NCBI GenBank assembly: GCA_947643665.1
Contig: CANRWW010000021.1
Location: 1 to 46,913 of the forward strand
Source of the DNA: an uncultured Porphyromonadaceae bacterium
GTDB lineage: Bacteria > Bacteroidota > Bacteroidia > Bacteroidales > Muribaculaceae
Reading direction: 5' to 3'
DNA length: 46,913 nucleotides
Shown: positions 1-46,913 of the stretch, in pieces
How positions within the stretch are numbered: the stretch's first letter is position 1
Layout of the letters: each line of letters opens with the position of its first letter
Notes under the pieces: model-generated
Seen by the model: the letters and a program-made list of their open reading frames with translations, nothing else
Told to the model about the DNA's origin: nothing
Database searches by the model: none
Position numbers and translations under genes: made by a program

Positions 1-40
1 AATCAGGTGAATTTTTGACTGAATTTGAGTTAAATCTCAT

Positions 41-275
41 GCGCCAGCCCTGGGTTTTTATGGTCTCAGGTGGCGTAATCCTTTCTCAGGGCAGGATAGT
101 TATGTTTCATTCGCAAATGCCCGTTTCATTGTTTTCTGGTCGAAGAATCCGGCTCCGCTGTTGCCGTACCTGCCCGCATGGATGCCTCTACTGCTATGCC
201 AATACGTCTTCTGCTTCGGCATTTACAAATCATAAGAGAGCTCTCGCTAATCCGCTTACTGACTCAATAATTTAA
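41..275 (+). pseudogene. Decayed DUF1848 family gene (radical-SAM-like cysteine motif remnant)
   Basis: Two pieces of one family are seen in two frames. Reading 71-157 in the frame that starts TGG at 71 gives WRNPFSGQDSYV, then ARFIVFWSKNPAPLLPYL, which matches the N-terminal third of DUF1848 proteins as I recall them. From about 160 the frame ending at 275 gives TCPHGCLYCYAN, the cysteine-rich C-terminal signature of the same family, then an early stop. DUF1848 proteins are about 300 residues, so the middle, roughly 200 codons, is missing and the join is out of frame. The N-terminal start is also absent: a TGA lies at 26-28 in that frame. I infer a pseudogene left by an internal deletion. 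The single 86-codon open frame over this stretch is not a real gene. Function of the family is not established. Confidence 0.7.
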
Positions 276-365
276 CTCATGACCTACACACCAAACATAC
301 GGAAATTTTCACAAATCTGACTGTTTCACAATTCATTTCGGCAAACGTTGTCTCAACAGTCTTAT

Positions 366-1904
366 TTATCCATTTAACCGATACCAGAAACCCAAAACGG
401 AAACAATTGAAATGGCCAAAAGCAGAACCGTCCAACCCAGATTGCTCCAAAACAAACGTCTGTCTTTACGCCCAGTAATGAATACGTACAGATTACCTAT
501 GAACCCTAGCGGAAAAACAATAAGACAGAATAATGCTACTAAAAAATCCAACCATCCTCCAAATCTTTCTATGACACCTCTGTTTTTCCCATTGTCATTA
601 TCAAGCTCGGGAAGTGTAAATGTGATGAGACTATTATATTTTTTGCTTAGATCTCCATCTACGGTGACATATGACCTCTGAGGAACGCCTATTACCCGGC
701 TATTTCCGAATATGGCTATAAGATTTTTATCCGAGCTGATTTTTGTATAGACCTGACCGTCATTACCGGTCTCAGTGGTCATTTTAATTTTCTCCTGTAT
801 AGAATCCGGATAAATGATATCGGCACGGGATACTTCTGTCTGACTGCTGTTATCTTTATTTTCTGCAAACTGGTTCCAGTAGACTTTGAAACAATACTCA
901 GTTACGTATTTGTTGAACCATGGGAAACATGCATACTGTCGCTGGCCATCAGAGCTGATGACTCGCACCACAGCCATAACATCCTCGTTTAAGGGTTTTA
1001 TAGTGAAACTGAATACGGAATCTTCCGGGTTATAGCTATAGCTTTCAATAACTATCGGACCTTCAGCTGGATGAGCTTCGACGGCTGATCCGGAAGCAAC
1101 ATCGGCAGCAGCTTTCGGTTTGTCATCGGCGGCAGGTATGCTCTCAGGTTTGGATAATGTGGCGGATATTGATGCGGCATGTTTCTTACGCGTTTTTTCA
1201 GTAGTTTTTGTTCCAGAGCTTGTGGAAACTGCCGCAATAGGTTCGGGCGTCTTGTCAATATTGACAAGTATTGAGTATGCGAAGCCGTCAGATGCCCGGT
1301 AATAGACGTCGGTTTCGGGTGGAAGCTGGCTGCGCGAGAGCCTTTCGTTGCATTTGTGCTTCCACACCTCAAAATCTCCACAAGTTCGCGGAATCACCAT
1401 GAAATAGAGCTTTGTCTCATATTCGTAGGGAGCGTCGGCGCCATCGAAAGAGGCTCGTGTAGTGATACTGCATGCCGCATCGTTTTTAAGAATGGAGATA
1501 TTCTCGAATGGGTACGGCGTCATTGAGAACGAGGGAAGTTTGTCCTGAATATAAGAGTAGACATCGGTGTTGCCGTTGTAGTGTATCTTGTTATAGAAAC
1601 CGTTGGCACAGATATCAACACCGTTGGCATTTACCGAATGCTGCAGACTGAAATCGCGTACAGGATATTTGGAGATATTGTTGAAGGCAGGGGCAAACTG
1701 AAGGTCTGATATGTTTGTGCCGGCATCGTCAAGACAGACCACGATTGAGCGTGAGCCCGTGTTGCCCCCCACAGGTTTTGAGTTGAACAATACCTCCAGA
1801 TCACCGCCTTTGTCATGCCTGAGCTGTTCGTAGGCAAGCACAAGACTAAGGATACCGACCACGGCACCCACAACGACCAATATCCGTTCGAATTTCTTGA
1901 ACAT
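366..1904 (-). CDS. Unknown membrane-anchored protein, three predicted TM segments
   Basis: I do not recognise this 512-residue protein. Residues 8-26 form one hydrophobic segment after a basic start (MFKKFER), consistent with an N-terminal anchor. Residues 27-230 are polar and rich in Tyr, Asp and Asn, with several Cys. About 230-285 is a low-complexity Ala/Ser/Thr/Lys/Pro linker. A second folded stretch follows to about 445, and two TM segments lie near 453-475 and 489-508 with a basic loop (TGRKDRR) between them. This suggests two soluble domains held at the membrane from both ends, probably facing the periplasm (inference). The gene stands alone downstream of tnaA on the same strand, with a strong hairpin between them. 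Confidence 0.7.
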   Translation of the reverse strand: MFKKFERILVVVGAVVGILSLVLAYEQLRHDKGGDLEVLFNSKPVGGNTGSRSIVVCLDDAGTNISDLQFAPAFNNISKYPVRDFSLQHSVNANGVDICANGFYNKIHYNGNTDVYSYIQDKLPSFSMTPYPFENISILKNDAACSITTRASFDGADAPYEYETKLYFMVIPRTCGDFEVWKHKCNERLSRSQLPPETDVYYRASDGFAYSILVNIDKTPEPIAAVSTSSGTKTTEKTRKKHAASISATLSKPESIPAADDKPKAAADVASGSAVEAHPAEGPIVIESYSYNPEDSVFSFTIKPLNEDVMAVVRVISSDGQRQYACFPWFNKYVTEYCFKVYWNQFAENKDNSSQTEVSRADIIYPDSIQEKIKMTTETGNDGQVYTKISSDKNLIAIFGNSRVIGVPQRSYVTVDGDLSKKYNSLITFTLPELDNDNGKNRGVIERFGGWLDFLVALFCLIVFPLGFIGNLYVFITGRKDRRLFWSNLGWTVLLLAISIVSVLGFWYRLNG

Positions 1905-2057
1905 CCGCAGTTATATTTTTATAGCGCAAATTTAGCCCAATTTTACTTCTCACGCAAACAATGGCAGTTAAACCCCTTTGAACTAGCCATATCTGATTTT
2001 ACGGCAATTGAAATGCATAATCAACCGTAAGAATTACCAGACTCAATTAGAGCCTAT

Positions 2058-2105
2058 GAGGGCGTGTCATGATGGCCCGGATGGGTCTCGTCACGACACG
2101 TCCTC
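2058..2105 (-). terminator. Long hairpin downstream of tnaA
   Basis: An inverted repeat pairs GAGGGCGTGTC (2058-2068) with GACACGTCCTC (2095-2105), 11 pairs including one G-T. The helix continues after one mismatch with TGATG against CGTCA. It lies 25 bp past the tnaA stop. There is no clear T-run on the minus strand after it, so it may be a 3' end stabiliser or a factor-dependent end rather than a classic intrinsic terminator. Confidence 0.5.
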
Positions 2106-2130
2106 GTCGGCTGGTATTGTTTGAATGGGA

Positions 2131-3510
2131 TTATTCTGCCGCTGGGGCGAGCTGCACGGTGAAGTGACGCATGAGAGGAGCCTCCCATGTGATTTTCACG
2201 CCACGTGTGATCTCGTTGCGTCGATCGTACACATTCTTGAGAGCCACAGCCACCACGTTCATGTGGTTGTCGGTATAAGTGCGGCGCGGTATGGCCAGAC
2301 GCAGCAGGTCAAGGCCATTGAAACGGTTTTCGCGTGTCACTGGATCCCTGTCGGCAAGGATATAACCTATTTCACATCCGCGTATGCCCGCTTCGAGGTA
2401 AAGCTCTACGGTAAGGGTCTGGGCGGGGAATTCCTCTTTTGGCACATTGGTCAGTATTTTCGACGCGTCAACGAAAATGGCATGTCCACCGGCAGGGCGC
2501 TGGTAGGGGATGCCGAATTCATCAAGGCGTTTTGCCAGATATTCCACCTGATGGATGCGTGTATGCAGATTGTCGAATTCGGTATTCTCTTCAAGCCCGA
2601 CAGCCAGAGCCTCCATGTCGCGTCCGTTCATGCCGCCATATGTCAGGTAACCTTCAAATGGGATTGAGAAGCGTTGTGCCCCCTCTGCCCAGTCCTTATG
2701 GCGTGTAGCGAAGAATCCGCCCATATTTACGATAGCGTCTTTCTTGGCCGACATGGTCATGCCGTCGGCCAGCGAGAACATCTCACGTACAATCTCTTTT
2801 ATACTTTTGCCGGCATACCCCTCCTCGCGGGTCTTGATGAAATAAGCGTTCTCGGCGAAACGCGCGGAGTCAAAAATCACACGCAATCCGTGGCGGTCGG
2901 CGAGTTCGCGCACGGCGCGAAGGTTTTCCATCGAAACAGGCTGTCCGCCGGCAGTATTGTTGGTGACGGTTACAATAATGAAAGGCACACGTCCTTTATT
3001 GTCGCTCACGGCTTTTTCAAGTTTGTCAATGTCCACATTCCCTTTGAACGGATGTTCGAGCTGGGTATCGCGGGCTTCATCAATAGTGCAGTCAACAGCA
3101 AATGCCTTACGGCTCTCTATATGGCCTTTGGTAGTGTCGAAATGGGAGTTGCCAGGCACCACGTCGCCCTCTTTCACAAGGGCGCTGAACAGCACGTTTT
3201 CGGCAGCGCGGCCCTGATGGGTGGGAATAACCAATGGAAAACCGGTGATGCGCTCAATCGTGTCTTTCATCCTGAAGAACGATCTGGCTCCGGCGTAGCT
3301 CTCGTCACCGGTCATCATGGCAGCCCATTGGCGGTCGCTCATGGCGCCGGTGCCGGAGTCGGTGAGGAGGTCGATATATACCTGTTCGGCAGGTAGTTGA
3401 AACACGTTGTAGTGTGCGGCCTTGATCCATTCTTCCCGTTCCTTGCGTGTGCTGGTACGGATAGGCTCAACCATCTTTATGCGCCATGATTCGGCGAAAG
3501 GTAATTCCAT
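2131..3510 (-). CDS. tnaA: Tryptophanase (tryptophan indole-lyase)
   Basis: PLP enzyme that cleaves L-tryptophan to indole, pyruvate and ammonia in the cytoplasm. The 459 residues cover the whole family from IDLLTDSGTGAMS near 46 to the C-terminus. Motifs include THQGRAAEN (97-105), TVTNNTAGGQPVS (181-193), FDSARFAENAYFIK (213-226) and SAKKDAI (254-260), in which Lys257 should carry PLP. Near the end MRHFTVQL keeps His449, the counterpart of the E. coli TnaA histidine; tyrosine phenol-lyase has Phe there, so tryptophanase is preferred over that relative. ATG at 3510 gives the expected N-terminus. The gene diverges from an AspT-like transporter, and its promoter lies at 3590-3621. No TnaC with a Trp codon is visible, though a short leader frame exists. 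Confidence 0.93.
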   Translation of the reverse strand: MELPFAESWRIKMVEPIRTSTRKEREEWIKAAHYNVFQLPAEQVYIDLLTDSGTGAMSDRQWAAMMTGDESYAGARSFFRMKDTIERITGFPLVIPTHQGRAAENVLFSALVKEGDVVPGNSHFDTTKGHIESRKAFAVDCTIDEARDTQLEHPFKGNVDIDKLEKAVSDNKGRVPFIIVTVTNNTAGGQPVSMENLRAVRELADRHGLRVIFDSARFAENAYFIKTREEGYAGKSIKEIVREMFSLADGMTMSAKKDAIVNMGGFFATRHKDWAEGAQRFSIPFEGYLTYGGMNGRDMEALAVGLEENTEFDNLHTRIHQVEYLAKRLDEFGIPYQRPAGGHAIFVDASKILTNVPKEEFPAQTLTVELYLEAGIRGCEIGYILADRDPVTRENRFNGLDLLRLAIPRRTYTDNHMNVVAVALKNVYDRRNEITRGVKITWEAPLMRHFTVQLAPAAE

Positions 3511-3589
3511 GATACTTGTGATGATTTAAGGTAATGATGATTCAATGTAAAAACAGAAAGCCAAAACCATGCGGCTTACGCTTCAATGG

Positions 3590-3621
3590 CAAATGTACTC
3601 TTAAATATATATATCTCCAAA
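3590..3621 (-). promoter_or_regulatory. Promoter for tnaA, Bacteroidota type
   Basis: On the minus strand, TTTG (3621-3618) is followed after 20 bp by TACATTTG (3597-3590). This fits the Bacteroidota TTTG-N19-21-TAnnTTTG rule exactly. Transcription would begin near 3584, giving a leader of about 75 nt before the ATG at 3510. Confidence 0.7.
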
Positions 3622-3706
3622 TAAAACGGAGAAAAAACATACCGCAAAAATGTCTCTATACAATCCTGAATTTCAGAGCACGGGGTGCCTCAAGAATTAT
3701 CAATAT

Positions 3707-3726
3707 CCGGCACTTTTTAGTGCCGG
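3707..3726. promoter_or_regulatory. Perfect 8-bp dyad in the tnaA/transporter intergenic region
   Basis: CCGGCACT (3707-3714), a TTTT spacer and AGTGCCGG (3719-3726) form a perfect inverted repeat. It lies between the two divergent promoters, upstream of the +strand TAAATTTG box at 3753-3760. It has no T-run after it on the plus strand and no converging gene end beside it, so an operator is as likely as an RNA hairpin. Confidence 0.5.
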
Positions 3727-3752
3727 AGTGCGGTTGTGGGCGGGAGAATGCG

Positions 3753-3760
3753 TAAATTTG
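3753..3760 (+). promoter_or_regulatory. TAAATTTG -7 box right before the transporter start
   Basis: TAAATTTG matches the Bacteroidota -7 element. No good TTTG lies 19-21 bp upstream. The ATG at 3765 is only 4 bp beyond the box, so a transcript from it would be leaderless or nearly so, unless translation starts further downstream. Confidence 0.45.
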
Positions 3761-3764
3761 CAGT

Positions 3765-5426
3765 ATGAATTGGCTTGAAAGTCTGTTTTTAGAGCAATCG
3801 GCGCTACAGGCGGTCTGCGTGATCTCGGTAATAATCGCTATAGGACTGGGATTGGGCAAGCTACGTGTGTGCGGCATCTCGCTTGGGGTGACATTTGTGT
3901 TTTTCACTGGTATCCTGGCAGGACATCTGGGCCTGTCCATCAATCCGGAAATCCTCAAATATGCCGAGGATTTCGGTCTGATGCTGTTTGTCTACGAACT
4001 GGGGCTTAAGGTGGGACCGGGATTTTTCAGCTCGTTCCGCACGGGAGGCATAAAACTGAATATGTTGGGGTTAGGTCTGGTTCTGGCCGGTACTGCCGTT
4101 GCCATCGGACTGAGTTATCTTATGGCGATCCCTATGACCGACATGGTGGGCATTCTCAGCGGCGCCACCACCAACACGCCGTCGCTCGGAGCGGCACAGC
4201 AGGCTATCAGCCAATTGGGACTTCCCGCCGAAGGGGCGGCACTGAGTTGTGCGGTGACTTATCCACTCGGAGTCGTGGGGGTCATTCTGGCTTTTATTGT
4301 GGTGAAACAGTTCGTGGCCCGCAAATCAGACTACGAACCTAGGCGCCAGGATGACTCCGACCATACATATGTTGCTGAGTTCCAGGTGACCAATCCTGGC
4401 ATATACGGCATGTCGTTGCAGGAGATAAGCGCACTGGGGACTACCCAGTTCGTGGTATCACGGATATGGCATGGCGACGAGGTGTCAATTCCCGGACCTG
4501 ATGACGTGCTCTCAGAGGGCGACCGGGTACTGGTAATCACAAACGAGGAGGAGGTGGCGAAGCTGACTGTGCTTTTCGGCAGGAAGAGCGACCGCGACTG
4601 GAACAAACCCGACATAAACTGGGACACACTTGACAAGAACCTCGTGTCGCGTACCATCGCCATAAGCAAACCACAGCTCAACGGGCGCCGCCTTGGCTCA
4701 CTGAAATTACGCAAACTTTATGCCGTAAACATCTCGCGCGTGTCGCGATCCGGCGTGCGGCTGCTGGCACGCCCCGACCTCATACTGCAGCTTGGCGACC
4801 GCCTGACCATTGTCGGCACTCCCGACGCCATCAACAAAGTCGGCGCCCTGGTGGGCAACTCCGTAACAGACCTCAAAGACCCCAACCTGGCCGCAATCTT
4901 CATCGGCATGGTACTCTCGCTCATCGTAGGATCCATACCGATCTCCATCCCGGGTATCTCGGTACCCATAAAGCTCGGTCTCGCAGGAGGTCCCATCGTA
5001 GTAGGCATACTCATCGGCCGCTTCGGGCCGCAGTTCCATATGGTCACCTACACCACCCGGAGTGCCAATCTGATGCTGCGCGGCATAGGGCTATCGCTAT
5101 TCCTCGCCTGTCTGGGGCTTGACGCAGGAGGACAATTCATCAATACCATCATGCGCGGTGAAGGCCTAACGTGGATAGGTGCCGGCTTCATAATCACGCT
5201 ATTGCCATCGTTGGTTATGACCATTGTGGCCATGCGGTGGTGGAATCTTGACTTCGGTACAGCCGCCGGAATGGTGAGCGGAGCCATGGCAAACCCCATG
5301 TCAATGACATATGCCAACGGGATCACACCAGGCGACAGCGCACCGGTAGCATATGCCACCACCTATCCGCTGTCAATGTTCGCACGCGTCGTGATTGCCC
5401 AGCTTCTGGTAATCTGCTTCATGTAG
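3765..5426 (+). CDS. AspT/YidE/YbjL-family transporter with two TrkA-C domains
   Basis: Integral membrane protein of the aspartate:alanine exchanger (AAEx) family. Two membrane halves, about residues 10-180 and 375-553, flank a cytoplasmic segment (about 195-360) holding two TrkA-C (RCK-C) modules; VLSEGDRVLVITNEEEV and LQLGDRLTIVGTPD are the typical ends of such modules. The halves carry a repeated motif, SGATTNTPSLGAA in the first and SGAMANPMSMTYA in the second, as expected from the internal duplication of this family. The length of 553 is usual. Substrate cannot be read from sequence; an amino acid or dicarboxylate is the family expectation. It diverges from tnaA, which makes a link to tryptophan or its products possible but unproven. 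Confidence 0.85.
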   Translation: MNWLESLFLEQSALQAVCVISVIIAIGLGLGKLRVCGISLGVTFVFFTGILAGHLGLSINPEILKYAEDFGLMLFVYELGLKVGPGFFSSFRTGGIKLNMLGLGLVLAGTAVAIGLSYLMAIPMTDMVGILSGATTNTPSLGAAQQAISQLGLPAEGAALSCAVTYPLGVVGVILAFIVVKQFVARKSDYEPRRQDDSDHTYVAEFQVTNPGIYGMSLQEISALGTTQFVVSRIWHGDEVSIPGPDDVLSEGDRVLVITNEEEVAKLTVLFGRKSDRDWNKPDINWDTLDKNLVSRTIAISKPQLNGRRLGSLKLRKLYAVNISRVSRSGVRLLARPDLILQLGDRLTIVGTPDAINKVGALVGNSVTDLKDPNLAAIFIGMVLSLIVGSIPISIPGISVPIKLGLAGGPIVVGILIGRFGPQFHMVTYTTRSANLMLRGIGLSLFLACLGLDAGGQFINTIMRGEGLTWIGAGFIITLLPSLVMTIVAMRWWNLDFGTAAGMVSGAMANPMSMTYANGITPGDSAPVAYATTYPLSMFARVVIAQLLVICFM

Positions 5427-5581
5427 ACAGCCGCAGGAAGCAGATCACCGTGAGAGCAAGCCTTTAACTTAAGTTATCAAACGGCATATAAAGATTCTTA
5501 ATGTACGTCAGAAGGGTTGAACTCTGCTGGCACACAGTCTGTTTTATTGTCGAAAACATTGTAAAACAAAAAACAGACAAT

Positions 5582-6148
5582 ATGGAATCAATAATCAACA
5601 CCCATATTCCCGAATTCAAAGTACAGGCATATCACAACGGCGAGTTCAAAACAGTAACCGATAAAGATGTGCTCGGCAAATGGGCAATATTCTTTTTCTA
5701 TCCTGCCGACTTCACCTTCGTATGCCCTACCGAGCTGGAGGATATGGCCGACAAATACGAGGAGTTCAAGCGCCTCGGCGTGGAGGTCTACTCGGTGAGC
5801 ACCGACTCCCACTTCGTGCACAAGGCATGGCACGATGCCTCCGACAGCATTAAGAAAATCCAGTATCCCATGCTTGCCGACCCGACAGGTCTGTTGAGCC
5901 GCGCTTTCGGCGTGATGATCGAAGAGGAGGGCATGGCCTACCGCGGCACATTTGTCTCCAATCCCGAGGGTATCGTCAAACTTATGGAAATCCAGGACAA
6001 CAGCATTGGCCGCAATGCCGAAGAATTGCTGCGCAAGGTTGAAGCAGCCCAGTTTGTAGCCACCCACGACGGCGAAGTCTGCCCTGCCAAATGGAAGCAG
6101 GGACAGGCCACGCTCAAACCCAGCATTGACCTTGTAGGCAAGATCTAA
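5582..6148 (+). CDS. ahpC: Alkyl hydroperoxide reductase subunit C (peroxiredoxin)
   Basis: Typical 2-Cys peroxiredoxin that reduces hydrogen peroxide and organic hydroperoxides, recycled by AhpF. The 188 residues are the standard AhpC length. Cys48 in FTFVCPTE is the peroxidatic cysteine and Cys167 in GEVCPAKW the resolving one. I chose the ATG at 5582 (MESIINTHIPEF) because it matches the family N-terminus; the frame is open upstream to 5501, but those 27 residues are unlike AhpC. The ahpF start is 101 bp past its stop, with an intrinsic terminator in between. An OxyR-type regulator would be expected from the family, but I could not identify an operator by eye in 5427-5581. Confidence 0.96.
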   Translation: MESIINTHIPEFKVQAYHNGEFKTVTDKDVLGKWAIFFFYPADFTFVCPTELEDMADKYEEFKRLGVEVYSVSTDSHFVHKAWHDASDSIKKIQYPMLADPTGLLSRAFGVMIEEEGMAYRGTFVSNPEGIVKLMEIQDNSIGRNAEELLRKVEAAQFVATHDGEVCPAKWKQGQATLKPSIDLVGKI

Positions 6149-6174
6149 GGAAGACTGTCCAATAACCGACCTTA

Positions 6175-6213
6175 AATCCCGGACCGGAGGATATCTTTGT
6201 CCGGGATTTTTTT
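6175..6213 (+). terminator. Intrinsic terminator between ahpC and ahpF
   Basis: AATCCCGGAC (6175-6184) pairs perfectly with GTCCGGGATT (6199-6208), and the T-run continues to 6213. It is a textbook intrinsic terminator 26 bp after the ahpC stop. It implies either partial read-through into ahpF, giving more AhpC than AhpF, or a separate ahpF promoter, for which I see only a weak candidate (TAGTTTG at 6226-6232). Confidence 0.9.
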
Positions 6214-6249
6214 ACATCATTTACATAGTTTGCCAAAAACTTTTTGATT

Positions 6250-7812
6250 ATGCTTGACAATACCATAAAAGAACAGCTGAAAAATATTTTTTCCAAGCTC
6301 CAGTCTTATATCTCTTTCAGAATGCTCTCGCGCCAGGAAGACGTCCGCTCCGCAGAGATGCTGGAGTTTCTTCAGGATGTGGCGTCTACGTCGCCCAGGC
6401 TTTCGGCCGAGGCTGTATATGCCGATACAGACGCTCCGGAGTTCGAGATCTTAAAGGAGGGAGCCGCCACTGGAGTAAAATTCTGCGGCATACCCAACGG
6501 ACATGAGTTTTCCACCCTGCTTCTGGCAGTGCTCAACGCCGATGGCCAGGGAAAAAATCTGCCTGATGCTGCCCTGACAACCCGTATAAAAGCGCTCAAA
6601 GGTCCCTTGAGCCTACGCACTTTCGTGTCGCTCACATGTACAAACTGTCCCGACGTGGCCCAGGCGCTCAATGTAATTGCGCTTCTGAACCCTGAAGTAG
6701 AAAATACCGTTACCGACGGCGCCGTGGTACCGGGAATGGTAAAGGAACTTGACATAAAGTCGGTTCCCGCAGTTTATGCCGGTGATACACTCGTCAGCGT
6801 AGGCCGTATCACACTCGGCGAACTGTTGGCAAAACTTGAAGATAGATGCGGTACTTCCGCATGCGCCAATGATGCGGCTCCAATAGTGCGTGAATACGAC
6901 GTCACAGTACTCGGGGGAGGACCCGCCGGATGTGCCGCGGCGATATACTGTGCCCGCAAGGGATTCACTACGGCTGTAGTGGCCGGTACGATAGGAGGCC
7001 AGGTACTTGAGACAATGGATATCGGCAACCTCATCTCCGTTACCTCAACGACAGGACCGCAACTTGCCGCCAATCTCAAGACGCATATGGCAGCCTATCC
7101 TATCGAACTGTTTGAGAACCGCACTGTCAACAGTGCCAGTGTGGAAGGATCCGCCAAAGAACTACGCTGCACCGGCGAAACGTTCAGAAGCCGCGCGCTG
7201 ATCATCGCCACCGGCGCCGGATGGAGACAGCTTTCCGTGCCTGGCGAATCGGAGCACGTGGGTCACGGAGTGGCGTTCTGCACCCATTGCGACGGTCCGT
7301 ACTATGCAGGCACCCGTGTGGCTGTGGTGGGAGGAGGCAACTCCGGTATAGAGGCAGCAATTGACCTGGCAAGCCTCTGCCCGCATGTAGACCTCTTTGA
7401 GTTCACAGACTCCCTGAAAGCTGATGTGGTGCTCCAGAAAAAATTGGCCACTCTCACCAACGTTGACATACATCTCTCCTCGCAGGTAGAAGAAATCGTA
7501 GGTGACGGCAGGAGCGTATCAGGGATCAAGGTCAAAGACCTCATATCGGGAGAGGTATCGGTCTATCCCGTGGCCGGGGTTTTCGTGCAGATCGGCCAGA
7601 AGCCTAACAGCTCGCTCTTCAAAGGACAACTGGCAATCAACAAAAGTGGCGAGATAGAAGTAGACCGCAGCTGCCGTACCGCTGTCAAAGGTGTATATGC
7701 TGCCGGCGACGTCACCGACATCCCCTACAAACAGGTGGTGATCGCCATGGGTGAAGGGGGCAAGGCTGCACTATCGGCTTTCCTTGATTTCATGCGCGGA
7801 GAACTCGGTTGA
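6250..7812 (+). CDS. ahpF: Alkyl hydroperoxide reductase subunit F (flavin disulfide reductase)
   Basis: NAD(P)H-dependent flavoprotein that reduces oxidised AhpC. With ATG at 6250 it has 520 residues, the usual AhpF length; a TTG two codons earlier is possible but less likely. The N-terminal half is a double thioredoxin-like fold with the redox pair Cys130-Thr-Asn-Cys133 (SLTCTNCPDV). Then come an FAD-binding GGGPAGCAAA loop, a second redox pair in FCTHCDGPYYAG, an NAD(P)H-binding VVGGGNSGIEAA loop and the C-terminal FAD motif GVYAAGDVTDIPYKQ. All cysteines needed for electron transfer are present, so the AhpCF system appears complete. Confidence 0.96.
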   Translation: MLDNTIKEQLKNIFSKLQSYISFRMLSRQEDVRSAEMLEFLQDVASTSPRLSAEAVYADTDAPEFEILKEGAATGVKFCGIPNGHEFSTLLLAVLNADGQGKNLPDAALTTRIKALKGPLSLRTFVSLTCTNCPDVAQALNVIALLNPEVENTVTDGAVVPGMVKELDIKSVPAVYAGDTLVSVGRITLGELLAKLEDRCGTSACANDAAPIVREYDVTVLGGGPAGCAAAIYCARKGFTTAVVAGTIGGQVLETMDIGNLISVTSTTGPQLAANLKTHMAAYPIELFENRTVNSASVEGSAKELRCTGETFRSRALIIATGAGWRQLSVPGESEHVGHGVAFCTHCDGPYYAGTRVAVVGGGNSGIEAAIDLASLCPHVDLFEFTDSLKADVVLQKKLATLTNVDIHLSSQVEEIVGDGRSVSGIKVKDLISGEVSVYPVAGVFVQIGQKPNSSLFKGQLAINKSGEIEVDRSCRTAVKGVYAAGDVTDIPYKQVVIAMGEGGKAALSAFLDFMRGELG

Positions 7813-7899
7813 ACCGCAGCAGCGTGCTGTCATGTTTCACCGCTAATATGTGGAGAGCAACAAACTGCACACACCTTTCATATTCAAAAATATAAGCAT

Positions 7900-7937
7900 A
7901 ATGCCCCGGATCGTAATACAAACCAATCTGGGGCATT
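7900..7937. terminator. Hairpin between convergent ahpF and the 7975-9285 gene
   Basis: AATGCCCCGGA (7900-7910) pairs with TCTGGGGCATT (7927-7937), 11 pairs with one G-T. It lies between the ends of two converging genes. The tails on both strands are A/T-rich but without a strict T-run, so it probably serves both genes as a bidirectional terminator. Confidence 0.6.
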
Positions 7938-7974
7938 GTCAATTTCCTGCCCCCTATAAACTGATGTGCGTCAG

Positions 7975-9285
7975 TTATTCTTTTGGCGGGGAAGTTCTCT
8001 CAGCCATTCTTTCCTCCTTGATTTCATCCCACCGGCGGTTGAGATTCCGGTTCATTTTGTAGCGGCTGATTCCGGTAACACCTTTGAGAAGGTTCAACAC
8101 CCTGCGTTCGATATTGAAATTCCCTTTTTTGCCGTAGTTCTTGCTGACAAGATTTTGATCGGGCTCAATATCCAGTCTCACCTTGTCAATATTGATATTA
8201 TTTACCCTGCTTACCAATTCCTGTATCAAAGGTTGAAGTTCCGGAGCCTCCGGTGGCTCATAGATACCGATTTCTCCTGTATCAAATTTTTGGCGAGACC
8301 ATTTTTTCGCTTCCTTTACCGTGATATACTCCTTGTCAAGCATATATACCTCCGCATATGTGCTTACAAAAAACGGTTCATTGACCATGTTGAACCTAAA
8401 CATGTCACGCCCCCTGCCGTTAGATTCTATATTGAACGAATATCCTGTCAAATCCGATGGCGGAATTGAATCATCTGCAATATTGTCATAATTGAAACGC
8501 ACCCTGAAATTTTCAAAATCAAGGTTTTTCCTAAAGAAAGACATTAGATTAGGCACCCATTTCCTGCTTGTCGTATCAGCCAACACATTGACATCGGCAA
8601 TAACCCTGCCGTTGTTTTTTGTCCATATCTCTGTGGGACTATATCTGCCGCGAAGCGTATCAGCCCCGCATTCTGTATTTCTCAAAGCATCCGGTAGTTT
8701 GGCAGAAGGAGCAACACCCACCCAATCCGACCATGAGAAATGGTGATTGCTTACATTGCTTACACTGTCAAGCCCCTGGGAGTTCGTAAATCTGTAATAT
8801 GACTTGCTTGTCAAGATCCTCGGGATTGACCATCCCTTGAATTTCATCTTTTCTTCCGTAGGCAACATATAATCAACCATCTTTTCCCTGAACAGAAAAA
8901 CGGTATCGGCATATGTAGTCAAAGTTGAGTATTCACGGACATAAGCCAGCATATGTAACACCTTATATTGCCTGGATTCAACGACTATTTCCGGCAATTC
9001 GGGCATATTTTCCTGCAAAAAAATAGTGTCAGCCCCCGCAAACGGCACTACTTTCTCTTGGAAACCCAGATAACGGATTGTGATCGGATAACTACCTGAA
9101 GAAATTGAAGGCAACCTCCCGCGGACATCGCTTATGCCTATGGTATTTCCCTGCCGGTCAAATACAGATGCGCTTGACAAAGGCGTACGTGCCACAGAAT
9201 CAACAACAACGGCATTACGTGTTTGTCCCTCCACCGAATATATGGAGCAGAAAAACAAAATAATTATAATGGCAGACCGTAACAT
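7975..9285 (-). CDS. Exported protein with CarboxypepD-regulatory-like domain
   Basis: The 436 residues begin with a signal peptide (hydrophobic 4-17, likely cut after VEG near 20). Residues about 22-95 form a carboxypeptidase-D regulatory-like beta-sandwich of the kind found at the start of Bacteroidetes outer membrane proteins (PLSSASVFDRQGNTIGISD, YPITIRYLGFQEKV). The remaining 340 residues are of a type often seen after this domain in Bacteroidetes, without a TonB plug or barrel. I do not know a function; a periplasmic or surface role is inferred. A TATATTTG box on the minus strand at 9377-9370 is a candidate promoter, giving a leader near 80 nt. Confidence 0.75.
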   Translation of the reverse strand: MLRSAIIIILFFCSIYSVEGQTRNAVVVDSVARTPLSSASVFDRQGNTIGISDVRGRLPSISSGSYPITIRYLGFQEKVVPFAGADTIFLQENMPELPEIVVESRQYKVLHMLAYVREYSTLTTYADTVFLFREKMVDYMLPTEEKMKFKGWSIPRILTSKSYYRFTNSQGLDSVSNVSNHHFSWSDWVGVAPSAKLPDALRNTECGADTLRGRYSPTEIWTKNNGRVIADVNVLADTTSRKWVPNLMSFFRKNLDFENFRVRFNYDNIADDSIPPSDLTGYSFNIESNGRGRDMFRFNMVNEPFFVSTYAEVYMLDKEYITVKEAKKWSRQKFDTGEIGIYEPPEAPELQPLIQELVSRVNNINIDKVRLDIEPDQNLVSKNYGKKGNFNIERRVLNLLKGVTGISRYKMNRNLNRRWDEIKEERMAERTSPPKE

Positions 9286-9369
9286 ATGGTGCTATTCGGT
9301 AAAATACTTGAAATTCGCTTTGCCACTCTTTCCAGCCGCCACATCGTGCAGACCGGTAACCGGCATCGG

Positions 9370-9377
9370 CAAATATA
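9370..9377 (-). promoter_or_regulatory. -7 box for the 7975-9285 gene
   Basis: CAAATATA on the plus strand reads TATATTTG on the minus strand, a match to TAnnTTTG. No good TTTG partner is seen 19-21 bp upstream. The rest of 9286-9475 holds nothing I can name. Confidence 0.4.
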
Positions 9378-9475
9378 CGAATAACACCTGTTCTTTTATC
9401 AGGAATATTACTGGAAGCCAATGGTTTTAACAATAATTTGTTTCCAGATACGAATATTTTGGAATAACTGCCACA

Positions 9476-10861
9476 TCATTCCAATTTGATAAGTTCGGGG
9501 ACGTAACCTCTCACTTTTCGCGGCGTGTCCTCCCCAGGCAATGCCACTTCGGCATCACGGTCGGAAAATATCATAGCCACGCGGTTTCCTGTTTCAGGAT
9601 CGTGTTTTGTAACCACCAGTATTTCAGCATCCTCCTTACGGTACCTGTCAAACTCATTGGCACCTCTCCACATGGCAGGATTGTCACGACGGAAATTAAT
9701 TACGTCGCATACATAATTGAACAGCCTGCGTTCACGGTCATCATGTGCTTTAAGATGGCCGGATGTACGCGACGCGTTGTCGGGTTGCCCACCTTCGCAG
9801 TCGCGTGAAAGATCTGCAAATTCGTCGCCATAGTATAGTGTTACAGGACCGGGATAACCAGCCAATATGGCAAAACGTGTCATCAGATTGATTTCATCAT
9901 CGCCGTCATAAAAATTATCCGCAACCCTCACCCCGTCATGATTGGTCAGGAACAGATTGGGAAGCACATCATCAGAAGAATACCCTCGTTCCACAGGTGA
10001 AGAATATACCCTGATCACATCGTCCCATCCATTGTCAAGGCCACCTGACCCTTGTCCGTCCATAGAACCGCTTATCAACTGTTTCCCATCAAAATCAAAA
10101 GCGCTTTTAAGACCGCCCTCACGAAAGATTCTTGAACTTATGCCGCCGGCATCGCTCCAGTCCTCCCCAACCATGTAACCGAGAATACCCCACTCCTTGC
10201 CCTCGCTGCGTCTCTTTTCACACAACTCTCTCACAGCCCGGGATATCTCACACCAATAATTATGGCCATCCTGGCACAATTGGTATGCCTGGTCGAAACG
10301 CCAGCCATCAATATTGAATCTGTCAATCCAATATGTGGCCACCTCCTTGAAGTAATCAAGAGATTCCGGATATTTCACATTTCTCGTTCCCCCTTCCTCC
10401 CCACGGTCACTGAGAGCTGGAGTGGAATCTATCCGGAAGCCCGACGGAGATGGGTGGCTGACACCTCCATGGTGGCCGAAAACACCGTCTAAAAACACAT
10501 ACAATCCCCTGTCATGGGCTTTTTCTATAAGTTCCCTCAGATCATCCTCCGTACCGAAATGCGGGTCTATCTTGAAATAATCGTTTGCAAAATAACCTGT
10601 AGCCTGAAGTTTTTCACTTTCGTCAGCTTCAGAGCTGTCAAATATCGGTGTAAGCCATATGGCATTTGCCCCAAGGCGCACAATATGGTCAAGAGCATAT
10701 ATCACTCCCTTCAGATTCCCATTCTTACGTTCGCCGGCAGGTCCCCAGAGACGGTCATATCCCTCAGCCCCATCCTCTGCATGGACAAAGGATGCTACCA
10801 TTACCTGGTATATTGTGAGTGACCGCCAATCGTCATCGCATTTTTTATGTTTCATTTCCAT
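9476..10861 (-). CDS. Alpha-amylase family glycoside hydrolase (GH13), cytoplasmic
   Basis: A 461-residue GH13 enzyme expected to cut alpha-glucosidic bonds in maltodextrins or related glucans. The conserved regions are present: FLDGVFGHH (region I, 123-131), GWRFDQAY (II, nucleophile Asp190), YMVGEDW (III, acid/base Glu233) and FLTNHDG (IV, Asp309). There is no signal peptide, so it should act in the cytoplasm on imported oligosaccharides. A short C-terminal beta domain (VAMIFSDRDAEVALPG) ends the protein. The upstream msrAB gene ends 64 bp before its start on the same strand, so they may be cotranscribed, though no shared function is evident. Exact substrate is not determinable here. Confidence 0.88.
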   Translation of the reverse strand: MEMKHKKCDDDWRSLTIYQVMVASFVHAEDGAEGYDRLWGPAGERKNGNLKGVIYALDHIVRLGANAIWLTPIFDSSEADESEKLQATGYFANDYFKIDPHFGTEDDLRELIEKAHDRGLYVFLDGVFGHHGGVSHPSPSGFRIDSTPALSDRGEEGGTRNVKYPESLDYFKEVATYWIDRFNIDGWRFDQAYQLCQDGHNYWCEISRAVRELCEKRRSEGKEWGILGYMVGEDWSDAGGISSRIFREGGLKSAFDFDGKQLISGSMDGQGSGGLDNGWDDVIRVYSSPVERGYSSDDVLPNLFLTNHDGVRVADNFYDGDDEINLMTRFAILAGYPGPVTLYYGDEFADLSRDCEGGQPDNASRTSGHLKAHDDRERRLFNYVCDVINFRRDNPAMWRGANEFDRYRKEDAEILVVTKHDPETGNRVAMIFSDRDAEVALPGEDTPRKVRGYVPELIKLE

Positions 10862-10925
10862 AAATCATAGTATTTTAAGCAAATAAACTGCTGTCACACC
10901 CATTTTGTTCAACTAGTCACAGGTA

Positions 10926-11999
10926 TTACCGAACATATCTGACATACTCGCCATATCCTTCACTTTCCATATCCGACAAAGGGATGAACCTCAAGGATGC
11001 CGAATTTATACAGTATCTAAGGCCGCCGGCATCGTCAGGGCCGTCATTAAAGACATGCCCCAGGTGTGCGTCACCCTTGGTAGAGCGAACTTCCACCCTA
11101 TCCATGCCATGGCTCAAGTCACGTCTCTCTGTCACTATGCCATCTCGTATAGGCCTGGTAAAACTCGGCCATCCGCACCCTGAATCAAATTTATCGGAAG
11201 AAGAGAACAGCGGCTCTCCCGTTGTTACATCCACATATATCCCTTTCCGGTGTTCATCCCAATATTCATTGTCAAAAGGAGGCTCAGTGGCGCCTTTCTG
11301 TGTCACAGCATATTGGATGGGGGTCAGCCTGTCTTGCAGTATTATGTTTGATACCTCAGGTTTATCGGCATTGCGTGCAATGTCAAATAATTTGGGATTG
11401 ATATGGCAATATCCTCCGGGGTTCTTTTCAAGATAATCCTGATGATAGTCCTCAGCCGCATAGAAATTAGCCAAAGGTTCTACCTCCACTGCAAAACTAT
11501 CGCCGTAACGCAACCGGTAAGGCTTCAAAGCCTTGTCTATACAATCAGCCTGGCGGCTGTCTGCGTAATATATACCTGTACGGTATTGTGTGCCAACATC
11601 GTTACCCTGCCTGTCCACAGACACAGGATCAATAGTGAGCATATACAACCCGACCAATTCCTGGAGATTGATTTTTGCCGAGTCATAAGTCACTTTTACT
11701 GTCTCGGCAGCCCCTGTACGTCCGGTGCAAACCTCCCGGTAACCCGGTTCAGCAACTTTGGAATTGGCATAACCCGCTTCTGTTTCAAGCACACCGGGAA
11801 CAAGACTGAAGAAATGTTCCGTACCCCAGAAACAGCCGCCTGCGAAATATATATCCTTGCTTTCTTTCATGTTGTCGGTACTCCCATCATTGGATTCGGA
11901 CGATGACGTATGCGCGGAGCATGAGCCTCCTGCCGCCATGCACAACACACCGGCAAACGGCACGAAAAAACATTTCATCCTTTTCAACACTGCCATCAT
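10926..11999 (-). CDS. msrAB: Bifunctional peptide methionine sulfoxide reductase MsrA/MsrB, exported
   Basis: Repairs oxidised methionine in proteins: the MsrA domain reduces the S form and MsrB the R form. Residues 50-200 are MsrA with the catalytic motif GGCFWG (Cys56). Residues about 215-357 are MsrB with SGCGWPSF and the catalytic Cys330 in [11 protein letters not shown]. MsrB lacks the paired CxxC zinc cysteines, as is usual for fused forms. The N-terminus is hydrophobic and ends in GGSCS near Cys27, a signal peptide or weak lipobox, so the enzyme should work outside the inner membrane. A second Met at residue 8 would give a more typical signal peptide start. It fits with the other oxidant-defence genes in the window. 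Confidence 0.93.
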
Positions 12000-12050
12000 G
12001 CAATATATAACGGACGAACGCCTTGTATTGTTGGCAGGTATAAATTAATT

Positions 12051-12092
12051 GCGCTGTGCAGGAATAGATAAATCCATGTCCTTGCACAGCGC
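12051..12092 (-). terminator. Hairpin after the SPFH gene
   Basis: GCGCTGTGCA (12051-12060) pairs perfectly with TGCACAGCGC (12083-12092), and adjacent GGA/TCC can extend the helix after a bulge. On the minus strand it lies 49 bp past the qmcA-like stop and is followed by AATTAATTTAT. It is a likely terminator, though the T-run is weak. Confidence 0.6.
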
Positions 12093-12141
12093 GTCATATG
12101 TTATCCAGGCAAGCCCTGCAACAGGCGCCGTATACCTGAAA

Positions 12142-13119
12142 TCAATGTTCCTTGAAAAGCGTACGGATAGAACCGATGGAGGAAAGCACGGAACTTGCCT
12201 CATAGGGGATATAGACCGTCTTGTTGTCCTGGCCTGAGGTCATTTCACGCAAGGTATCTATATACTTCATGGCAAGCATATATGTGGCGGGATCTGTTTT
12301 TCCAGCCGCGACCGCTTCCGCTACACGGCGTATGGCTTCAGCCTCCGCTTCCGCATTAAGGATTATGGCACGCGCCTCACCTTCAGCGCGCAGAATTTCC
12401 GACTGTTTGTGTGCCTCGGCCTCATTGATGCGCGATGCTTTCTCTCCCTCTGAACGCAGGATCAGCGACTGCTTCTCTCCCTCGGCATTCAGGATCTCGG
12501 CACGGCGGTTTCGCTCGGCCTGCATCTGCTTCTCCATTGCCACACGCACACTTTCCGGAGGTGTTATATCCTGCAGCTCCACACGGTTTACCTTTACGCC
12601 CCATTTGTTGGTGGCATCGTCAAGAATGGCCTGCAACTTAGTGTTGATCGTATCACGGGATGTGAGTGTCTCGTCAAGTTCAAGCTCGCCAATGACATTA
12701 CGCAGCGAAGTCTGTGTAAGTTTCTCTATGGCGTTAGGGAGATTGTCAATCTCATATACGGCCTTCTTGGGATCGGTGATCTGGAAATAGAGCAACGCAT
12801 TGATCTCTGTTGTCACATTATCGCGGGTGATCACCTGCTGGGAGGGGAAGTCATACACCTGTTCGCGAAGGTCAATGACATTAGTAGCCACCGTGCGCAC
12901 ATAACTGCGGCCACCTACGGTATCGGTGCGCCGTGTGTATATGATCTTGGGACGGTCCACAAAAGGTATTATGAAATTAAGACCCGGAGAGAGCACGCTG
13001 TGAAAACGTCCGAGGCGTTCAATGACACGTGTTTCCGACTGAGGCACGACCTTTACTCCTGCCGAAATGATTACTATGGCAAGCAATATGATAATGCCAA
13101 GGATGATGTAGGTAGTCAT
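12142..13119 (-). CDS. SPFH/Band 7 (stomatin-like, QmcA-type) membrane protein
   Basis: A 325-residue stomatin-family protein. Residues 4-24 form one TM anchor, followed by the SPFH domain (about 25-190; ERLGRFHSVLSPGLNFIIPF is characteristic). Residues 190-265 are a long Glu/Ala/Arg-rich coiled coil with repeated RAEILNAEGEK-like units, then a C-terminal oligomerisation segment. Family members build large membrane rings and are linked to protease control and membrane microdomains. The nfeD gene just upstream (50 bp gap, same strand) is the classic partner, and the pair probably forms one operon. Confidence 0.92.
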   Translation of the reverse strand: MTTYIILGIIILLAIVIISAGVKVVPQSETRVIERLGRFHSVLSPGLNFIIPFVDRPKIIYTRRTDTVGGRSYVRTVATNVIDLREQVYDFPSQQVITRDNVTTEINALLYFQITDPKKAVYEIDNLPNAIEKLTQTSLRNVIGELELDETLTSRDTINTKLQAILDDATNKWGVKVNRVELQDITPPESVRVAMEKQMQAERNRRAEILNAEGEKQSLILRSEGEKASRINEAEAHKQSEILRAEGEARAIILNAEAEAEAIRRVAEAVAAGKTDPATYMLAMKYIDTLREMTSGQDNKTVYIPYEASSVLSSIGSIRTLFKEH

Positions 13120-13168
13120 AAGAGTATGATTTAAAATGACAAATGATTCATTAGCCGCCGGTGGAGCA

Positions 13169-13609
13169 TCATTCCGGCAACGCCACGGTAAGGATGATGC
13201 TGTCGTATGCCGTGACCACTACCTCCGTTCCAGACGGGATTGTGCCGGGCACGGAGGGCGCCTTTACCTGCCAGTTGTCACCGTCAATACGGGCACGGCC
13301 GAGCTGGCCGGGATGAATGGCATGCGTCACTGTGGCACGCCTGCCTAGCAAAGCATCCATGCCTGTACGGGCTTTATGTATTTCCGTACGTGCATGCCAG
13401 CGTTTGAAAAGCGGAAGGAAGACAAGATATGCGACAACGCTCAGGAGAGCCATCACTACGACCTGCCATGTGAGATCCAACCCGAGAAACGCACAAGCTA
13501 TGGCGCCTAACGCACCTACCGACAGGCAAAAAGCCCACATCATCTGCGTGATGACCTCCAAAACGATAAGAACTGCGGCAACTATAAGCCACACAACCCA
13601 GATTTCCAT
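13169..13609 (-). CDS. NfeD-like membrane protein with C-terminal OB fold
   Basis: A 146-residue NfeD-family protein. About 5-70 holds closely spaced TM segments (WVVWLIVAAVLIVLEVI and following). About 85-146 is the small beta-barrel OB domain (MDALLGRRATVTHAIHPGQLGRARIDGDNW). NfeD proteins work with stomatin-like proteins in membrane quality control, and the stomatin gene follows directly. A candidate promoter lies at 13632-13639, 23 bp upstream of the start. Confidence 0.9.
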   Translation of the reverse strand: MEIWVVWLIVAAVLIVLEVITQMMWAFCLSVGALGAIACAFLGLDLTWQVVVMALLSVVAYLVFLPLFKRWHARTEIHKARTGMDALLGRRATVTHAIHPGQLGRARIDGDNWQVKAPSVPGTIPSGTEVVVTAYDSIILTVALPE

Positions 13610-13631
13610 GGTGTTATTAATTTTCTTTTCG

Positions 13632-13639
13632 CAAATATA
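13632..13639 (-). promoter_or_regulatory. -7 box for the nfeD-stomatin operon
   Basis: CAAATATA on the plus strand reads TATATTTG on the minus strand. A degenerate -33 (CTTG, minus strand 13663-13660) lies about 20 bp upstream. The spacing to the nfeD ATG is short, as is common in this group. Confidence 0.5.
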
Positions 13640-13737
13640 GCGATTTTGGACATATTTTCCAAGAAAAATACATAAAATTTATATAACCGGCATTGTACAT
13701 ACCGTCAACATGGAGGCTGGCTTAAACGAAAGAAAAG

Positions 13738-14889
13738 CTAACCGGCATTTGCCGGCGCCACCTTGTCGCCACCACCGATCCAAGTGAGACGGTGCCATAT
13801 CTTTTCAAGCGGCCCTTGCCTGTGATGTCTCAGCCATTGCTTGCAAAATATAATCTGGACAATAAAAATGGCAATCCCGATGAGCATGCTTAAAGTATAG
13901 CCGCAATGCGGTGCCAGATACAGGCCGAACGGGAAATATATGAACGCACTGATAACCGATTGTGAAATATAGTTTGTAAGGCTCATTCTGCCGTACAGGC
14001 GCAACGAATGTGAATGGCGCCCGAACGCCGTTTTCCTGTATACAATTACAAAGACGGATACCAGCACGAATGTGAACGACAATTTCTGCCACATGTCAAA
14101 TATCACGGCCAACTGCATGGATACCACATCTGTGGAGTCCTTAAGCATATCGGAAATGAAATAAAACGGCACAAAAAGAAACCCGGACAGAACCAGTATA
14201 TATATCCAGTAGCGGATATCGGTCATATCCGAGTCGAAAAGGCGCTTGCGTCCGATAAGGAAACCCAACAAGAAAAGACCTGCCGTCTGCGTCATGCGTC
14301 CGGCATTGACAGCCCACAGGAAGCTGGCCTTCTGGCCCAGACCGATATTGCACTTTATGAACTCAACAAAATTTCCCGATTCCACCACTTCCGCCACAGC
14401 CTCATACATGGCACCTACATTCTGGTCCGGCACCTCATATCGCGGATTCACCGCCATATTGAACATTTCAATCGGTTGCATCAAAAACAATACAGCCAGG
14501 ACACCTATCCACGTGTCGCTCCACCTACGTACCGGCACCAACACAATCCCTACCACCGCAAACAACAGCAGCACATCACCGGCAGGAAAAAAAGCGGCAT
14601 TCAAAGTGGCGAATCCCGCAAGAAGCAACAGGCGCCAAAGGAATCTGCCGCCGAAATCCTTACCTCGAATTTCCTGGTTATGATTATGGATATAAAACGT
14701 GAAGCCGAACAACAATGCAAAAATGGCATAGGCTTTCCCGGAGAACAGGAAAAACACCACATCAAACACGATTTTGTCAAGTTGTGCAAGCCATCCCCAA
14801 GTCTCAGCCGGATATACCGGGAATATGAAATGCTCCAGATTATGCACAAGGAGGATCGCCAGCACGGCAAACCCTCTGAGAGCATCCAC
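13738..14889 (-). CDS. DUF418 family polytopic membrane protein, start region disturbed
   Basis: A membrane protein of at least 383 residues with 8 or more TM segments. MDALRGFAVLAILLVHNLEHF at the start and the C-terminal pair (GRMSLTNYISQSVISAF and following) are typical of DUF418 proteins, often annotated as possible transporters or acyltransferase-like; function is unproven. The open frame begins at a GTG (14889). Better family N-termini start some 13 residues earlier with an RIEVVDALRGF stretch. That stretch is present but out of frame with an ATG at 14927 because the A-run after it has five A residues; six would restore MDKKLIRTPRIEVVDALRGF. A TATCTTTG box at 14965-14958 fits the ATG at 14927 as true start. 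Confidence 0.82.
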   Translation of the reverse strand: MDALRGFAVLAILLVHNLEHFIFPVYPAETWGWLAQLDKIVFDVVFFLFSGKAYAIFALLFGFTFYIHNHNQEIRGKDFGGRFLWRLLLLAGFATLNAAFFPAGDVLLLFAVVGIVLVPVRRWSDTWIGVLAVLFLMQPIEMFNMAVNPRYEVPDQNVGAMYEAVAEVVESGNFVEFIKCNIGLGQKASFLWAVNAGRMTQTAGLFLLGFLIGRKRLFDSDMTDIRYWIYILVLSGFLFVPFYFISDMLKDSTDVVSMQLAVIFDMWQKLSFTFVLVSVFVIVYRKTAFGRHSHSLRLYGRMSLTNYISQSVISAFIYFPFGLYLAPHCGYTLSMLIGIAIFIVQIIFCKQWLRHHRQGPLEKIWHRLTWIGGGDKVAPANAG

Positions 14890-14957
14890 AACCTCTATTC
14901 TCGGGGTTCTTATAAGTTTTTATCCATAATTTAACCGACGTTTATATTCATAGAATA

Positions 14958-14965
14958 CAAAGATA
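14958..14965 (-). promoter_or_regulatory. -7 box for the DUF418 gene
   Basis: CAAAGATA on the plus strand reads TATCTTTG on the minus strand. It lies 31 bp upstream of the ATG at 14927, a normal distance in this group, and so supports that ATG over the GTG at 14889. Confidence 0.5.
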
Positions 14966-15203
14966 CTGTTTTCCAATGAATAAAAAGCTGTCCGGTAACG
15001 TACCCCCCAAATAAAAGCCGCATGATGGATACTTAAAAAAATAATTTGTAACTTTGCGAGCCATTATATATCCACCAACAGGTAGGATAGATCTTTTCTT
15101 GCTATGGTAACATAAATTTGCCGGTAAAATTAACGCACACACAAATTAACTTGCCGAATTTCAAGAACTACACATATTCATTTATAAAAAAACACATTGC
15201 AGA
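14966..15203 (+). promoter_or_regulatory. Intergenic region with two +strand -7 boxes before the LRR gene
   Basis: Between the divergent DUF418 and LRR genes I see two plus-strand matches to TAnnTTTG: TAACTTTG at 15049-15056 and TAAATTTG at 15113-15120. The second is 83 bp before the ATG at 15204 and is the better placed. Neither has a clear TTTG 19-21 bp upstream. No coding sequence or RNA gene is visible in this stretch. Confidence 0.4.
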
Positions 15204-17393
15204 ATGAACATCCTTCACACAGCTGCGTTATCCATCTTATTTGCAGTAATGCCAGCAACAGCAGCCACTTACCGCGGTTCATGCGGAAACGACGCATCCT
15301 GGACACTTGAAGACCATACTTTACGTATTTCCGGTTCAGGCGCCACAACAGATTTCATCAGTCCCGGAAACATTAACGCGACATATCCCGGATGGCATAA
15401 ACACAAAGACGATATTTACCATGTAATAATAGAAGACGGCATAACTTCAATCGGCGATTTCTCATTTTACAAATACAACAAACTTGAATCCGCTATCCTG
15501 CCTGAAGGGTTGACAAGAATCGGAAATTTCACATTTTCCGGATGCTTGTCGCTAAAAGGCATAAAACTGCCTGAGACCACAGAAACCATCGGCGATCCGT
15601 TACTGAATTACAATAACAACGGTTTCAGTTTCTCCAACTGCCAGAGCCTTGAAGAGATAACCCTCCCCGAAGGCCTCAAGACAATAAGCGGAGGATCATT
15701 CAACGAATGCCCGTCGCTTACTAAAGTAACCTGGAATGCCATCAACTGCGAAGCCGACGTTTTTGATCCGGTAGCCCGCTATACCGGCATTTTCGTTGGT
15801 AGCTCTGTCCACAGTGTGACATTCGGGAAAAACGTAATCTCAATTCCGGCACACTCCTTCCGTGATGTGAGTTCGCTGTCGGAAATAAATACTCCCGGCA
15901 CTATAAGCTACGTCGGATATATGGCTTTCAACAAGACCACCTGGGAAAATATGCAAGAATCCGAAAAAACCATCTATCTGGACAAAGCGGCCTATTTATA
16001 TAAGGTTGACGAATATGCTGTCGAGCCTATCGCGGTTACGCTTGATCCGGGAACAAAAAGCATCACCGACCGAATATTCGAGAACAATGAACGCCTCGAA
16101 AAAATTGTCATACCCGAAACGGTGGACCGCATCGGCAACAAATCATTCATCGGGTGCAGCTCCCTTACCGAAGTCGAATGGAATCCTATAGGGATACAGC
16201 AAATCAGAGACTACGAAGGATCCAAACTTTTCTCCTCAGCACTCAGATCCATCAAATTTGGAGACAAAGTTGAAATGCTTCCTGACAAATTCCTCTCAGG
16301 CTGCACCGCACTGAAAGAGATAACACTGCCGGCATCACTGAAAACAATCGGACAAAACGCATTCGAGCAATGCAACAGTATAACAACGCTCGAAATTCCA
16401 GATGGCGTTGAGACGCTCGGCAGGCTTGCCATATACAATTGTGCCAAGATTGAGCAAGTAACAATCGGTGAAGGCCTCAAGACATTCGATTACTATTACT
16501 TCTTAGCTGCCTGCCCGAAACTCACCACACTCAAATGGAACGCCGTGCGCACTCAGAGCAAAGAACTTGACTTGTACCATACTTCAGACCGGTGCGGCGC
16601 GCCGATAGAGAATTTTATCGTCGGCGAAAAAGTGGATTATATCCCGGGCCAGCTGTTCTTGAACTCAACCACATTGAACAATGTTGTTTTAGGCAGCTCA
16701 GTGACTGAAATTGGCAGCGGGGCATTCCGCGGCTGCAAAGCGCTCACAGAAATCAATCTGCCGGAAAGCCTTCTGGCCATTGATGACAACTCTTTCTACA
16801 ATACCGGTATTAAGCATATCATAATTCCAGGCAAAGTGACACACATCGGTACATGGGGACTGGAAGGAAAGTCAATTACACAGGCCATATTGCTCCCTCT
16901 CAAAGCTCCCGAAGGTGGATCTATATCCATTGGCGACGAACTAAAAATGTATGTTCCTGACGTAGCAGCCTACAGCAATTCACCGTTTACCCAATACAGC
17001 AAACTGCTTAACCCGCTGGCAATCGCAGACAAAGACTGTTTCACACAGGACGAAGAGGCTGCTGTAAACTTCACCTGCAACATTCCGGACCATACGATGA
17101 CAGTAACTTCTATGCCCGAACTGGAAAAAGGCCTTGGGGAACACATGGCGATTGTAGAGGCGGAATTCTGTGGGGAAAAAACTTTCACAGCAAAATTCGT
17201 ATACAACTATTGTATAAAACCGTCGGCAGGTATTGATGCTGTGACCGGCAATGGCTCCTTACATGGAGATGTATATACTGCCGACGGCATACTTGTGCTT
17301 AAAGATGCCGATCTGGATCAACAGCTCGCACTTCCCGCCGGAATTTATATAATAAAAACCGGCAACGGCTCCATAAAGCGTATTGTAAAATAA
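15204..17393 (+). CDS. BspA-type leucine-rich repeat surface protein with C-terminal sorting-like domain
   Basis: Secreted protein of 729 residues. It opens with a signal peptide (MNILHTAALSILFAVMPATAA). From about 60 to 580 it is a chain of LRR_5 (BspA/Treponema type) repeats, seen as recurring units such as LESAILPEGLTRIGNFTFSGC and LKEITLPASLKTIGQNAFEQC at about 23-residue spacing, with interruptions that carry the motif LTxVxWN. The last 80 residues are a beta domain ending GIYIIKTGNGSIKRIVK, which resembles the C-terminal signal of type IX secretion substrates (type A). BspA proteins bind host matrix proteins or other bacteria in some species; here the ligand is unknown. Expected location is the cell surface. 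Confidence 0.88.
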   Translation: MNILHTAALSILFAVMPATAATYRGSCGNDASWTLEDHTLRISGSGATTDFISPGNINATYPGWHKHKDDIYHVIIEDGITSIGDFSFYKYNKLESAILPEGLTRIGNFTFSGCLSLKGIKLPETTETIGDPLLNYNNNGFSFSNCQSLEEITLPEGLKTISGGSFNECPSLTKVTWNAINCEADVFDPVARYTGIFVGSSVHSVTFGKNVISIPAHSFRDVSSLSEINTPGTISYVGYMAFNKTTWENMQESEKTIYLDKAAYLYKVDEYAVEPIAVTLDPGTKSITDRIFENNERLEKIVIPETVDRIGNKSFIGCSSLTEVEWNPIGIQQIRDYEGSKLFSSALRSIKFGDKVEMLPDKFLSGCTALKEITLPASLKTIGQNAFEQCNSITTLEIPDGVETLGRLAIYNCAKIEQVTIGEGLKTFDYYYFLAACPKLTTLKWNAVRTQSKELDLYHTSDRCGAPIENFIVGEKVDYIPGQLFLNSTTLNNVVLGSSVTEIGSGAFRGCKALTEINLPESLLAIDDNSFYNTGIKHIIIPGKVTHIGTWGLEGKSITQAILLPLKAPEGGSISIGDELKMYVPDVAAYSNSPFTQYSKLLNPLAIADKDCFTQDEEAAVNFTCNIPDHTMTVTSMPELEKGLGEHMAIVEAEFCGEKTFTAKFVYNYCIKPSAGIDAVTGNGSLHGDVYTADGILVLKDADLDQQLALPAGIYIIKTGNGSIKRIVK

Positions 17394-17462
17394 CCGATGC
17401 CGCACTGAGTAGAATGGCAGTATGTCCTGATTACAGGGGCGCTGTCAGTCATGCTTGGCTCA

Positions 17463-17498
17463 CATCCGGGTTGTCACCCTTTGGCGACGACCCGGATG
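17463..17498. terminator. Bidirectional hairpin between the LRR and TonB receptor genes
   Basis: CATCCGGGTTGTC (17463-17475) pairs with GACGACCCGGATG (17486-17498), 13 pairs with one T-G, around a 10-base loop. It sits between two converging genes, 70 bp past the LRR stop and 44 bp past the receptor stop, so it probably ends transcription from both sides. Confidence 0.7.
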
Positions 17499-17541
17499 GA
17501 TCATTATTACAGCCCCAAAACATATTTTTCTACCATAGGCA

Positions 17542-19845
17542 TCAGATGGAAACAGAAACACCCGTGGTAAGCGAGCGAGGCATCACCGGACCATAAATGT
17601 AACCTGAGTCGCGGTCATGCCCTTTGTCGAAATCGCGCTGGTAGGAATTGAAAATATTGGTCATGCCGGCAGACACATCAAGCGAAATGCGGCCAAGCAA
17701 CCTGAATGTATATGTAAAACGTAGTGACGCGTCGAAAAACGCGGGAGTGCGCACAGCCATGTCCACCGGAGTACCGGAACCTGCCAGATGCTGCACCGTC
17801 ATAGGACCTGTAAGTGTTCCAGACAGCATGGCTTTAAGTCGGTGTATTATCTCCCAGTTTACGGTAAGGTAACCGTAAATGTCGGGGGTGCGGAACATCC
17901 TCTTTTCAGGGGCTACTGCCGGATTGTCGCTCCACACTTCCGGCCTCTTATATCGGCTCCGCTGCAGAGTCACGCCAGCCTGCATATCTAAATGGCTTGA
18001 GAAAAAAGCCTTTGCCTCCAGGTTAAGACCCATGACACGGGCACCGGAGCCGTTGTATCGCTCCAAAACCGCATTTCCAAGTGCGTCTTTGCCTTCAAGC
18101 TGACGGAGAGCGAATACATCACGCAGGTCAGTAAAGAATCCCTCCACAAGAATGTTTGTCTGTACATTGCCGAACCGCTGATACATGTCTGCCGAAAGGC
18201 TCACACTCTGTGAACTTTCCTGTTTAAGACCCGGAGCAAGGATTGTCACTACACGCTCCCCTCCTACAATTGCCACATGGAAATCCTCGTCATAAGCCTG
18301 TGGCGAGCGGAATCCGGTAGAATACGACGCCCTGAAATTAAAATTGGCAGATGGATTGAAACGCACATTGACACGAGGCGATACTATCGCTTTCTTTATC
18401 ATTGAATGTTTGTCTATGCGTGCGCCAACAAGAAAACCGAACCGCTCGTCGCGCCATTCATTTTGCAGATACGCGCTGTATATGTTTACCTGCTGCAGGA
18501 TATCATGGTCATAGCCTAAGGTCACATCATGCAAGCGGTTGAAAGAATATTCCACACCACCCACAAACTCTGCGGGCATGAACAGGAAGCGATCCATCGG
18601 ATGGGTCCATTGGCCGCCCGCAGTTACAACGACATCCGACGTGCGGCCATATGCATCCGGATCCATCTCAGATCCGTAATAGCTTTTACGCCGTGTGCTC
18701 TGCATGGCGGAAAATATCGAAATATGGTCGCGACGCTGCCGTACCCACAGGTCATACGTGGCTTCAGCCGCATGTATGTTATGGTCTGCTTCCTCGGCCA
18801 CCATCGCCATATGTGGCGGTTCACCCGTGTTATCCCCTCCGCGGCGGTATTCATGGGTATTGTGATATTCAAGCGTAAGGCGCGACGAATCACCCGGACG
18901 GACAAAAGTGCGCGCGCCTATGGTCTGGCTTTTCAATAACGCTATTTCCGTAAAGCCGTCCGCATCATGGTCATATCCGTCGCGGTAACGGCTCTGGCCA
19001 TATACCATGATTCCGGCTTTATTGTTATCTGTGACCACCGAGGCATTGACAGTGGTATTGTTTTCCAGGCTCCCGGAAATGCCGATTGAAGTCAACGTAT
19101 GCGACAGCTGGGCTGAATTTGCCTGTGGATCCTTTGTGATTATGTTGATGGTTCCACCGATGGCAGACGAACCGAACAATGCCGATCCTCCTCCACGCAT
19201 CACCTCAATACGGTCTATCATATTGGCAGGTATATGCTCAAGGCCATACACCCCTGCCAATGCGGAAAACACAGGACGTGAGTTCATCAGTATCTGTGAA
19301 TAGTGCCCGTCAAGCCCGTTGATGCGCACTTGGGTGAAACCGCAGTTCTGGCAATCATTCTCCACACGCACGCCTGGCTGGAAATCCAGCCCGTCTGCCA
19401 GCGAGCAGGCGCCGATGTTACCGAGCAGTTTTCCAGAAGTTATATTCACCAGGGCAGGGCTTTCTCTCCTCCTGGTTTCAGTCTTTGAAGATGTGACCAC
19501 CACCTGGTCCAGCATAAACGCATCAGGGGAAAGCCGGAAATCAAGTTTTGCGGTTTTGCCGGTGGCCACATCGGCGGTGGCTTGACCGGCGACGTAACCT
19601 ACATACCTCGCTTCAATCTTATAAACCCCGGGGGCAAGATTGCTGAAAGCATAATTGCCATCCTCATCGGCGACACATGCCTGTGAGGTGCCCGAAATAG
19701 TAATATTGCAATATGAAAGCGGACTTCCGTTCTCTGTGTCAGTCACTTGGCCGGATATGCTGCCGGCACCGGCAGAAGATGCAAATACATGCATCGTCAG
19801 AGCCATGGCAAAAGCCATGACTGCGGATATCATTCTGTTAGTCAT
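17542..19845 (-). CDS. TonB-dependent outer membrane receptor
   Basis: A 767-residue outer membrane receptor. Signal peptide (MTNRMISAVMAFAMALTMHVFASSAGA), CarboxypepD-regulatory-like domain (about 29-105), a TonB-box-like segment (LDQVVVTSSKTE), plug domain (about 120-230; RIEVMRGGGSALFGSSAIGG) and a barrel to the end. The plug carries a paired cysteine, ENDCQNCGFTQVRINGL. His and Asp are frequent in loops (HDADGF, EADHNIHAAE, HNTHEY). I start it at ATG 19845 rather than the in-frame ATG 48 bp upstream, because only 19845 gives a proper signal peptide. The upstream neighbour encodes a His-rich exported protein, which suggests a metal ion or metal complex as substrate (inference). Confidence 0.9.
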   Translation of the reverse strand: MTNRMISAVMAFAMALTMHVFASSAGAGSISGQVTDTENGSPLSYCNITISGTSQACVADEDGNYAFSNLAPGVYKIEARYVGYVAGQATADVATGKTAKLDFRLSPDAFMLDQVVVTSSKTETRRRESPALVNITSGKLLGNIGACSLADGLDFQPGVRVENDCQNCGFTQVRINGLDGHYSQILMNSRPVFSALAGVYGLEHIPANMIDRIEVMRGGGSALFGSSAIGGTINIITKDPQANSAQLSHTLTSIGISGSLENNTTVNASVVTDNNKAGIMVYGQSRYRDGYDHDADGFTEIALLKSQTIGARTFVRPGDSSRLTLEYHNTHEYRRGGDNTGEPPHMAMVAEEADHNIHAAEATYDLWVRQRRDHISIFSAMQSTRRKSYYGSEMDPDAYGRTSDVVVTAGGQWTHPMDRFLFMPAEFVGGVEYSFNRLHDVTLGYDHDILQQVNIYSAYLQNEWRDERFGFLVGARIDKHSMIKKAIVSPRVNVRFNPSANFNFRASYSTGFRSPQAYDEDFHVAIVGGERVVTILAPGLKQESSQSVSLSADMYQRFGNVQTNILVEGFFTDLRDVFALRQLEGKDALGNAVLERYNGSGARVMGLNLEAKAFFSSHLDMQAGVTLQRSRYKRPEVWSDNPAVAPEKRMFRTPDIYGYLTVNWEIIHRLKAMLSGTLTGPMTVQHLAGSGTPVDMAVRTPAFFDASLRFTYTFRLLGRISLDVSAGMTNIFNSYQRDFDKGHDRDSGYIYGPVMPRSLTTGVSVSI

Positions 19846-20036
19846 GTTTGGTCTATTGTTCAGCGGCCACCGGAGCATATGTCCGGCAACCATAAGCCTG
19901 AAAGACCGGTGAAACTACTGGCATTTCAGGCGATCGTTAAAAATGGGATGTTATAAAACAGGAATTACCGGCGATGAGTGCATGTCAAAATCCTAAATTC
20001 CGGACTGCACACTGCCTTGTTTTTCGCCAGGATGCG

Positions 20037-20069
20037 GAGGGTGGTGCCTGGATGGCCAACCTCACCCTC
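20037..20069. terminator. Nested hairpin between the His-rich gene and the TonB receptor
   Basis: GAGGGTG (20037-20043) pairs with CACCCTC (20063-20069), enclosing GCC/GGC. It lies just past the His-rich gene stop and 192 bp before the receptor start, so it could weaken read-through from one to the other. The remaining gap 19846-20036 shows no promoter or riboswitch that I can support. Confidence 0.4.
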
Positions 20070-20080
20070 TTCAATGTTTT

Positions 20081-20425
20081 TTAACAATAGACCGGAGGAG
20101 CACGCAACGAGATCAGATTCTCCCGCGCGACAAAAGATGTAGGTTTATAAAGGCACTCTATTGAATATGCCTGTGTTTCCGGGGCGGATAGCTCAAGGAC
20201 AGCCGTGCCCTGGAAAGCTGCCACGGCGGCATTGAAGCCGGCGATCTGGTCGAATGAATTATGTGTGTGCCCATGCCCCGACGAAGGCAGGTAGGGGTGG
20301 GAGTGGGTTACAGTGCCATAAGTTCCATCATTGTGTGTATGTGTGAAGACTGTGTTCGAGAATATGAAATTCACGAACACCGCCATCATCAGGACAACCA
20401 ATATGGAACGTATTCTTTCCTTCAC
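20081..20425 (-). CDS. Small His-rich exported protein, likely metal-binding
   Basis: A 114-residue protein with an N-terminal hydrophobic segment (about 7-23) serving as signal peptide or anchor, then a histidine cluster from about 28 to 57: FTHTHNDGTYG, VTHSHPYL and GHGHTHNSF together hold nine His. The rest (about 58-114) is ordinary, with one Cys at the C-terminus. Such clusters bind Zn, Ni, Co or Cu ions. It precedes the TonB receptor on the same strand and faces the urea transporter across a shared promoter region. The likely role is metal handling in the periplasm linked to that receptor; the metal is unknown. I do not recognise a named family. Confidence 0.72.
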   Translation of the reverse strand: MKERIRSILVVLMMAVFVNFIFSNTVFTHTHNDGTYGTVTHSHPYLPSSGHGHTHNSFDQIAGFNAAVAAFQGTAVLELSAPETQAYSIECLYKPTSFVARENLISLRAPPVYC

Positions 20426-20450
20426 ACCATAAAACGGTCAGAATTTACGG

Positions 20451-20471
20451 TGCAAAATTACTACTTTTGCA
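20451..20471. promoter_or_regulatory. Face-to-face divergent -7 boxes forming a perfect dyad
   Basis: TGCAAAA (20451-20457), a 7-bp spacer and TTTTGCA (20465-20471) make a perfect inverted repeat. Each half is the core of a -7 box: TAATTTTG on the minus strand (20460-20453) for the His-rich gene and TACTTTTG on the plus strand (20462-20469) for the urea transporter. A degenerate minus-strand -33 (GTTG, 20483-20480) sits at 19 bp. The two promoters overlap almost completely, so polymerase could occupy only one at a time. Confidence 0.5.
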
Positions 20472-20553
20472 AAAAAGTCCAACACAATCATCAAGGAATC
20501 GAAAATCCGCGGGATAAAAAATTTGTAAGTTCAAGACAACCGATAAAGAAAGT

Positions 20554-21501
20554 ATGACGGAAAACAATATAATAATCAGGCGTATATGGATCGGAATAAA
20601 ATCCGTATCCACCGGTGTGGGTCAGGTCATGTTTCAGCAAAGCGCAATCACCGGCCTGATTTTCCTTTGCGGCATTTTCTGGGGCTCATATGAGTGCGGC
20701 ACTCCTCAGGTAGCGTGGGGAGCGCTGGCAGGTACGATTGCCGCCACCTTGGCGGCATTTCCCGTGAATACAGGCTGTTCCGAGGGGAGATCAGGGCTAT
20801 GGGGATTCAACGGCACACTTGTGGGATGTGCCTTCCCCACATTCTTTGCCCCTACCGTCTTTATGTGGTGTTCGTTGGTGCTCTGTGCAGTGCTTTCCAC
20901 ATGGGTGCGCGCAGGGATGAACAATGTCCTGGGCAAGTTTCATATCAATTCGCTGACTTTCCCGTTCGTGCTCCTCACATGGATCTTTCTGCTCGCCTCA
21001 CGAGTGATGGATAGTCTTATCCCGTTGAATGCTGCCGCACCGGTATCATCTCCAGACGGATTCTCCATGGCATCGCTCGCCATATATTGGCTGAAAGGCA
21101 TATCGCAGGTTTTTCTCATAAATTCATGGATCACCGGAATATTGTTCCTGATAGGACTTGCGGTATGCAGCCGCATGGCTGCCGCGTGGGCAATGGCCGG
21201 ATCTGCCATAGGTATTGCAATAGCCTTTCTCTTCGGTGCCGATGCATCTGGAATAGAAAACGGACTGTTCGGGTTCAGTCCCGTATTGACGGCTATCGCT
21301 GTGGGGTGCGTTTTCAACAAGCCCGGCCTACGGTCTGCCATATGGACCATTTTCGCCGTTATAACCACTGTATTCATGCAGGCGGCCACAAACGCGTTTT
21401 TATCCACATGGGAACTGCCGGCATTGACCGCACCGTTCTGTGTGACAACCTGGATGTTTCTTCTGCCAGCCTGTATCAGCAACGGGAAGTTTTGCAAATA
21501 G
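20554..21501 (+). CDS. Urea transporter (UT family)
   Basis: A 315-residue urea channel of the UT family, which passes urea down its gradient across the inner membrane. It shows the family's internal duplication: the first half has SGLWGFNGTLVGCAFPTFF and the second NGLFGFSPVLTAIAVGCVF, both in place of the urea-transporter signature. Ten or so hydrophobic segments fill the length. The start ATG 20554 is the only good one. No urease genes are in the window. It diverges from the His-rich and TonB receptor genes. Its 3' end overlaps the convergent FprA gene by 26 bp. Confidence 0.9.
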   Translation: MTENNIIIRRIWIGIKSVSTGVGQVMFQQSAITGLIFLCGIFWGSYECGTPQVAWGALAGTIAATLAAFPVNTGCSEGRSGLWGFNGTLVGCAFPTFFAPTVFMWCSLVLCAVLSTWVRAGMNNVLGKFHINSLTFPFVLLTWIFLLASRVMDSLIPLNAAAPVSSPDGFSMASLAIYWLKGISQVFLINSWITGILFLIGLAVCSRMAAAWAMAGSAIGIAIAFLFGADASGIENGLFGFSPVLTAIAVGCVFNKPGLRSAIWTIFAVITTVFMQAATNAFLSTWELPALTAPFCVTTWMFLLPACISNGKFCK

Positions 21502-22645
21502 CGCCGGCAAGCTCCCTAATCACAGGGAGATCGCAGTTGTGGAGCCGGCTATGTAACGTCACCATCGGATCCACAACCGTCATATCTTTCATTTTTAAAA
21601 CAGCATCGCAGATCAGTCTTCCCGCCGCAGGTGCCCACGAACCATTCTCCATGACACCGACCACACGATTGCGGAAATTTTTTCTTGCCAGATGGTCAAG
21701 GAAAGTATGCATGGCAGGGAAAACAGAGCCGTCATATGTAACCGAACAGAGCACCATATGGCTCATACGGAACGCCTCAGCCACGGCATACGACACATCA
21801 TGACGCGCGAGGTCAAACAGCACGACTTCACCGGCATCCTGCTCACGAAGCATCAATGCAAGGCGACGGGCCGCCTCGGCAGTACCTCCGTATATAGATG
21901 CGTATGCCACGAGGACACCCCGGGTTTCAGGCTCATAACGGCTCCATTTGTCATAAAGTGTCCAGTAATGCGCAAGATCATCTTTCAACACCGGTCCGTG
22001 CAGCGGTGCGATCATATCAAATTTCAGCCCAGTGAGCTTACCCATCACAGTCTGCACGCTTGCGCCGAATTTCCCCACAATATTGCAATAATAGCGACGC
22101 GCCTCATCATCCCAACCACAACCCGACGACATGGCAAACGTGCCGAAAGCATCAGCAGAGAAAAGCACCCTGTCTGTCTCGTCTAATGTCATCATCACTT
22201 CCGGCCAATGGACCATAGGCGCGGTGATAAACCGAAGGGTCGTATTCCCCAGCGACAACGTATCGCCATCCTTTACCGCAACCGTACGCGGACTGAAATC
22301 AATATCGTCAAAGAAGTTTGCCAACATCGCTATAGCCTTTGCTGTCGCCACAATCTTCAGGTCGCTATAACGCATCAGCAGCTCATGTATGCTACCCGAA
22401 TGATCCGGTTCCATATGCTGGACAATAAGGTAATCCGGCATCTTGCCTTCCAGAGCCTCCCCAAGCGCCGCAAGCCAGTCGCCACACCTGCGTATATCCA
22501 CAGAATCCACTATCGCGATTCTTTCATCTTCAATAAGATAAGAATTGTACGATATTCCGTTGACCAAGGGGTATTGCCCTTCAAACATATCCAGATTGTC
22601 ATCTTCGGTTCCAATGAACCTTATATTACGGGTAATAGAAACCAT
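21476..22645 (-). CDS. FprA-family A-type flavoprotein (flavodiiron O2/NO reductase)
   Basis: A 389-residue flavodiiron protein that reduces oxygen to water or nitric oxide to nitrous oxide in anaerobes. The N-terminal metallo-beta-lactamase-like domain has the diiron ligands: H77-x-E79-x-D81-H82 in VQHMEPDHSGS, the His of PMVHWPE, the Asp of FSADAFGTF and the His of IAPLHGPV. The C-terminal flavodoxin domain begins near 250 with the FMN loop VAYASIYGGTAEAARRLA. I start at ATG 22645 (MVSITRNIRF); the frame extends 21 codons upstream through the promoter. No rubredoxin domain is fused. The divergent neighbour is a PAS protein, a possible sensor for the same stress (inference). Confidence 0.93.
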   Translation of the reverse strand: MVSITRNIRFIGTEDDNLDMFEGQYPLVNGISYNSYLIEDERIAIVDSVDIRRCGDWLAALGEALEGKMPDYLIVQHMEPDHSGSIHELLMRYSDLKIVATAKAIAMLANFFDDIDFSPRTVAVKDGDTLSLGNTTLRFITAPMVHWPEVMMTLDETDRVLFSADAFGTFAMSSGCGWDDEARRYYCNIVGKFGASVQTVMGKLTGLKFDMIAPLHGPVLKDDLAHYWTLYDKWSRYEPETRGVLVAYASIYGGTAEAARRLALMLREQDAGEVVLFDLARHDVSYAVAEAFRMSHMVLCSVTYDGSVFPAMHTFLDHLARKNFRNRVVGVMENGSWAPAAGRLICDAVLKMKDMTVVDPMVTLHSRLHNCDLPVIRELAGAICKTSRC

Positions 22646-22675
22646 AGCGCTAGCTTTTGCATTAAAATTCAGGTA

Positions 22676-22709
22676 CAAAATTAAACAAAGTTTTGAGTAT
22701 ATTTGCAAA
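22676..22709. promoter_or_regulatory. Divergent promoters of fprA-like and PAS genes
   Basis: Minus strand: TAATTTTG (22683-22676) with TTTG (22709-22706) 22 bp upstream, 31 bp before the flavodiiron ATG. Plus strand: TATATTTG (22698-22705), 21 bp before the PAS protein ATG at 22727, without a clear -33. The two promoters interleave within 34 bp. Confidence 0.5.
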
Positions 22710-22726
22710 ATAATAAAAACGATGCT

Positions 22727-23065
22727 ATGATTCCGGAATATTTACAATGGCCTGATAATGTGAACTGCGCCATAACAGTATGTGATATGGACGGTGTGAT
22801 CCTGTACATGAACGACCGCGCAAAAGAGACATTCGCCTCCCATGGCGACCTCATAGGCAAGAACCTGTTTGAATGCCACTCTGAAGAATCCAAGGCAAAA
22901 ATACGCCATATGCTTGCCACTGGGGAAAGCAACGCATATACTATTTCCAAAAACGGACTTCGTAAAGTAATTTACCAGACACCGTGGCGCCGTGACGGCA
23001 AGATAGTAGGCATGGCTGAGATCTCCATGGCTGTACCTGAAGAAATGCCACACTACATACGCTAA
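22727..23065 (+). CDS. Stand-alone PAS domain protein
   Basis: A 112-residue protein made of a single PAS fold: AITVCDMDGVILYMNDRAKETF is the usual first strand-helix unit, IGKNLFECHSEESKAKIRHML the central helices and YQTPWRRDGKIVGMAEISM the final strands. No kinase, cyclase or DNA-binding domain is attached. Small PAS proteins with this CH(S/P)E motif occur in many anaerobes; the bound ligand is not known to me. It diverges from the flavodiiron gene within a shared promoter region, so a role in sensing O2, NO or redox state is possible but inferred. ATG 22727 is preferred over the TTG/other upstream option because the -7 box lies in the upstream extension. Confidence 0.85.
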   Translation: MIPEYLQWPDNVNCAITVCDMDGVILYMNDRAKETFASHGDLIGKNLFECHSEESKAKIRHMLATGESNAYTISKNGLRKVIYQTPWRRDGKIVGMAEISMAVPEEMPHYIR

Positions 23066-23230
23066 AACAATAGCAAAGGAGCCGGACACTTGAAATAAAA
23101 GACAAAGAAATACTGTTTCAATGAACACCCGCGAGGTTTGGATTGTCTCTTAAATAGGCACTGCATCATACTGATCAACCCTTCATGTGCCTCGCATCGG
23201 AATAAAATTTGTCTTTTTAATATATTCATC

Positions 23231-24730
23231 ATGTCTGCCCAATTCGTCATGCCCCTTCTATTGATTGTCGGCCAGAAGCCTATAGATGTTACACGTTTCA
23301 TCGGCGACAGCGACGGCTTCTCCTATGCAATCGCGCAGTTTATCATGAACATAGTAAACTGGCTGCTTGGGGTTGTCGGTCTTGAGAAGAATACAACCGT
23401 AGTCACTTTCATGTATGCCGTAGTCGTGCTTGGGGTAGCGATCGTGGCAGGATGGATAGTGCAATGGATAGTGCTCAAGGGGGTAAAGGCCATAGCCCAC
23501 CGCTGGGATTCAGACATGTACCATGCCCTGACCAACGTAAGGTTTTTCCATAAAATCTGCCGTATAATTCCTCCTGTAGTATTCCTCATCCTCATACAGT
23601 TCACTCTCTCAAACCATAACGCCCTTTCCAATATCCTTACACGGATCACATTGGTCTATATCACTTTCGTAATGGCAATGGCGCTTTCGGCACTGGTAAT
23701 GGGCATCTGGCAGCAGATCAACACCCATGCCAACAAACGAAAACTGCCGCTCAACGGGATAGCACAACTCATAAAAGGGATTATTTGGATTATCGCAGTC
23801 ATAATATTCGTGGCGATAATACTTGACAAGTCACCGGGAAAACTTCTGGCTGGGCTAGGAGCATTCGCCGCCGTGCTGATGCTTATTTTCAAAGACAGCA
23901 TACTCGGAGTGGTGGCAGGAGTGCAGCTCTCTGAAAACGACAGCCTGCATGTGGGAGACTGGATAAAAGTAAACGGCACGGATGCGAATGGCACTGTGGA
24001 AGAGGTATCGCTTACAGCCGTAAAGGTGCTGAACTGGGACAAGACAACCACTACCCTGCCCCCATATAGCCTCATAAGCTCAGGTTTCACAAACTACCGC
24101 ACGATGCAGAAGAGCAATACACGTCGCATATGCCGCAGCTACATGATTGACGCCGACAGCGTGGTGCCGGCCAGTCCGGAAATGCTTGAACAGATACGCA
24201 AAGTCCCGTTCATGGATGACTACATAACAAAGAAACTCGCACAGAAAGCGGCAGGCAAGATTGCCGACGTAAACAACCCCGACGGACTTGCGGACGGAAC
24301 AATAGACACCAACCTGGGCCTTTTCCGCGCATACATGAAAATGTGGCTTGATGCCAACCCGCACATAGCCCATGACAGCGACTGCTTCGTATCCACTCTG
24401 GAGCAGACCCCCACCGGCATACCATTCCAGGTATATTGTTTCACTGCCACTTCAGCATGGTTCCCATATGAGGCCATACAAGACACTGTATTCGAAAACC
24501 TCGCCGCAATGTTGCGCTTTTTCGGTCTTTATACATTCGAGAATCCTTCTGGCCGCGACACGATAATTGACGGTTATCTCAGCCCTGGCAAAAATATTGA
24601 CACGGTATTCGGTGTCCCCTACCCCTTCTTCAACGGTACCGGCGCACCGTCGCTCCGTAATTCGCCCGGCAATCCCACGGCACAGCCACAAATGCCGGCA
24701 CAACCCGGCTCTAATCAGTCACGCCCCTGA
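23231..24730 (+). CDS. MscS-family mechanosensitive ion channel
   Basis: A 499-residue inner membrane channel that should open under hypo-osmotic stretch. About four or five TM segments precede the MscS core: AKLLAGLGAFAAVLMLIFKDSI-like pore helix around 215-240 (glycine/alanine-rich), then the beta domain VQLSENDSLHVGDWIKVNGTDANGTVEEVSL and a mixed C-terminal domain to about 470. The last 30 residues are Pro/Gln-rich. I chose ATG 23231 (MSAQFVMPLLLIVG); the frame is open to 23138, but those residues are not hydrophobic in a useful way. The 3' end overlaps the convergent purN fusion by 16 bp. Confidence 0.9.
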   Translation: MSAQFVMPLLLIVGQKPIDVTRFIGDSDGFSYAIAQFIMNIVNWLLGVVGLEKNTTVVTFMYAVVVLGVAIVAGWIVQWIVLKGVKAIAHRWDSDMYHALTNVRFFHKICRIIPPVVFLILIQFTLSNHNALSNILTRITLVYITFVMAMALSALVMGIWQQINTHANKRKLPLNGIAQLIKGIIWIIAVIIFVAIILDKSPGKLLAGLGAFAAVLMLIFKDSILGVVAGVQLSENDSLHVGDWIKVNGTDANGTVEEVSLTAVKVLNWDKTTTTLPPYSLISSGFTNYRTMQKSNTRRICRSYMIDADSVVPASPEMLEQIRKVPFMDDYITKKLAQKAAGKIADVNNPDGLADGTIDTNLGLFRAYMKMWLDANPHIAHDSDCFVSTLEQTPTGIPFQVYCFTATSAWFPYEAIQDTVFENLAAMLRFFGLYTFENPSGRDTIIDGYLSPGKNIDTVFGVPYPFFNGTGAPSLRNSPGNPTAQPQMPAQPGSNQSRP

Positions 24731-25854
24731 CGAAGAGAAGCATAATCCTCTGCCGACAACCGGTAGAAGCAGAACGTGGTATCGGCTCCTGTGAATGACT
24801 TGTGTCCCTTCTCGGCATGATGATAACGGAACCCGCACTTCTCGGCCACCCGGCGTGAATTTGAGTTCGCCTCATCGCAACTGATCCATACGGCGGCAAG
24901 TGAAAGTTTGCCGAAAGCATGTCTCAGCAAGGCCGCCATAGCCTCCGGAATAATCCCGTTGCCCCAATGAGGTTTTCCAAGCCAATATCCAGCCTCGGCT
25001 TCATTATCTTCCATCTCCCTGGAATTGCGGCTGTCTCCGAACAGCAGTCCGCAGCATCCGACCGGTTCCCCTGCCTCTTTTAGCACCACGGCATACGTTT
25101 CAGGTGCGGAAAACACATCGCGTATCACCACACGGCTATATTCCACAGACTCATGCGGCGCCCATCCTGCAATAGGCCCTACAGCCGGATCAGACGCATA
25201 TCTGAACAGAGCCGGGGCATCACTGTCCTGCCACGGCCTAAGGACAAACCTGCTTGTTTCCATAACCTCACTGAAAAAAGTGCGGCGTATGACACTTGGG
25301 AAATGCCGCATCTCCAGGGCTCGCACCTTAGTGTCTACATCGTCGGCACTGTCAGACGGATCCACAGGCACAGTGTCCTGGAAAATGATACGTCCTTCGT
25401 CGCAATGCTCGCTTACCATATGGATTGTAATTCCAGTATACCGCTCACCCGCGGCAACTACAGCCTCATGGACGCGGCGTCCATACATCCCCTTGCCCCC
25501 ATATTTCGGAAGGAGCGACGGGTGTATGTTGACCATCCGCTCACGGTAACGCTCTATCAGGAATCCTGGCACCATAAGAAGGAAACCGGCCAGGGCAACT
25601 ACCCCTATATGGTGGCTGTCAAGCAGCGCGGTCATAAAATCCTCGTCGTTGATCCCATCTTTCGGCACCACCTTCACAGGCACTCCATACCTGCCGGCAC
25701 GTGCTATAACACCGGCATCAGCACGGTTGGTCACCACAAGCGCCACCTTGGCACCGCATGGCACCGCTTGAAAATGCCGTATTATATTCTCGGCATTCGT
25801 TCCCTCTCCGGAAGCGAATATAGCTATGTTCTGGTACGTCGTTCCTTTCTCCAT
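24715..25854 (-). CDS. purN: PurN-GNAT fusion: GAR formyltransferase joined to an N-acetyltransferase
   Basis: Residues 1-197 are phosphoribosylglycinamide formyltransferase, the third step of de novo purine synthesis: ASGEGTNAENII near 14, catalytic Asn109 and His111 in VNIHPSLLP, and Asp152 in SEHCDEG. Residues 198-379 are a RimJ/RimL-type GNAT acetyltransferase starting METSRFVLRPW, with the acetyl-CoA region YWLGKPHWGNGIIPEAMAAL and NSNSRRVAEKCGF. Usual PurN is about 190 residues, so the second domain is an addition. Met198 (ATG 25263-25261) looks like the former start of a separate gene, which suggests a head-to-tail fusion by loss of the purN stop. I start at ATG 25854. A good promoter lies at 25888-25918. 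Confidence 0.9.
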   Translation of the reverse strand: MEKGTTYQNIAIFASGEGTNAENIIRHFQAVPCGAKVALVVTNRADAGVIARAGRYGVPVKVVPKDGINDEDFMTALLDSHHIGVVALAGFLLMVPGFLIERYRERMVNIHPSLLPKYGGKGMYGRRVHEAVVAAGERYTGITIHMVSEHCDEGRIIFQDTVPVDPSDSADDVDTKVRALEMRHFPSVIRRTFFSEVMETSRFVLRPWQDSDAPALFRYASDPAVGPIAGWAPHESVEYSRVVIRDVFSAPETYAVVLKEAGEPVGCCGLLFGDSRNSREMEDNEAEAGYWLGKPHWGNGIIPEAMAALLRHAFGKLSLAAVWISCDEANSNSRRVAEKCGFRYHHAEKGHKSFTGADTTFCFYRLSAEDYASLRQGRD

Positions 25855-25887
25855 ATATTGTGACGCTTGTTTAATGCTTTTATGCTC

Positions 25888-25918
25888 CAAAATTAAACAA
25901 AAAAGCCCGATTATCAAT
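25888..25918 (-). promoter_or_regulatory. Promoter for the purN fusion
   Basis: Minus strand ATTG (25918-25915), 19 bp, TAATTTTG (25895-25888). The start codon at 25854 is 33 bp beyond the -7 box. Confidence 0.55.
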
Positions 25919-26002
25919 CCTCACATCACCTCTTCGCAAACACTGACCGCCGATCAAATGTATTTATCTAGACATACTTGATTATCATCCAAATATTTTT
26001 TG

Positions 26003-26010
26003 TAACTTTA
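26003..26010 (+). promoter_or_regulatory. -7-like box before the DUF3791/DUF3990 trio
   Basis: TAACTTTA differs from TAnnTTTG only in the last base. A TTG at 25978-25980 lies 22 bp upstream as a weak -33. It is 77 bp before the first ATG at 26088. Confidence 0.4.
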
Positions 26011-26087
26011 CGTTTAGCATCTTCTCATGAAATTTAGATCGTATGACGTTGATGTTGATAACTTATAGCAAGCAACAGAGCATACAC

Positions 26088-26312
26088 ATGGACAAGAAAG
26101 AAATATTTAACAGAATAGAATATGTGGTGGCTTGTATCGGGGCTTTTGCACAGCGATACAATCTCTCCAACCAGCAGGCATATGCTTATCTGCGACGTTT
26201 TACCGGCATTGATTTTCTTCTTGACTGTTACGCCGCCGAACACACACTCTCTATTGACGATGCTGTAACAGACCTCCAGATACTTTGCAACAGGAAAGGA
26301 GGAAAGATATGA
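26088..26312 (+). CDS. DUF3791 family small protein
   Basis: A 74-residue protein of the DUF3791 type (EYVVACIGAFAQRYNLSNQQAYAYLRRFTG, then LLDCYAAEHTLSIDDAVTDLQ). The start ATG 26088 (MDKKEIFNRIE) matches the family; the frame is open upstream but not like it. The stop overlaps the next start as ATGA (26309-26312), so translation of the two genes should be coupled. DUF3791 genes commonly neighbour DUF3990 genes, as here. I infer a role as partner or neutralising protein for the DUF3990 product; that is not established. Confidence 0.78.
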   Translation: MDKKEIFNRIEYVVACIGAFAQRYNLSNQQAYAYLRRFTGIDFLLDCYAAEHTLSIDDAVTDLQILCNRKGGKI

Positions 26313-26796
26313 CCCTGCTCTATCACGGTTCCAACGTTGCCATTGAACAAATTGACCTCTCTCGAAGTAAACGAGGCAAAGATTTTGGTCAAGGATTCTA
26401 TCTGAATGCCAATCCCGAACAGGCGATGGCAATGGCAATCTGAACGTCCCGTTTTATGAACGAAGGACAACCGACATTGTCATGCTTGAGTTTCATGAAG
26501 ACGAAGCATTTAAAACTGGATTGAATATAAAAACCTTTTCCGAGTATTCTGTGGAATTGGCTGAATTCATAGTTATGAACCGTAAAAACAATTCAGACAT
26601 ACCGGCGCATCCATACGATATTGTAATCGGCCCTATCGCAGATGATACAGTCGGTGTACAGATTCGCCGCTACACAATGGGGTATATGTCGGCATCTGCC
26701 TTGGTAGAAGAATTAAAATTCAAGGGAGACCATGCAATACAATATTTCTTTGGCACCACACGTGCCATAAACTTTCTTAAAAGGATTGAGTTATGA
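26309..26796 (+). pseudogene. DUF3990 family gene, ADP-ribosyltransferase-like, broken by a frameshift
   Basis: From ATG 26309 the first 44 codons read LLYHGSNVAIEQIDL and RGKDFGQGFYLNANPEQAMAMA, the start of a DUF3990 protein, then hit TGA at 26441-26443. The rest continues in the next frame from about 26437: DIVMLEFHEDEAF, EFIVMNRKN, YDIVIGPIADDTVG and ALVEELKFKGDHAIQYFFGT, which is the C-terminal part of the same family. One missing base around 26430-26441, in GGCAATGGCAATC, explains the break. The YHGS and GxGFY motifs recall the His and Tyr of ADP-ribosyltransferase folds (inference from motif shape). The intact gene would encode about 162 residues and would overlap both neighbours by ATGA. 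Confidence 0.8.
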
Positions 26797-27014
26797 CACA
26801 AGACATACAGTTTCAGATAGAATGTCTCGCCACTGAATTGACAGAGATGTTGATGAATGAATATGGCTGGGACATCCGCCAGGCTCTTGACGAACTTTAT
26901 TCCTCAACAACATTCGCCCGACTCAACGATCCCGAATGTGGCCTCTATTATCAGGGATCAGTTTACATCTTCCAGTTCCTCAAGTCCGAAATAGAAACAG
27001 GAAAAATCGCATAA
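26793..27014 (+). CDS. Small acidic partner protein of the DUF3791/DUF3990 trio
   Basis: A 73-residue protein beginning at the ATGA overlap with the DUF3990 gene (26793-26796). The sequence LTEMLMNEYGWDIRQALDELYSSTTFARLNDPECGLYYQGSVYIFQFLKSEI is of a kind I have seen beside DUF3990 genes and may be a distant DUF3791 relative, but I cannot name the family with certainty. It is helical and acidic. It remains intact although the central gene is broken. Confidence 0.7.
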   Translation: MTQDIQFQIECLATELTEMLMNEYGWDIRQALDELYSSTTFARLNDPECGLYYQGSVYIFQFLKSEIETGKIA

Positions 27015-27021
27015 ACCCACA

Positions 27022-27042
27022 CAAGTTCGAGGCTTGAACTTG
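27022..27042. promoter_or_regulatory. Perfect 7-bp inverted repeat overlapping a -33 box
   Basis: CAAGTTC (27022-27028), spacer GAGGCTT and GAACTTG (27036-27042). The right arm ends in CTTG, the -33 of the next promoter. It lies 7 bp past the trio's last stop. It could be an operator for the outer membrane gene or a hairpin at the end of the trio; there is no T-run directly after it. Confidence 0.5.
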
Positions 27043-27070
27043 CAGTTTTGAAATTATATTCGTAGTTTTG
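27039..27070 (+). promoter_or_regulatory. Promoter for the outer membrane beta-barrel gene
   Basis: CTTG (27039-27042), 20 bp, TAGTTTTG (27063-27070), then the ATG at 27109. Good match to the Bacteroidota rule. Confidence 0.6.
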
Positions 27071-27108
27071 CCAAAACATCAACACAATCATTCAAATTCA
27101 AGCCTTTT

Positions 27109-29402
27109 ATGAACGGACTTATCAGGAATATTGCCATCTGCATACTGGCAGCTACAGTTTCCCATGCTGCCGGCGGTTTCGACCTCCGGGTGAAGATTGA
27201 GACGGAACGGAGCCGGAGCGCGGTGGCGGGTCTTTTTCCGGAAGCCACTTACCCGAACGGATGGACTATCGCCAAAGGGGTGTGGCATCAGTACCGGTTC
27301 AAGGATCTTCCTGACGAATCAATACAGATCAGGTATGTGATAGACGGGAGCCAATGGGCCACGGATATACCGGAACCGACAGACAGTATCACCATACGCA
27401 TCCCGGATGTTATGCTCATGCAATCGCTGTCGGAGGTGACTGTGCAGGCCGACCGCCAGTATATGACCGATGACAAAAGCGTGTATGTGCCGTCAAGACG
27501 CGACAAAAAAATCTCTTCCTCAGGCACACGTCTGTTGCAGGCAATGGCGATACCCTCACTGGATGTAAACCCTGAAAACAACGTGGTCACTACGGCCGCC
27601 GGCGAGGGAGTGGCGATATATATTGACCATGTTCCCGCATCAAAAGAAGAAATCGCCGGGATGCGCACTATGGATGTGGCGAGGGTTGAGGTGTTCGACT
27701 ATCCTAAAGACCCGCGTTTCTCAGGTGCGCGCCATGTGGTGAATTTCGTAATGCAGAAGTATGAGTACGGCGGATATACACGGGTGGGAGCCGCCCAGAC
27801 TTTCGTCACGGATATGGGATCATATTCCGTGAATTCAAAGATGGTGTGCAAACGCATGACCTACGATCTGGCCGGCGCATTCAACTATTCGCGCGACACC
27901 CACACAGGAGAAACGTCTGTTACCGATTATATCTTTCCCGATATGCATGTGACACGCGACATGGCCACAGAATCCTCCCTTGACAAGCAGCATGGAGGTA
28001 ACGCCTCCTTCCGCGCGCTATACAGAAACGGGGCTACGGTGATCTCCAACACCGCAGGGGTTGTAATCACAAAAACACCCGGCAATTTCCGACGCGATGC
28101 CACATCGTTCACCCCCGGTGTATATCCTTCCGATATCTCGCTCACGCAATCAGACAAAAGCGGTCTTTCCCCATCCTGGGAAGGATACTATATGTTCACG
28201 CTTCCGAAAGAGATCTCGCTATCCATGCGGCCAACTGCGTCATATGGCCGCTACAGGCGCGACTATTCGTTTGTATCATCAGGAAACCCCATTACCAACC
28301 ATGCCACAGACGACGCATGGCAGTACAATCTTTCGACAACGATGCAGAAACAGTTCGGCAACCAAAGTCTTGGACTATCCGTTTCCGGAGGAGGCAACGG
28401 CAACCGCATGAATTATGCCGGCACCAATCCCGCCAAAGTCAACACACGGTTCAATTTCGCTGATATCCAGATTGTAGGAAATCTCAGATTCGGCAAACTC
28501 TGGATACAGGGAAATGCCGGGGGAGCATATTCCCATACTTCAATCAACAACACATCGAAGACCGAGCTATATCCCCGGTATTTTATAGCGACAGGATACA
28601 ATATCAACGATAAAAACCGCCTGAGCCTTGCTCCGAACTGTCCCACTGGACAATTCCCATGAGCGAACAAGGCCCCAACACCATCTTGTTAAACCAGATA
28701 GACGCCTTGCAGGGTGGAGAAGACCTAAAGACATCACGCTACAATTCCGTTCTGGCACAATATGACTGGATGCCTGCGCAAAAGATCTCGTTCACCATCT
28801 TCGGGCAGTTCATCCGTCACACCCGCCCGGTATCAGACATCTATTTCCCTCTGGAGGGGAGCGCTACCCCGGTAATGGTGCAACGGTACGTGAACAGCGG
28901 TTTCCTTAACCAATGGAAATATGGCGGTTCGATAGCCTTGCGCCTTCTTGACGGAAATCTGACATGCAAACTGAATGCGACCGGTCTGAATTACGACCGC
29001 CGGGGAGTACAGGAATACCGCGGCGATTACCTGCATCTCAGCGCAGAAGCCACATATTCCATAGGAAATTTCTATTTCTCGGGATATTACAGCCACCGAA
29101 ACAAAAGCATCTCTGCTGTGCACAGAAATGAACGCCCGGAATATTACTACCTCATGGCAGGATGGGGCAACGGCAATCTGCATATATCCGCACGAGCCAA
29201 CAACTTCTGTCGCACCTCGTGGAACGGCGCACGCAGCCTACTCGTTGCCGAGAGCTACCGAAAAGAGACGCAACTGTCTGGAACCACCTATCACCAATGG
29301 TTCAAGCTTTCGGTAAGCTATTCGATACCATACGGCAAAAAACTGTCTGACAGACAGGATGTACAGACCCCAGGGGGAGCATCCTCCGCCATACTCAACT
29401 GA
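27109..29402 (+). pseudogene. Outer membrane beta-barrel protein (TonB-receptor-like), frameshifted
   Basis: Two open frames belong to one gene. The first (27109-28662) starts with a signal peptide (ends near SHAAG) and has a plug-like part (LSEVTVQADRQYM, then GVAIYIDHVPASKEEIAGM, VARVEVFDYPKDPRFSGARHVVNFVMQ), followed by barrel strands. It ends NRLSLAPNCPTGQFP. In the next frame the text just before 28659 reads SELSHWTIPMSEQGP and carries on as barrel strands to 29402. A single missing base near 28629-28633 links them. The whole product would be about 764 residues, a normal size for the Bacteroidetes OMP_b-brl_3 type family. Either the gene is inactive or the base is an assembly error. Ligand unknown. 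Confidence 0.82.
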
Positions 29403-29573
29403 AGAGTCCAGACATTCAATCATCCCGCGCCAGATTCCCGGACAATTGCGGAGGAGGAGGGGGCATAATTCAGGGATAATTGTCCAATAATTTCACTGCA
29501 TGAAATATTGTTAGTAATTTTATGCCGCAGTTAATGATGAAAACAATCTCCTTAAATCCTGTATAGCATAGAC

Positions 29574-30494
29574 ATGAAATTATTACGAATCCTGGCAGCT
29601 ATGGTGATCACTGTAGCTGTAGCCCTCCCCTCTTTTGCAAAAAAATCCCCGAAAACAGACCCTTCCGATACACCGCGGGCATGGACACAGCTCCTGTGGC
29701 CCGATGGAGCACCGCATCCAAAGCAAATAAAACCTGATGCCGAAGGTAAGGTGCGCGAGCCCAAAGAGATGGGTGATACCGCAAAGGTGCATGTCTTCCT
29801 CCCCGCTCCATCCAAAGCCAACGGCAAGGCTGTGGTATTGTGTCCTGGCGGCGGATATGTATGGCTCGCCATTGACAACGAAGGCTACGGGTGGGTAGAC
29901 TTCTTCAACGAGCAGGGCATAGCGCTGGTCGTGCTCCAATACCGGCTACCGGACGGCACATGGGAAATACCGGTGGAAGATGTGCAGGAAGCTGTGCGCC
30001 TTGTGCGCCGCAACGCCAAAGAGTGGAACATCAACCCCGACGCCATCGGTGTGGGAGGGTCATCAGCGGGCGGCCATCTTGCTTCAACCGCTTCCACCCA
30101 TTTCGCAAAACCGGTAAACGCCGATCCCGTAAGCTGCCGCCCTGATTTCGCCATACTGTATTATCCTGTAATCAGTTTCCTGCCGCAGTACTCACACGGC
30201 GGAAGCCGCATAGGCCTGCTAGGGCCATCGTTCACATGCGAGAAAGAGATAGAATTCAGCAATGAGATGCAGGTGACCCCCGACACCCCTCGCACCATAA
30301 TACTTTTCAGCTCAGATGACGACATAGTGCACCCTTTCAACGCCCTGCGCTACTATGAGGCACTTTACAACGCCGGGGTACCCGCTTCACTCCATATCTA
30401 CCCCGAAGGACGCCACGGATGGGGAAGCAATCCCGCTTTCAAATACCGCAAAGCCATGCTCACCGACCTCTCCACATGGCTGTCTGGCTTTTAA
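29574..30494 (+). CDS. Exported alpha/beta-hydrolase (esterase/deacetylase-like)
   Basis: A 306-residue serine hydrolase with a signal peptide (residues 1-22, ending PSFA). The oxyanion region is VVLCPGGGYVWLA (about 87-99) and the nucleophile is Ser164 in VGGSSAGGHLAS. The acid is in FSSDDDIVHPFNA and the catalytic His in YPEGRHGWG near the C-terminus. This pattern is typical of the acetylxylan-esterase-like and BD-FAE-type enzymes of Bacteroidetes that remove acyl groups from plant polysaccharides; the substrate here is not proven. The stretch 29403-29573 upstream contains an 8-bp inverted repeat (GGACAATT 29440-29447, AATTGTCC 29478-29485) with a long loop and nothing else I can name. Confidence 0.85.
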   Translation: MKLLRILAAMVITVAVALPSFAKKSPKTDPSDTPRAWTQLLWPDGAPHPKQIKPDAEGKVREPKEMGDTAKVHVFLPAPSKANGKAVVLCPGGGYVWLAIDNEGYGWVDFFNEQGIALVVLQYRLPDGTWEIPVEDVQEAVRLVRRNAKEWNINPDAIGVGGSSAGGHLASTASTHFAKPVNADPVSCRPDFAILYYPVISFLPQYSHGGSRIGLLGPSFTCEKEIEFSNEMQVTPDTPRTIILFSSDDDIVHPFNALRYYEALYNAGVPASLHIYPEGRHGWGSNPAFKYRKAMLTDLSTWLSGF

Positions 30495-30509
30495 ATAGCC
30501 GCTGTTTCG

Positions 30510-30539
30510 TTTGCATCTCACGATTTTTCGTTAACTTTG
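30510..30539 (+). promoter_or_regulatory. Promoter upstream of argS
   Basis: TTTG (30510-30513), 18 bp, TAACTTTG (30532-30539). Transcription should begin about 5-8 bp on, at the very foot of the terminator hairpin 30542-30581. No second promoter is evident between that hairpin and the argS ATG. Confidence 0.55.
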
Positions 30540-30541
30540 CA

Positions 30542-30581
30542 CTCTCCGTGTGTCCCATCTCTCCACACGGAGAGATTTTTT
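30542..30581 (+). terminator. Intrinsic terminator in the argS leader
   Basis: CTCTCCGTGTG (30542-30552) pairs perfectly with CACACGGAGAG (30564-30574), 11 bp, loop of 11, then A and six T (30576-30581). It is 48 bp past the hydrolase stop and 57 bp before the argS ATG. It can end the hydrolase transcript, but it also lies directly after the promoter at 30510-30539. Confidence 0.9.
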
Positions 30582-30637
30582 CATTATATCAGGATATCCT
30601 GGCAGTTACTTATTTTATTAAAAATACCAGCAACATC

Positions 30638-32428
30638 ATGTCGATAGACCAGATTATAGCCCAGGGGGTAGCTAATGCCGTAAAAGAACTTTACGGTGTA
30701 GAGACCCAGGCAGACCAGATCGTACCCCAGACCACCCGCAAGGAATTTGAAGGCAACCTTACCGTAGTAGTGTTCCCATGGGTAAAAGCAGCGCGGAAAA
30801 GCCCTGAACAGGTAGGCAACGAAATAGGCCAGTGGCTTGTAGACAATGAGCCGGCAGTTGACCGCTTCAACGTTGTAAAAGGTTTCCTGAATCTGGTGAT
30901 AGAGCCTACTTTCTGGTGCTCGGTACTACACCACATTGAAGACACCAAAGATTTCGGTATCACCCAGGCCACAGACCAAAGCCCCTTGGTGATGGTGGAG
31001 TACTCTTCCCCCAATACCAACAAGCCGTTGCACCTGGGGCATGTGCGCAACAACCTGCTCGGATTCTCGCTTGCCGAGATCCTGAAAGCATGCGGCAACC
31101 GGGTGGTAAAGACCAACATAGTCAACGACCGAGGCATCCATATCTGCAAATCCATGCTCGCATGGCAGAAATGGGGCGACGGCATCACACCTGAAAAAGC
31201 CGGCAAAAAAGGGGACCACCTTATAGGCGATTTCTATGTGCTCTTTGACAAACATTTCAAACAGGAGGTCAAGGAGATCATGGAGCGTGAAGGCATATCG
31301 GAAGATGATGCCAAGCAGAAATCGCCACTGATGGCCGAAGCACGCGAAATGCTCCGCCGCTGGGAGGAGAAAGATCCTGAAGTACGCTCGCTCTGGGAAA
31401 TGATGAACTCTTGGGTATATGACGGTTTCGGCGACACATACAAGCGTCTTGGAGTGGACTTCGACAAAATCTATTACGAAAGCGAGACCTACCTTGAAGG
31501 AAAAGAGAAGGTGCTTGAGGGGCTTGACAAGGGTATCATGACCCGCGATGCCGACGGATCGGTATGGGCAGACCTCACCGACGCCGGCCTTGACCGCAAG
31601 CTGCTCCTACGCTCCGACGGCACATCGGTTTACATGACACAGGACATAGGCACTGCCAAACTGCGTTTCCAGGACTACCCCATAGACAAGATGATCTATG
31701 TGGTAGGTAATGAACAGAATTACCACTTCCAGGTACTGTCGCTACTGCTTGACCGCCTCGGATTCAAATGGGGAAAAGACCTTGTCCACTTCTCCTACGG
31801 CATGGTGGAACTCCCTGAAGGTAAGATGAAGAGCCGCGAGGGTACAGTAGTGGATGCCGACGACCTTATGGAAGAGATGGTGAACGGCGCCCGTGAGGTT
31901 TCACGCGAACTTGGAAAACTTGACGGCCTAACCGAAGCCGAAACCGAAGAAATCTCGGAAATCGTAGGCCTTGGAGCACTCAAATACTTCCTGCTCAAAG
32001 TCGATCCCCGCAAGAACATGCTCTTCAACCCCAAAGAAAGCATTGACTTCAACGGCAACACAGGGCCGTTCATCCAATACACCTATGCCCGCATCCGTTC
32101 AGTGCTACGTAAAGCCGCCGAAATGCATCTTGAGACAAAAGACTACCCGGCTGTGGTTCCAAACGAAAAAGAGATAGCGCTCATACAGACACTCGCCGAC
32201 TTCCCTGCCACAGTACAGGAGGCTGGACGCACCTATTCACCTGCGATAATCGCCAATTACGTGTATGAACTGGTAAAACAATACAACCAGTTCTATCACG
32301 ATTATTCCATACTGAAGGAAGAAGACGCTGCCGTGCGCTCGTTGCGTCTGGCCTTGTGTGATGCCACCTCACGCGTTGTAGCCACAGGCATGGGACTGCT
32401 CGGCATACGTGTGCCCGAACGCATGTAA
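30638..32428 (+). CDS. argS: Arginyl-tRNA synthetase
   Basis: Class I aminoacyl-tRNA synthetase charging tRNA-Arg; 596 residues from ATG 30638 (MSIDQIIAQGVANAV). The N-terminal Arg-specific tRNA-binding domain spans about 1-110. The HIGH signature appears as SSPNTNKPLHLGHVRNN, and the KMSKS-loop equivalent as GKMKSREGT. The C-terminal anticodon-binding part contains NTGPFIQYTYARIRSVLRKA and the end RVVATGMGLLGIRVPERM. The frame is open upstream to 30419, but that part overlaps the hydrolase and the terminator and is not ArgS. Confidence 0.97.
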   Translation: MSIDQIIAQGVANAVKELYGVETQADQIVPQTTRKEFEGNLTVVVFPWVKAARKSPEQVGNEIGQWLVDNEPAVDRFNVVKGFLNLVIEPTFWCSVLHHIEDTKDFGITQATDQSPLVMVEYSSPNTNKPLHLGHVRNNLLGFSLAEILKACGNRVVKTNIVNDRGIHICKSMLAWQKWGDGITPEKAGKKGDHLIGDFYVLFDKHFKQEVKEIMEREGISEDDAKQKSPLMAEAREMLRRWEEKDPEVRSLWEMMNSWVYDGFGDTYKRLGVDFDKIYYESETYLEGKEKVLEGLDKGIMTRDADGSVWADLTDAGLDRKLLLRSDGTSVYMTQDIGTAKLRFQDYPIDKMIYVVGNEQNYHFQVLSLLLDRLGFKWGKDLVHFSYGMVELPEGKMKSREGTVVDADDLMEEMVNGAREVSRELGKLDGLTEAETEEISEIVGLGALKYFLLKVDPRKNMLFNPKESIDFNGNTGPFIQYTYARIRSVLRKAAEMHLETKDYPAVVPNEKEIALIQTLADFPATVQEAGRTYSPAIIANYVYELVKQYNQFYHDYSILKEEDAAVRSLRLALCDATSRVVATGMGLLGIRVPERM

Positions 32429-32433
32429 GAAAT

Positions 32434-32457
32434 CCGCTAAACCTTTCGGCGGTTTTT
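32434..32457 (+). terminator. Weak terminator after argS
   Basis: AAACC (32439-32443) can pair with GGTTT (32451-32455), or CCGC (32434-32437) with GCGG (32449-32452), followed by a short T-run to 32456. Short stem, modest support. Confidence 0.4.
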
Positions 32458-32480
32458 GCATCTAATTTGTTATATCTGGA

Positions 32481-32502
32481 GTTTGCCACACCTGCGGCAA
32501 AC
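32481..32502 (+). promoter_or_regulatory. 7-bp hairpin in the leader of the BI-1 gene
   Basis: GTTTGCC (32481-32487) and GGCAAAC (32496-32502) form a perfect inverted repeat with an 8-base spacer, 30 bp before the ATG at 32533. It has no T-run after it; operator or mRNA structure, role unknown. Confidence 0.4.
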
Positions 32503-32532
32503 CACAAACCCTAAAATTCATAAACAAGTAAC

Positions 32533-33261
32533 ATGAATAATTACAATCTCAACTCCTGGTCAAACCAGTATGGAGGTTCACCCGAAGCTCTTGACGCCAA
32601 GGTTTCGACCGTAATGAAAAGCGTCTATTTAAAAATGTTCCTCGGTCTGCTAGTGACCGCACTCACCTCCTGGATTGTGGCAGCCACAGCCGGAGGGGAC
32701 GGAAGTTTCCTGTACTACCTCGCCACCCACCGATGGCTGTACTGGGGACTGGCAATAGCTGAGTTAGGCCTTGTACTTTGGATTTCCGCCGGCTTGCGCC
32801 GCATGAGCTCCGGCATGGCCACCGGCTTGTTCTTCCTGTTTGCGATAGTCAACGGCCTCACATTGTCACTCATATTCGTGGCATATTCCTTGCCGTCTAT
32901 TTTCAAGACGTTTGTAATCACAGCGGGTGTGTTCGGCGCAATGAGTGTATACGGATACTTCACAACCCGCAGCCTCGCCAAAATAGGCTCGATCCTTTAT
33001 ATGGCGCTGTTCGGCCTCATCATCCTCTGCGTGGTAAATATCTTCTGGGCAAACTCCACCCTTGACTGGATAGTAAGCGGCCTTGGAGTGCTCATCTTCA
33101 TCGGCATCACCGCATGGGACACCCAGCAGATCAAACAGATGGCAGAAGCGGATCCCACCATGGCAAACGGCCGCCTGGCCACACTTGGCGCCCTGAGCCT
33201 CTATCTTGACTTCATCAACCTCTTCCTCTACCTCCTGCGTTTCTTCGGCAACAGAGACTGA
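32533..33261 (+). CDS. Bax inhibitor-1 (BI-1/YccA) family membrane protein
   Basis: A 242-residue inner membrane protein with seven TM segments after a 30-residue cytoplasmic tail (MNNYNLNSWSNQYGG). The family signature is in FIGITAWDTQQIKQMAEADP near 195-214, and the Asp residues of this region and the C-terminal TM are those linked to pH-dependent calcium leak in bacterial homologues. YccA in E. coli modulates FtsH protease. A small lipoprotein gene follows after 24 bp on the same strand and may be cotranscribed. Confidence 0.93.
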   Translation: MNNYNLNSWSNQYGGSPEALDAKVSTVMKSVYLKMFLGLLVTALTSWIVAATAGGDGSFLYYLATHRWLYWGLAIAELGLVLWISAGLRRMSSGMATGLFFLFAIVNGLTLSLIFVAYSLPSIFKTFVITAGVFGAMSVYGYFTTRSLAKIGSILYMALFGLIILCVVNIFWANSTLDWIVSGLGVLIFIGITAWDTQQIKQMAEADPTMANGRLATLGALSLYLDFINLFLYLLRFFGNRD

Positions 33262-33285
33262 AACCAACTTAATTCATAAAGATAT

Positions 33286-33726
33286 ATGAAAATTTTAAAG
33301 CTCTTCGCAGCTTGCACAGCTGCTGTGGCACTCATGACAGGTACCGCCTCATGCGGATCAAAAAACTCCGGTGAAAACACTGACGGAGAGAAGACCGAAC
33401 TTTCAACTGAACAGCAAAGGAAAATGGAAGCCCTCGAAAAAGAGGTTGAGAATGTCAACAAACAACTCCCGATGGAGCAGGGAAACGGCCTTAAGCTAAC
33501 AAAAATGGAAATCAAGGACGGATATATGGTTAGCTATGCGACTTATCCGCAGGATGCCGACCTGGAAGTGAGCGACTCTCCGGAAACCCGCCAGGCAATA
33601 GTGGAATCAGCAGGAGAATCCGCAATAAGCCGTCTGAAAGCGCTTAACCTCGGTTTGAAATACGTGTACACCGAAGAAGGCACAGACAGCACCACTACAA
33701 TCACCGTCTCCCCCGAAGAAATGTAA
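33286..33726 (+). CDS. Small lipoprotein, function unknown
   Basis: A 146-residue protein with a lipoprotein signal (hydrophobic 5-20, then TGTASCGSK, Cys23 as lipidation site). A charged Ser/Gly/Glu linker and a short coiled coil (EQQRKMEALEKEVENVNKQL) follow, then a compact alpha/beta domain (LTKMEIKDGYMVSYATYP, ending YTEEGTDSTTTITVSPEEM). The layout is like small DUF4854-type lipoproteins, but I am not sure of the family. It sits 24 bp after the BI-1 gene. Confidence 0.75.
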   Translation: MKILKLFAACTAAVALMTGTASCGSKNSGENTDGEKTELSTEQQRKMEALEKEVENVNKQLPMEQGNGLKLTKMEIKDGYMVSYATYPQDADLEVSDSPETRQAIVESAGESAISRLKALNLGLKYVYTEEGTDSTTTITVSPEEM

Positions 33727-33748
33727 TACGCCCCATACATAACCCTAT

Positions 33749-33783
33749 GGCGATGTGTCAGAATCCGGCATATCGCCTTTTTT
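33749..33783 (+). terminator. Terminator after the lipoprotein gene
   Basis: GGCGAT (33749-33754) pairs with ATCGCC (33772-33777), followed by six T (33778-33783). The loop of 17 is long, but position and T-run are right for the end of the BI-1/lipoprotein unit. Confidence 0.6.
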
Positions 33784-33906
33784 GTATCCGGGAATTTCGG
33801 ATACTATGCCTGCTGATACATGAAAGAAACGGAACCGTGTTTTAGAAAACACCCAAAAGACTCACAAATTCTTCGTATATTTACAGCAAAGTAATACAAA
33901 TATCTT

Positions 33907-34881
33907 ATGGACAGAACGGAAAGCAATACAGTAAGCGTGAAATTTGTGGACTTCTGGCCCACATTCGATGTTGAGCACAACAAGTTTGTGGATGCGCTAC
34001 GCTCCAAGTTCCATGTGACCGTACTTCCCACCGAAGGCAAGGAAGTGCCAGACCTGCTGTTCTATTCACGTTGCGGCAACGGGAGGCACCTATATTATGA
34101 TTGCATAAAGATATATTACACAGGTGAAAACGACTGTCCCGACTTCAATGAATGCGATTATGCGCTTTCTTTCTACCCGCTGGCGTTGGGAGACAGGCAC
34201 CTGAGATATCCGTTGTACATGTTGTATGGGTATGACCAGCTTGACAAACCTGTCGCATTGTCTGACAGCGATGCGCTCGAACGGGATTTCTGCTCGTTGC
34301 TTATGCGCAACTCAACCAACTGCGACCCGCAACGCCTGAAAATAATAGATTGCATGGAACAATACCGCCCCCTGGCTTACGGCGGCAGCTTCCGCAACAA
34401 CACCGGAGGGTGCGTGGCCGAAAAGAAACCGTTCATTTCGCGCTTTAAATTCAATCTGGCGCTTGAGAACAGCCTGGTGGAGGGATACGTCACCGAAAAG
34501 ATTCTTGAGCCTCTGACGGCCTCTACGGTGCCTATTTATTGGGGGTGCGATTATGTCAAGAAAGAGTTTAATCCAGAAGCGTTCATAAACGCCGGGGACT
34601 ATGACACCACCGAAGCGCTTACCGCGGCAGTGAAGCGCATTGATAACGATCCGGAAGCATACCTCAAGATGCTGCGCGCCCCAAAACTCCTGAAAGACCT
34701 CGCGACAGACTACGATGACATGCTCGCCGATTTTCTCTGCCGTATAGCGTCTGCCAGAAAGAAGCACATTGTCTGTTATGGGGAGCAGAATGTGCTCAGC
34801 CGGCGCTCACGCGCTTTCGGCTTGATAAGAAAATCGCCGATGCTCATGAAGGTGTTGTGCCGTCTAGGTAACCGGAAATAA
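33907..34881 (+). CDS. GT10 family fucosyltransferase (alpha-1,3/1,4-type)
   Basis: A 324-residue cytoplasmic glycosyltransferase of family GT10, which moves fucose from GDP-fucose to surface glycans. The GDP-fucose-binding signature is complete: FKFNLALENSLVEGYVTEK followed by ILEPLTASTVPIYWGC. The N-terminal half (VKFVDFWPTFDVEHN, LLFYSRCGNGRH) is the acceptor-side domain. The C-terminal end is basic and may touch the membrane, but it has no heptad repeats like the Helicobacter enzymes. A lone gene, not inside a visible polysaccharide cluster. A TATATTTA box (33876-33883) is a possible -7. Confidence 0.9.
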   Translation: MDRTESNTVSVKFVDFWPTFDVEHNKFVDALRSKFHVTVLPTEGKEVPDLLFYSRCGNGRHLYYDCIKIYYTGENDCPDFNECDYALSFYPLALGDRHLRYPLYMLYGYDQLDKPVALSDSDALERDFCSLLMRNSTNCDPQRLKIIDCMEQYRPLAYGGSFRNNTGGCVAEKKPFISRFKFNLALENSLVEGYVTEKILEPLTASTVPIYWGCDYVKKEFNPEAFINAGDYDTTEALTAAVKRIDNDPEAYLKMLRAPKLLKDLATDYDDMLADFLCRIASARKKHIVCYGEQNVLSRRSRAFGLIRKSPMLMKVLCRLGNRK

Positions 34882-34896
34882 AAACCAGGCTTTCGG

Positions 34897-35817
34897 CTAT
34901 TTCACCATTGAAAGGAATGATGCGGGAACCGGGGTAGAGAAATTGAGCAGTTTGCGTGATATGGGATGCACGAAAGAGATCGTGCGTGCATGTAGTGCAA
35001 GACGATGTATCGGCGATGTCTTGGCACCATACCTGCGGTCACCAGCTATGGAATAACCGAGGTCATGCATATGGACACGAATCTGGTTCTTGCGTCCTGT
35101 CTCCAGTTCCACCTCTACCAGGGTATATCCGTTTGCGCTCTTTATGGTCTTATAATTGGTTACAGCGAGTTTTCCTTCCTGAGGGTTGTCGGTAGAGTAT
35201 ACCAGGAACTGTGAATTTTCTGCAAGATAACTGCGCACCTCCCCTGCCGGCGGGTTAAGTTTCCCCTCAACGACACACACATACTGGCGCTGGCGCACCA
35301 TATTGTTCCAGTTGTGCTGCAGATGCTCCTTCACTTCCACATTCTTTGCCATTATCATCAGTCCCGATGTATGCTGGTCAAGACGGTGAACTATGAACAG
35401 CTTGTTGCGCGGATCCTTGTTTTTGAGATACTGGCGTACGATACTATAGGCTGTACCCTCCTTGATTTTATCGTTACCTACCGAAAGCAACCCGTAACCT
35501 TTGTTGATTACTATGATATCATCATCCTCGTAAACAAGCTGCACACGACGGTCGTAAAAGGTTATGAAAGCACGCGTAAGGTTCACTTTGACCTCGTCGC
35601 CGGCTTCCAGCATCCTATTGAACTGATGCTCCACACCACCGTTGACCATCACCTGGTCATATTTCAGCAGCTCCTTGACGTTGGTGCGCTTGCGGTCAGG
35701 CATGGAAACCATAAGGAATTCAAGCAGCGGCTTGGGTTCCTGGACGGGAAAAGTGAGGATCGTATCGGGGGAGAAGCGGCGCTTTTCCGCTCCTGGTTTC
35801 ACAACAGGCTTTTTCAT
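34897..35817 (-). CDS. RluA-family pseudouridine synthase
   Basis: Converts uridine to pseudouridine in rRNA or tRNA; 306 residues. An S4 RNA-binding domain (about 35-85; RTNVKELLKYDQVMVNGGV) precedes the catalytic domain with Asp147 in IVHRLDQHTSGLMI. LETGRKNQIRVHMHDLGYSIAGDRRYG is the typical C-terminal block. The first 30 residues are basic. It starts 18 bp after the topA stop on the same strand, so the two are probably cotranscribed. The exact target (23S or tRNA) cannot be told here. Confidence 0.92.
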   Translation of the reverse strand: MKKPVVKPGAEKRRFSPDTILTFPVQEPKPLLEFLMVSMPDRKRTNVKELLKYDQVMVNGGVEHQFNRMLEAGDEVKVNLTRAFITFYDRRVQLVYEDDDIIVINKGYGLLSVGNDKIKEGTAYSIVRQYLKNKDPRNKLFIVHRLDQHTSGLMIMAKNVEVKEHLQHNWNNMVRQRQYVCVVEGKLNPPAGEVRSYLAENSQFLVYSTDNPQEGKLAVTNYKTIKSANGYTLVEVELETGRKNQIRVHMHDLGYSIAGDRRYGAKTSPIHRLALHARTISFVHPISRKLLNFSTPVPASFLSMVK

Positions 35818-35834
35818 CGTTTTACGGGATGATA

Positions 35835-38159
35835 TTATTGTTTTTTACGTGCGCGCGGACGCTTAGGCTTGGCATCTGCGGATGCCACTATCTCCATGCA
35901 TTCCTCACGTGTGAGCAGAGCTGGATCCGACACAGTCTTGGGGATCTTGTAGTTGCCTTTATTATAGGAAATATAGACACCATACCTCCCGTTCAGGATC
36001 TGCAGCTCAGGATCGCCATCAAATGTCTTCACTATCCGGTTTGCCTCGGCCGTCTGCTTCTGTCTTATCAGCTCTATGGCATCTTCAAGAGTGATATGGG
36101 CGGGGGACATCTCCTTGGGTATGGAGACAAATTTTCCGTCATGCTTTACATAAGGGCCGAAACGGCCGATAGCCACTGTCACATCCTTACCCTCATATTC
36201 ACCGATATTACGGGGAAATTCAAACAGCTTGAGCGCTTCTTCAAGGGTAATGGTGCTCACAGACTGCCCTTTGAGCAACGATGCGAACTGCGGTTTCTCG
36301 TCAGTGTCTCCACCTCCTCCAAGCTGGATCATAGGGCCGAAACGACCGATCTTGACAGAGACAGGTTTTCCTGTAGACGGATCAGTGCCAAGAAGCCGCT
36401 CACCAACCTTATGCTCCATCCGCATGTTCATCGCACTGTCCACCGTGGGGTGGAACTGTGAGTAAAAAGCCTTTATCTCATTGTGCCACGGCAACTTACC
36501 TTCTGCTATGTCGTCAAACTTCTCCTCAATGCGGGCTGTGAAATCGTAATCAAGTATGTCAGGGAAAAATTCCGTAAGGAAAGTGTTTACCACCTCGCCG
36601 ATATCGGTCGGTATAAGTTTGCCACGTTCCGATCCTACAGTTTCCGAACGTGTCAAAGAAGATATTTCACCGTCACGCAGGGTAAGAACCTCATAATCGC
36701 GTGAAGTGCCCGTTTTTTCACCCTTCTCCACATATTCACGCTGCTGTATGGTTGATATCGTAGGGGCATAAGTGGACGGACGTCCTATGCCAAGCTCTTC
36801 CATCTTTTTCACAAGCGAAGCCTCGGTATAACGTGGAGGCTGCTGGGTAAAACGCTCTGTAGCAGTGACGCTTACAGGAAGCATCTCGTCTCCCTCTTTC
36901 ATCTGAGGCAGAAGCCCCTGGAGGTTATCATCCGCCTCATCGTCGCTGCCCTCCATATACACTTTGAGGAATCCGTCGAACTTTATCACCTCGCCAGTCA
37001 CAACAAAATGCTCCTGACGCGCCTGCAGGGCAATATCAACCGTGGTTTTTTCTATTTCCGCATCCGCCATCTGTGAGGCTATGGTGCGTTTCCAGATAAG
37101 CGAATAGAGCCGTTTTTCCTGCGGTGTGCCATCTATGGTCTGCTGATCCACATAAGTGGGCCTGATTGCCTCGTGGGCTTCCTGCGCGCCTTTTGACGTG
37201 GTATGGTAATGGCGTACTTTCAGGTATCTTTCCCCCAGGTTTCCGGTGATTTCCTTTTCAAGGGCGTTTATGGCGAAAGCCGAGAGATTCAATGAGTCAG
37301 TACGCATATACGTTATATGACCGGCTTCATACAGCCTCTGGGCTATCATCATCGTCTGCGACACGGTAAATCCTAGTTTGCGTGCCGCTTCCTGCTGCAG
37401 TGTAGAAGTTGTAAATGGTGGTGCAGGCGATTTCTTTACGGGACGCACGTTTACTTCCGAGACGCTGAATGCCGCTCCTATGCAATCCCGGAGAAACTGC
37501 TCGGCAGAAGCCTTGTCTGTAAGCCGACGCGAAAGCTCTGCTGTAACCACAGTGCCGTCAGGAGCCTTGAACTCCGCATTGACCCTGTAATACTGTTCCG
37601 AGTTGAACTGTTTGATCTCATTCTCCCTCTCCATGATAAGCCTCACCGCCACAGACTGTACACGGCCTGCTGAAAGAGCCGGTTTGATTTTTTTCCATAA
37701 TACCGGCGACAGTTCAAATCCGACAATGCGGTCAAGCACACGGCGTGCCTGCTGGGCGTCTACCAGATTCAGGTCTATGCTGCGAGGATTTTCTATAGCA
37801 TGCAGTATCGCCTGTTTGGTAATCTCATTGAAAACAATGCGACGTGTTTTTTCAGGTTTGAGCCCAAGCACTTCGTAAAGATGCCATGCTATGGCCTCAC
37901 CCTCGCGGTCCTCATCGGAAGCGAGCCATACAGTCTCGGCCTGACGTGCATTTTTCTTCAATTCGGCAACAAGCGCTTTCTTGTCATCAGGAATCTCATA
38001 CTCCGGCTCGAACCCATTTTCTTTGTCAAGGGAAAAATTTTTCTTCCTAAGGTCACGGATATGGCCGTAGCTCGACATCACCGTAAAATCGGGGCCGAGA
38101 AATTTACCGATAGTCTTCGCTTTATGCGGAGACTCTACTATGACGAGGTTCTTAACCAT
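35835..38159 (-). CDS. topA: DNA topoisomerase I
   Basis: Type IA topoisomerase that relaxes negative supercoils; 774 residues. Toprim domain at the start (LVIVESPHKAKTIGKFLG, acidic triad in LASDEDREGEAIAWH at 79-92), active-site Tyr284 in ITYMRTDSLN. The C-terminus has Toprim-C-type repeats (GPMIQLGGG, GPYVKHDGKFVSIPK, GRYGVYISYNKGNYKIP) in place of zinc fingers, and a basic tail (KPKRPRARKKQ), as in other Bacteroidetes. A full promoter match lies upstream at 38211-38242. The RluA-type gene follows after 17 bp. Confidence 0.97.
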   Translation of the reverse strand: MVKNLVIVESPHKAKTIGKFLGPDFTVMSSYGHIRDLRKKNFSLDKENGFEPEYEIPDDKKALVAELKKNARQAETVWLASDEDREGEAIAWHLYEVLGLKPEKTRRIVFNEITKQAILHAIENPRSIDLNLVDAQQARRVLDRIVGFELSPVLWKKIKPALSAGRVQSVAVRLIMERENEIKQFNSEQYYRVNAEFKAPDGTVVTAELSRRLTDKASAEQFLRDCIGAAFSVSEVNVRPVKKSPAPPFTTSTLQQEAARKLGFTVSQTMMIAQRLYEAGHITYMRTDSLNLSAFAINALEKEITGNLGERYLKVRHYHTTSKGAQEAHEAIRPTYVDQQTIDGTPQEKRLYSLIWKRTIASQMADAEIEKTTVDIALQARQEHFVVTGEVIKFDGFLKVYMEGSDDEADDNLQGLLPQMKEGDEMLPVSVTATERFTQQPPRYTEASLVKKMEELGIGRPSTYAPTISTIQQREYVEKGEKTGTSRDYEVLTLRDGEISSLTRSETVGSERGKLIPTDIGEVVNTFLTEFFPDILDYDFTARIEEKFDDIAEGKLPWHNEIKAFYSQFHPTVDSAMNMRMEHKVGERLLGTDPSTGKPVSVKIGRFGPMIQLGGGGDTDEKPQFASLLKGQSVSTITLEEALKLFEFPRNIGEYEGKDVTVAIGRFGPYVKHDGKFVSIPKEMSPAHITLEDAIELIRQKQTAEANRIVKTFDGDPELQILNGRYGVYISYNKGNYKIPKTVSDPALLTREECMEIVASADAKPKRPRARKKQ

Positions 38160-38210
38160 GGTGTTCGCTTGTTGTTACTCCTGATTGAGTATGAATTGGA
38201 TAATCGGGGA

Positions 38211-38242
38211 CAAAATTACAGAAATTTTATGTATCTCACAAA
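38211..38242 (-). promoter_or_regulatory. Promoter for topA
   Basis: Minus strand TTTG (38242-38239), 20 bp, TAATTTTG (38218-38211); a full match to the Bacteroidota rule, 51 bp before the ATG at 38159. Confidence 0.7.
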
Positions 38243-38376
38243 AACACTGCACGTCACCAACACCAAACCCCAAAATCAAAACGATATATTGAAGCAGTAT
38301 GTTTAAACCCTTTCATAAAACTTGAAGTAGTGCCAAGATTATGAATTTTATTAATTTTTTTATCTAAAGGAAACCT

Positions 38377-40395
38377 CTATTCAGAAGCGGTTTTACGGTT
38401 CCAGATGTAGCGGTAGTTGAAACGCCGGTTAGGAGCGGTGTCACCAGACACATATAGATCCCTCACATCATCAAGCGATTGCGGATTATCCGCCCATTTG
38501 AAATCAAACACTATACTGTCTGCCTGCAACCCAAGAAGTTTACGTGGGATGCTGAGTTCAAGTTCGCATCCTGCCACGGCATATGGAAGATCAGCCACCT
38601 TCACCCAACCGGCTTTCGCCTCGTCGTAACGCATAAGTGTTGTTTTCCGGCTGTCCGCAATATGGCGGTTCACGATGAAATCATATCCATTCCATCCGGT
38701 TGAGCTGTCATTATCGCTGTCAATAAGCAGAAGCATCCAGTTCGGATCGGAAGATGGCGTAAGGGCGCTGTCTGTCAACGCATAAAAATAAATGTCGCGC
38801 TTACCCACAGCAACTTTCAACTCCACAATGTCGTTGCGCCCGGTGGTATCTGTGTAGTGGTGTCCGGCATAACCGTTGTGGTCACGATGCCATATGTCTC
38901 CTCTGGTATCAAAATAATATGATGCCACTTCATTCCAGTCATTGAAACGGCCGTCCACAGCCATCCTCCGTATGCCCGAATGTTGCGGAACAGGGCGCGA
39001 ACCTTTGTAACGCCGTATATTCTGAGCCATCTGCATATAGTAATTGTCGGAACAGACACCTTTGGCAGGCTGGATGGTACGGTTGAACTCGGCGTTGTAC
39101 TGGTCCACGAAATAAAACGTGTTTTCATTGCGCCCAAGGAAGGTTGTGGGGCCATCAGGCCTACCGTCGGGAAAACGTCCGGAGACATATTTTCCTGCAG
39201 TCCACTCATTCCAGTCGTTAAGATAAATGAAATCCGGATCAACGGAAACAGCCTCGTCCCACCTGTCCTGAAAATATATACCATAGGCTTCGGGGTGCTC
39301 CACGGTCTTCCCAAGCCAAGGCACATAGGCGCTGTCCACCAGGTCATAATCGTTGAGGGGAGGCTCTCCGGTCTCTACACGCCAGCATTTTCCGGTCACC
39401 GACACGGGATGCTGTCCGGCAGTCACCGCCATCTGCTCAAGCCTTCCGCGATGTGTCGCCGCCCGCTTCTGCGGATCGCGCGATCCCACAGCGGGATCGT
39501 TCATTTCATAACCGAAACACCAGTTATCTTCCGTTCCGGCGTATGGTTTGCCACCCCACCGGTCATATCCCCACCACATATTGCGCATAGTGAAGAAATC
39601 CTTCACCTCCCGGGTGTAATCGCGATAAAACTCCTCGGCATAATCCGGATCACCGTAATGAGGATTGGCGGGATCCGTAGCGGCCTGGGGGTCGTAGTTC
39701 GGATTAGGATTTACGGCTCCTCCACCGCCGGCATCAAGCTCCGGACGCATATTGCACAGCAACAGAGGCTTGCCATCCCAGTAGAACCACAGATCCCGTA
39801 ACTTTCCCGGCCTGTAATAACGCTCGAAAATTTCCTGTACACGGGTTATTACCGGACCGTTGTACCCCCAGAAACATATTCCAGGCACCGGATTGCCCTC
39901 CCTTTTCATCTCTTCAAGCGCCGTGAAAAGCTCTTCCCATTCCTTCCAGTAGCATACGGCATTGGTGACATCAAGTATCAAGACATCAACCCCGGCATCT
40001 GCCAGCATGGATATGTCCTTGCGTATCACATAACGGTCGCCACTGAGAAAATAGCCTGTTTCCGGTTCCCCCCAATGGTAACTGCCTATATTGCTCGGCG
40101 GTCCCCATAGGCCTGTGGCATCTGTCAGACGCGCCTGCGGATCAGCCTCAAGAATGTCTGTGACATCACGGTATCCGGCAGGAGAAGAATGCAGGAACTC
40201 TTCATGCCAGGTGATATAGAAAATACCTACAGTGCGAGGCTTCTCCTCGCGGGAGGCATCAGCTCCTGGTGCCGGCATGGTACGTCCCAGGCCATCTGTA
40301 GCTACCCAAGTATCAGACATAAGGTCGCGCGAATAAACTGTGGTACAACACATGGCCAATGCCGACAATGACAATGACTGCAAAAATCTCTTCAT
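38377..40395 (-). CDS. Secreted GH99/GH71-like glycoside hydrolase with C-terminal CBM9-like domain
   Basis: A 672-residue exported protein (signal peptide 1-22, ending VYS). Residues 25-470 form a TIM-barrel-like domain: DTWVATDGLGRTMP at the start, VGIFYITWHEEF, MLADAGVDVLILDVTNA and FIYLNDWNEWTAGKY, of which the last resembles the WNEW motif of GH99/WbsX-type proteins. Residues about 485-660 start AVDGRFNDWNEVASYYFDTRG and look like a CBM9-type beta-sandwich. Substrate and catalytic residues cannot be fixed by eye. It is likely a periplasmic or surface glycan-degrading enzyme. The promoter is near 40427-40434. Confidence 0.75.
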   Translation of the reverse strand: MKRFLQSLSLSALAMCCTTVYSRDLMSDTWVATDGLGRTMPAPGADASREEKPRTVGIFYITWHEEFLHSSPAGYRDVTDILEADPQARLTDATGLWGPPSNIGSYHWGEPETGYFLSGDRYVIRKDISMLADAGVDVLILDVTNAVCYWKEWEELFTALEEMKREGNPVPGICFWGYNGPVITRVQEIFERYYRPGKLRDLWFYWDGKPLLLCNMRPELDAGGGGAVNPNPNYDPQAATDPANPHYGDPDYAEEFYRDYTREVKDFFTMRNMWWGYDRWGGKPYAGTEDNWCFGYEMNDPAVGSRDPQKRAATHRGRLEQMAVTAGQHPVSVTGKCWRVETGEPPLNDYDLVDSAYVPWLGKTVEHPEAYGIYFQDRWDEAVSVDPDFIYLNDWNEWTAGKYVSGRFPDGRPDGPTTFLGRNENTFYFVDQYNAEFNRTIQPAKGVCSDNYYMQMAQNIRRYKGSRPVPQHSGIRRMAVDGRFNDWNEVASYYFDTRGDIWHRDHNGYAGHHYTDTTGRNDIVELKVAVGKRDIYFYALTDSALTPSSDPNWMLLLIDSDNDSSTGWNGYDFIVNRHIADSRKTTLMRYDEAKAGWVKVADLPYAVAGCELELSIPRKLLGLQADSIVFDFKWADNPQSLDDVRDLYVSGDTAPNRRFNYRYIWNRKTASE

Positions 40396-40426
40396 GGCAT
40401 GATATCTTTATTCTTTATCTAGGTGG

Positions 40427-40434
40427 TAAAGGTA
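40427..40434 (-). promoter_or_regulatory. TACCTTTA -7 variant before the GH99-like gene
   Basis: TAAAGGTA on the plus strand reads TACCTTTA on the minus strand, one base from TAnnTTTG and 31 bp before the ATG at 40395. The same octamer with a similar flank (GTACCTTTAC) precedes the GH43 gene at 46762-46769. Confidence 0.45.
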
Positions 40435-40466
40435 CGGCTTCAACCATGCGGATGGTTGAAGCCGTA
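40433..40466 (-). terminator. Perfect 15-bp hairpin after pdxB
   Basis: TACGGCTTCAACCAT (40433-40447), loop GCGG, ATGGTTGAAGCCGTA (40452-40466). It lies 7 bp past the pdxB stop and its 3' arm on the minus strand runs into CCTTTACC, not a T-run. It overlaps the -7 box of the GH99-like gene by two bases, so it may act on both. Confidence 0.7.
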
Positions 40467-40473
40467 TTGGCCG

Positions 40474-41538
40474 TCATAAGGTGAAGACCTCATGACGTAG
40501 GTTATAATTGTTCCTCAATGCCTCAAATGCCGATTTATCTGCACGCAGGCATGCCGTGTCCACGAATGGGTCATATGACTCTGTTATCCGTTGTGCAAAA
40601 AGAACCGGATCCATATGCCCGGACTCAGTGTAAACTGAAACCGCAGGTATCTCTCCTATGGTACCGGCCATAGCCTCCTGTCCTGCAAAACGTCGAAGTG
40701 CAGCCACACATGCCGCCGATGCCCGTTGCTTGCCTTCAATGGAATAACCGGCTATATGGGGAGTGGCAACGGCGGCAAGTTCCAGAAGTTCGGGCGAAAT
40801 GGATGGCTCCCCCTCCCAGCAATCCATCACGGCAGCCGAGACAGCGCCCTCTTTCAACGCTTCCACCAATGCGGTATTATCCGCCACAGCACCACGTGCG
40901 GCATTTATGATTATCGGCTTACGTGAAAGGGAGCGGAAAAATTCATGCGAAGCCATATGTAATGTCATATCCTCACCGTCTCGGATCAACGGAGTATGGA
41001 ATGTGACGATATCCGCCTCGCGGGATATCTGCCCAAGAGATACAAACGGCTCACCTCCTGCCTCATACGGATTTGCGGTATTCCACCCGAAATCCCTGCG
41101 CTCACGCGGAGGATCACAGGCAAGGACACGCACACCAAGACGCCGTCCCCATCCGGCGACAATGCTTCCAACATGTCCCAACCCCACTATGCCGATTGTT
41201 TTCCCGTCTAAAGAAGGGAGCAGGCGCAAGATTGAAGCCCATACATATTGCGCCACCGCAGGCGCATTACATCCTGGAGCACTCACCACAGTTATGCCAT
41301 TGGCAGCACACCAGGAGAGGTCTATATGGTCTGTGCCTATAGTCGCAGTAGCTACAAAACGGACTTTTGACCGGGAAAGCAGCGATGCGTCACAGCGGGT
41401 TCGGGTGCGCACGATAAGCGCATCAGCATCTGCCACGGTGTCAGGTGTGAACTCATCCGGCGCGAGCCTTACAACCTCGCCCAGGTCATCCAGCGCCCCC
41501 CCGATAAATGGTATATGGGACTCAATGAGGATTTTCAT
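40474..41538 (-). CDS. pdxB: Erythronate-4-phosphate dehydrogenase
   Basis: Second step of DXP-independent vitamin B6 (pyridoxal phosphate) synthesis: oxidises 4-phospho-erythronate. The 354 residues form the D-2-hydroxyacid dehydrogenase fold: N-terminal IESHIPFIGGALDDLGEVVRL, NAD-binding GIVGLGHVGSIVAGWGRRLG, DPPRERRDFGW, catalytic Arg in INAARGAVADNTALVEAL, Glu in WEGEPSISPELL and His in ATPHIAGYSIEGK. The start (MKILIES) and the IAGYSIEGK motif favour PdxB over generic paralogues. The C-terminal dimer domain is short. PLP made here would serve the window's tryptophanase, among others. Confidence 0.92.
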   Translation of the reverse strand: MKILIESHIPFIGGALDDLGEVVRLAPDEFTPDTVADADALIVRTRTRCDASLLSRSKVRFVATATIGTDHIDLSWCAANGITVVSAPGCNAPAVAQYVWASILRLLPSLDGKTIGIVGLGHVGSIVAGWGRRLGVRVLACDPPRERRDFGWNTANPYEAGGEPFVSLGQISREADIVTFHTPLIRDGEDMTLHMASHEFFRSLSRKPIIINAARGAVADNTALVEALKEGAVSAAVMDCWEGEPSISPELLELAAVATPHIAGYSIEGKQRASAACVAALRRFAGQEAMAGTIGEIPAVSVYTESGHMDPVLFAQRITESYDPFVDTACLRADKSAFEALRNNYNLRHEVFTL

Positions 41539-41552
41539 GAAAATAGATGTCT

Positions 41553-41638
41553 AGAAATTAAGAAGGTGAGAAGTTGAGAAATTGAGAAGTTAAGAGATCA
41601 AGGGGTTTATTAACTTCTTAATTTCTCAATTTCTTTTT
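41553..41638. repeat. Inverted octamer-repeat element, copy A
   Basis: Seven head-to-tail 8-bp units close to AGAARTTR run from 41553 to 41608 (AGAAATTA, AGAAGGTG, AGAAGTTG, AGAAATTG, AGAAGTTA, AGAGATCA, AGGGGTTT). After a 2-bp turn come three units in the opposite sense, TAACTTCT, TAATTTCT and CAATTTCT (41611-41634), then TTTTC. The arms can fold into a long A/T-rich hairpin. The element fills the gap between the membrane gene stop (41638) and the pdxB start (41538). Copy B is at 42656-42726. Confidence 0.85.
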
Positions 41639-42627
41639 CATACCCCCCATACAAACAATGCTATATAACCCGCCATGATCAGAAGCAGGGGAATATATGT
41701 GCGACGTTGCCGGCGGTATGTAAAGAAATGGGCGATCTGATAGGCAACCAGAACGTTAAGAAGCGGAATATAGGAAGTAAAATTATTGAAATTCAATATG
41801 GTGAATATCGCAGTCGCGCAAAACAGCAATGTGAGGAAACCGTTGAAAGCCCTTACACGTGAATTGTAGCTCAAAATTTTCAACAGGTTTGCCACCATGA
41901 AGATTATTCCCAACACTATGGTTATGCCGGTGGTGACAAGAGCCTGTACCATATCAGCAGAGTCAAACATTGACCATGCCGGTGTCAGAAATGACGTCTG
42001 CGGTGTCTGCAAAAGCGTCTGTGGTTCCACAATCCCGAAACCGAGCACTATCCATGCGGGGGTTATAAGCCCCAACAGGGCGGCAAGGAATGTGCGTAAG
42101 CTGAAAATACGCATTTGTGCGCATCCTAACAGAAAGACGGGAACATAAAAAAGACATGCAATCTGTGTCAGTGCTTCAGCACCAAGCATGCAGAATATGA
42201 GAAAAACACGCCTTTGTCCACGGTTGTCAGAAAAAACCGAGAAAAGCGCTCCTACGCAGAGCATAACGTTCAGCACAAGCAACGAACCGCCATAAAACTG
42301 CCCCAGAAGCGACGGCAGAGCCACCTGCATGGCAAGAAACATAGTAGCCACAAGCGAAGTAAGGCTCCTCAACACATTGAATGTGCGGTTTATATAAACA
42401 GTGAGCAATGCCACCGAAAGACTGACCACAAGATTGGATACAGCGGAAGCGATGCCGAACCGAAACCACAGATTGGCACTCGGAAGCCCCCATCCAAGGT
42501 TACCGACTATAGGTGACACCGCCCCGCGCTGCCATGCAAACAGGCAGCAAAAACATACCACAGCCATCATCAGTGCCGTGGCGCCTCTCTGGTGCAGAAA
42601 CGAAGTGATATGTTTTTCAGACAACAT
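41638..42627 (-). CDS. Polytopic membrane protein, unknown (DUF6427-like)
   Basis: A 329-residue, highly hydrophobic protein with about nine TM segments from residue 16 to the C-terminus. It has no soluble domain and no motif I can tie to transport chemistry. Length and layout resemble the DUF6427 group of Bacteroidetes membrane proteins, but I am not certain. It lies between purD and pdxB on the same strand and is bracketed by two copies of an octamer-repeat hairpin, one past its stop and one before its start. Confidence 0.65.
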   Translation of the reverse strand: MLSEKHITSFLHQRGATALMMAVVCFCCLFAWQRGAVSPIVGNLGWGLPSANLWFRFGIASAVSNLVVSLSVALLTVYINRTFNVLRSLTSLVATMFLAMQVALPSLLGQFYGGSLLVLNVMLCVGALFSVFSDNRGQRRVFLIFCMLGAEALTQIACLFYVPVFLLGCAQMRIFSLRTFLAALLGLITPAWIVLGFGIVEPQTLLQTPQTSFLTPAWSMFDSADMVQALVTTGITIVLGIIFMVANLLKILSYNSRVRAFNGFLTLLFCATAIFTILNFNNFTSYIPLLNVLVAYQIAHFFTYRRQRRTYIPLLLIMAGYIALFVWGV

Positions 42628-42655
42628 AAACAGTGGAATTGAGGAACAAGAAGTC

Positions 42656-42726
42656 AGAAATTGAGAAGTTAAGAGATTAAGAGGTTTCTCAACTTCTTAT
42701 TTTCTTAATTTCTCAATTTCTTTTTC
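42656..42726. repeat. Inverted octamer-repeat element, copy B
   Basis: Four units AGAAATTG, AGAAGTTA, AGAGATTA, AGAGGTTT (42656-42687), a 2-bp turn, then four inverted units CAACTTCT, TATTTTCT, TAATTTCT, CAATTTCT (42690-42721) and TTTTC. It shares about 60 bp with copy A but has one more inverted unit and fewer direct ones. It occupies the gap between the purD stop (42747) and the membrane gene start (42627). Confidence 0.85.
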
Positions 42727-42746
42727 CAGTCTCTTGGCTTCTTATG

Positions 42747-44021
42747 TTATTTCATCAGATCCTGCCCAATGTCGCGACGGAAATATGAATCACTGAAATT
42801 TACATGAGATGCGGCATCATAGCTGCGTGAAAGAGCTTCCGGGATGTTTTCGCCATAAGATGTCAATGCTATCACACGTCCGCCTGAGGTAAGCAGACGC
42901 CCGTCGGCGTCAAGCCTGGTACCCGCATGGAAAGGAATTGTGTCGCTTACATGTTCAAGGCCGGTAATCTCAATCCCTTTCTGATAGGAACCGGGATAGC
43001 CTCCCGATACCATCATCACTGTCACTGCCGTGCGGGGATCTATTTCCAAGGGTATATCGCCAAGATTTCCCTCAGCGGCCTTTCTCATCAGCTCCACCAT
43101 GTCGGACTTAATGCGTGGCATCACCACTTCCGTCTCAGGATCCCCCATACGCACGTTGTATTCTATCACCATCGGTTCACCATCCACGTTGATAAGGCCG
43201 AGGAAAATGAAACCACGGTAGTCTATACCTCGTTTTTCCAGTCCCTCTACTGTGGGTCTTATTATGCGTTCCTCAACTTTTTCCATAAACGCCTCATCGG
43301 CAAACGGAACGGGACTTACGGCACCCATGCCTCCGGTATTCAAGCCGGTATCCCCCTCTCCGATACGCTTATAATCTTTGGCAACGGGAAGAATACGGTA
43401 ACCTCCATGACTGTCCGTAAGCACAAAAACGGAACATTCTATACCCTTCAGGAACTCTTCGATCACCACCGTAGCTGAACTTGCTCCAAACATTCCGGAA
43501 AGCATCTCCTTAAGTTCACGTTTTGCCTCGTCCAGATCATCAATAATAAGCACACCCTTGCCGGCTGCAAGTCCATCGGCTTTAAGGACATAAGGCGGAC
43601 GAAGCTCTTCAAGGAAACGGAAACCCTCCTCTATCGTGTCAAGTGTGAACGAGCGGTAACGGGCTGTAGGGATGCCATATTCTGTCATAAACTCTTTGGC
43701 AAAATCCTTGCTGCCTTCAAGGCGTGCTCCCTGCTGTGACGGACCAACGACCAGAAGTTCCGGCATGGCATCACGGAAATAGTCTGTTATCCCTGCTACC
43801 AGAGGATCCTCATTGCCAACCACAAGCAACCCAATGCCATTTTCTTTTACAAATGCCTGAATCGCAGGGAAGTCAAGCGGGGAAAGAGACACGTTTGTAC
43901 CATAAGCGCCTGTGCCTCCGTTGCCCGGGGCAATGAAAAGGCTGTCACAAAGTGGACTTTGGGATATTTTCCATGCCAGAGCGCTTTCACGGCCTCCGGA
44001 GCCTAGAAGGAGAATGTTCAT
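42747..44021 (-). CDS. purD: Phosphoribosylamine-glycine ligase
   Basis: Second step of de novo purine synthesis, ATP-dependent joining of glycine to phosphoribosylamine. From ATG 44021 ([19 protein letters not shown]) it has 424 residues, the normal size; an upstream in-frame Met at 44042 gives seven extra residues that do not fit. The ATP-grasp parts are present: [63 protein letters not shown] and [19 protein letters not shown]. The rlmL-like gene ends 63 bp upstream on the same strand. The window also holds purN, though at a distance. Confidence 0.96.
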
Positions 44022-44084
44022 ATCGGTTAAGTAACTGTTCAAAAATTATTTAAATCGGTCTTGATTGAATGATGCGGAGGAAAA

Positions 44085-45713
44085 TTACTTTTCCTTGCGT
44101 CTACGCATCGGGGGAAGTGAAGGCTGTTTGCCCGTTATGCTGCGGAGAGCTTCCTCACTGCGGCGTGCCGCGAAAGGATTCTCACTTGGCTCCTGACGTT
44201 GCGTTGGAAAACTCCGTTTCTGCGGTGCTTCATTTCTGTCGTCGCGGAATTTCCTGAAACCTCCGGGACGTTCATCACGGCGGTTGTCGCGGCGATCGCG
44301 GTCGTCACGACGGTCATCCCTTCCGGAAGCGAACTTGCCAAAGGATTTCCCTCCAGGACGGTAACGTTCCTCAAGTTTATTGCGGGGTTCTTTTGCCTTG
44401 TATTCCCGACGTTCCCGGCGTTTGTCTGAAAAGTCGCGCTCACCTTTTCTTGACGCTCCGTCGCGACGGAAATCGCGACGTGCTTTTCCGAATTCCTTTT
44501 TCCTGTCGGCACGTTTCTCAGCTTTCTTGTCGTCAATCTCACGGAGACGGTTGCCTTCACGCCTGAAACTCTTGTAATCTCCCTCAAATATGATATATTC
44601 CCTTAGTTCACACTCAATTGAACCGTTAAGGATAGGTATCTTCTCGCTCGGAGCAAGGCCGATTTTATTGACAAACTCGTTTTTAGCAGCGATGATCCAA
44701 GCATGATACCCCTTGAAAATGTTTTTCAACTTGCTCCCTATAAGGGCGTACAGATCCTCCATGTTCTCGGCGGTTATGCGCTCTCCATAAGGGGGATTGG
44801 TAATCATCACGCCATCGGCCGGGGCATCAAACCACTCGCTTAACGGCTTGGTCTGAAGCTCTATCATGCGTCCGACGCCCGCACTGCGAATGTTTCGCGA
44901 CGCGATCTCCACCGCTTTTGGCGATATATCGGCGCCATATATCTTATGGGTAAATTCCCGTTCACCGGAATCGTCGTTGTAGAGGTGGTCAAAAAGTTCG
45001 GGATTGAAATCCTTCCAATTCTCGAAAGAATAATGCTTGCGGTAGATGCCGGGATTGATATTCGCAGCTATCAGTGCGGCTTCAATAAGGAATGTTCCCG
45101 ATCCGCACATCGGATCAACCAGCGGACTGTCGCCACGCCAGCCGCTACGGAGGATAATTCCGGCGGCAAGCACTTCGTTGATGGGCGCTTCTGTCTGTGC
45201 CACGCGGTAACCGCGCTTATGCAGGCTCTCTCCCGACGAATCCAGGGATAGCGTGACATCTTCACCTGCAATGTGCACGTTGATCATCACATCTGCATCC
45301 TGCAGGCGCACCCCCGGACGCTTGTCTGCACCATAACGGTCCTTGAACCAGTCAACAATGGCATCTTTGACCCGATATGTGACAAAACGCGAATGTGTGA
45401 ACTCGTCGCTGAATGCCACCGTATCAATTGAAAAAGTGCTTCCTACCGACATCAACTCACCCCAGTTGAATTCCTTGGCATGTTCGTAAAGTTCATCCGT
45501 ATTACGGGCAGTGAACTTATATATCGGTTTCAATATGCGCAAAGCGGTACGGCAACATAGATTTGCCTTATACAGCATCTCGAGGTCCCCTTCGAATGAA
45601 ACCATTCTTCTACCGGGCTCAACATTAATGGCCCCGAGGTTGCGCAATTCCTCAGCGAGAACATCTTCCAGCCCTTGGAAGGTTTTAGCCACCATTTCAA
45701 AATTTTCAGTCAT
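44085..45713 (-). CDS. RlmL-like THUMP/N2-guanine RNA methyltransferase with charged tail
   Basis: Class I SAM-dependent RNA methyltransferase, likely modifying 23S rRNA. Residues about 5-165 hold the ferredoxin-like and THUMP parts (TFQGLEDVLAEELRNLGA, VMINVHIAGEDVTLSLD). The Rossmann methyltransferase domain (about 165-380) has DPMCGSGTFLIEAAL as SAM loop and NPPYGERI as catalytic motif. From about 385 to 542 there is an unusual low-complexity tail rich in Arg, Lys, Asp and Glu with repeated RRD/DRRD units (RDDRRDDRDRRDNRRDE). It lacks the second RlmK methyltransferase of the E. coli protein. A TAATTTTG -7 box (45748-45741) precedes it. Confidence 0.9.
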   Translation of the reverse strand: MTENFEMVAKTFQGLEDVLAEELRNLGAINVEPGRRMVSFEGDLEMLYKANLCCRTALRILKPIYKFTARNTDELYEHAKEFNWGELMSVGSTFSIDTVAFSDEFTHSRFVTYRVKDAIVDWFKDRYGADKRPGVRLQDADVMINVHIAGEDVTLSLDSSGESLHKRGYRVAQTEAPINEVLAAGIILRSGWRGDSPLVDPMCGSGTFLIEAALIAANINPGIYRKHYSFENWKDFNPELFDHLYNDDSGEREFTHKIYGADISPKAVEIASRNIRSAGVGRMIELQTKPLSEWFDAPADGVMITNPPYGERITAENMEDLYALIGSKLKNIFKGYHAWIIAAKNEFVNKIGLAPSEKIPILNGSIECELREYIIFEGDYKSFRREGNRLREIDDKKAEKRADRKKEFGKARRDFRRDGASRKGERDFSDKRRERREYKAKEPRNKLEERYRPGGKSFGKFASGRDDRRDDRDRRDNRRDERPGGFRKFRDDRNEAPQKRSFPTQRQEPSENPFAARRSEEALRSITGKQPSLPPMRRRKEK

Positions 45714-45740
45714 TGTCTGTAACAGCTACTGTTTCGGGTA

Positions 45741-45748
45741 CAAAATTA
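45741..45748 (-). promoter_or_regulatory. -7 box for the rlmL-like gene
   Basis: CAAAATTA on the plus strand reads TAATTTTG on the minus strand, 27 bp before the ATG. No TTTG at standard spacing; the nearest (45764-45761) is only 12 bp away. Confidence 0.45.
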
Positions 45749-45785
45749 CTAAAATTTTTCCAAACAGCGGGAATCGTGGAGTATG

Positions 45786-46742
45786 TTACTTGCTCCTTAC
45801 GGCCTTAACTATGTCTTCCGAAGATATCCGCATCACCGGCACGGAATCACCGGTAAAGCTGACAGTGGAGATGTACATCTCGCGAGGATGGACGGTGCCG
45901 GGGCGCTTGTGTGCATGGAATACTATGCGCAGGTTGCCTTCCTTGTCATGGAACATGGCGCTGTGGCCCACTCCTTCAAGACGTCCATATTTTTCCGTGA
46001 CGGGGAACTGGAAAACAGGATTGGCATCATATTTTGTCCATGGTCCCATAGGAGATGATGCCGTGGCAACCCCGATACCGTATTCCGGGCAAGTGTAACC
46101 GTTGCCTGAGTAGGTCATGTAATACGTGTCGCCGTGGCGGGTGACAAACGATCCTTCGTTCACTCCTTCAAATTCCCATTTCTGGCTCTGTTTTATACAT
46201 GGACGGAGTGTGGACGGTTTTATGGTCATAAGGTCCGGTTCAAGCTCTGCCACCCATATGTTCAACCCATCGTTGAAACGGTCGAAATACAGATATGGCG
46301 TACCATCGCTGTCTATGAAAAGCGAATTGTCAATGGCTTTTTCGGATGTGAACATGGGCACTTGATCCTTCTGCACAAATGGTCCTCGGGGTGAATTGCC
46401 TTCCGCCACGCAGATATGCTCGTCAGCGCTATAATACATCATGTAACGGTCACCGACACGGTAGACTTCCGGTGCCCAGAACCATCTATCGGCATATGAA
46501 TCTTTTTTATCAAGAGCCAAACCGGCGTGCGACCAATGTTTCAGGTCCGACGAGGTGAAGACCTCAATCCCGCGGTTTCCCATAGTGCCGTAAGCATAAT
46601 ATGTATCCCCGTCAAGAAGTATAAACGGATCGGCAAACTCCACACCGCACTCTTCTGCCACTGTGGCATCCTTCGACAAACATAAGGGAGCCGCGGACAG
46701 GCAGAAAACCACACCTAATATTTTCAGACTCATAAGCGCCAT
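45786..46742 (-). CDS. Secreted glycoside hydrolase family 43 protein
   Basis: A 318-residue exported five-bladed beta-propeller enzyme. The signal peptide runs to about residue 23. The three catalytic acids expected for GH43 can be seen: base Asp38 in EFADPFILLDGDTYYAYG, the Asp of AIDNSLFID as pKa modulator and the Glu of GVNEGSFVTRHGDTYY as acid. RWFWAPEVYRVGDRYMMYYS is the classic second blade. GH43 enzymes remove arabinofuranose, xylose or galactose from plant or host glycans; the subfamily cannot be fixed by eye. The second Met (residue 4) is an equally good start. A TACCTTTA box lies at 46769-46762. Confidence 0.92.
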   Translation of the reverse strand: MALMSLKILGVVFCLSAAPLCLSKDATVAEECGVEFADPFILLDGDTYYAYGTMGNRGIEVFTSSDLKHWSHAGLALDKKDSYADRWFWAPEVYRVGDRYMMYYSADEHICVAEGNSPRGPFVQKDQVPMFTSEKAIDNSLFIDSDGTPYLYFDRFNDGLNIWVAELEPDLMTIKPSTLRPCIKQSQKWEFEGVNEGSFVTRHGDTYYMTYSGNGYTCPEYGIGVATASSPMGPWTKYDANPVFQFPVTEKYGRLEGVGHSAMFHDKEGNLRIVFHAHKRPGTVHPREMYISTVSFTGDSVPVMRISSEDIVKAVRSK

Positions 46743-46761
46743 ATAATCTTCAAAATTTCTG

Positions 46762-46769
46762 TAAAGGTA
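46762..46769 (-). promoter_or_regulatory. TACCTTTA -7 variant before the GH43 gene
   Basis: TAAAGGTA on the plus strand reads TACCTTTA on the minus strand, 20 bp before the ATG at 46742. It shares the flank GTACCTTTAC with the box before the GH99-like gene. Confidence 0.4.
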
Positions 46770-46792
46770 CAGCTTTTATAAGAAAAAGAACA

Positions 46793-46824
46793 GCCGCACG
46801 ACATGTTATTAAACAGCGTGCGGC
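46793..46824 (-). terminator. Hairpin with T-rich tail on the minus strand
   Basis: GCCGCACG (46793-46800) and CGTGCGGC (46817-46824) pair perfectly. On the minus strand the hairpin is followed by TGTTCTTTTTCTT, so it reads as an intrinsic terminator for a minus-strand gene lying beyond the window. The remaining 46825-46913 holds a TAAATTTG box (46904-46911, plus strand) but no gene I can support. Confidence 0.6.
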
Positions 46825-46913
46825 CTATCAACAAAATAAACTCAAAAATTATGAAAAAGCGGCTCAAATCGAAATGCCGGTGCATGAATTTTTGGAAAAG
46901 TGTTAAATTTGCG

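What the first reader, a model, noticed from the sequence alone, without database searches (positions are those of the whole stretch)
26088..27014. Three-gene DUF3791/DUF3990/partner unit with ATGA overlaps and a broken central ART-like gene
Three short genes are joined by ATGA overlaps at 26309-26312 and 26793-26796, a layout typical of toxin-antitoxin-like units. The middle one carries YHGS and GQGFY motifs that recall the His/Tyr of ADP-ribosyltransferase folds. It is disrupted by a missing base near 26430-26441, while both flanking small genes are intact. That is the pattern expected if the toxic part was lost and the neutralising parts kept. The function of DUF3990/DUF3791 pairs is, to my knowledge, not firmly described.
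Basis: partly seen in the sequence, partly recalled or inferred. Interest (0 to 1): 0.7.

Follow-up and report, generated by a model that had tools for sequence, protein, structure and literature searches.

The report
Broken toxin gene between predicted antidotes
A gut bacterium carries a three-gene unit in which a predicted ADP-ribosyltransferase toxin gene is broken while the two related small genes around it, predicted to neutralise it, are intact; relatives show the same one-sided loss, as expected of a poison with its antidotes.

Summary
In detail: DUF3791 (26088-26312), a frame-broken DUF3990 gene (26309-26796) and a third small gene (26793-27014), joined by ATGA overlaps. PADLOC already lists such units as phage defence candidate PDC-M13; my searches found no experiment on it.

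Added here: (1) The model of an intact DUF3990 homologue (pLDDT 93.3) matches ADP-ribosyltransferase folds; His, Tyr and Gln at triad-like places are invariant in 104 of 104 intact homologues. (2) The two small genes are paralogues (profile-profile E 2.6e-8). (3) In 119 family genomes, 0 of 62 uncut full-length toxins lack a partner, while nine loci, the window included, keep both partners with the toxin lost or broken; in one the toxin gene is cleanly absent, ATGA to ATGA. (4) The window's copy has a second lesion: a Trp invariant in 104 of 104 is Leu.

Best reading: an ADP-ribosyltransferase toxin held by two paralogous antitoxins, here defused. Toxicity, neutralisation, target and trigger are inferred. 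The next gene downstream is also split between frames, so a read-level check is still wanted.

The parts
26088..26312 (+). upstream small gene, DUF3791 (74 aa), intact; predicted antitoxin 1
   Evidence: PF12668 E 4.7e-24; PDC-M13A E 5.5e-28
26309..26312 (+). ATGA overlap between upstream gene and toxin gene
   Evidence: 4-nt overlap in 70 of 80 relatives
26309..26443 (+). first piece of the broken DUF3990 gene (motifs YHGS and GQGFY), ends at TGA
26464..26796 (+). second piece of the broken DUF3990 gene in another frame; keeps the conserved Gln, has Leu at the otherwise invariant Trp
26793..26796 (+). ATGA overlap between toxin gene and downstream gene
   Evidence: 4-nt overlap in 69 of 80 relatives
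26793..27014 (+). downstream small gene (73 aa), intact, diverged paralogue of DUF3791; predicted antitoxin 2
   Evidence: (PDC-M13C E 1.6e-15)
26044..27015 (+). stretch shared with the units of four relatives (about 78% DNA identity); similarity starts at 26044-26049 and ends at 27005-27015, with no match to the window's flanks
25959..26994 (.). stretch absent from the matching site of a same-genus genome (G158)

Best explanation
The unit is a toxin-antitoxin operon. The middle protein, when intact, is an ADP-ribosyltransferase-fold toxin with an H-Y-Q type active site that uses NAD+ to modify a target, or simply consumes it, and so arrests the cell. The two small helical proteins beside it are paralogues that act together, most simply as a heterodimer holding the toxin inactive; ATGA overlaps couple the translation of the three, and in a minority of relatives the DUF3791 partner carries an Xre-type DNA-binding domain that would let it repress the operon. 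Loss of the partners, or phage attack, would free the toxin. In this genome the toxin has been inactivated by a frame change and a substitution at an invariant Trp, leaving the antitoxin pair. Shown by sequence: layout, paralogy, fold, invariant residues, direction of loss. Inferred: toxicity, neutralisation, heterodimer, target, trigger, defence role.
For: Fold: model of the intact homologue L035, pLDDT 93.3, pTM 0.88; of the 50 PDB matches listed (148 found at E<=10), 49 are by title ART-superfamily proteins, led by the RES toxin of a Xre-RES pair (E 1.9e-3, prob 1.00), then ExoA, ParT, diphtheria toxin, PARPs, KptA/Tpt1 (superfamily membership of these names is recalled). His6, Tyr31, Gln145 invariant in 104 of 104 intact toxins, fitting the H-Y-[EDQ] clade (PMC7955679 passages). 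Paralogy: hhalign 95.2%, E 2.6e-8 against 0.5% and 0.3% for toxin-versus-partner controls; the Pfam DUF3791 model also hits the downstream gene in 6 loci, 3 of them over the cut-off. Fusions: downstream partner + DUF3791 in one protein (L007, E 5e-13 and 7e-14; plasmid pBUN1; L303-L306); toxin + downstream partner (L114, L116). Census: 0 of 62 uncut full-length toxins lack a partner; 9 loci keep both partners without a working toxin. If the loss hit the three genes by length (toxin 0.523 of the unit) 9 of 9 has chance 0.003. Partners beside lost toxins remain constrained, pN below pS in 15 of 15 comparisons. HTH_3 domain on 7 of 80 DUF3791 partners.
Against: No experiment. No PDB match reaches E 0.001. 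The partner model (pLDDT 86.9, pTM 0.58, six sequences) matches no solved fold (best E 1.0). The heterodimer is inferred only from fusions and co-occurrence. Some distant homologues have one recognisable partner or none: Lactobacillus (L282) has only the downstream type, Priestia and Geobacillus virus E3 only a small gene at E about 0.5, and for L292, L293, L299 and L301 no partner passed E 0.01. In 5 uncut loci the downstream gene is lost along with the toxin's core, and others keep only the downstream gene, so the pair is not always kept. The toxin-less pair L153 is recent (partners 97-100% identical to those beside toxins). In the window the next gene downstream is also split between frames, so a local assembly error is not excluded.
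Confidence: 0.78

Rival explanations
1. Toxin-antitoxin pair with one true antitoxin (the downstream gene); DUF3791 is a regulator, chaperone or phage sensor, as CmdC is in CmdTAC.
For: A distant homologue keeps a downstream-type partner only (Lactobacillus); HTH_3 domains are fused to DUF3791 in 7 of 80; the downstream partner, not DUF3791, is fused to the toxin in L114 and L116; in PDC-M10-type units the fused partner's second half is clearly the downstream type (E 5.5e-8) while its first half resembles DUF3791 only weakly (E 0.0066, probability 5.7%).
Against: The two are paralogues and are fused to each other in L007 and others; in the census 61 of 62 uncut full-length toxins clearly have both, the other being PDC-M10 type; DUF3791 outlasts toxin and downstream gene in five uncut loci.
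Confidence: 0.35
2. NAD+-depleting toxin like RES toxins rather than an ADP-ribosyltransferase that modifies a macromolecule.
For: The best PDB matches are RES toxins, a family reported to degrade NAD+ (SlvT passages in PMC7301842); HTH fusions recall Xre-RES pairs.
Against: His-Tyr-Gln with an HGS motif is the H-Y-[EDQ] pattern of PARPs and diphtheria toxin, and no RES Pfam model hits up to E 1.
Confidence: 0.35
3. The frame change in the window is a sequencing or assembly error and the toxin is intact in the living organism.
For: The neighbouring gene 27109-29402 is also split between two frames (517 and 247 aa), whereas 21 of 25 matches covering at least 200 of the 247 residues of its second part lie in open frames of 691-859 residues; the genome is a 68-contig draft.
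Against: A Trp invariant in 104 of 104 intact toxins is Leu in the window; the second piece has more amino-acid change against L035 (32.8 of 246.0 sites) than the partners (13.0 of 173.5; 12.5 of 173.7); toxin loss is recurrent in the family.
Confidence: 0.25
4. The partners are kept after toxin loss because they protect against incoming related units (anti-addiction; concept recalled, papers seen only as a listing), not because loss is recent.
For: Both partners are open and constrained in diverged toxin-less loci such as L149, L129 and L192 (pN 0.03-0.10 against pS 0.46-0.86); related toxins occur on plasmids and phages.
Against: pN and pS cover the whole path to the nearest relative, most of which may predate toxin loss; several loci have lost one partner as well.
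Confidence: 0.3
5. Not a toxin-antitoxin unit: a conserved three-gene module with a metabolic or signalling role.
For: No toxicity data were found.
Against: Patchy presence (192 of 397 family genomes), plasmid and phage carriage, a copy inside a type I restriction operon, one-way loss, ART fold.
Confidence: 0.07

Closest known systems
PDC-M13 (and PDC-M10) of PADLOC-DB
   Same: All three window genes match PDC-M13 models. Relative L021 has a toxin followed by one gene that matches PDC-M10B (E 3.2e-56); the second half of that gene type is the downstream partner (hhalign E 5.5e-8). PDC-M13 was counted 3,324 times in a survey of 6,530 rumen genomes (PMC13356809, passage).
   Different: The PADLOC copy used gives no mechanism and keeps M10 and M13 apart; they look like arrangements of one system, but the kinship of M10B's first half with DUF3791 is weak (E 0.0066).
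Xre-RES / ParST toxin-antitoxin systems
   Same: ART-fold toxin next to a small antitoxin; nearest solved folds; some DUF3791 partners carry HTH domains of Xre type.
   Different: No RES model hit; two paralogous partners, without an HTH domain in the window.
CmdTAC
   Same: Three-gene anti-phage unit with an ART toxin of the diphtheria-toxin family (passages of PMC11618068).
   Different: The third component there is a SecB-like chaperone; here the two partners are paralogues of each other.
DarTG
   Same: ART-superfamily toxin with an antitoxin and a phage-defence role (passages of PMC9503650).
   Different: No DarT or macrodomain model hit in the unit.
DUF3990 as Rhs effector tip (Rhs5-CT of Serratia)
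   Same: Same Pfam domain in a toxin candidate (PMC4524185, passage).
   Different: There it is the C-terminal part of an Rhs protein followed by one distinct small gene; here a free-standing protein with two partners.

Membership tests
DUF3990 (PF13151) | score above the Pfam gathering cut-off (32.2 bits) | tested here: met
   pieces apart score 52.8 and 71.9 bits
DUF3791 (PF12668) | score above the cut-off (25 bits) | tested here: met
   upstream gene 84.6 bits. The window's downstream gene has no Pfam hit; in 6 other loci the model hits the downstream gene, 3 of 6 over the cut-off
PDC-M13 (PADLOC candidate) | its component models hit by adjacent genes | tested here: met
   the toxin component is broken, so a working system is not implied
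ART superfamily, H-Y-[EDQ] clade | ART fold | tested here: met
   model of an intact homologue; best PDB E-value 1.9e-3
ART superfamily, H-Y-[EDQ] clade | His, Tyr and Glu/Asp/Gln triad | tested here: met
   His6, Tyr31, Gln145 invariant in 104 of 104, all three kept in the window's pieces; their closeness in space was not measured, as no coordinates are given
ART superfamily, H-Y-[EDQ] clade | NAD+-dependent transferase activity | not testable with these tools
   needs enzyme assay
type II toxin-antitoxin system | adjacent co-directed small genes, one with a toxin fold | tested here: met
type II toxin-antitoxin system | toxin not kept without antitoxin | tested here: met
   0 of 62 uncut full-length toxins in 119 genomes lack a partner; less clear in distant homologues
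type II toxin-antitoxin system | toxicity and neutralisation by protein contact | not testable with these tools
   bench test needed
type II toxin-antitoxin system | antitoxin represses its operon | tested here: inconclusive
   HTH_3 domain in 7 of 80 upstream partners; no HTH match over a cut-off in the window's (only sub-threshold hits such as HTH_28 and ANTAR)
Xre-RES | RES domain and Xre/COG5642 antitoxin | tested here: not met
   no RES model hit up to E 1; window partners lack an Xre match
DarTG | DarT domain and macrodomain antitoxin | tested here: not met
   no such Pfam hits up to E 1
CmdTAC | SecB-like chaperone gene | tested here: not met
   no SecB hit among the three genes; the third gene is a DUF3791 paralogue

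The most novel reading that the evidence does not exclude
An abundant toxin-antitoxin class in which one ADP-ribosyltransferase toxin needs two paralogous antitoxins acting as an obligate pair, and in which the pair, once the toxin is lost, lives on as a free-standing immunity module against sister units carried by plasmids and phages; PDC-M10 and PDC-M13 are rearranged forms of this one system, and the window is a half-way stage of the conversion.
Probability: 0.28. Interest if true: 0.68.

Novelty: new variant of a known kind. Interest (0 to 1): 0.5.

Why it matters
DUF3990 occurs in about half of the sampled family genomes (192 of 397), and PDC-M13 was among the commoner systems counted in a rumen survey (PMC13356809, passage), yet no experiment on it turned up. 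The natural losses described here say which gene should be toxic and which should protect, so a simple expression test in laboratory E. coli would settle it. If the two paralogues prove to be a joint antitoxin, that is an unusual way to hold a toxin, and the toxin-less pairs would be ready-made cases of immunity left behind.

Tried and rejected
Considered and rejected: unrelated third gene (hhalign); programmed frameshift in the middle gene (no slippery motif seen by eye; 104 intact relatives have one open frame; not tested further); an RNA element (Rfam 0 hits at gathering threshold in 25800-27300); insertion with flanking repeats (two short two-copy direct families and two inverted pairs, none flanking the unit convincingly); promoters and terminators (5 promoter-like sites against 3.7 in shuffles, 0 terminator-like against 1.2). 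Led nowhere: PDB sequence searches with the toxin (0 hits); NCBIfam (0 hits); PHROGs (one family of unknown function, weak); fold search with the partner model (best E 1.0). A4, meant to place toxin and downstream partner on a fused protein, failed because the short rows were misaligned and was not used.

The counts were rewritten and the odds of the novel case lowered from 0.30 to 0.28. The number of downstream genes over Pfam's cut-off is 3 of 6.

Rows dropped before the census count: 6 DUF3791 hits lying on the downstream gene, 1 weak DUF3791 hit (G045:C194) and 3 weak toxin hits (G080:C12, G017:C8, G030:C11). Of the 101 clusters counted, several single-gene ones are cut by contig ends. G085:C29 is full-length by model coverage but has an internal stop and G056:C97 is cut by a contig end, so neither is among the 62. 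G045:C52 holds two units.

Full report
What is there. On the + strand, 26088-26312 encodes a 74-residue DUF3791 protein (Pfam E 4.7e-24), 26309-26796 a DUF3990 gene in two frames, and 26793-27014 a 73-residue protein without a Pfam hit. The genes meet in ATGA overlaps at 26309-26312 and 26793-26796. The first DUF3990 piece covers profile positions 3-42 and ends in TGA at 26441-26443; the second covers 49/60-151 in another frame. PADLOC's models for the phage defence candidate PDC-M13 hit all of them. I found no other copy in the genome.

How common and how constant the unit is. In 397 genomes of the same family 192 have DUF3990 (185 over the cut-off). I looked at three sets of loci found by the toxin: the 30 best family matches, 60 further places from the listed part of that table, and the 80 best loci kept from a scan of named genomes in which 566 stretches encoded a relative. 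All three favour high-scoring toxins, and some genomes may be in more than one set. Of these 170 loci, 167 have both partners by profile: 28 of 30, 59 of 60, 80 of 80. The other three are L030 (upstream region masked; downstream gene present), L021 and L261 (one fused gene after the toxin, see below). In four of the 167 the toxin has an in-frame stop: L016, L080, L089, L092; in L016 the downstream gene and in L089 the upstream gene is damaged as well. In the named set the upstream overlap is 4 nt in 70 of 80 and the downstream one in 69 of 80.

The two small genes are related. A profile of 22 upstream proteins against 27 downstream proteins gives hhalign probability 95.2% and E 2.6e-8 over 60 columns; the controls, toxin against each, give 0.5% and 0.3%. 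The Pfam DUF3791 model itself hits the downstream gene in six loci of the family, three of them over its cut-off. A model of a natural protein that is the two in one chain (pLDDT 86.9, pTM 0.58) has a similar order of helices in both halves: 3-24, 28-36, 40-44, 56-69, then 76-93, 97-106, 109-115, 117-120, 125-140. No solved fold matches it (best E 1.0).

Arrangements. Besides upstream-toxin-downstream I saw: downstream partner and DUF3791 fused, before the toxin (L007; plasmid pBUN1; L303-L306, by their match to L007); the same two as separate genes before the toxin (L308, L317, read by eye; L313, whose toxin has a stop); toxin, downstream partner, DUF3791 (Moraxella plasmid; viral contigs L288-L291); a second downstream-type gene after the first (L294-L296); toxin fused to the downstream partner (L114, L116). 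In L021, L261 and L302 the toxin is followed by one gene of about 150 residues; that of L021 matches PDC-M10B at E 3.2e-56. Its second half is the downstream partner (hhalign 94.8%, E 5.5e-8); its first half aligns in register with DUF3791 but weakly (5.7%, E 0.0066; toxin control E 0.21). In the Moraxella plasmid the three genes stand between hsdM and hsdS of a type I restriction operon, each gene overlapping the next by 4 nt. Seven of 80 DUF3791 partners carry an HTH_3 domain. Relatives of the toxin occur in 70 of 72,556 plasmid records, 6 of 50,697 phage records and 16 viral-contig loci. Far relatives are less regular: Lactobacillus has the downstream type only; Priestia and Geobacillus virus E3 have one small gene that the profiles barely see; for L292, L293, L299 and L301 no partner passed E 0.01, though L292, L299 and L301 have a small gene next to the toxin.

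The toxin. The intact homologue L035 (162 aa) was modelled with 28 natural sequences: pLDDT 93.3, pTM 0.88. Foldseek found 148 PDB matches at E<=10 and none at E<=0.001; of the 50 listed, 49 carry names of ART-superfamily proteins as I know them, led by the RES toxin of the Pseudomonas putida Xre-RES pair (E 1.9e-3), then ExoA, ParT, diphtheria toxin, PARPs, tankyrases and KptA/Tpt1; one, the VPA0770 toxin, I could not place. This is a fold assignment, not close kinship. Among viral models the best is an unnamed 202-residue protein at E 9.7e-12, TM 0.77, followed by ART-PolyVal and other phage proteins. In 104 intact toxins (28 of A1 and 76 of the 80 named loci) 13 columns never vary, among them His6 (motif HGS), Tyr31 and Gln145. 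PMC7955679 (passages) places DUF3990 in Pfam's ART clan and describes the H-Y-[EDQ] clade, with PARP motifs HGS and YFA. The assignment of Gln145 as third member is mine, from its invariance and its place in a C-terminal strand.

One-way loss. I searched 119 family genomes with each of the three families and grouped hits within 1,000 bases: 101 clusters. Of 64 toxins of full model length, one has an internal stop (G085:C29) and one is cut by a contig end (G056:C97). Of the other 62, 61 clearly have both partners: 60 plainly and G010:C22 with a diverged downstream gene (L196, E 3e-5); G082 is the PDC-M10-type L021. Nine loci have both partners and no working toxin: G024, G031, G038, G055:C20, G080:C5, G080:C39, G039, G097 and the window. 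No cluster has a full-length toxin with one partner seen to be lost. With the toxin making up 0.523 of the unit's length, nine of nine by chance is 0.003; the nine are taken as separate events because lesions and subfamilies differ, which I did not test on a tree. Five more uncut loci keep DUF3791 beside a toxin stub with the downstream gene gone (L132, L157, L168, L171, L198; stubs of three read by eye), and others keep only the downstream gene, some with a toxin remnant. So partners outlast toxins, but the pair is not always kept. Broken toxins between or beside two partners were also seen outside this census: L080, L092, L300, L313.

The clearest case is L153 (G055:C20), of another genus but of the window's own subfamily: DUF3791 and the downstream gene meet in a single ATGA, with the toxin gene absent; its partners are 98.6% and 97.3% identical to those of L035, which has the intact toxin. 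In L129 the nearest relatives of the upstream and of the downstream gene come from different loci, so it looks like a chimera. In 15 of 15 comparisons of partners of eight toxin-less loci with the nearest partner beside a full-length toxin, pN is below pS (L158's downstream gene was not scored); this covers time before the loss too.

The window's own copy. Against L035 the partners differ at 13.0 of 173.5 and 12.5 of 173.7 non-synonymous sites, the first toxin piece at 4.0 of 91.2 and the second at 32.8 of 246.0; whether intact toxins show the same excess at this distance was not tested. At conserved columns the second piece departs once in 12, and at Trp84, invariant in 104 of 104; one departure as such is not unusual (18 of 104 intact toxins have one, 1 has two). 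So there is a second lesion beside the frame change. Against that, the gene just downstream (27109-28662 and 28659-29402) is split between frames too: of 25 matches in relatives covering at least 200 of the 247 residues of its second part, 21 lie in open frames of 691-859 residues. Two frame changes about 2.2 kb apart call for a look at the reads. Intact copies of the DUF3990 gene exist in relatives.

Mobility. Relatives L035 and L040-L042 match the window only from 26044/26049 to 27005/27015, not in the flanks compared (25000-28500). G158, of the same genus, has the window's flanks next to each other without the unit; about 20 bases there resemble the last codons of the downstream gene, so it may be a scar or an empty site.

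How it likely works. Most likely an ADP-ribosyltransferase toxin is held by its two paralogous neighbours and freed when they fail. Shown: layout, kinship, fold, invariance and direction of loss. Inferred: toxicity, the joint antitoxin, the target, the trigger and a defence role; the last leans on PADLOC's candidate status, on the restriction operon and on plasmid and phage carriage. NAD+ depletion and macromolecule modification remain open, and so does whether DUF3791 is antitoxin, regulator or sensor.

Literature. Searches for DUF3990, DUF3791, PDC-M13, PDC-M10 and the Pfam accessions gave only passing mentions: PMC7955679 and PMC4524185 (passages), PMC10763514, PMC12165300 and PMC13391275 (listing only), PMC13356809 (passages). 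PMC11514479 came up for the phrase 'phage defence candidate' (passages; its shown parts name other candidates). PMC9503650, PMC7301842 and PMC11618068 were seen as passages, PMC12457610 as outline and abstract (not used). The library holds open-licence papers and no bioRxiv preprints, so prior work may exist elsewhere.

Noticed in passing
window 27109-29402: The gene just downstream is split between two frames (517 and 247 aa), although 21 of 25 long matches of its second part lie in open frames of 691-859 residues.
   Followed up: partly
window 24715-25917 (-): A formyltransferase domain is joined to a GNAT acetyltransferase domain in one 400-aa ORF.
   Followed up: no
L280:4454-8203: Moraxella osloensis plasmid: DUF3990, downstream partner and DUF3791 sit between hsdM and hsdS of a type I restriction operon, with 4-nt overlaps.
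   Followed up: yes
L263:1582-1800 (-): An orphan downstream partner of the window's subfamily directly follows a gene that resembles DUF1016/YhcG nucleases (name recalled, not searched).
   Followed up: no
L129:1240-1730 (-): A toxin-less pair whose upstream and downstream genes have their nearest relatives in different loci: a likely chimera.
   Followed up: partly
L302:480-1914: A toxin with a PDC-M10B-like gene is followed by a second fused partner (downstream type plus DUF3791) with no toxin of its own next to it.
   Followed up: no
L036/L038 (G158:C98:3192-3545): Site without the unit that keeps about 20 bases resembling the end of the downstream gene: deletion scar or empty site.
   Followed up: partly
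window 26395-26406 and 26812-26823: A perfect 12-nt inverted repeat lies in the first toxin piece and the downstream gene; possibly chance.
   Followed up: no
L021:1023-1478 and L261:1462-1929: PADLOC's PDC-M10 and PDC-M13 may be arrangements of one system: the second half of the M10B-type gene is the M13 downstream partner, the first half only weakly like DUF3791.
   Followed up: partly
L075:2570-2995: In Phocaeicola vulgatus ATCC 8482 the DUF3791 partner carries an HTH_3 domain, a convenient named case.
   Followed up: no
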